From a virus, in IMG/VR virus record IMGVR_UViG_3300009184_000146, positions 1 to 29,475 of that record: 29,475 bases of DNA; one strand, written 5' to 3'. The notes under the pieces were generated by a model. The model saw nothing but the letters and a program-made list of their open reading frames with translations, did not search any database and had not been told where the DNA came from. The stretch's first letter is position 1. Every line of letters begins with the position of its first letter. Below are positions 1 through 29,475 of the stretch, in pieces. Position numbers and translations under genes: made by a program.

Positions 1-126
1 AAAAATAAATGTATTTCAAAAGAATAACTTTATAAAATAATATATATACAATAATATTTATTTTTTTGTCATTATGTTATATTACAATATTATTTCTTTT
101 TTTCAAATATTTTTGTTTCTTATAAT
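1..126. other. AT-rich leader region without a recognisable gene
   Basis: This stretch is almost pure A and T, with runs of T and alternating TA. No coding frame of useful length is visible. A TATAAT hexamer sits at 121-126, directly against the ATG of the next gene, but there is no good -35 hexamer 16-18 bases upstream (only a T run), so I do not call a promoter. The upstream end of this region is cut by the window. Confidence 0.5.
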
Positions 127-396
127 ATGGAAAATTCTTTAGAAGAAATAAACTTTTTAAAGAATATATTTAATGATTCTAACATGGATAATTTTTTTGA
201 GGAAGAATTATCTGATATTAAGAAAAAATTATTTTTAGTAAATATTATTGATAATTGTTTGTTTATTTCAAATAATAAGTTTGTTTTTTTTAATAATGCC
301 AAACAAAAATTTATGGAAAACAAAGATATACTATTACGTGATTATAAAATTGAAAGTTTGGTAATTGGAGATTTTATAGGTATATTTAAAGAATGA
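127..396 (+). CDS. small orphan protein (89 aa) preceding the PP-loop gene
   Basis: I do not recognise this family. The protein is 89 residues, with an acidic N-terminal half (residues about 4-35, rich in E, D and N), then a hydrophobic, Phe/Ile-rich middle and a Gly-Asp-Phe-Ile-Gly-Ile-Phe ending. No membrane segment or signal peptide is convincing. The ATG at 127 has no Shine-Dalgarno sequence; the upstream bases are T-rich and include TATAAT at 121-126, so a downstream ATG at 184 is an alternative. The stop overlaps the start of the next gene in an ATGA arrangement (393-396), which points to translational coupling and a shared function with the PP-loop protein. Coding status rests mainly on that overlap. 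Confidence 0.55.
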   Translation: MENSLEEINFLKNIFNDSNMDNFFEEELSDIKKKLFLVNIIDNCLFISNNKFVFFNNAKQKFMENKDILLRDYKIESLVIGDFIGIFKE

Positions 397-1550
397 AAAT
401 AACATATTTAAATTATAAAGATTTAAACACATCATTATTAAGATATGATACTGATCAGGTACAACCTTTTTTAGATTTATTAAATAGTCAAAAAGTATAT
501 AATTATTATTGTATTAAAGATATAATAACGATTGTATCTGATTTTGTATGCCGTTCAAATCTTTCTAAAAATTCATTTAAAAGGTCATTAGAAGATTACC
601 AAAGAATGCCTTTGTATGATGATAAATTTACTAAAAGTATATCAGACATATGTGATGAAAGAGCGTTAGAATTAGAAAAAAAAGTATTAGAAAATAATAA
701 AAAACTAATTGTTCAATGGTCTGGTGGAATAGATTCAACTGCAGTTTTGGTATCTATATTAAAAAACTTCTCAAAAGAAGCATTAGAACAAGTTAAAGTT
801 GCCTGTAGTCATATCAGTATTATGGAAAACAATACTTTTTTCTTAAATCATATTCACAATAAAGTTAAAATAGTCCATAATAATTGGAAATTTAAATCTG
901 ATAGTGATTTTTATTTTGTTGATGGTGAACCAGGTGATTTTTTATTTGGTTCTGAGTTTTGTATTAATCAATTTATGAGTAGATACCCAACAAAAACTTA
1001 TGAAAAATGGTCTAGTAACATGTCTATTTTAAGGCAGTTATTTAAACATAAAGAAAATATGTCTTTCTCAAATTGGTTTTTAAATGAACAGATAGAAAAT
1101 TTTAATAATGTTAATGTACCAGTAGAAACAGTTATGGATTTTTTCTGGTGGATTAATTTTGATAATAGATGGTCAGTTAAATCTTATGGTAAAATTATAG
1201 CTTATTTAGATTATAGTGATATGAATAAAGATAGTATTAACTTGATAATGAATAATGGTATTAATTTTTTCAATACTTCAGATTTTCAACAATGGAGTAT
1301 GTCAAAAAATAATACTGGAGAAAAAATAATTAAGAGCATCATTGATTATAAGATGCCATTAAAAAAATACATATACGAATTTGATAATAATGAATTCTAT
1401 TTAAATTTTAAAACAAAAGTAAATTCAAATTCTTTGTTTCCTAAATATAGTTTAGAAAAACCTATTTTAATACTAGATAACAATATAAGTTTTAATACTT
1501 TTAATATTATGTATTCATTACCTTATTTACAAGAATTAATATTGAACTAA
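393..1550 (+). CDS. asparagine-synthetase-like PP-loop ATP pyrophosphatase
   Basis: This 385-residue protein carries a PP-loop, SGGIDST at residues 110-116, after a beta strand (LIVQW). That is the ATP pyrophosphate-binding signature of the adenine-nucleotide alpha-hydrolase superfamily. A second motif, DGEPGDFLFGS at about 177-187, resembles the G-x-(G/A)-D-E-L-F-G-G loop of asparagine synthetase C-terminal domains, which supports that branch rather than a tRNA thiolation or NAD synthetase branch. There is no N-terminal Cys2 glutaminase domain, so it cannot use glutamine as classical AsnB does. The N-terminal 100 residues are not recognisable. The likely chemistry is adenylation of a carboxylate followed by amide or ring formation; the substrate is unknown. 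It overlaps the upstream 89-residue gene by ATGA and is convergent with the minus-strand operon, whose last gene overlaps its 3' end by 15 bases. Confidence 0.65.
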   Translation: MKITYLNYKDLNTSLLRYDTDQVQPFLDLLNSQKVYNYYCIKDIITIVSDFVCRSNLSKNSFKRSLEDYQRMPLYDDKFTKSISDICDERALELEKKVLENNKKLIVQWSGGIDSTAVLVSILKNFSKEALEQVKVACSHISIMENNTFFLNHIHNKVKIVHNNWKFKSDSDFYFVDGEPGDFLFGSEFCINQFMSRYPTKTYEKWSSNMSILRQLFKHKENMSFSNWFLNEQIENFNNVNVPVETVMDFFWWINFDNRWSVKSYGKIIAYLDYSDMNKDSINLIMNNGINFFNTSDFQQWSMSKNNTGEKIIKSIIDYKMPLKKYIYEFDNNEFYLNFKTKVNSNSLFPKYSLEKPILILDNNISFNTFNIMYSLPYLQELILN

Positions 1551-1868
1551 AACAATAGTTGTTATACCCGAATCTTTATATTGATTATTTCTATATGTTA
1601 AAGATTCTTGTATAATTAGATCAAGATTATATTCTTTTTTTGCATCAATATTAATAAAAGTTAATTCTATTGCTTCTAAAGCATTTGGATATACGGTATT
1701 TGCAATTTCTTCACCCGATAAACTTCTAATACTTAATTTACCTGTATCTATATATTTTTCTTGTCTATGAGTAACAAAATCTTCTGGAAAATTGTAATAC
1801 GGTATTGATTCACTATTTGCAGATTGTGATTCTGTTAAACTGTGAAATACGGTCGTCTTTACTGTCAT
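1536..1868 (-). CDS. orphan protein, last gene of the TRAP/DUF2061 operon
   Basis: This 110-residue protein is unrecognised. It is soluble-looking, with no membrane segment; the C-terminal half alternates hydrophobic and polar residues (for example IELTFINIDAKKEYNLDLII), which suggests a beta-sheet domain. The ATG at 1868 is preferred over a start at 1892 because a strong AAGGAGG (1879-1886 on the minus strand) lies at the right distance and because its A is the last base of the stop codon of the DUF2061 gene (TAATG). Its stop lies inside the 3' end of the plus-strand PP-loop gene. It is probably co-transcribed late with the TRAP-type protein. Confidence 0.6.
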   Translation of the reverse strand: MTVKTTVFHSLTESQSANSESIPYYNFPEDFVTHRQEKYIDTGKLSIRSLSGEEIANTVYPNALEAIELTFINIDAKKEYNLDLIIQESLTYRNNQYKDSGITTIVLVQY

Positions 1869-2104
1869 TATTCGGTTGCCTCCTTGGCCCAATCTGCTTT
1901 ATTCCAAGCACGTTCGTGGAAATAATAGAGAATACTATTCATTACAAGAGCAAAACCAGCGAAAGCTATACCTGCTTTCCAACTTCCACTGGTCCACCAT
2001 GCACCTGCAAAATTACTTAGTGTTACTGTTACTCTCCAAGATACTGCTTTAATAACACTACGATACGCTTTTTCATGCCACTTTGGTTTCTTAAATATAA
2101 ACAT
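1868..2104 (-). CDS. DUF2061 family small membrane protein
   Basis: This is a 78-residue membrane protein. The N-terminal part (K-A-Y-R-S-V-I-K-A-V-S-W-R) and the closing motif (YYFHERAWNK) match the DUF2061 pattern of R-S-x-x-K-A-x-S-W-R, two hydrophobic helices, then L-Y-Y-x-H-E-R-x-W. The helices lie at about residues 19-37 and 42-61. The family's function is unknown; in bacteria it is often encoded near sulfate-assimilation genes. The start is the ATG at 2104, with AGGAA six bases upstream; a TTG at 2110 would leave no spacing. It follows the TRAP-type gene after about 20 bases and overlaps the next gene by one base, so it is translated as part of the same operon. Confidence 0.75.
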   Translation of the reverse strand: MFIFKKPKWHEKAYRSVIKAVSWRVTVTLSNFAGAWWTSGSWKAGIAFAGFALVMNSILYYFHERAWNKADWAKEATE

Positions 2105-2124
2105 AATCAATTCCTATAATAAAA

Positions 2125-3069
2125 TTAAGCTGCTTTCTGAATACTCTCTACTAAACCTTTTGAAAAATAGTTTTCATATTTAGTATATACTTGTTTAGTA
2201 ATCTCTTTAAACTTATCTTGTTCTTGTTTAGGTAGATTAATAACTTTGATACCATCGGCAATACATCTTTGTTTTACCAATTCAACATCTTCAACTGCTT
2301 CAACTCTTTCTGCTTGTGCAGCTTCATAAGCGGCAGTTTTGATTGCTTGTTGATGTTCTGGCTTCAAACTATTCCAAAACTTCTCATTCATAACGATACC
2401 TGTTAAGAAGAGACTATGTTCGGTATTATTGACATATTCACATACTTCATTTTGATTCATACCATAAACACGAGGATAGGTACTTTCGCCACCTTCAATT
2501 AATCCAGAACGAACTTCTTGAGGAATGTTCTCGATAACCATTGGAACAGGAATAGCACCAACTGCTTCAAAAGTATCATATGCAATAGGTGACTTTTCAC
2601 TTACTCTTAGTTTTAGACCTTTAAAATCTTCAACTGCATTGATTGCTTGAGTTGATGGGATAATACGGAATCCACCACTATAGGTAAATGCCAATCCACG
2701 AACTGGACTATTTTCATTTAATCTATTGAGTAAATCTGCACCAATTTCGCCATCTAAAATCTTTTTGGCATGATCATGATCTTTAAATAAGAAAGGAAGG
2801 TCAAGAACATGCATATCTTTTAAGTATTTGCCTAATTGAGGTGTATAGGATTGAGTCATTTCTACACGACCAGATTCAACTTCCGCCAAAACATCATTAT
2901 GTGTTAATGGTTTTAAGGCGAATTCTAAAGCATTGTATTCTGATAGAGTATAAACATTAACATTTAACTCATTATTTGTTAGGGTTTTTAGTTTTTCTGA
3001 GAATTTATTTGCGGCTCTTAGAAATAATTCTAAAGGTTCATGAGCAATAACCCAATTAATTGTTGTCAT
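2125..3069 (-). CDS. TRAP transporter solute-binding protein (DctP family) without signal peptide
   Basis: This 314-residue protein resembles DctP-type periplasmic receptors of tripartite ATP-independent periplasmic transporters. The evidence is an N-terminal strand followed by a helix with K-F-S-E-K-L, the family block LKLRVSEKSP (about residues 152-161) with its conserved Arg, then PVPM, and a G-L-I-E-G-G-E-S segment matching the usual G-x-x-D-G-x-E-N. Family members bind organic acids in the periplasm. This copy starts directly at the mature domain: the ATG at 3069 follows AAGGAGAAAAA, and neither it nor an extension to 3090 gives a signal peptide. No TRAP permease genes are nearby. A minus-strand TATAAATA late box lies at 3113-3120, so expression should be late. 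It may be a soluble cytoplasmic ligand binder or a virion component. Confidence 0.8.
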   Translation of the reverse strand: MTTINWVIAHEPLELFLRAANKFSEKLKTLTNNELNVNVYTLSEYNALEFALKPLTHNDVLAEVESGRVEMTQSYTPQLGKYLKDMHVLDLPFLFKDHDHAKKILDGEIGADLLNRLNENSPVRGLAFTYSGGFRIIPSTQAINAVEDFKGLKLRVSEKSPIAYDTFEAVGAIPVPMVIENIPQEVRSGLIEGGESTYPRVYGMNQNEVCEYVNNTEHSLFLTGIVMNEKFWNSLKPEHQQAIKTAAYEAAQAERVEAVEDVELVKQRCIADGIKVINLPKQEQDKFKEITKQVYTKYENYFSKGLVESIQKAA

Positions 3070-3112
3070 TTTTTCTCCTTGGAAAGACAAGTGATATATA
3101 CATTATATATTC

Positions 3113-3120
3113 TATTTATA
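3113..3120 (-). promoter_or_regulatory. T4-type late promoter for the TRAP/DUF2061 operon
   Basis: The minus strand reads TATAAATA, the exact T4 late-promoter -10 box. Transcription would begin near 3107, about 38 bases before the ATG at 3069, leaving room for the AAGGAG ribosome site. It lies back to back with the plus-strand late-type box at 3139-3146. Confidence 0.65.
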
Positions 3121-3138
3121 TATTCAGGTTTCTAAAGA

Positions 3139-3146
3139 CATAAATA
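3139..3146 (+). promoter_or_regulatory. late-promoter-like box for the gp13 operon
   Basis: CATAAATA differs from the T4 late consensus TATAAATA in the first base only. It lies 28 bases upstream of the gp13 ATG in a short divergent intergenic region, where a late promoter for structural genes is expected. Confidence 0.5.
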
Positions 3147-3174
3147 ACAGTATAATTTATTTTTAGGTAAAAAC

Positions 3175-4128
3175 ATGGCAAAACCAACAACAAGAGCGCA
3201 ATTTAAAGACTATTGTTTACGTAGATTAGGTCATCCTGTTATACAAATTAATGTGGATGATGATCAAGTTGAAGATCGGATTGATGATGCTTTAGCATTT
3301 TTCCATGACTATCATTTTGATGGTTGTCAAAAAATGTTTATGAAACACAAAGTTACTCAAATAGATATAGACCGAAAATGGATTTATTGTCCCGATTCTG
3401 TATTGTTTGTTACCGGTGTATTGCCATTTGATAACTCAACATCATCTGTAAATATGTTTGACATGCGATATCAATTAAGATTACATGACCTCTATGACTT
3501 CACATCTGTATCCTATGTGTCATATGAGATTACAATGCAACATATTACCACATTGAATATGTTGTTTTCTGGTATGCCACAGTTTAGATTTAATCGGCAT
3601 ATGAATAAGATATTCCTTGATATTGATTGGTCAAGAGATGTAATGTTAAATGAATATCTAGTAATGGAATGTTATAGAAAATTGGATCCAGATACAATGA
3701 CTGTAGAAGGTACTGCAAATGTTGCTGCATCTAATGTTATGGTTGTAGGAACAGGTACAACATTTACAAGAGATATCTTAATTGGTGATGAAATCAATTT
3801 TGATACTCAAGTAAGAACAGTTGTTGAAATTAATTCTGATACTTCATTAAATGTTAGCAGTGCATTTACTACTACTAATACTGCAATAACATTAACTAAA
3901 GATGGCATCACAGATATTTGGAATGATAGATTTCTCAAGAAGTATGCTACAGAGAAAATTAAATATCAATGGGGTACCAATCTAAGTAAGTTTGCTGGTG
4001 TGCAATTACCTGGCGGTGTTACTTTAGATGGGCCAAGAATCATGCAAGAAGCGCAAGCAGAAATTGATAAGATTGAAGAAGAAATGCAATCATACAATGT
4101 ATTGCCAAATGAAATGTTTGTGGGATAA
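3175..4128 (+). CDS. gp13: gp13 neck protein
   Basis: This 317-residue protein is the T4 gp13-type neck protein, which with gp14 completes the filled head and joins it to the tail. The N-terminal part has the family sequence C-L-R-R-L-G followed by I-N-V-D-D-D-Q-V-E-D-R-I-D-D-A-L (about residues 14-40). Residues about 177-244 look like an inserted beta-rich module (G-T-A-N-V, V-G-T-G-T-T-F-T, I-G-D-E-I, then I-N-S-D-T-S-L-N-V) between two parts of the gp13 core; T4-type gp13 does not obviously need it. It is the first gene of the neck-terminase unit and overlaps gp14 by one base (TAATG). Confidence 0.88.
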   Translation: MAKPTTRAQFKDYCLRRLGHPVIQINVDDDQVEDRIDDALAFFHDYHFDGCQKMFMKHKVTQIDIDRKWIYCPDSVLFVTGVLPFDNSTSSVNMFDMRYQLRLHDLYDFTSVSYVSYEITMQHITTLNMLFSGMPQFRFNRHMNKIFLDIDWSRDVMLNEYLVMECYRKLDPDTMTVEGTANVAASNVMVVGTGTTFTRDILIGDEINFDTQVRTVVEINSDTSLNVSSAFTTTNTAITLTKDGITDIWNDRFLKKYATEKIKYQWGTNLSKFAGVQLPGGVTLDGPRIMQEAQAEIDKIEEEMQSYNVLPNEMFVG

Positions 4129-5021
4129 TGGCAACTAACTTTTATTTTAATAATTTTCCAATATCTCAAGTAACAAGTGAGCAATTACTTGTTGAAGATT
4201 TGGTTATTGAATCTATGCAAGTTAATGGTATGGATGTATTTTATCTTCCACGTTCAACTAGAGAATCGTTTGATTATCTTTACGGTGAAGATCCAATAAA
4301 AGAATATCGTAATGCATATCAAATGGAAATGTATCTTGAAAATGTTACAGGTATGGATGGTGAAGGAGATTTCATTTCTAAATTTGGTTTAGAAATTCGT
4401 GATGAATTAACTTTACTAATGTCACGTAGAAGATTTAAAGCAACAGTACCGCAACTTCGTCCTAACGAAGGTGATTTAATTTATATACCTTTAATTCAAA
4501 ATTTCTTTGAAATAACATTTGTAGAACATGAGAATGATCAGGCAATGTTTTATACATTGGGTCGTGGTCGTGGTGGTAATGTTTATGTGTATGCATTGAA
4601 GATGAAACAATTTGTGTTCTCTGAAGAACTTATCTCTACTGGTGTACCAGAAGTTGATAATCAAATCTTTGATTCATATAAGAGAACAAAACTTGCAGTT
4701 TCAAACACTGGTATTGGTGGAACATTTATAGTTGGTGAAACAGTATATCAAGGTTCAAGTTATAGCCAAGCAAATGCAAAAGCAATTGTTTATTCATGGC
4801 AACCAGAATCTGTCTTAAATGTTATACAATTAATTGGTAATTTTAAAACAGGAAATGTTATAGGTAATACAAGTTCTGCACAATATAACTTTATATCACA
4901 AAACACATCTACACAAGTTGATGGAAATATATTTGAAGATATGGCTGATAATGTTAATATTGAAGGTGAATCAGATGCAATAATAGATTTTAGTGAACAT
5001 AACCCATTTGGTGAACCGTAA
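4128..5021 (+). CDS. gp14: gp14 neck protein
   Basis: This 297-residue protein is the T4 gp14-type neck protein, partner of gp13 at the head-tail joint. It begins MATNFYFNNF and contains the conserved block F-Y-L-P-R followed by D-x-L-Y-G-E-D and then F-G-L-E-I-R-D-E, typical of marine gp14 proteins. The C-terminal third (about residues 197-270) carries a Gly-rich module with G-T-F-I-V-G-E-x-V-Y-Q-G and V-I-G-N-T-S-S-A-Q that resembles modules in gp13 and gp15. Its start overlaps the gp13 stop by one base, as does its stop with the gp15 start. Confidence 0.88.
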   Translation: MATNFYFNNFPISQVTSEQLLVEDLVIESMQVNGMDVFYLPRSTRESFDYLYGEDPIKEYRNAYQMEMYLENVTGMDGEGDFISKFGLEIRDELTLLMSRRRFKATVPQLRPNEGDLIYIPLIQNFFEITFVEHENDQAMFYTLGRGRGGNVYVYALKMKQFVFSEELISTGVPEVDNQIFDSYKRTKLAVSNTGIGGTFIVGETVYQGSSYSQANAKAIVYSWQPESVLNVIQLIGNFKTGNVIGNTSSAQYNFISQNTSTQVDGNIFEDMADNVNIEGESDAIIDFSEHNPFGEP

Positions 5022-6022
5022 TGTTAGGACAATCACATTTTGCACATAGAACAATCAGAAAGATTGTTGTAACTTTTGGTACATTATTTAATGATCTTGT
5101 TATTAAAAGATATGATAAAACTGGCGGAATAGAATATGAACAGATGAGAGTACCATTATCTTATGGTGCAAAAGAAAAATATATTACTAGATTAACTAGT
5201 GATCCAACATTAACTAAATCTATTGCCACTTCATTACCTAGAATGAGTTTTGATATGACTGGTATGTCATATGATAATTCTAGAAAACAAATATCATTAA
5301 TGAGAAATTACGCAGCAAATACTTCTGTTCATGGTATTGATGGACAATTTGTTCCTGTTCCATATAATTTTGATTTTTCATTATCAATATATGCAAGAAA
5401 TACAGAAGATGCAACACAAATAATAGAACAAATATTACCAAGTTTTACACCAGATTTAACGGTAACTGTTAATTTTGTTCCTAGAATAGGTTTAAAATAT
5501 GACGTACCTATCATACTAAATTCAGTTCAACCTTCTATAGATTATGAAGGTGATATGATGAATACTAGAATGATTATGTGGGATTTAACATTTACTGTAA
5601 AAGCATATATCTTTCCAAAAGTTAATGATGCATCAATTATTAGAGATGCTAATACTAATATCTATATTGATACACAAAAAAGAGATGCACAAAAAGTTTA
5701 TATTGACGTTGCAAATGGATTTGGAACTTTTGCAGTAGTTGAAACTGTTCGAGTAGAAGATAGTGATACCACAGGTAAAGTTATATATTTTAATACAGTT
5801 ACACAAAGTATGATACTTGAAGATTTAACAGAATTAATACAACCGGGAGATATTCTTCTTGGCGATAATTCAAATGCTAGATACACAGTCACACGAGTTG
5901 ACTTAAGTCCTATTAGAGTTGTTAATTATTATACAACATCAGACCCAAATAATGCAGAAGCATACGAAGATTACTCTTACGATGATACAATAACCTATTG
6001 GCCAGAAACTTTATTATTATAA
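5021..6022 (+). CDS. gp15: gp15 proximal tail sheath stabiliser
   Basis: This 333-residue protein matches T4 gp15 (272 aa), the protein that caps and stabilises the contracted and extended sheath at the neck. Recognisable features are the N-terminal M-L-G-Q-S-H-F-A-H-R-T-I-R, then K-R-Y-D-K-T-G, V-P-L-S-Y-G-A-K-E-K and M-T-G-M-S-Y-D-N-S-R-K. The extra length relative to T4 is mainly a C-terminal module at about residues 232-300 (F-G-T-F-A-V-V-E-T-V, and G-D-I-L-L-G-D-N-S-N-A-R). Position between gp14 and gp16 agrees with T4-like order. Confidence 0.88.
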   Translation: MLGQSHFAHRTIRKIVVTFGTLFNDLVIKRYDKTGGIEYEQMRVPLSYGAKEKYITRLTSDPTLTKSIATSLPRMSFDMTGMSYDNSRKQISLMRNYAANTSVHGIDGQFVPVPYNFDFSLSIYARNTEDATQIIEQILPSFTPDLTVTVNFVPRIGLKYDVPIILNSVQPSIDYEGDMMNTRMIMWDLTFTVKAYIFPKVNDASIIRDANTNIYIDTQKRDAQKVYIDVANGFGTFAVVETVRVEDSDTTGKVIYFNTVTQSMILEDLTELIQPGDILLGDNSNARYTVTRVDLSPIRVVNYYTTSDPNNAEAYEDYSYDDTITYWPETLLL

Positions 6023-6417
6023 TGAAAACTTTAGAAAAAAACTTATCAGAAATATTTGAAATTGAACCTACAGAAAAAATAGTAGAAGAAGTACCTGTAG
6101 TTATATCTATCAATAATGATGTTGAAACAGACTTTAATATTGCCAGAACAAACATTAATTCACTATTACAAAAAGGTAATGTTGCTGTTGATAATTTATT
6201 AAATGTGGCAAAAGAAACTGAACATCCAAGAGCATATGAAGTTGCTGCTAACTTAATTAAAACATTGGCAGACTTGAATAAAGATTTATTAGATATACAA
6301 AAGAAAAGAAAAGAATTAAACAACAATCAACCAACATCAGAAAAAACCGTTATAGATAAAGCAGTATTCATCGGTTCAACTACAGAGATGGTAAAATTAA
6401 TTAGGAGTAGTAAGTAA
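6022..6417 (+). CDS. gp16: gp16 terminase small subunit
   Basis: This 131-residue protein is the small terminase subunit, which regulates gp17 and helps initiate DNA packaging. The centre (about residues 38-98) has the gp16 pattern: F-N-I-A-R-x-N-I, then V-A-x-x-N-L-L-x-V-A, H-P-R-A-Y-E-V-A and L-I-K-T-L-A-D-L-N-K-D-L-L, consistent with the central helical oligomerisation domain. The start is the ATG at 6022, whose A is the last base of the gp15 stop; an in-frame start at 5998 would overlap gp15 more and lacks a ribosome site. Unlike in T4, the next gene is not gp17 but a Dps-like ferritin. Confidence 0.85.
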   Translation: MKTLEKNLSEIFEIEPTEKIVEEVPVVISINNDVETDFNIARTNINSLLQKGNVAVDNLLNVAKETEHPRAYEVAANLIKTLADLNKDLLDIQKKRKELNNNQPTSEKTVIDKAVFIGSTTEMVKLIRSSK

Positions 6418-6851
6418 TGGATCAACTAATTGAACAACTAAAAGTAATCTTAGCAACTAACTTTTGCCTTTACTTAAAGACACACAACTATCATTGGAAC
6501 ATTGAAGGTAAAGATTTTCCTCAATATCATTCTTTTCTTGATGAACTCTATAATGCTATTTGGATACAGACAGATGATATTGCAGAACATCTAAGAAGAT
6601 TAGATTCATATGCACCAGGTTCATTATCAAGATTTCAAGAGTTATCAGATATACAAGATGCAACAACAATACCAATGCCTTTATTAATGATGGCAGAAAT
6701 AAAAAATGATAATGATAGATACATTTATCATCTTCGTGCAGGTATTGTTGCAGCCGATCAAGCAAATGAACCAGCAGTATCTAATTTCTTACAAGACTTA
6801 TTAGGTAAACATCAAAAACATGCATGGATGTTGAGAAGTATTATTAAGTAA
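6417..6851 (+). CDS. dps: Dps-like ferritin (DNA-protection / iron-storage protein)
   Basis: This 144-residue protein is a Dps-family mini-ferritin. The inter-subunit ferroxidase ligands are all present: H26 in the Y-H-W-N motif, H38 in Y-H-S-F, and D53 and E57 in D-D-I-A-E. The length equals that of short Dps proteins and the whole four-helix bundle fits. Family members form 12-subunit cages that oxidise and store iron with peroxide, and some bind DNA; this one has no long Lys-rich N-terminal tail. It is inserted between terminase gp16 and gp17 with one-base TAATG overlaps on both sides, so it is translated in step with the packaging motor. Its role could be protection of phage DNA during packaging or control of iron and peroxide late in infection. 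Confidence 0.88.
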   Translation: MDQLIEQLKVILATNFCLYLKTHNYHWNIEGKDFPQYHSFLDELYNAIWIQTDDIAEHLRRLDSYAPGSLSRFQELSDIQDATTIPMPLLMMAEIKNDNDRYIYHLRAGIVAADQANEPAVSNFLQDLLGKHQKHAWMLRSIIK

Positions 6852-8479
6852 TGCAAGGTTATCTAGGTAATCCAAAACTAAAACCAACAGGGGTTGAGTT
6901 ATCATACACTGAAGAACAAGCAATAGAAATTGCAAAGTGTATAGATGATCCTGTTTACTTCATTAAGACGTATGTAAAAATCGTCAACGTGGATCGTGGT
7001 CTTATTCCTTTTGAGATGTGGCCATTTCAAGAAGATATGGTTAGAAATTTTCATAAGAATCGTTTTAGTATTTGTAAGATGCCACGGCAAGTAGGTAAAA
7101 CTACAACATCTGCAGGTTATATGTTATGGTGTGTATTGTTCAAAGAAAACTTTTCAGTTGCAATTCTTGCCAACAAAGGTAATCTTGCACAAGATATTCT
7201 AAGTAGAATACAATATGCATATGAATATTTACCAATTTGGTTACAACAAGGTATTGTAGTTTGGAATAAAAGAAGTTTGGAATTAGAGAATGGTTCTAAG
7301 ATTGCCGCATTTGCAACATCAAATTCTGGTGTTCGTGGAGGAACATATAACTTAATCTTTCTTGATGAGTTTGCTTTCGTTCCACAAAATATGGCAAATG
7401 ATTTCTTTACATCTACATATCCAGTTATCTCTTCAGGTAAAACAACAAAAGTAATTATTGTATCTACACCTTATGGTCTAAATCATTTCTATAAGATGTG
7501 GGTAGATTCTACAGAGAAACGATCATTATATACTCCACTTGAAGTTCACTGGTCAATGGTACCAGGCAGAGATCAAAAGTGGAAAGAAGAAACAATACGA
7601 AATACTAGTGAAGAACAATTTCAACAAGAATTTGAAACTGAATTCATTGGTTCATCTGCAACATTAATACCTGGCATTATATTAAGACAATTAGCATTTA
7701 GAGATCCATTAAGTTCTATTGAAGGATTAGATATACATGAAATGCCAAGATCAGATAGAACCTATGTAATGACTGTAGACTGTGCAGAGGGTGTAGGTCA
7801 AGACTATTCTACAGTTGCAGTTGTTGATGTAACAGATATACCATATAAACTAGTGGCAAAATATAGAGATAATAACATTGCACCTTTACTCTTTCCTACT
7901 ATCATATATAATATTGGACAAAGATATAATGGTGCATTTCTGTTGGCAGAGACTAATAATGTAGGTCAACAAGTTGTTGACATTTTACATTATGAATTAG
8001 AATACGAGAATATATTCAAAATACAAAAACATGTTACAAAAGGTCAGCATTTATCTGCTGGATACAAGAAAGCGGTATCATTTGGTATAAAGACCACAAC
8101 ACCTGTTAAGAAGATAGGGTGTGCAAACTTAAAGACTTTGGTAGAAACAAAGAAACTAATCATTGAAGATTTTGATATTATATCTGAGTTAAACACATTT
8201 GTCAAGGTAAGAGATTCATATGAGGCAGAAGAAGGTAATCATGACGATTTGGTGATGGCATTAGTTCTATTTTCTTGGTTAACATCTCAAACTTTCTTTA
8301 GAGAGACTACAAATTCTGATATCAGACGTAGATTAATGGAAGAAAGTAAGATGCATTTAGAAGATGAATATATGCCAATAGGTATTTTTGATGATGGAAA
8401 AGAAGAAGAAAAGATGTATGATGGTGAGGACATATGGACTGTAGCGAAGAATCGTGGTTATATGCCTTCAACATTCTAA
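6851..8479 (+). CDS. gp17: gp17 terminase large subunit
   Basis: This 542-residue protein is the packaging motor ATPase and headful nuclease. The N-terminal ATPase has a Walker A region KMPRQVGKTT (about 76-85) and Walker B LIFLDEFAFV (about 168-177), with the coupling motif S-T-P-Y-G near 205-209. The C-terminal RNase H-like nuclease has its acidic triad: D310 in the T-V-D-C-A-E-G segment, E367 in L-A-E-T-N, and D465/D466 in N-H-D-D-L-V-M-A. T4 gp17 is 610 residues, so this copy is slightly compact but complete. It ends the overlapping neck-terminase unit; about 60 bases and a late promoter cluster follow before gp18. Confidence 0.95.
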   Translation: MQGYLGNPKLKPTGVELSYTEEQAIEIAKCIDDPVYFIKTYVKIVNVDRGLIPFEMWPFQEDMVRNFHKNRFSICKMPRQVGKTTTSAGYMLWCVLFKENFSVAILANKGNLAQDILSRIQYAYEYLPIWLQQGIVVWNKRSLELENGSKIAAFATSNSGVRGGTYNLIFLDEFAFVPQNMANDFFTSTYPVISSGKTTKVIIVSTPYGLNHFYKMWVDSTEKRSLYTPLEVHWSMVPGRDQKWKEETIRNTSEEQFQQEFETEFIGSSATLIPGIILRQLAFRDPLSSIEGLDIHEMPRSDRTYVMTVDCAEGVGQDYSTVAVVDVTDIPYKLVAKYRDNNIAPLLFPTIIYNIGQRYNGAFLLAETNNVGQQVVDILHYELEYENIFKIQKHVTKGQHLSAGYKKAVSFGIKTTTPVKKIGCANLKTLVETKKLIIEDFDIISELNTFVKVRDSYEAEEGNHDDLVMALVLFSWLTSQTFFRETTNSDIRRRLMEESKMHLEDEYMPIGIFDDGKEEEKMYDGEDIWTVAKNRGYMPSTF

Positions 8480-8482
8480 AAT

Positions 8483-8513
8483 TATAAATATACTATAAAT
8501 TGAGTTATAAATT
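8483..8513 (+). promoter_or_regulatory. three tandem T4-type late boxes before gp18
   Basis: An exact TATAAATA lies at 8483-8490, followed by TATAAATT at 8494-8501 and TATAAATT at 8506-8513. The spacing of 11 and 12 bases is close to one helical turn. An AAAAGGAG ribosome site and the gp18 ATG at 8541 follow. The first box is the best match to the late consensus. Confidence 0.6.
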
Positions 8514-8540
8514 CCATGAATATAAAAAGGAGAAAATAAC

Positions 8541-10238
8541 ATGGCTTTTCAATTATCACCAGGAGTTCTGGTCTCCGAAGTAGATGCGACTACAGTTGTT
8601 CCTTCTGTGTCAACTACTATTGGTGGTTTAGCTGGTGCGTCTGTTTGGGGTCCTGCAAATAACGTAGTTCTTATTAGCAGTGAATCACAATTTGCAGATA
8701 CATTTGGTAGACCAGATGCAAATACATACGGAACATTTTTTACTGCCGCTAATTTCTTAGCATACGGTGCCAACTTTAAATTTGCTCGTTCAGTTGGCGC
8801 TACTGCTACGAATGCTGCAGGTGGCGGTGCAGGTTCTGCTTCTTTAATTTTAAATAAAGATACATACGAAGCTTCTTATAGTTCAAATTCTGCAACTTAT
8901 TTTGCTGCCAAATGTGCAGGTGCTTTAGGTAATTCACTAAAAGTATCAATGGTAGATTCAAACAACTTTAGCACATGGGCATATAATTCTTATTTTGATT
9001 CTGCACCAGGTACGTCTACTGCAGCTGCAAATAAAAATTCAGCAAATGATGAAGTTCATATTGTTGTTATTGATGAAGATGGTGCGTTTTCATCCGCTGC
9101 AAATACAGTGTTAGAAAGATTTGCATATGCATCAAAAGCCGCAGATATTAAAAATCCTGATGGAACAAGTAACTACTATAAAGATGTAATCAATACCAAA
9201 TCAAGATATATCTGGTGGAGAGGTCATCCTATGGGTTCTAATTTGGTTAGTGGTACGGGTACTAATTGGGGAAATAATATTACTAGTGCAGTAACATTCC
9301 AAAATCTTTCTGGTAATCTAACTGCTTCATTAGCTGGTGGTATTGATGATACACCAACCGCTGCAAATATCAGTGCAACATACGATTTATTTACTAATTC
9401 AGATTCAGAAGAAGTTTCATTCTTGATGGCTGGTGTAACAACAGGTACAACAATACCTAACAAGTTGATTGCACTTGCTGAAACACGTAAAGATTGTATC
9501 GTATTTGCTTCACCACAACAAAATGATGTTGTAAATAATTACAATGGTGAATTAACAAGTGTTACGGCAACAGTTGCCACATACACAAAATCATCATATG
9601 CATTTATTGATAGTGGTTACAAATACCAATTTGACAAATACAACAATGTATATCGTTGGGTACCATTGAATGGTGACATTGCTGGTCTTTGTGCTAGAAC
9701 AGATGCAGATCGTGATCCTTGGTTCTCACCTGCCGGTTCTACTCGTGGTGTTATCAAGAATGTTGTTAAGTTAGCTTGGAATCCTACAGCATCACAAAGA
9801 GATACCTTGTATAAAAATTCTATTAATCCAGTAGTAACATTCTCTGGTGAAGGTACAATTCTTTACGGCGATAAGACTCTTCAAACTGGCAAATCATCTG
9901 CATTTGATCGTATCAATGTTCGCAGATTGTTTATTATTTTGGAACAGTCAATTTCTCGTGCTGCTCGTTCTTCACTGTTTGAATTCAATGATGAATTTAC
10001 AAGAGCTGCATTTGTAAATCTTGTAGAACCATATCTACGTGAAGTTAAAGGTCGCCGTGGTATTTACGATTACCGAGTAATATGTGATACAACAAATAAC
10101 ACATCTGCAATAATTGACAACAATCAATTTGTTGGTGATATCTACATCAAACCTGCTCGTTCAATCAACTTCATACAACTTAATTTTGTTGCAGTTGGAA
10201 CTGGTGTTGCATTTGATGAAATTGTTGGTAGATTCTAA
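8541..10238 (+). CDS. gp18: gp18 tail sheath protein
   Basis: This 565-residue protein is the contractile tail sheath subunit. The N-terminus (M-A-F-Q-L-S-P-G-V-L-V-S-E-V-D) is the usual sheath start, in which an early strand links neighbouring subunits. The C-terminal core contains R-I-N-V-R-R-L-F-I-I-L-E-Q-S-I (about 456-470) and the final I-Y-I-K-P-A-R-S-I-N-F-I-Q-L-N-F segment, both conserved in contractile sheaths. The middle, rich in Ser, Thr, Asn and Ala, is the variable surface domain. T4 gp18 is 659 residues. A clear AAAAGGAG and tandem late boxes precede it. Confidence 0.95.
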   Translation: MAFQLSPGVLVSEVDATTVVPSVSTTIGGLAGASVWGPANNVVLISSESQFADTFGRPDANTYGTFFTAANFLAYGANFKFARSVGATATNAAGGGAGSASLILNKDTYEASYSSNSATYFAAKCAGALGNSLKVSMVDSNNFSTWAYNSYFDSAPGTSTAAANKNSANDEVHIVVIDEDGAFSSAANTVLERFAYASKAADIKNPDGTSNYYKDVINTKSRYIWWRGHPMGSNLVSGTGTNWGNNITSAVTFQNLSGNLTASLAGGIDDTPTAANISATYDLFTNSDSEEVSFLMAGVTTGTTIPNKLIALAETRKDCIVFASPQQNDVVNNYNGELTSVTATVATYTKSSYAFIDSGYKYQFDKYNNVYRWVPLNGDIAGLCARTDADRDPWFSPAGSTRGVIKNVVKLAWNPTASQRDTLYKNSINPVVTFSGEGTILYGDKTLQTGKSSAFDRINVRRLFIILEQSISRAARSSLFEFNDEFTRAAFVNLVEPYLREVKGRRGIYDYRVICDTTNNTSAIIDNNQFVGDIYIKPARSINFIQLNFVAVGTGVAFDEIVGRF

Positions 10239-10265
10239 TAAATAAGAGAGATAGGAGAATATTAA

Positions 10266-10811
10266 ATGGCTTTTAATGTAAACGAGTTCCGCTCTCAGTT
10301 AGTTGGAGATGGAGCAAGACCAAATCTATTTGAAGTATCAATGGAATTTCCTTTCTGGGCAATTCCTGGAAATGCAAGTAGAAAATTTAGTTTCATGTGT
10401 AAGACTGCTCAATTGCCAGGTTCAACAGTAAATTCAGTTCCCGTTCAGTATTTTGGACGTGAATTGAAATTTGCTGGTAACAGAACCTTTGCTGATTGGC
10501 AAGTTACAGTTATCAATGATGAAGATTTTATTATCCGTAATGCCTTTGAACGCTGGATGAATGGTTTGAATAGTCACAACAATAACATTCGTAATCCAGC
10601 AGCACAAGGGCAATTAGGATATACTCAAAATGCCGCAGTTCGCCAATATGGTAAAAGTGGTGGTATTGTTAAAGAATATAATTTCATTGGCGTGTTTCCA
10701 ACAGATTTGTCCGCAATTGATGTTGATTGGGGTTCAAATGATACAATTGAAGAATTTACAGTTCAGCTAACCTACCAATGGTGGGATGCAGTAAGGGATG
10801 GCGTAGCATAA
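10266..10811 (+). CDS. gp19: gp19 tail tube protein
   Basis: This 181-residue protein is the inner tail tube subunit (T4 gp19 is 163 residues). It has M-A-F-N-V-N-E-F-R followed by G-A-R-P-N-L-F-E-V, the P-G-S-T-V-N-S-V-P-V-Q-Y-F-G-R segment and a late T-Y-Q-W-W-D, all characteristic of gp19. It is placed directly after gp18, 27 bases downstream, with GATAGGAG as ribosome site. A short AATAAATA sequence at 10237-10244 could be a weak late box. A strong intrinsic terminator follows its stop. Confidence 0.92.
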   Translation: MAFNVNEFRSQLVGDGARPNLFEVSMEFPFWAIPGNASRKFSFMCKTAQLPGSTVNSVPVQYFGRELKFAGNRTFADWQVTVINDEDFIIRNAFERWMNGLNSHNNNIRNPAAQGQLGYTQNAAVRQYGKSGGIVKEYNFIGVFPTDLSAIDVDWGSNDTIEEFTVQLTYQWWDAVRDGVA

Positions 10812-10839
10812 GTATAAGGAGAGATCCTTATACTTTTTA
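10811..10839 (+). terminator. intrinsic terminator between gp19 and gp20
   Basis: A perfect 10-bp inverted repeat, AGTATAAGGA (10811-10820) and TCCTTATACT (10825-10834), encloses a GAGA tetraloop (GNRA type) and is followed by a T-rich tail. It separates tail genes from the portal gene and would reduce read-through downstream of the abundant tube message. Confidence 0.8.
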
Positions 10840-10861
10840 TAATGTTTAAAAGGAAATAATA

Positions 10862-12526
10862 GTGGCTATTAAGTTATTTGGTTTTACACTAGGGAATAAA
10901 GATGTTGTTCAGGTTGAAAAGCCTGAGCAACCCTCTTTCACACCACCAAATCAAGAGGATGGTGCGGTTGTCATCACTCAAAATGCTCATTACGGTACCT
11001 ATGTAGATTTAGAAGGTTCTGTTCGGAATGAGTTAGAGTTAATTACTCGTTATAGAGAAATGGCAAATCATCCTGAATGTGATATGGCAATTAATGAAAT
11101 TGTTAATGAGTCTATTACACATGACAAAGATGGTACAGTTGTTGATATTGTAATGGATAATCTTAAACAACCAGATTCAATTAAAAAGAAAATTCAAGAA
11201 GAATTTGATACTGTTCTAAAGATGTTAAACTTTAGTAATCTTGCTGATGATATTTACAAACGCTGGTATATTGATGGTAGAATTTACTTTCAAATTGTTT
11301 TAGATGAAAAGAAACCTAAAGACGGTATTCAAGAATTAAGATATATTGATCCACGAAAGATTAGAAAGATTCGTGAGATTAAAAAAGGAAGAGATCCAAA
11401 AACAGGTGCAGAAATTATTCAGTCTATTGCTGAATACTACATGTATAATGATCGTGGTACTATTACACAAAGTTACACTGCAGGTGTATCTCAAGGATTA
11501 AGAATTGCACCAGAGTCTATTGTTAATGTAAACTCTGGATTGATGGATGCAAAGAATACTTTTGTTATTTCATATTTGCATAAAGCAATTAAACCACTCA
11601 ATCAATTAAGAATGATTGAAGATGCTGTAGTTATCTATAGATTATCTAGAGCACCAGAACGTAGAATATTTTATATTGATGTTGGTAATTTACCAAAAGG
11701 TAAAGCAGAACAGTATATGCGTGATGTTATGACCAAGTATCGTAACAAAATGGTATATGATGCTAATACTGGTGAGTTAAGAGATGATCGTAAACATATG
11801 TCAATGTTGGAAGATTTTTGGTTACCACGTAGAGAAGGTGGTAAAGGAACAGAAATTACAACATTGCCTGCAGGACAAAATCTTGGTCAAATTGAAGATG
11901 TTCAATACTTTCAAAAGAAGTTATTACAATCACTTAGTGTTCCGTATTCAAGATTGGATCAACAGGGTGGTGGCGGTATAGCAGGTATTGGTAGAACAAC
12001 TGAATTAACCAGAGATGAATTGAGATTTAATAAGTTTATTAATAGACTTCGCAATAAGTTTTCTCAATTATTTGATCATGCATTACGTGTTCAATTATCT
12101 TTGAAAGGTGTATGTACCGAAGAAGAGTGGGATAAGTTTAGAGAAGATATCTATTATGACTACAAGAAAGATAATAACTTTGTAGAATTAAAAGAAGCAG
12201 ATTTACTTCAACAAAGATTATCAATTCTTAATTTAGTTGAACCATATGTTGGTAAGTATTACTCACAAGAATGGGTAAAGAAAAATGTATTGCAGTTGAC
12301 TGATGAAGAAATTGAAGAGATGCAAAAACAAATTGATGCAGAACCACAACCTGAACAAACCGAACCTGATGGACAACCATTAGATCAAGGTCAAGATCAA
12401 CAACAAGTAACACCAGAACAATATGCACCAGTAGATAATGTATCAGATAAAGGCTCAAATGAATCGGAAACACCTGAATTAGATAGACAGGTAGAAAAGT
12501 TTTCCAAAGTTATAAATATGAAATAA
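10862..12526 (+). CDS. gp20: gp20 portal protein
   Basis: This 554-residue protein is the portal vertex protein (T4 gp20 is 524 residues), a dodecameric channel through which DNA enters and leaves the head and on which the prohead is nucleated. Family sequence is visible in Y-R-E-M-A-x-x-P-E-C-D-x-A-I-x-E-I-V-N-E (about 61-80), Y-I-D-P-R-K-I-R-K-I, S-R-A-P-E-R-R-I-F-Y-I-D-V-G-N-L-P and L-P-A-G-Q-N-L-G-Q-I-E-D-V. The last 60 residues are Gln/Pro/Glu-rich and probably disordered. The start is a GTG at 10862 preceded by AAAAGGAAA. A late box for the next gene is embedded in its last codons. Confidence 0.95.
   Translation: MAIKLFGFTLGNKDVVQVEKPEQPSFTPPNQEDGAVVITQNAHYGTYVDLEGSVRNELELITRYREMANHPECDMAINEIVNESITHDKDGTVVDIVMDNLKQPDSIKKKIQEEFDTVLKMLNFSNLADDIYKRWYIDGRIYFQIVLDEKKPKDGIQELRYIDPRKIRKIREIKKGRDPKTGAEIIQSIAEYYMYNDRGTITQSYTAGVSQGLRIAPESIVNVNSGLMDAKNTFVISYLHKAIKPLNQLRMIEDAVVIYRLSRAPERRIFYIDVGNLPKGKAEQYMRDVMTKYRNKMVYDANTGELRDDRKHMSMLEDFWLPRREGGKGTEITTLPAGQNLGQIEDVQYFQKKLLQSLSVPYSRLDQQGGGGIAGIGRTTELTRDELRFNKFINRLRNKFSQLFDHALRVQLSLKGVCTEEEWDKFREDIYYDYKKDNNFVELKEADLLQQRLSILNLVEPYVGKYYSQEWVKKNVLQLTDEEIEEMQKQIDAEPQPEQTEPDGQPLDQGQDQQQVTPEQYAPVDNVSDKGSNESETPELDRQVEKFSKVINMK
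12511..12518 (+). promoter_or_regulatory. T4-type late promoter inside the end of gp20
   Basis: Exact TATAAATA within the last codons of gp20, 18 bases before the gp67-like ATG. Transcription would start near 12524, giving a short leader that still contains the AAGGAG ribosome site. Confidence 0.6.
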
Positions 12527-12536
12527 GGAGAATATT

Positions 12537-12716
12537 ATGGAACAGATTAGAAATTTTATAGATTTAGTAGGTCAAGGAGATAACGTAGGTGCTAAAGATG
12601 CACTTGAAGAGTTATTGGCCGCTCGTGCTTTTGAGAATTTAGAAGGACGTAAACAAGAAATTGCAAGTTCTTTATTTGGTAATCAACCCGAAGTAGAAAC
12701 CTCAGAAACAGAGTAA
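12537..12716 (+). CDS. gp67: gp67-like prohead core protein
   Basis: This is a 59-residue gene. The protein starts MEQIRNFIDLV and has the pattern of an N-terminal helix, A-K-D-A-L-E-E-L-L-A-A-R-A, then K-Q-E-I-A-S-S-L-F, followed by an acidic tail. This resembles T4 gp67 (80 aa), the small prohead core protein whose N-terminal helices are followed by an acidic region; the tail here is shorter. Position between portal gp20 and the other core genes matches T4. AAGGAG lies just upstream and an exact late box overlaps the end of gp20. In T4 the protein is degraded by gp21 during head maturation and its fragments stay in the head. Confidence 0.75.
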   Translation: MEQIRNFIDLVGQGDNVGAKDALEELLAARAFENLEGRKQEIASSLFGNQPEVETSETE

Positions 12717-12717
12717 G

Positions 12718-13542
12718 ATGAAATCATTACAAGAATTTAAATCAATCGTAGAAGAAGAAAAATCAGACTATTCAAAGTTTGACGTTTTAGTTCGTGCTGG
12801 TTTAGGTAACAAAGCACAGATACAAAGACTACATAAAATTCTTGGTAAAATGGAAGAAGAGAAACCAAATTTCTCTCCTGCTGATAGAGCAATCATTCAA
12901 AATATCTTTAATAAAATCGTAGATGTTATTACTAATAATAAACAAATCTTCTCTCAAGCACGTAGAGCAGTAAGAGAAGATTTAGATGAAGGTGTTCTTG
13001 CAACATCAGATTACAAAATTGATTCTGCTGGTCACAAATATAAAGCACATCGTATTAAAGTTGGGCAAGATGCACCACAAATTGGTGATGATCTCGATAA
13101 GATTAAAGAAGAAATAGAAATTATAGAAGAAGATAACCTTAAAGGTGATCCTCCTATGACACTTCTATTGAAAAGAAAAGCAATTCGTTTGTATCCAGAT
13201 GATACTAAGATTGCTTTATACTACAATGATAAACTTAAAAAGTATTTTAGTATACCTTATTCATCAGATAAACCTATTGATGCAGTTACACAATCTGAAG
13301 AAGTAGAATTGGAAGAGGCAGTTATGGATACACTACATAAAATTGTATCTAATAAATCTGCAGGTTCTGTAAAGTTTGCATCAGGTCAAACACGTAAGGT
13401 AGATCATTTTACTGCATCGGCATTAACACAAGTGCATAATGCATTGAATGATCAGAATAAAAAGAAGTTTGCAGATATGGTACATAAAAGTCCTGGTCAC
13501 TTTCAAAAAGCAGCAGACTTTGCTTTTAAACGTGCCAAATGA
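12718..13542 (+). CDS. prohead core / internal head protein with predicted gp21 cleavage sites
   Basis: This 274-residue protein is not recognised by family, but its place between gp67 and gp21 argues for a prohead core or internal head protein. The N-terminal 90 residues are helical and end in L-D-E-G (89-92). A middle part contains I-E-I-I-E-E-D and an E-E-V-E-L-E-E-A segment at 194-201. Both L-D-E/G and L-E-E/A fit the T4 gp21 cleavage rule of cutting after Glu in (L/I)-x-E before G or A. Cleavage would give a core-like N-terminal part, a middle part and a lysine-rich C-terminal peptide (201-274). The start at 12718 follows the gp67 stop by one base and the stop overlaps the next gene by ATGA. 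Confidence 0.6.
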   Translation: MKSLQEFKSIVEEEKSDYSKFDVLVRAGLGNKAQIQRLHKILGKMEEEKPNFSPADRAIIQNIFNKIVDVITNNKQIFSQARRAVREDLDEGVLATSDYKIDSAGHKYKAHRIKVGQDAPQIGDDLDKIKEEIEIIEEDNLKGDPPMTLLLKRKAIRLYPDDTKIALYYNDKLKKYFSIPYSSDKPIDAVTQSEEVELEEAVMDTLHKIVSNKSAGSVKFASGQTRKVDHFTASALTQVHNALNDQNKKKFADMVHKSPGHFQKAADFAFKRAK

Positions 13543-13964
13543 TTATAGATTTAATTTTAAGTAATAGACTTAGTGAAGCAAAAGAATTAATATTTGCCAA
13601 ACTAAATGAAATTACTGAAAAGAGATTAGAAGAAGCAAAGAGATATGTTGCTGAAGGTTCATTTGAAGAAGTAGAATTAGATGAAGCAAACATTATCAAG
13701 ATGGGTAGAATTACAAAGATTAGACGAAGGATTCGTAGGAACAAAAAGAATAGAATAATTGTTCAACGAAATGTTCGTAAATCTGGTATTAAAGGTTATA
13801 GAATTTCAGGTAATACACTTAAACGAATTCCTGCTACGGCAAGAATTCATAAAGCAAGAATGTTAAAAAGATATTGGAAAACAAAAGGTCGTGCGAAACT
13901 TAAAAGAGTATTGATGAAAAGATCGCAATCAATTCGCCGCCGCAACTCAATGGGGATAAAGTAA
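13539..13964 (+). CDS. prohead core protein with polybasic C-terminal part (gp68-like by position)
   Basis: This 141-residue protein has two unlike halves. Residues 1-49 form an amphipathic, Glu-rich helix region ending in E-E-V-E-L-D-E, like the N-terminal helix of scaffold-core proteins. Residues 50-141 contain about 35 Lys or Arg among 92 residues and no Asp or Glu. The L-D-E/A junction fits the gp21 cleavage rule, so processing would release a histone-like basic peptide inside the head. Length and position equal those of T4 gp68 (141 aa, prohead core), but I cannot confirm homology. Overlap with the upstream gene (ATGA) and exact adjacency to the next gene (stop then ATG) suggest coupled late translation. 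Confidence 0.65.
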   Translation: MIIDLILSNRLSEAKELIFAKLNEITEKRLEEAKRYVAEGSFEEVELDEANIIKMGRITKIRRRIRRNKKNRIIVQRNVRKSGIKGYRISGNTLKRIPATARIHKARMLKRYWKTKGRAKLKRVLMKRSQSIRRRNSMGIK

Positions 13965-14327
13965 ATGCCATATGAAATAACAAATTCTAAAAGAGGTACT
14001 AGTATTTTTCGTGCTGATAGTCCGGCAACTTATACCGTTACCACTGCTAGTCTTTCAGCATCGACTCAAGAAACAGTAACAGATATTTCTATTCGTAGAG
14101 TTACATGGTCTACAAACGGTTATATATCTATTTCAAGAACAGGTGGGCCACAAGTATTATCTTTATACAATAGCGGTGAAATGAAGTTTGATGAATTTTC
14201 ACATGCAATATCAAATACTTCTTCTGCAAACTTAGTATGCACTATTGCAACAGGTGGATCAATCGTTATGGAATTATCAAAACATGCCACCTATGCTAAT
14301 GATGTTTATAGCCAAGCATTTGCTTAA
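13965..14327 (+). CDS. probable virion structural protein
   Basis: This 120-residue protein is rich in Ser and Thr and looks all-beta (T-Y-T-V-T-T-A-S-L-S-A, R-V-T-W-S, Y-I-S-I-S-R). It has no signal peptide or membrane segment. I do not recognise the family. Location inside the head-gene cluster between core proteins and the prohead protease, late codon style and the beta-rich composition suggest a small head decoration or structural protein. The ATG directly follows the upstream stop codon, so translation is likely coupled. Confidence 0.55.
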   Translation: MPYEITNSKRGTSIFRADSPATYTVTTASLSASTQETVTDISIRRVTWSTNGYISISRTGGPQVLSLYNSGEMKFDEFSHAISNTSSANLVCTIATGGSIVMELSKHATYANDVYSQAFA

Positions 14328-14341
14328 TCAGGATAACTACT

Positions 14342-14992
14342 ATGAAACTAATTAGAGAGAATATTGAATCAGTAAACTATATTACTGAATCAAACGAAGC
14401 AGGTAAAAAATCACTGTTCATTGAAGGACGTTTTTTAGTTGCTGAAGAACCAAATAAAAATAAAAGAATTTATAAGATGCCTATTCTAGAGCGTGAAGTT
14501 CAAAGATATACTGAAGAGTATATTAATACTAATCGTGCTTTAGGAGAGTTAGGACATCCAGATACTCCAAGTATTAATTTAGAAAGAGTATCACACAAAA
14601 TTGTTAGTTTGACTAAAGAAGGCAATACTTTTATTGGTAAAGCAATGATCTTAGAAACACCTTATGGTAATATTGTTAAAAACTTTATTGATTCGGGTGT
14701 TAGTCTAGGTGTATCATCAAGAGGTATGGGTTCATTAGTTGCTAATAATGAGGGTGTCAATGTTGTGCAAGATGATTTTCGTCTTGCTACGGCAGCAGAT
14801 ATTGTTGCAGATCCATCAGCACCTGGTGCATTTGTAAATGGTATTATGGAAGGCAAAGAATGGCTATTTGTTGAGGGTCGTTTCGTAGAGATCGACATTG
14901 ATAACTCAAGAAAGCAAATTAGAAAAGCCTCAAGTAAGCAAATAGAAGAAGTTTCATTGAGACTCTTCGAAAACTTTTTATCAAAACTTTAA
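14342..14992 (+). CDS. gp21: gp21 prohead core protease
   Basis: This 216-residue protein is the maturation protease (T4 gp21 is 212 residues) that cleaves scaffold and capsid after (L/I)-x-E. The fold is that of herpesvirus-assemblin-like prohead serine proteases. Candidate catalytic residues are H72 in the G-E-L-G-H-P segment and S125 or S126 in V-S-S-R-G-M-G, which are the two conserved motifs of the family. N-terminal L-F-I-E-G-R-F-L and R-I-Y-K, and the late F-V-E-G-R-F, also match gp21. It sits just before scaffold gp22 and capsid gp23, its main substrates. Confidence 0.92.
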   Translation: MKLIRENIESVNYITESNEAGKKSLFIEGRFLVAEEPNKNKRIYKMPILEREVQRYTEEYINTNRALGELGHPDTPSINLERVSHKIVSLTKEGNTFIGKAMILETPYGNIVKNFIDSGVSLGVSSRGMGSLVANNEGVNVVQDDFRLATAADIVADPSAPGAFVNGIMEGKEWLFVEGRFVEIDIDNSRKQIRKASSKQIEEVSLRLFENFLSKL

Positions 14993-14996
14993 TTAT

Positions 14997-15004
14997 TATA
15001 AATA
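14997..15004 (+). promoter_or_regulatory. T4-type late promoter before gp22
   Basis: Exact TATAAATA, 22 bases upstream of the gp22 ATG; transcription would begin near 15010, immediately before the AAAAGGAG ribosome site. Confidence 0.65.
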
Positions 15005-15026
15005 AATAAACAAAAGGAGATTTTCA

Positions 15027-16037
15027 ATGGCAACAAACAAACTTTTTGAGGCAGCAGCCGAAATTCTTTCTGGTACTAAAGGAAAGAACGCTATGCCTAT
15101 GGAAAAACCAGAGGGTGCAACCGTAGTTGATATGGGCGGTCCTACACCACAAAATGCAAAACCAGATGATGATTCACACAAGATTGATGCAACTAAAGGC
15201 GCTAAGTCTGCAACTGCACCAACAACAAAACCATCAGATGCTTCAGCTGAAATGGCAAAGAAAACTTTATCAAGAGAAGAATTGGAAGTAGAAGGCGAAT
15301 TGTTAGATGTATCAAGTGATATTGATGCAATGTTTGCTGACTCAGCAATTTCTGAAGAATTCAGATCAAAAGTTACAACCATTTTTGAAGCACGAGTTCA
15401 AGACCGTATTACACAATTAGAAGAAGAAACAGAAGCACGTTATGCTTCTATGTTAGAAGAAGCAGTAGAATCAGTTAAAGAAGATTTGACAGAAAAAGTA
15501 AATGATTACCTGTCATATGTTGTAGAACAATGGATTGCCGACAATGAAATCGCAATCGAAAAAGGTCTACGTGCTGAATTAACAGAAGATTTTATTGCTG
15601 GTCTTAAAAATCTATTCGTAGAACATTACATTGATGTTCCATCAGACAAAGTTGATTTGGTAGAAGAGTTAGCATCTAAAGTTGAAGAACTTGAAAGCCA
15701 ACTTAACGAAGAAATCGAACGTGGTATTGAAATCAAGAAGTCCTTGGTTGAATCACGTAAACAAGAAATTACCCATGCAGTTACCGAAGGGTTGATCGCT
15801 ACTCAAGTTGAAAAAATCAAATCACTCGCAGAGGGTGTTGAATTCTCCACAGAGGACGAATACAAAACCAAACTTGAAACTATCCGTGAAAACTACTTCC
15901 CATCAGGCAATGTTAAAAAGGCTGATGCTGACCAACTACATGAACAGGTAGAGGACGGTTCAGAAAAACACCAGGCATCATTAGATCCTTATGTTAATTC
16001 CGTCATGCAAGCAATTTCAAAAAGTAATAAGAAATAA
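15027..16037 (+). CDS. gp22: gp22 prohead scaffold protein
   Basis: This 336-residue protein is the main internal scaffold of the prohead, around which gp23 assembles and which gp21 then degrades. It is very acidic and mostly helical, with a coiled-coil-like stretch from about residue 120 to 260 (R-I-T-Q-L-E-E-E-T-E, V-E-E-L-E-S-Q-L-N-E-E-I-E). The end, D-P-Y-V-N-S-V-M-Q-A-I-S-K, is the conserved gp22 C-terminus thought to contact the capsid. T4 gp22 is 269 residues; the extra length is a Pro/Ala/Thr-rich N-terminal linker (about 27-75). Exact late box and AAAAGGAG upstream. Confidence 0.9.
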   Translation: MATNKLFEAAAEILSGTKGKNAMPMEKPEGATVVDMGGPTPQNAKPDDDSHKIDATKGAKSATAPTTKPSDASAEMAKKTLSREELEVEGELLDVSSDIDAMFADSAISEEFRSKVTTIFEARVQDRITQLEEETEARYASMLEEAVESVKEDLTEKVNDYLSYVVEQWIADNEIAIEKGLRAELTEDFIAGLKNLFVEHYIDVPSDKVDLVEELASKVEELESQLNEEIERGIEIKKSLVESRKQEITHAVTEGLIATQVEKIKSLAEGVEFSTEDEYKTKLETIRENYFPSGNVKKADADQLHEQVEDGSEKHQASLDPYVNSVMQAISKSNKK

Positions 16038-16061
16038 TTTATAACAACAAAGGAGATTTAA

Positions 16062-17393
16062 ATGTATCTATCGGAAGACCTACAAAAGAAATGGGCACCA
16101 GTTCTTGAACATTCAGAATTGACCCCAATCAAGGATTCATATCGCAGAGCAGTTACAGCGTTAGTTCTTGAGAATCAACAACAAGCCATGCTCAAAGAAG
16201 CTGGTATCATGAACGAAGTAGTAACCAACAATGCTGGTACAGGTGGTTTCTCAGGTGGTTCATCACCTGCAGGTCCTGTTGCTGGTTTTGATCCAATCCT
16301 CATCAGTTTGGTACGCCGTTCATTGCCTAACTTGATCGCTTACGATATCTGTGGCGTTCAACCAATGACTGGTCCTACTGGCTTGATCTTCGCAATGCGT
16401 TCAACATACGGTACAAACCGCAATGTTGCTTCATCTGGTATTGAAGCCTTCTACAATGAAGCCAACACAGGTTTTGCTGGTATTTCTGGTGCACAAACCG
16501 CATTGAATGTTACATACAATGCTGCTTACAACAGTAACACCTTTACTGGTAATGCTGCTGCTTGCACTGCAATGGCAACTGCTACTGCTGAAGATTTGAC
16601 ACCTGCTGAAATGGGTTTCACAATCGAGAAAGTAACTGTATCTGCTAAGACACGTGCCTTGAAAGCTGAATACTCAATGGAATTGGCACAAGACTTGAAA
16701 GCAGTTCATGGTCTTGACGCTGAAACAGAATTAGCAAACATTCTTTCTGCAGAAATTCTTGCTGAGATCAATCGTGAAGTTCTCCGCACAATTTACTACT
16801 CTGCTAAAGTTGGTGCTCAAATCGGTACAACAAGTGCTGGTACATTTGACCTTGACACAGATTCTAACGGTCGTTGGATGGTTGAAAAGATCAAAGGTTT
16901 GGCATTCCAAATCGAGCGTGAAGCAAATACAATTGCTAAACAAACCCGTCGTGGTAAAGGTAATGTTGTAATTTGTTCTTCAGACGTTGCTTCTGCATTT
17001 GCAATGGCTGGATTGTTAGATTACAATTCTGCTTTACAAGGTCAAGTTAACCTAACAGTTGATGACACTGGTAACACATTTGCTGGTACAATGTTTGGTC
17101 GTTTGAAAGTTTACATTGATCCATACTTTATCGCTTCTTCAACTGCAGAGTTTGCTGTTGTTGGTTATAAAGGTAGTAACGCTTATGACGCAGGTTTGTT
17201 CTACTGCCCATACGTTCCTCTCCAAATGGTTCGTGCTGTTGATACCAATACTTTCCAACCAAAGATTGGTTTCAAGACTCGTTACGGTATTGTTGCAAAC
17301 CCATTCGCAAATGGTACAACACAAGACCTCGGCGCAATCAATGTAACAAGCAATGTTTACTATCGTGGTTTCAAAGTCGTAAACATTATGTAA
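16062..17393 (+). CDS. gp23: gp23 major capsid protein
   Basis: This 443-residue protein is the HK97-fold major capsid protein (T4 gp23 is 521 residues). It has the N-terminal helix L-Q-K-K-W-A-P-V-L-E, the probable maturation site L44-K45-E46/A47, then S-L-V-R-R-S-L-P-N-L-I-A-Y-D-I-C-G-V-Q-P-M and A-M-R-S-T-Y-G, which are gp23 signatures. The C-terminal Y-K-G-S-N-A-Y-D-A-G-L-F-Y-C-P-Y-V-P-L is also typical. Codons are more C/G-ending and Arg is mostly CGT or CGC, unlike the AGA-rich neighbours, as expected for the most abundant phage protein. A strong terminator follows. Confidence 0.97.
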   Translation: MYLSEDLQKKWAPVLEHSELTPIKDSYRRAVTALVLENQQQAMLKEAGIMNEVVTNNAGTGGFSGGSSPAGPVAGFDPILISLVRRSLPNLIAYDICGVQPMTGPTGLIFAMRSTYGTNRNVASSGIEAFYNEANTGFAGISGAQTALNVTYNAAYNSNTFTGNAAACTAMATATAEDLTPAEMGFTIEKVTVSAKTRALKAEYSMELAQDLKAVHGLDAETELANILSAEILAEINREVLRTIYYSAKVGAQIGTTSAGTFDLDTDSNGRWMVEKIKGLAFQIEREANTIAKQTRRGKGNVVICSSDVASAFAMAGLLDYNSALQGQVNLTVDDTGNTFAGTMFGRLKVYIDPYFIASSTAEFAVVGYKGSNAYDAGLFYCPYVPLQMVRAVDTNTFQPKIGFKTRYGIVANPFANGTTQDLGAINVTSNVYYRGFKVVNIM

Positions 17394-17398
17394 TAAAA

Positions 17399-17475
17399 CG
17401 GTACCCAATAATAACAAAAATAATACGGGTACCATCTCTAAAGAGGACTTCCAAAAGAAGTCCTCTTTTTTTTTC
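17399..17475 (+). terminator. tandem hairpins ending in an intrinsic terminator after gp23
   Basis: The first hairpin pairs GGTACCC (17400-17406) with GGGTACC (17427-17433) around a 20-base loop. The second pairs AAGAGGACTTC (17441-17451) with GAAGTCCTCTT (17457-17467) around CAAAA and runs into about nine T residues. The second is a textbook rho-independent terminator; the first may stabilise the 3' end of the capsid message. Confidence 0.9.
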
Positions 17476-17476
17476 T

Positions 17477-17484
17477 TATAAATA
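17477..17484 (+). promoter_or_regulatory. T4-type late promoter abutting the start codon of the tube-fold gene
   Basis: Exact TATAAATA directly after the gp23 terminator. In T4 late promoters this box spans -13 to -6, which would place +1 at 17490, the A of the ATG. No Shine-Dalgarno sequence lies between box and ATG. Confidence 0.65.
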
Positions 17485-17489
17485 CACAT

Positions 17490-18023
17490 ATGACAGCCTT
17501 ATCAAGAACACCTTCAAATCCAAATTTATTACATCCTAATAAGTTTACACTATCTTTTGATAGATTACCTAATATGCAATATTTTTGCCAAGGTATATCT
17601 ATCCCAGGTTTATCAATGAGTGAAGTGCAAAGATCCACTCCATTTGTTGATGTATATTCTCCTGGAGAAAAAGCAATTTATGATTTGTTTAATGTTACAT
17701 TTTATGTTGATGAAGAATTAAAAGCATGGTTAGAAATTCATAATTGGATTCGTGCATTAACTTTTCCTACTGAATTTGAAGAATATGCTCGTTTACCAAG
17801 ATCAAATAAAAACATATCTAATTTTGAAAGACCTCAGTTTTCAGATTCATCATTGACATTATATTCATCATCAAATACTCCTTATTATAGATTTAAATTT
17901 GTAGATTGTTTCCCAACTTCTATATCTACTTTTGTTGTATCATCTACCGATAGTCCAGATAATCCTATTACTGCCGATGCAACATTCAGATATGCCTATT
18001 ATAATGTTGACAAACTGTTTTAA
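17490..18023 (+). CDS. tail-tube-fold structural protein (gp3- or gp54-like by context)
   Basis: This 177-residue protein has the layout of tail-tube-fold proteins: N-P-N-K-F-T-L-S-F-D-R-L-P, then P-G-L-S-M-S-E-V, then T-P-F-V-D-V-Y-S-P-G-E-K, F-N-V-T-F-Y-V-D-E-E-L and E-I-H-N-W-I-R-A-L, ending with T-A-D-A-T-F-R-Y-A-Y-Y. This matches gp19-related proteins of marine T4-like phages. T4 gp3, the tail terminator, has nearly the same length (176 aa), and cyanophage-type genomes carry gp3 between gp23 and uvsY, so gp3 is my first guess; a tube initiator such as gp54 is the alternative. The ATG lies five bases after a late promoter box, with no ribosome site, so the message is probably leaderless. 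A host-type promoter for uvsY lies in its last codons. Confidence 0.65.
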   Translation: MTALSRTPSNPNLLHPNKFTLSFDRLPNMQYFCQGISIPGLSMSEVQRSTPFVDVYSPGEKAIYDLFNVTFYVDEELKAWLEIHNWIRALTFPTEFEEYARLPRSNKNISNFERPQFSDSSLTLYSSSNTPYYRFKFVDCFPTSISTFVVSSTDSPDNPITADATFRYAYYNVDKLF

Positions 18024-18035
18024 TTAGTGTATACT
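18007..18035 (+). promoter_or_regulatory. sigma-70 promoter for uvsY-uvsW
   Basis: TTGACA (18007-18012), a 17-base spacer and TATACT (18030-18035). Transcription should start near 18042. It lies within the last codons and stop region of the tube-fold gene. Confidence 0.75.
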
Positions 18036-18056
18036 CCTTAAATAAGGAGATTTTTT
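18034..18056 (+). promoter_or_regulatory. hairpin covering the uvsY ribosome-binding site, with terminator-like T run
   Basis: CTCCTT (18034-18039) pairs with AAGGAG (18044-18049) around AAAT, followed by A and six T residues directly before the uvsY ATG. The AAGGAG is the uvsY Shine-Dalgarno sequence. Messages reading in from upstream contain the whole hairpin; messages from the sigma-70 promoter, starting near 18042, lack its left arm. Confidence 0.6.
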
Positions 18057-18491
18057 ATGAATAAACTTGATGAATTATTAGAAATGTGGCGCAAAGATTC
18101 TGTGATTGATAGAACAGAACCTGGCAGAGAATTAATCAATATACCACAATTACATAGCAAATACTTGAATATGCTTTCAAGACATAGATTGTTGTCTAAA
18201 GAAGCAGAGTTTAAATATAACAAAATGCGTAGAGTAAAGTGGGAATACTATACCGGTAAACTAGATGATGACCAACTTAAGAAGTATGGTTGGGAACCAT
18301 TTCCTTTTGTTCTTAAATCCGAAGTTGCATCATATCTTGAAAGTGATGATGACTTAAATAAGTATATTGCAATTAAAGTTATGCATGATGAAATTGTTGA
18401 AGTGTGTCAGAGTATTATGAAAGAACTAAATAGTAGGACATTTCAACTGAGAGACTTTATAGCATGGGAAAGATTCATTCAAGGTGCCTGA
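18057..18491 (+). CDS. uvsY: UvsY recombination mediator
   Basis: This 144-residue protein corresponds to T4 UvsY (137 aa), which loads the UvsX recombinase on gp32-coated single-stranded DNA. It is highly charged and helical. The segment L-H-S-K-Y-L-N-M-L-S-R-H-R-L-L-S-K-E-A (about 32-50), the K-W-E-Y-Y-T-G-K motif and the C-terminal R-x-F-Q-L-R-D-F-I-A-W-E-R-F match the family's Y-x-K-W, D-Y-Y-S-G and F-A-I-K-H-I-x-D segments. It overlaps uvsW by eight bases. Expression is likely early to middle from its own sigma-70 promoter. Confidence 0.85.
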   Translation: MNKLDELLEMWRKDSVIDRTEPGRELINIPQLHSKYLNMLSRHRLLSKEAEFKYNKMRRVKWEYYTGKLDDDQLKKYGWEPFPFVLKSEVASYLESDDDLNKYIAIKVMHDEIVEVCQSIMKELNSRTFQLRDFIAWERFIQGA

Positions 18492-19950
18492 TTTAATATT
18501 ACATAAAAAGAATGAAGCATATATCCAATTTGAATGTGAAAGAAATATAGCACAAGAGTTGGCAGACTTCTTTACTTTTTATGTACCAGGATATCAATTT
18601 ACTCCTGCATATAAAAATAAATTGTGGGATGGTAAAATAAGACTTGCAGATTTAAGGTCTTACACTATCTATCATGGTCTTGTTCCATACATACAAGACT
18701 TTTGTAAAACAAGAGAATATACTCTTGATATAGATTCTTCAATCAGTAATACAAATATTTTTTCCGTAAAAGAAGCAGAAGAATTTATATCTACATTAAA
18801 ATTGCCTTTTGAAGTTAGAGATTACCAATTAAAATCTTTTGTTCAATCAATACGTAATAAAAGATTATTATTAATATCACCAACGGCATCAGGTAAATCT
18901 TTAATATTATATTTGATATTAAGTTATCTACAATATTCTGATTGTAAAAAAGGTTTGTTAATTGTACCAACTACATCTCTTGTTGAACAGATGTATAGTG
19001 ATTTTAAATCATATGGATATAATTCTGAAGAGTATTGCCATAGACAGTATTCTGGTAAAGATAAATCAATAAACAAATTTCTTACTATCACTACATGGCA
19101 ATCAATCTATAAAAATTCACCAGATTATTTTGAACAGTTTGATTTTGTTCTTGGTGATGAAGCACATCAATTCAAAGCAAAGTCATTGACAACTATAATG
19201 ACTGGTCTATCACTTGCAGATTATAGAATAGGTTGCACTGGTACACTTGATGGTACACAAACACACAGATTAGTATTAGAAGGTTTATTTGGACCAGTAT
19301 ACAGAGCAACTACAACAAAAGAATTAATGGATAACAAACAGTTATCTAAATTTAAGATTAAATGTTTAATACTTAAATATCCAGAAGAGGTTTGTAAGTT
19401 GTCTAAGAAGTGGGACTACAAACAAGAGATCGAATATATAGTATTGAACACAGCAAGAAACGCTTTTATAAAGAATCTTGCCTTGTCGTTGAAAGGTAAT
19501 TCATTAATACTATTTCAATTTGTAGATAAACATGGTAAAGTTCTACATAATATTATAAAAGAAGAAGCAGGTAAACGTAAAGTATTTTTTGTGTATGGTG
19601 GTACTGATACCGAAGTTAGAGAATCTATTAGAGATATAACTGAACGGGAAAAAGATGCCATTATCGTTGCTTCTTATGGTACATTCTCAACTGGTATTAA
19701 TATACGTAATTTGCATAATGTAATATTTGCATCACCATCTAAATCAAAAATTCGTAATTTACAATCAATTGGTCGTGGACTTAGATTAGGTGATAATAAA
19801 GAAGAAGCAGTTCTTTATGATATCTCTGATGACTTTAGAATAGGTAAACATGTTAATTATACCTTGACACACTTTGTTGGACGTGTTAAAATGTATGATG
19901 ATGAGAAGTTTAATTACAAGTTTTATAACATAGAGATGAAAAATGGATAA
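18484..19950 (+). CDS. uvsW: UvsW recombination/repair helicase
   Basis: This 488-residue superfamily 2 helicase corresponds to T4 UvsW (502 aa), which unwinds R-loops, reverses forks and migrates Holliday junctions, helping switch from origin-dependent to recombination-dependent replication. Motif I is S-P-T-A-S-G-K-S (132-139), motif II D-E-A-H (225-228), motif III includes G-C-T-G-T-L, and motif VI is Q-S-I-G-R-G-L-R near residue 425. The N-terminal 100 residues form the UvsW DNA-binding head. The start is GTG at 18484 inside the end of uvsY; the stop overlaps the Sm-like gene by eight bases. Confidence 0.93.
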   Translation: MPDLILHKKNEAYIQFECERNIAQELADFFTFYVPGYQFTPAYKNKLWDGKIRLADLRSYTIYHGLVPYIQDFCKTREYTLDIDSSISNTNIFSVKEAEEFISTLKLPFEVRDYQLKSFVQSIRNKRLLLISPTASGKSLILYLILSYLQYSDCKKGLLIVPTTSLVEQMYSDFKSYGYNSEEYCHRQYSGKDKSINKFLTITTWQSIYKNSPDYFEQFDFVLGDEAHQFKAKSLTTIMTGLSLADYRIGCTGTLDGTQTHRLVLEGLFGPVYRATTTKELMDNKQLSKFKIKCLILKYPEEVCKLSKKWDYKQEIEYIVLNTARNAFIKNLALSLKGNSLILFQFVDKHGKVLHNIIKEEAGKRKVFFVYGGTDTEVRESIRDITEREKDAIIVASYGTFSTGINIRNLHNVIFASPSKSKIRNLQSIGRGLRLGDNKEEAVLYDISDDFRIGKHVNYTLTHFVGRVKMYDDEKFNYKFYNIEMKNG

Positions 19951-20374
19951 CATAAAAATAATAAGGATGCAATCAGGTGAAGATATCATTGCATCTATGA
20001 AAGAGGATAAAGAAGAAGGTATTGTTACTCTTAACAATCCTATGACAGTATTGTTTAAAAGACAGATTACTGGTAAATCAGTTATGATGATGGTACCTTG
20101 GTTACCTGTAGAGATTATTCAAAATAATATTGCTGCAGTATACTCTACTGATGTATTAACTGTATTTGAACCTAAAGAATCTCTTGTTAATTATTATAAT
20201 AAGGCAGTGATTGATTTGAATGAATGTATCATTGAAGAGTCAGACCACATTGAACAATCATTAAACGAAGATGGTGATGAAGAAGATGTTTCAGAAGAAG
20301 AGTTCTCTGAGTATGTGGATAGTATTGAAACCATTAAAGAAGTATTAAGTAATAAGAAAAGAATATTACATTAA
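19943..20374 (+). CDS. Sm-like (LSm/Hfq-type) domain protein
   Basis: This 143-residue protein begins with an Sm-like strand pattern: I-K-I-I-R-M-Q-S-G-E-D-I-I-A-S-M, then G-I-V-T-L-N-N-P-M-T-V-L-F and V-M-M-M-V-P-W. Such proteins are widespread next to uvsW and gp55 in marine T4-like phages and are usually called Hfq- or Sm-like; RNA binding is an inference from fold. The last 45 residues are very acidic (E-D-G-D-E-E-D-V-S-E-E-E), probably disordered. It overlaps the uvsW stop by eight bases. A perfect antisense promoter sits just past its 3' end and points into it. Confidence 0.6.
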   Translation: MDNIKIIRMQSGEDIIASMKEDKEEGIVTLNNPMTVLFKRQITGKSVMMMVPWLPVEIIQNNIAAVYSTDVLTVFEPKESLVNYYNKAVIDLNECIIEESDHIEQSLNEDGDEEDVSEEEFSEYVDSIETIKEVLSNKKRILH

Positions 20375-20388
20375 CGAACGACAAAACC

Positions 20389-20417
20389 ATTATAACAAAG
20401 ATTGAATAACCTGTCAA
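20389..20417 (-). promoter_or_regulatory. perfect-consensus sigma-70 promoter, antisense to the Sm-like gene
   Basis: On the minus strand TTGACA (20417-20412), a 17-base spacer and TATAAT (20394-20389). All twelve consensus bases are present at the optimal spacing, in the 64-base gap between the Sm-like gene and gp55. Transcription would start near 20382 and run leftward over the Sm-like gene and uvsW. No minus-strand gene follows. Confidence 0.7.
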
Positions 20418-20438
20418 GCGAAACATAAGGCAAATATT

Positions 20439-20996
20439 ATGAGTAAGAAAAAAACACACTATATCAACAATGCAGATTTCTTAAAGGCACTAAATGAATA
20501 TACCCAAAAGTGCATTGATGCTAAGAAAGATGATAAACCAGAACCTATAGTACCAAACTATATCGGTGAATGTTTTATTAAAATTGCAGAACATCTATCC
20601 AGAAAACCAAACTTTGTATCATATTCATTTAGAGATGAAATGATTGCAGATGGTATTGAAAACTGTATAATGTATTTCAGAAACTTTGATCCTGCTAAAT
20701 CATCTAATCCATTTGCCTATTTTACACAGATTATTTACTTTGCATTTCTACGAAGAATTGCCAAAGAGAAGAAACAACTATACGTAAAATACAAAGCAAC
20801 AGAACAGTTTGGTTTATTAGATGAAGGTGAAATGTTTGAAGATGAGAATGGTCATATGCAACAGTTCAAGATGTATGATAACATATCAGAATTTATTCAT
20901 ACCTTTGAAGAAACTAAAAAGAATAAAAAGAAAGTAAAGATTAAGGGAATAGAAAACTTTATTGAATTGGATGTGAAAGAACTACCAGAAATTTAA
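20439..20996 (+). CDS. gp55: gp55 late-transcription sigma factor
   Basis: This 185-residue protein has exactly the length of T4 gp55, the sigma-like factor that directs host RNA polymerase to TATAAATA late promoters with help of the sliding clamp. A sigma region 2-like segment lies at about 83-107: F-D-P-A-K-S-S-N-P-F-A-Y-F-T-Q-I-I-Y-F-A-F. The same pattern in gp55 proteins binds the polymerase beta-prime coiled coil and the -10 box. I cannot place the C-terminal clamp-binding motif with certainty. The many TATAAATA boxes in this window are its expected targets. Confidence 0.92.
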   Translation: MSKKKTHYINNADFLKALNEYTQKCIDAKKDDKPEPIVPNYIGECFIKIAEHLSRKPNFVSYSFRDEMIADGIENCIMYFRNFDPAKSSNPFAYFTQIIYFAFLRRIAKEKKQLYVKYKATEQFGLLDEGEMFEDENGHMQQFKMYDNISEFIHTFEETKKNKKKVKIKGIENFIELDVKELPEI

Positions 20997-21006
20997 GGAG
21001 ATTATT

Positions 21007-21459
21007 ATGAGAGTTGGATTTACATGTAGTGCATTTGATTTACTTCATGCTGGTCACATATTGATGTTAGAAGAAGCAAAGACACAATGTGATTTTTTAA
21101 TTGTTGGATTACAAACTGATCCATCTATAGATCGGAAAGAAAAGAATAAACCTATTCAAAGTGTAGTTGAAAGATATATTCAACTTAAAGCAGTTACATA
21201 TGTTGATCAGATTATACCATACACATATGAAAGTGATTTAGAAGAAATCTTCCGTTCATTTCCAATATCAGTTAGAATCATTGGTGATGAATATAAAGAA
21301 AAACAATTCACTGCAAAAGATATATGTGCTGGTAGAGGTATTGAAATTTATTTTAATCGTAGAGATCACCACTTTAGTAGTAGTGAATTACGTAGACGAA
21401 CCTATACACGAGAGTATATGGTAAGAGGAGAATTTGATGAAGTTAGCCCTAATAAATGA
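21007..21459 (+). CDS. cytidylyltransferase-like nucleotidyltransferase (TagD type)
   Basis: This 150-residue protein is a short HxGH nucleotidyltransferase. The N-terminal F-D-L-L-H-A-G-H (10-17) is the cytidylyltransferase signature, and the C-terminal H-F-S-S-S-E-L-R-R-R occupies the place of the I-S-T-T-x-I-x-x-R motif. Glycerol-3-phosphate cytidylyltransferase (TagD) is the closest well-known type; it joins CTP to a phosphorylated alcohol. The substrate here is unknown. Members of this family occur in other T4-like phages near gp47. AAGGAG lies seven bases before the ATG. Its 3' end overlaps gp47 by 23 bases. Confidence 0.8.
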   Translation: MRVGFTCSAFDLLHAGHILMLEEAKTQCDFLIVGLQTDPSIDRKEKNKPIQSVVERYIQLKAVTYVDQIIPYTYESDLEEIFRSFPISVRIIGDEYKEKQFTAKDICAGRGIEIYFNRRDHHFSSSELRRRTYTREYMVRGEFDEVSPNK

Positions 21460-22507
21460 CACCCATGCCGGCGCAAGAGGTGACAGTGCAATATTCAATG
21501 AATTCTTTTTTAAGTTTTGGGAAAATGTATTCTTTCCATACTTAGAAGAAAATAATATTACACATGTTTGCCATTTAGGTGATGTTGTTGACCGTAGAAA
21601 ATTTATTAATTATGTTACATTGAATTCTTGGCGTAAAAGATTCTTTGATAGATTATTAAAGAACAATATTCAAATGGATGTTATTGTTGGTAACCATGAT
21701 GTTACATACAAGAATACAAATGAAATTAATGCCATGAATGAATTGTTTGAGCATTACAATAACGTAAATGTATACATTGATCCTGTTGAAAGAGTATATG
21801 ATGGTGTTAATGTTGCATTGGTACCATGGATCAATTCAAGTAATTATCAAAGTAGTTTAGAATTTTTAAATAATACTAAGAGTCAAATTGTATTTGGTCA
21901 TTTTGAAATATCTGGATTTGAAATGGATCGTGGTAATGTTTGTCAAACTGGATTAGATATGGCATTGTTTAATAGATTTGATACTGTATTGTCTGGTCAC
22001 TTTCATCACAAATCAACTAATGGCAATATAACATATCTTGGTAATCAATATGAAATTACATGGGCAGACTATGATGACCAAAGAGGGTTTCATGTGTTTG
22101 ATACTGAGACAAGAGAATTAGAATTTATACCTAATCCATATAAGATGTTTCACAAATTACATTATGATGATACAACACAAGAGTTTGCACATTGGAAGTC
22201 TTTTGATTATGAACAATTGAAAGATGCCTATGTTAAGATTGTGGTAATCAATAAACAGAACCCATATCTGTTTGATGTGGTAATGGATAACTTATATAAG
22301 GTAGGTGTTTCAGATATAGGTATAGTTGAAGATTTTACTGATACTTCAGTTGCTGATGATGAAGAGTTAATAAATCAGGCAGAAGATACTATGACTATCT
22401 TAAATAAGTATATTGACGGCTTGACATTGAATGTAAAACCTGATATACTTAAAGGGTTGATGAAAGAACTATATGTGGAAGCGGTAAATGTTGAAAGAGT
22501 TGATTAA
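21437..22507 (+). CDS. gp47: gp47 recombination nuclease subunit (SbcD/Mre11-like)
   Basis: This 356-residue metallophosphatase is the nuclease partner of gp46 in end processing for recombination-dependent replication and host DNA breakdown. Metal-binding motifs run in the standard order: N-D-T-H-A-G (7-12), G-D-V-V-D-R, G-N-H-D, G-H-F-E and G-H-F-H-H. The ATG at 21437 is chosen over a TTG three bases earlier because GAGGAG is well spaced from it. The gene begins inside the cytidylyltransferase gene and shares one base with gp46 (TAATG). Confidence 0.93.
   Translation: MKLALINDTHAGARGDSAIFNEFFFKFWENVFFPYLEENNITHVCHLGDVVDRRKFINYVTLNSWRKRFFDRLLKNNIQMDVIVGNHDVTYKNTNEINAMNELFEHYNNVNVYIDPVERVYDGVNVALVPWINSSNYQSSLEFLNNTKSQIVFGHFEISGFEMDRGNVCQTGLDMALFNRFDTVLSGHFHHKSTNGNITYLGNQYEITWADYDDQRGFHVFDTETRELEFIPNPYKMFHKLHYDDTTQEFAHWKSFDYEQLKDAYVKIVVINKQNPYLFDVVMDNLYKVGVSDIGIVEDFTDTSVADDEELINQAEDTMTILNKYIDGLTLNVKPDILKGLMKELYVEAVNVERVD
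22421..22449 (+). promoter_or_regulatory. internal sigma-70 promoter before gp46
   Basis: TTGACA (22421-22426), a 17-base spacer and TATACT (22444-22449), with TG one base before the -10 (extended -10). It lies in the 3' end of gp47; transcription from about 22456 would serve gp46, deformylase and the following genes. Confidence 0.6.
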
Positions 22508-24219
22508 TGATTGTATTCAAAAAAGTTAGATACAAAAACTTCGTTAGCACTGGCAATTATTTTACTGAGATTGATTTTCAAAAATCATCCAATACTTTAA
22601 TTGTTGGTTCTAATGGCGCAGGTAAATCTACAATGCTTGATGCATTGTGTTTTTCTTTGTTCGGTAAAGCATTTAGAAGTATTAATAAACCACAACTAAT
22701 TAATTCTATCAATCAAAAAGATTGTATTACTGAATGTGAATTTGATATTGGTAATAAGAAATATAAAATTGTTCGTGGTATCAAACCTAATATCTTTGAG
22801 ATATATCAGGATGGTGATTTAGTAAATCAAGATGCCGCAAGTAGAGATTATCAAGAATACTTAGAAAAGTTTATTTTGAAATTAAACTACAAATCATTTA
22901 CACAGATTGTTATCTTAGGTTCTGCATCGTTTGTACCATTCATGCAATTATCTGCAAATGATCGTAGGTCAATCATTGAAGATTTATTAGATATACAAAT
23001 ATTTTCTACAATGAATACTGTATTGAAAGATAAGATATCTGGTAATAAAGATCAGGTTACAGATAACAATTCTAAGTTACAAATTGTAGAAGCAAAGATT
23101 GAAATACAGAATACTCATATTAGAAGTATCCAAAAAACTAATGAAGAGAAGATAGAAGAATATGATAATCAAATCAAATTGTATAATACTGACATACTTG
23201 AATTACAAGAAAAAATACAGCAAACATCCAATGCAATCAATCAACTACAGTCAGACGTGGAAAACAAAATTGAGGTGGAGACTAGACTCAAGAAATTTAC
23301 TAAAATTGAATCGCAGATTGAGAACAACTTATCCAAATATAAGACTGATATCGGTTTCTTTGAACAGAATGATAATTGTCCAACCTGTAAGCAAGAAATT
23401 GCCTTGGGGTTTAAAGAACAACAAATCAAAGATAATAAAGACAGGGTTTCCGAAATAGAATCTGGATTGAAAGTATTAGAAGAAAAACTATTGGCAGAAC
23501 AAGAACGACTAAATGTAATCAATGTAAAACAAAAAGAAATACAGAAATTACAAATTAGTAATGCTACCAATACAACTTCTATTACAGAAACAAATAAGTA
23601 TATTGCAAAACTAAATTCACAGATTGAAACATTGAAATCTAAACAAGATAATCTGGAAGCAGAAAATACTAAATTAAATGAATTGAATACTCAATTGGAA
23701 GTAATATTAGAGAAGAAGAAAGAATTGATTGATGAAAAAACATATTATGAAGCCGCTTCAGGTCTACTCAAAGATACTGGTATTAAAACTAAAATTATCA
23801 AACAGTATCTACCCATTATTAATAAAGTTGTAAACAAACATCTTGCCACATTTGACTTCTTTGTTAATTTTAATTTAGATGAATCATTCAAAGAAACAAT
23901 TAAATCAAGACACCGTGATGCATTTAGTTATGAATCATTCAGTGAAGGTGAGAAACAAAGAATTGATATGGCATTGATGTTGACATGGAGAACAATTGCA
24001 AAGTTAAAGAATTCTGCAAATACTAATCTGTTAATATTAGATGAAATATTTGATTCTAGTTTAGATGCAAATGGTACAGAGTATTTAATGAACATCCTAC
24101 ATATGTTAGAAGATGTAAATTTATTTGTAATCAGTCATAAAGGTGATATATTACAAGATAAGTTTAGGTCAGTAATTAAATTTGAGAAGGTAAATAATTT
24201 TTCGAGGATAGCAAAATGA
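22507..24219 (+). CDS. gp46: gp46 recombination ATPase (SbcC/Rad50-like)
   Basis: This 570-residue protein is the SMC-type ATPase that works with gp47. Walker A is V-G-S-N-G-A-G-K-S-T (33-42); a long coiled coil is broken by the zinc hook C291-P-T-C294; the ABC signature is F-S-E-G-E-K-Q-R-I-D and Walker B is L-L-I-L-D-E-I-F-D-S. T4 gp46 is 560 residues. One-base overlap with gp47 upstream and ATGA overlap with the deformylase gene downstream. A sigma-70 promoter inside gp47 may give it extra transcription. Confidence 0.95.
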   Translation: MIVFKKVRYKNFVSTGNYFTEIDFQKSSNTLIVGSNGAGKSTMLDALCFSLFGKAFRSINKPQLINSINQKDCITECEFDIGNKKYKIVRGIKPNIFEIYQDGDLVNQDAASRDYQEYLEKFILKLNYKSFTQIVILGSASFVPFMQLSANDRRSIIEDLLDIQIFSTMNTVLKDKISGNKDQVTDNNSKLQIVEAKIEIQNTHIRSIQKTNEEKIEEYDNQIKLYNTDILELQEKIQQTSNAINQLQSDVENKIEVETRLKKFTKIESQIENNLSKYKTDIGFFEQNDNCPTCKQEIALGFKEQQIKDNKDRVSEIESGLKVLEEKLLAEQERLNVINVKQKEIQKLQISNATNTTSITETNKYIAKLNSQIETLKSKQDNLEAENTKLNELNTQLEVILEKKKELIDEKTYYEAASGLLKDTGIKTKIIKQYLPIINKVVNKHLATFDFFVNFNLDESFKETIKSRHRDAFSYESFSEGEKQRIDMALMLTWRTIAKLKNSANTNLLILDEIFDSSLDANGTEYLMNILHMLEDVNLFVISHKGDILQDKFRSVIKFEKVNNFSRIAK

Positions 24220-24794
24220 GTGATATTTTAACGATTGATACAGGATTTGGAGTTGCAAAACCAAAAGAAGAAGAGATTCTTCCATATGGATTAGTAGACC
24301 CATCACATCCAGCATTACATGAACCAATACCTGAATATGATGAAACTTCATTACCAAATATTCATATGTCTAATTTAATTAAACGATTAAAAATGACAAT
24401 GAAACTATATGGTGGTATTGGCATCTCTGCCAATCAATGTGGTATAAGAGAACGAGTTTTCATTTTAGGTAATGAACACTTTCAAATGGCATGTATTAAC
24501 CCTAAAATTGTAGAAACAGGCAAAGAAGTTGCCAAGTTAAAGGAAGGATGTTTAAGTTATCCTGGTTTAACTTTAAATATATCTAGACATACATCAATAA
24601 AAGTAGTATACTATACAGAGTCAGGAGAACAAAAAACACATGAATTTGATGGTATTACTGCTCAATGTTTCCAACATGAATTAGACCATATGAATGGAAC
24701 ATTATTTACTGAACATGTTGGTTCTCTTGCCTTGAAGATGGCAAAAAAGAAACAAGATAAAATGATTAAACAATATAGAAGAATGGTTAAATGA
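24216..24794 (+). CDS. def: peptide deformylase
   Basis: This 192-residue protein removes the N-terminal formyl group from nascent proteins. All three active-site motifs are intact: G-I-G-I-S-A-N-Q (67-74), E-G-C-L-S (110-114, Cys112 as metal ligand) and H-E-L-D-H (154-158, two His ligands and catalytic Glu). Phage deformylases are usually shorter; this one keeps a basic C-terminal helix (K-M-A-K-K-K-Q-D-K) and a 25-residue N-terminal extension. Both ends overlap neighbours by ATGA. It presumably keeps pace with heavy synthesis of phage proteins. Confidence 0.92.
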   Translation: MSDILTIDTGFGVAKPKEEEILPYGLVDPSHPALHEPIPEYDETSLPNIHMSNLIKRLKMTMKLYGGIGISANQCGIRERVFILGNEHFQMACINPKIVETGKEVAKLKEGCLSYPGLTLNISRHTSIKVVYYTESGEQKTHEFDGITAQCFQHELDHMNGTLFTEHVGSLALKMAKKKQDKMIKQYRRMVK

Positions 24795-25771
24795 AGATTA
24801 GTATAGCAAGACTTCGTAGTGGTTGTAATTATAAAGAACCACTACATGATGTTATGGATTCTTTTTATGAGTTATATAAAGAATATATTAGTAAGAATAC
24901 ACAACACACATATGGCGTTTGTAATTTTGGTTGGAATTCTGATAATAGAAAATATATAGATGATATTGTTGATTCAGATGTAGTTATTATTCCTAGTGAG
25001 AATGAATTTCATCAACACATTAGTGGGTATGTTCATACAAAACAGAAAGCAAGGTCAGATGAATTTGTTGCAAAGATAGGTCAACATCTTAGTAATAAAC
25101 ATTTAGTAATTATACGAAGTGATAGAGCAGACAACGAAGAGTTATATCGCACAAGAACATTTAAAGATTATCCAATAGGTAAATTTTCAATCTTTGATGA
25201 GACTGATATACCTGGTGGTCTACATGGAATGAAATATCATTTTATTAAAAGTGCATATAATCCTTTATTTGAAGAGGAGAAGATTTACGATTTTATCTAT
25301 TGGGGTTGTGATAAGAGAAAGTTAATTGATAATAAAGATAGTGGTGATACTAGACATTTATTTTTTCAGCAATTAAGAAAAGATAATAAAATTAAATCTT
25401 ATCTAATAGGTAAATACAATAAACTTGAAGCAGATAGAAAAATTGATACTATGTATAATCTATTATGTAATTTGCATCAAGGTAAATCAACTATATGTTT
25501 TAATTGGTTAGATTCTACTGCAGTAACTAGTAGATATCATGAAGCAATGGCCTGTGATTTATTGCCATTTGTATGGGACAACTATGATAGTAATAATACT
25601 ATAATTGCAGATCAATGGCAAAGAGTCAATTCAATTGAAGAATTTTATGATAAGATGAATGAAGTAGATAGTAAATTTGAAAGTATTAAAGAATATTATT
25701 TAACAAATACTTTGAAACCAAGAGAGTGGTACTATACTAAATTTGAACAGAGAATGAATGAAATATTATGA
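24791..25771 (+). CDS. putative GT-B-like glycosyltransferase
   Basis: This 326-residue protein is not firmly assignable. A Rossmann-like start (M-K-I-S-I-A-R-L), a D-S-D-V-V-I-I-P strand and a C-terminal segment S-R-Y-H-E-A-M-A-C-D-L-L-P-F-V-W resemble the nucleotide-sugar-binding half of GT-B enzymes, where a Glu in E-A-M/L-A-x-G-x-x-P-V contacts the donor. T4 alpha-glucosyltransferase has a comparable E-L-G-A-C-G-T-I-P-V-F-W. A DNA- or envelope-modifying glycosyltransferase is therefore possible, but donor and acceptor are unknown. It is sandwiched by ATGA overlaps between deformylase and a DruA-like gene, so the three are produced together. Confidence 0.4.
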   Translation: MKISIARLRSGCNYKEPLHDVMDSFYELYKEYISKNTQHTYGVCNFGWNSDNRKYIDDIVDSDVVIIPSENEFHQHISGYVHTKQKARSDEFVAKIGQHLSNKHLVIIRSDRADNEELYRTRTFKDYPIGKFSIFDETDIPGGLHGMKYHFIKSAYNPLFEEEKIYDFIYWGCDKRKLIDNKDSGDTRHLFFQQLRKDNKIKSYLIGKYNKLEADRKIDTMYNLLCNLHQGKSTICFNWLDSTAVTSRYHEAMACDLLPFVWDNYDSNNTIIADQWQRVNSIEEFYDKMNEVDSKFESIKEYYLTNTLKPREWYYTKFEQRMNEIL

Positions 25772-27162
25772 ATTTATTTGATTTTATTGAAGGTGAACAA
25801 TCAGTTGAAACTATTAAGAAAGCATATAGTTTTGACTCCACAGATGACGTAGAAACTCAATGGACTAAATGGAGAGAATCTATTAATCCAGATGAGATAG
25901 AAGATATTACGGAAGATAGATTAAAAGAAATTATAATTAAAGATTTATCATTTGTATCGTCAATGGATGTTAAAGAATATACTCTATATCAAAAATGGTG
26001 TGAGGTACAAGAGAAATATCCAACAGAACAAGTTAATACTTTTGACGGTATAGAAAAACATTTAATTTATCCAGAACAGAAAAAGATAATTGATGAAGTT
26101 AAAAATAATATTTGGCGACCAGAATCTCCTGATGACTATCTAGATATAGAACCTGTATTAGTATATACAGATGATTCATATGAAACTAAAACAACTTCAG
26201 GTTCAATTGATGGAAGTGAATATACAAAGAAAGTTAAACGTAGTAATTTACCTGAAGTATGGAATACGGCAAGAACATTTATATCAACAATGAAGAACAA
26301 TAGTAATATTGGTCGCAATCTTAATTTTTTAGTTAAAGATAATAAATCAAACAAATACTTAGGTGTAATTTGTATATCTTCAGATTTTCTTGATTTGACA
26401 CCTAGAGATAGTGTTATTGGATGGGATAGAACAGTTAAGACACAAGGTCGTATGATTAATTATACTGCAATTGGTTCTACTATTGTTCCATTTCAACCTT
26501 TAGGTTTTAATTATGTTGGTGGTAAATTACTTGCCTTATTGTGTTTATCTGATGAAGTTCAAAGATTATGGAAAAAACAATATGGTGATGTATTAGTGGG
26601 TGTTACTACAACATCTTTGTATGGTAAAACTAAAGCAAATGGTTTATCTCAATATGATAATCTAGACCATTGGCAACCTATGGGATTTACTTCAGGTTCA
26701 GTTTCATTTGAACCTAGATCAGATACAAAGTATTTAATACGTGATTGGTTAAAAAAGAATCATACTCGTAAATACTTTGAATGGTATATTGAAAAGAATC
26801 CTGCAGGTCAACCATACAAAAGAGACCATAAGAATAGATCATTGAATTTTGTATATTCTAAACTTAATGTACCTAAAGAATTGATTCGTTCTGAACATGC
26901 AAGAGGTATCTATTTTAGTCCATTATATAATAATTCATATGAATTTTTGCGTAAAGAAATAGGTGAAGATCAATTAGTAAAATCTTTTGATACTAGTTAT
27001 GAGGCAATAACTAAGATATGGAAAGAAAAACATGCCCGTGGTCGTATTGGTTTTCTTAAAAAGAAAAATAGAGTATCTACGGAAACATTGTTCTATGATG
27101 ACCTTATTTGCCTTGATTGGAACAAAACAAGAGATAAATACTTACAACAAGTAGGTCGATAA
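25768..27162 (+). CDS. DruA/DUF4338-like protein
   Basis: This 464-residue protein has a C-terminal core (about 160-340) with the pattern of DUF4338, the family of DruA from Druantia defence systems: I-G-R-N-L-N-F-L-V-K, then Y-L-G-V-I-C-I-S-S, then T-P-R-D-S-V-I-G-W-D, a hydrophobic block ending G-G-K-L-L-A-L-L-C, W-K-K-Q-Y-G, and W-Q-P-M-G-F-T-S-G. DruA has N-x-R-Y-L-V, L-G, R-D-x-x-I-G-W, L-A-S-x-x-L and W-x-x-x-Y-G in the same order. The biochemical activity of DruA is not established. The N-terminal 150 residues and the basic C-terminus (H-A-R-G-R-I-G-F-L-K-K-K) are specific to this protein. No other Druantia gene (the large helicase DruE in particular) is nearby. Confidence 0.65.
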   Translation: MNLFDFIEGEQSVETIKKAYSFDSTDDVETQWTKWRESINPDEIEDITEDRLKEIIIKDLSFVSSMDVKEYTLYQKWCEVQEKYPTEQVNTFDGIEKHLIYPEQKKIIDEVKNNIWRPESPDDYLDIEPVLVYTDDSYETKTTSGSIDGSEYTKKVKRSNLPEVWNTARTFISTMKNNSNIGRNLNFLVKDNKSNKYLGVICISSDFLDLTPRDSVIGWDRTVKTQGRMINYTAIGSTIVPFQPLGFNYVGGKLLALLCLSDEVQRLWKKQYGDVLVGVTTTSLYGKTKANGLSQYDNLDHWQPMGFTSGSVSFEPRSDTKYLIRDWLKKNHTRKYFEWYIEKNPAGQPYKRDHKNRSLNFVYSKLNVPKELIRSEHARGIYFSPLYNNSYEFLRKEIGEDQLVKSFDTSYEAITKIWKEKHARGRIGFLKKKNRVSTETLFYDDLICLDWNKTRDKYLQQVGR

Positions 27163-27331
27163 CAAAATGCGGCGAGTCTGATGACAGGTATTCCCAAATA
27201 TTAGAATGGTTTAATTCCATTGAGCCGCTCCACTCCTCTTCTTAAAATCCTTTATAAATCAATAACTTATAAAACGCTTGACATTTGATTCGGTTAGTGT
27301 ATAATGATTGTATATTAATAGAGAGAGTCAT
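27163..27331 (+). ncRNA. tRNA-like structured element in the intergenic region
   Basis: Positions 27169-27232 fold into a small cloverleaf. GCGGC (27169-27173) pairs with GCCGC (27224-27228); GTC-TGAT-GAC (27176-27185) and GGTATT-CCCA-AATATT (27187-27202) form two small hairpins; AATGG-TTTAATT-CCATT (27205-27221) is a five-pair, seven-base-loop arm like a T arm. After the T-like arm come exactly seven bases, one discriminator base and CCA, as in a tRNA 3' half. The anticodon and D arms are too short for a working tRNA (about 12 bases missing). It may be a decayed tRNA, a tRNA mimic or another small RNA. The rest of this interval holds the promoter of the next gene. Confidence 0.3.
27278..27305 (+). 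promoter_or_regulatory. sigma-70 promoter for the CobT-like gene
   Basis: TTGACA (27278-27283), a 16-base spacer and TATAAT (27300-27305). Transcription should begin near 27312, about 20 bases before the ATG at 27332. The seven bases before the -10 and its first bases (TTAGTG-TATA) are shared with the uvsY promoter. Confidence 0.8.
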
Positions 27332-29475
27332 ATGGAAAACTATTCTACCGAATCAAAATCACAATTAGCAAAGTTACTTGCCACTGAAAACATCACGGTT
27401 CAACATGCTAAAATTCAAACTGCATCGTTTAATCTAAAAACTCGTGTATTGAATTGTCCTATCTGGACTGATATGAGTGGTGATCTTTATGATTTGTTGA
27501 TGGGTCATGAAGTTGGTCATGCATTGGAAACACCTGAAGAAGGTTGGCATGATGCAATTATTGAGAGTCAATCTAAAAACTTTAAAACATTTTTGAATGT
27601 TGTTGAAGATGCCCGTATTGAAAAGAAAATCAAACGCAAATATCCTGGCATTCGTCAGTCTTTCATCCGTGGTTACCAAAGCCTTTTAGACCGTGACTTC
27701 TTCGGTATTAAAACCCGTGATGTTAACAAATTATCATTCATTGACCGTTTAAACATTTACACCAAATCTGGTGGTACATTGTATATTAATTTCACCGATG
27801 AAGAAGTGAAAATGGTGAATGATGTAGAAAATTGTGAAACATGGGACGATGTTCTCCGTGTTACTGAAGTTGTTTTCGGTTACTCAAAAGATGAGCAATT
27901 TGAAACACAGCAACAATTTTTCTTGCCTGATCCAAACGGTGAATTTGAATTTGATGATAGCGATTCGGATTCTTCAGATTACGATTTTGACGATACTTCT
28001 CCTTCTGATGAAGATGGTAATGATGAAGATACGGATGATGGTGATGCTGAATCTTCTGATAAATCTGACGAAGCTGATGAAGAATCGGATGAAGATGGTG
28101 ATGGTGATGGTGAAAACGGTGAAGATGGTTCTGGTGAGAAAGAAGGCGCCAATTTAAACCGTGTCAAAGATTCAAAGCCAAATGTTGATGATAATTTTGA
28201 ACCTGTTTGCACCACAGATGAAGCGTTTCGTAACAAAGAAGTAGAACTTGTTGATGAAAAATGTCGGCCGTTTGTTTACACTAAAATTCCACAAGTAGAT
28301 TTGGAAAAGATTGTTACCCTGCTAAAGTTGTGCATCAGCATTTGTATGATTTCTATTTCAAGAGTGATTTGCTATCCGTTGAACACTACAACACAAAAGT
28401 AAAAGAGTTCAAATCTAAAAATGACAGGTACATTGGTCTGCTTGCAAAAGAATTTGAAATGAAGAAAGCTGCTCGCTCATATGCGAAAGCCAAAGTGTCC
28501 AACACAGGTGATATTGATATTGGTAAACTTTACAAGTATAAAGTTGAAGATAACATTTTCAAAAAACTGATGCGAGTGCCAAAAGGCAAATCACATGGTT
28601 TGGTTCTGTTACTTGATTGTTCTGGTTCCATGCGAAACAATATGGAAGCTTCTATTGAACAGATTTTGGTTCTTACCATGTTCTGCCGTAAAGTGAACAT
28701 TCCATTTGTTGTGTATGGTTTCGGTGATTCTCAAACGGCTCGTAAGTTTGATTTCAGAGAACAAACACCACAATCTGGTTTTTCTTATGAAGATGGTGAT
28801 TTGTTCTTGCAACCAGTTTTCCTGCGAGAATACTTGAATTCTAAAATGAGTAGTGCTGAATTTAATGCTTGCCTCCGTAACATGATTGCTTTAAAGATTT
28901 CGTATTCTATTGGTCGCCGAAATCATCCTTTGACTGAAACACTTGGTAATACTCCTTTGGTTCAGGCGATGGTTGCTCTTGAACCTATTACGAAACAATT
29001 CCGTAAAGTGAATAACCTTGATTTGGTTAATTTGGTAATTGTGCATGACGGTGATGCCGATACTGCCGACTTTGTTGTTAAAGCTCGTGAAGTACCAAAA
29101 ACAGATCCAGAGCGTTCACCATTTGAATCAAAACGGTTTCAAGCTCGTATTGAAAATATTTACATTAAAGACCGTAATTCTAAATTGCAAATTAAACTTG
29201 ATTTTCATTACAACGAAAGCCGTTATAACATTGATGATAGTTTGCGTGTTGCAATTTTTGATTGGTTCCGTGCTGTGACTGGTGCTAAGATTTTTGGTTT
29301 CTTTGTTACTGAAACTGGCCGTAGTTTAGCGAATTCTATTGCAAACAAATATTACGATAAAAAAGGCCGTAACATTAAACAAATTTGTACCGAAGATTTT
29401 CAACACACACATTGGCAATATTACCGTTCTGAATTTGTTCAGAGCTTAAGTAAGAAACTGAGAAGTGAAAAGTTT
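27332..29475 (+). CDS. CobT-like protein with HEVGH and VWA domains, frameshifted and cut by the window end
   Basis: The N-terminal part has a zinc-protease-like H-E-V-G-H (59-63) in G-H-E-V-G-H-A-L-E-T-P, then a long Asp/Glu/Ser/Gly linker (27949-28137). The frame starting at 27332 stops at 28402, but homologous-looking sequence continues in the -1 frame from about 28316 to the window end without a stop. That part contains a VWA MIDAS motif, D-C-S-G-S (28615-28629), and D-G-D-A-D later. The break lies at a CCC run near 28317-28319; one more C would restore the frame. T4-like phages of aquatic hosts often carry such a protein, annotated CobT-like because of the cobaltochelatase-type VWA domain; its function is unknown. 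The start is the ATG at 27332, since an upstream TTG overlaps the -10 box. Arg codons are mostly CGN, unlike most neighbours. Confidence 0.75.

Follow-up and report, generated by a model that had tools for sequence, protein, structure and literature searches.

Gene e (lysozyme), soc, 49, I-TevI and segB of bacteriophage T4, and mobE of Aeh1, have a promoter embedded in the 5' arm of a hairpin that hides the Shine-Dalgarno sequence (SD) (PMC3014915, PMC2988022). In genes of this type the longer read-through RNA, early or middle, is folded and silent, and the RNA started at the embedded late promoter is free and is translated; for some introns the embedded promoter is middle or late (PMC3014915, PMC2988022). 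The locus described here lies ahead of the recombination mediator gene uvsY in the virus record IMGVR_UViG_3300009184_000146, a stretch of 29,475 bases called the window below.

A comparable logic operates in mobile elements. In the fold-back inhibition of IS10 and IS50, the element's own promoter yields a translatable transposase mRNA, and RNA from outside folds over the ribosome site. This limits transposition after insertion, and the pairing arms come from the transposon ends. A limited literature search found no description of such a promoter-hairpin arrangement at uvsY.

We propose that the uvsY locus is probably a read-through filter, in which a promoter is threaded through a hairpin that sequesters the SD. 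The proposal is built on sequence, conservation, geometry, pairing that persists under sequence change and predicted folding. Host-type sigma-70 RNA polymerase would start the uvsY mRNA between the two arms, and the short leader made in this way would leave the SD free for translation of uvsY. RNA begun farther upstream, for the most part at the late promoter of the adjoining tail gene, would carry both arms; its left arm would pair with the SD and reduce translation of uvsY, and probably that of the overlapping uvsW as well. The net effect would be that uvsY is expressed from its own promoter, of early type, and shielded from late transcription. Such a filter might serve as a late off-switch or as insulation against overproduction.

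The uvsY region of the window

The window has a T4-like gene order: head scaffold, major head protein, tail-tube-like gene, uvsY, uvsW, a DUF6561 protein, late sigma factor and an SbcD-like nuclease. UvsY is identified by its family match together with this order. The features that matter here are as follows.

17440..17468, + strand: intrinsic terminator with a 12-bp stem and a T-tail, closing the major head protein unit, 5' of the late promoter
17477..17484, + strand: T4-type late promoter sequence TATAAATA, five bases 5' of the tail-gene ATG
17490..18023, + strand: tail-tube/tail-completion (gp19/gp3-like) gene, the neighbour of uvsY (phrog_45, E 1.9e-30)
18007..18012, + strand: -35 element TTGACA, overlapping the end of the tail gene
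18030..18035, + strand: -10 element TATACT, after a 17-nt spacer; its last two bases begin the left arm of the hairpin
18034..18039, + strand: left (anti-SD) arm CTCCTT, confined to read-through RNA
18042, + strand: transcription start as predicted from promoter geometry, in the loop region 7 nt downstream of the -10
18044..18049, + strand: right arm AAGGAG, which is the uvsY SD
18051..18056, + strand: run of six Ts after the stem, with one A between, terminator-like in the window
18057..18491, + strand: uvsY recombination mediator gene, ATG at 18057 (phrog_231, E 1.7e-36; PF11056, E 5.5e-29)
18484..19950, + strand: uvsW helicase gene (UvsW_N, PF21241), overlapping uvsY
20439-20996: late sigma factor gene

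The arms enclose a loop of four bases, AAAT, and form a perfect 6-bp hairpin (18034-18049) directly ahead of uvsY. Direct reading of the sequence thus bears out exactly what an earlier note on this DNA had described, namely a TTGACA-N17-TATACT promoter at 18007-18035 joined to a hairpin whose right arm is the uvsY SD. The uvsW gene has no clear SD of its own and overlaps uvsY, so it may share the control of uvsY; the overlap suggests that the two are probably translated together.

The combined pattern of promoter, arm and SD occurs once in the window and in none of 100 dinucleotide-preserving shuffles. The promoter alone, with at most one mismatch, occurs five times against 0.59 expected. The hairpin pattern alone, with at most two mismatches, is expected 0.67 times by chance in the window and is therefore weak evidence by itself; its weight comes from conservation and geometry.

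The same note had proposed that RNA from the late promoter at 17477 reads through with the full hairpin. Late read-through into uvsY, in whatever amount, is indeed to be expected, because the late promoter lies 5', a terminator scan of the window from that promoter to uvsY found none besides the hairpin itself, and a late sigma factor is encoded in the window. Exact TATAAATA stands ahead of the tail gene in 53 of 116 relatives, and variants such as CATAAATA or GATAAATA are visible by eye in many of the remainder; terminators like that at 17440..17468 occur at the equivalent place in many relatives.

Several other features of the region were recorded. The late promoter is followed by exactly five bases and then by the ATG (17477-17492), which would place the late start on the A of the ATG and make the late message of the tail gene leaderless. 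In G001, a 161-kb relative used as the comparison genome for promoters and SDs, ATAAATA-N4-6-ATG stands ahead of seven ORFs and the same motif with N7-11 spacing ahead of none, and shuffled motifs give no such peak. A second exact TTGACA-N17-TATACT lies at 22421-22449 on the + strand, inside the end of the SbcD-like gene and ahead of an SMC/SbcC-like gene, and has no CTCC arm. On the minus strand a perfect consensus promoter, TTGACA-17-TATAAT (20389-20417), is antisense to the DUF6561 gene, uvsW and uvsY, and G001 has a promoter with the same hexamers at the corresponding position. The protein encoded at 25768-27162 matches a DruA (Druantia) domain (E 4.7e-20), and its gene is next to a peptide deformylase gene (24216-24794).

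Conservation, pairing and specificity to uvsY

Relatives of this UvsY in IMG/VR numbered 427 stretches in one search and at least 575 in another. Conservation was assessed in 135 distinct uvsY upstream regions from relatives, reference phages being left out. The -35 and -10 elements are 17 bases apart in 128 of the 135. The -10 is TATACT in 80 and TATCCT in 22; it ends in CT in nearly all, and 125 have C at its position 5. Of the 135 regions, 133 have a stem that overlaps the SD. In 132 the left arm finishes 0-6 nt downstream of the -10, and the right arm begins at least 6 nt past it, mostly 7-11. As sigma-70 transcription starts about 7 bases past the -10, the start predicted from this geometry falls between the arms in 132 regions, and own-promoter RNA would keep the SD and lose the left arm.

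The search of related phages that the earlier note had called for therefore finds the overlap of promoter and hairpin in at least 132/135 distinct regions. Its reading that messages start inside the hairpin and lack the left arm accords with the geometry, the start being a predicted one, and does so even in a lineage whose UvsY protein is only ~35% identical, where the device is kept. Some members of this lineage have an additional gene between the tail gene and uvsY, so the device travels with uvsY and not with the neighbouring gene. Loss of the arm where the promoter is kept, which the note had taken as counting against its idea, does occur, but in just three of the 135 (L260, L262 and L266). 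All three have A at position 5 of the -10, a link that is partly circular since the usual C at that position belongs to most arms.

The device is absent from P-SSM2, phiM12, Syn2, YB07, P-TIM68, S-SSM7, S-CAM3, S-SKS1, Sf-FS3 and Melnitz-1. A search of bacterial genome contigs for a host returned two distant uvsY genes, both in bacterial MAGs, and psbA was found in none of four related contigs, so no host is claimed.

The two arms change together. Pairs observed include CTCCTT/AAGGAG, CTCC/GGAG, CCTC/GAGG, TCTCC/GGAGA and CTCCA/TGGAG, with ATACTTCC/GGAGGTAT and AATCTCTT/GGGAGATT as further cases. Because the left arms are misaligned in the MAFFT alignment, formal counting of covariation was replaced by a permutation in which arms were swapped. 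Among 52 diverged representatives own arms pair better than swapped arms, scoring 13.37 against 12.73, and 4 of 1000 permutations reach the own value, phylogeny being ignored. A Fisher test on a single inner base pair of the hairpin was not significant. Most of the covariation lies on the left arm, as the right arm is the SD and is constrained by the ribosome in any case. Shuffling the spacer bases gave a mean P of ~0.12 per sequence, with no single sequence significant alone; this is a weak test, as the shuffle retains the C-rich composition.

Promoters elsewhere in these phages are built differently. The early-type promoters of G001 are mostly TATAAT with longer leaders, and among its 17 genes with both promoter and SD the anti-SD arm at the -10 is found in uvsY alone (0/16 in the others). 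The uvsY promoter can be said to pay for the device, for its -10 ends in CT where the other strong G001 promoters have TATAAT. The pattern CTCCTN2-12AGGAG has one site in each of five related contigs. The device is present in 75/78 uvsY loci against 0/10 other genes, the latter not having been fetched by the pattern. A scan of IMG/VR with TTGACA-N16-18-TANNCTCC-N2-12-AGGAGG, which contains CTCC, gave at least 120 matches, with uvsY downstream in 57/80 among the matches listed; a control scan with CACC in place of CTCC gave 16 matches in all. The scan made no use of the uvsY protein and is thus an independent route to this gene.

On the minus strand of G001 at ~79,270, a consensus promoter and an SD are separated by a long structured leader (GTGTCGC..GCGACAC).

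Predicted folding and alternative explanations

The predicted probability that the SD is unpaired has a median of 0.19 for read-through and 0.79 for promoter-started RNA, with 0.51 for the SD genes of G001. In the window the prediction at 37 C is 0.045 for read-through and 0.785 for promoter-started RNA; at 15 C the two figures are 0.036 and 0.587. The energy of the window hairpin is -5.5 kcal/mol at 37 C and -8.7 at 15 C; relatives range from -4 to -7 kcal/mol at 37 C, with stems of 4-6 bp. When 300 or more bases of upstream RNA are included in the model, longer-range pairing supplants the local hairpin and the SD stays paired. These predictions suggest repression that is partial to strong, with an off state that is not certain; it may be partial because the individual hairpin energies are modest.

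Hairpins of this kind could act in other ways. It is unlikely that the conserved function is that of a transcription terminator, in which the hairpin and T6 would end late tail-gene transcripts ahead of uvsY, own-promoter RNA would escape for want of the left arm, and SD pairing would be a by-product. In the window clade the stem is directly followed by T6 and a scan for terminator-like structures matches it, and termination may add to the effect in that clade. Across relatives, however, just 48/133 hairpins have five or more Ts in the eight bases after the stem, despite an AT-rich leader, and the stems are weak, at the length and energy given above. The G+C-rich stem and conserved T run of a terminator are thus wanting, the terminator was rejected as a conserved function, and the terminator-like T6 tail to which the earlier note had pointed does not hold as a general feature.

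In nearly all regions the left arm is in contact with the -10, as it might be if the signal were read in DNA. The dyad over the -10 and start would then serve as an operator, or CTCC would tune initiation as part of the promoter or discriminator, and RNA pairing would be incidental. A -10 ending in CT and a C-rich discriminator could weaken or regulate a promoter. We give this explanation a low probability: the loop varies from 3 to 10 nt and the arm register shifts relative to the -10, unlike a fixed operator, which was rejected on this ground; changes in the left arm track those in the SD; and the other promoters of the phage have no such arm.

Translational coupling has a smaller chance still. 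Ribosomes finishing the tail gene would melt the left arm, and uvsY on the late message would be translated only if the tail gene is. The tail-gene stop is close: in the window, as in 37 relatives, the left arm lies 10 nt beyond it. A ribosome terminating there would by its footprint reach only ~18033. Roughly half of the relatives have 19-35 nt between the stop and the arm, and in one lineage a further gene intervenes. Coupling was rejected because the distance from stop to left arm is so variable, at 4 to 35 bases. Chance would mean that complementarity of a strong SD to a -10 close by is a frequent coincidence with no function, and a lone 6-bp hairpin is indeed nothing unusual in 29 kb. This explanation is largely refuted, and highly improbable, given the 132/135 conserved distinct regions, the control scan and the negative results at other promoters.

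The structure and geometry of the hairpin have thus very likely been selected, and a filter against read-through RNA is the function that we favour. In compact phage genomes early and late genes share a strand without room for terminators. The uvsY device, as proposed, would need ~45 bases for a gene to be read from its own promoter alone. Its sequence signature is simple, and in many uncultured aquatic phages it is linked to a key gene of replication and recombination; if it works as proposed, UvsY is not necessarily being made when RNA-seq shows coverage of uvsY late in infection.

Comparison with described systems

The marine cyanophages P-SSM2, S-SSM7, S-CAM3, S-SKS1 and Sf-FS3 share with the window a tail-completion gene followed by uvsY, with uvsW close downstream; in annotated cyanophages this neighbour of uvsY is named gp3. 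Their uvsY, unlike that of the window, directly adjoins the gene ahead of it or overlaps with it, and no promoter-hairpin was seen there. Possible analogues occur in S-CRM01 and S-B68, where the end of the -10 can pair over 6 bp with bases next to the AUG of uvsY (ACTGAG/CTCAGT and ACTGAC/GTCGGT, respectively); these pairings are suggestive, and two cases are too few for a claim.

Unrelated phage helicase genes at four loci (L130, L133, L146 and L151) have TTGACA..CTATCCTCC-loop-AAGGAGG, with anti-SD arms that overlap the promoter and are conserved and loops that differ. It is conceivable, if doubtful, that phages make general use of promoter-threaded anti-SD hairpins, in which the -10 doubles as anti-SD and a gene is made deaf to the transcription of its neighbours; uvsY would then be the commonest case, with the helicases (L130/L133, L146/L151) and perhaps the uvsY of S-CRM01 and S-B68 as others.

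The fold-back control of IS10 and IS50 has the same polarity of logic as that proposed at uvsY. The uvsY locus differs: it is a block of phage genes (tail gene, uvsY, uvsW) that is conserved, its arms are not the ends of a mobile element, and the genes are unrelated.

The classical gene e arrangement is itself present in G001, at ~66,730 on the minus strand, where TATAAATACTC-N9-GGAGTATTT-AAATG precedes a 426-aa ORF. This ORF, one of the other promoter-plus-SD genes of G001, has a strong 9-bp SD hairpin whose left arm contains a T4-type late promoter.

Like gene e, uvsY has an SD that is predicted to be paired in the longer, upstream-initiated RNA, and an embedded promoter whose transcript, by the geometry of its predicted start, would lack the 5' arm. 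Unlike in gene e, the embedded promoter is the host-type (early) TTGACA-N17-TATACT instead of late TATAAATA, the read-through expected is late, and the gene is a recombination mediator. As the embedded promoter is not a T4 late promoter, we do not class the uvsY device as a member of the e type, only as one that would work like it. The inversion of timing relative to gene e that the earlier note had suggested agrees with these promoter sequences, the silent RNA being the one expected late. The control proposed for uvsY resembles that of gene e and transposon fold-back; its timing would be opposite to that of gene e and so appears to reverse the order known from T4.
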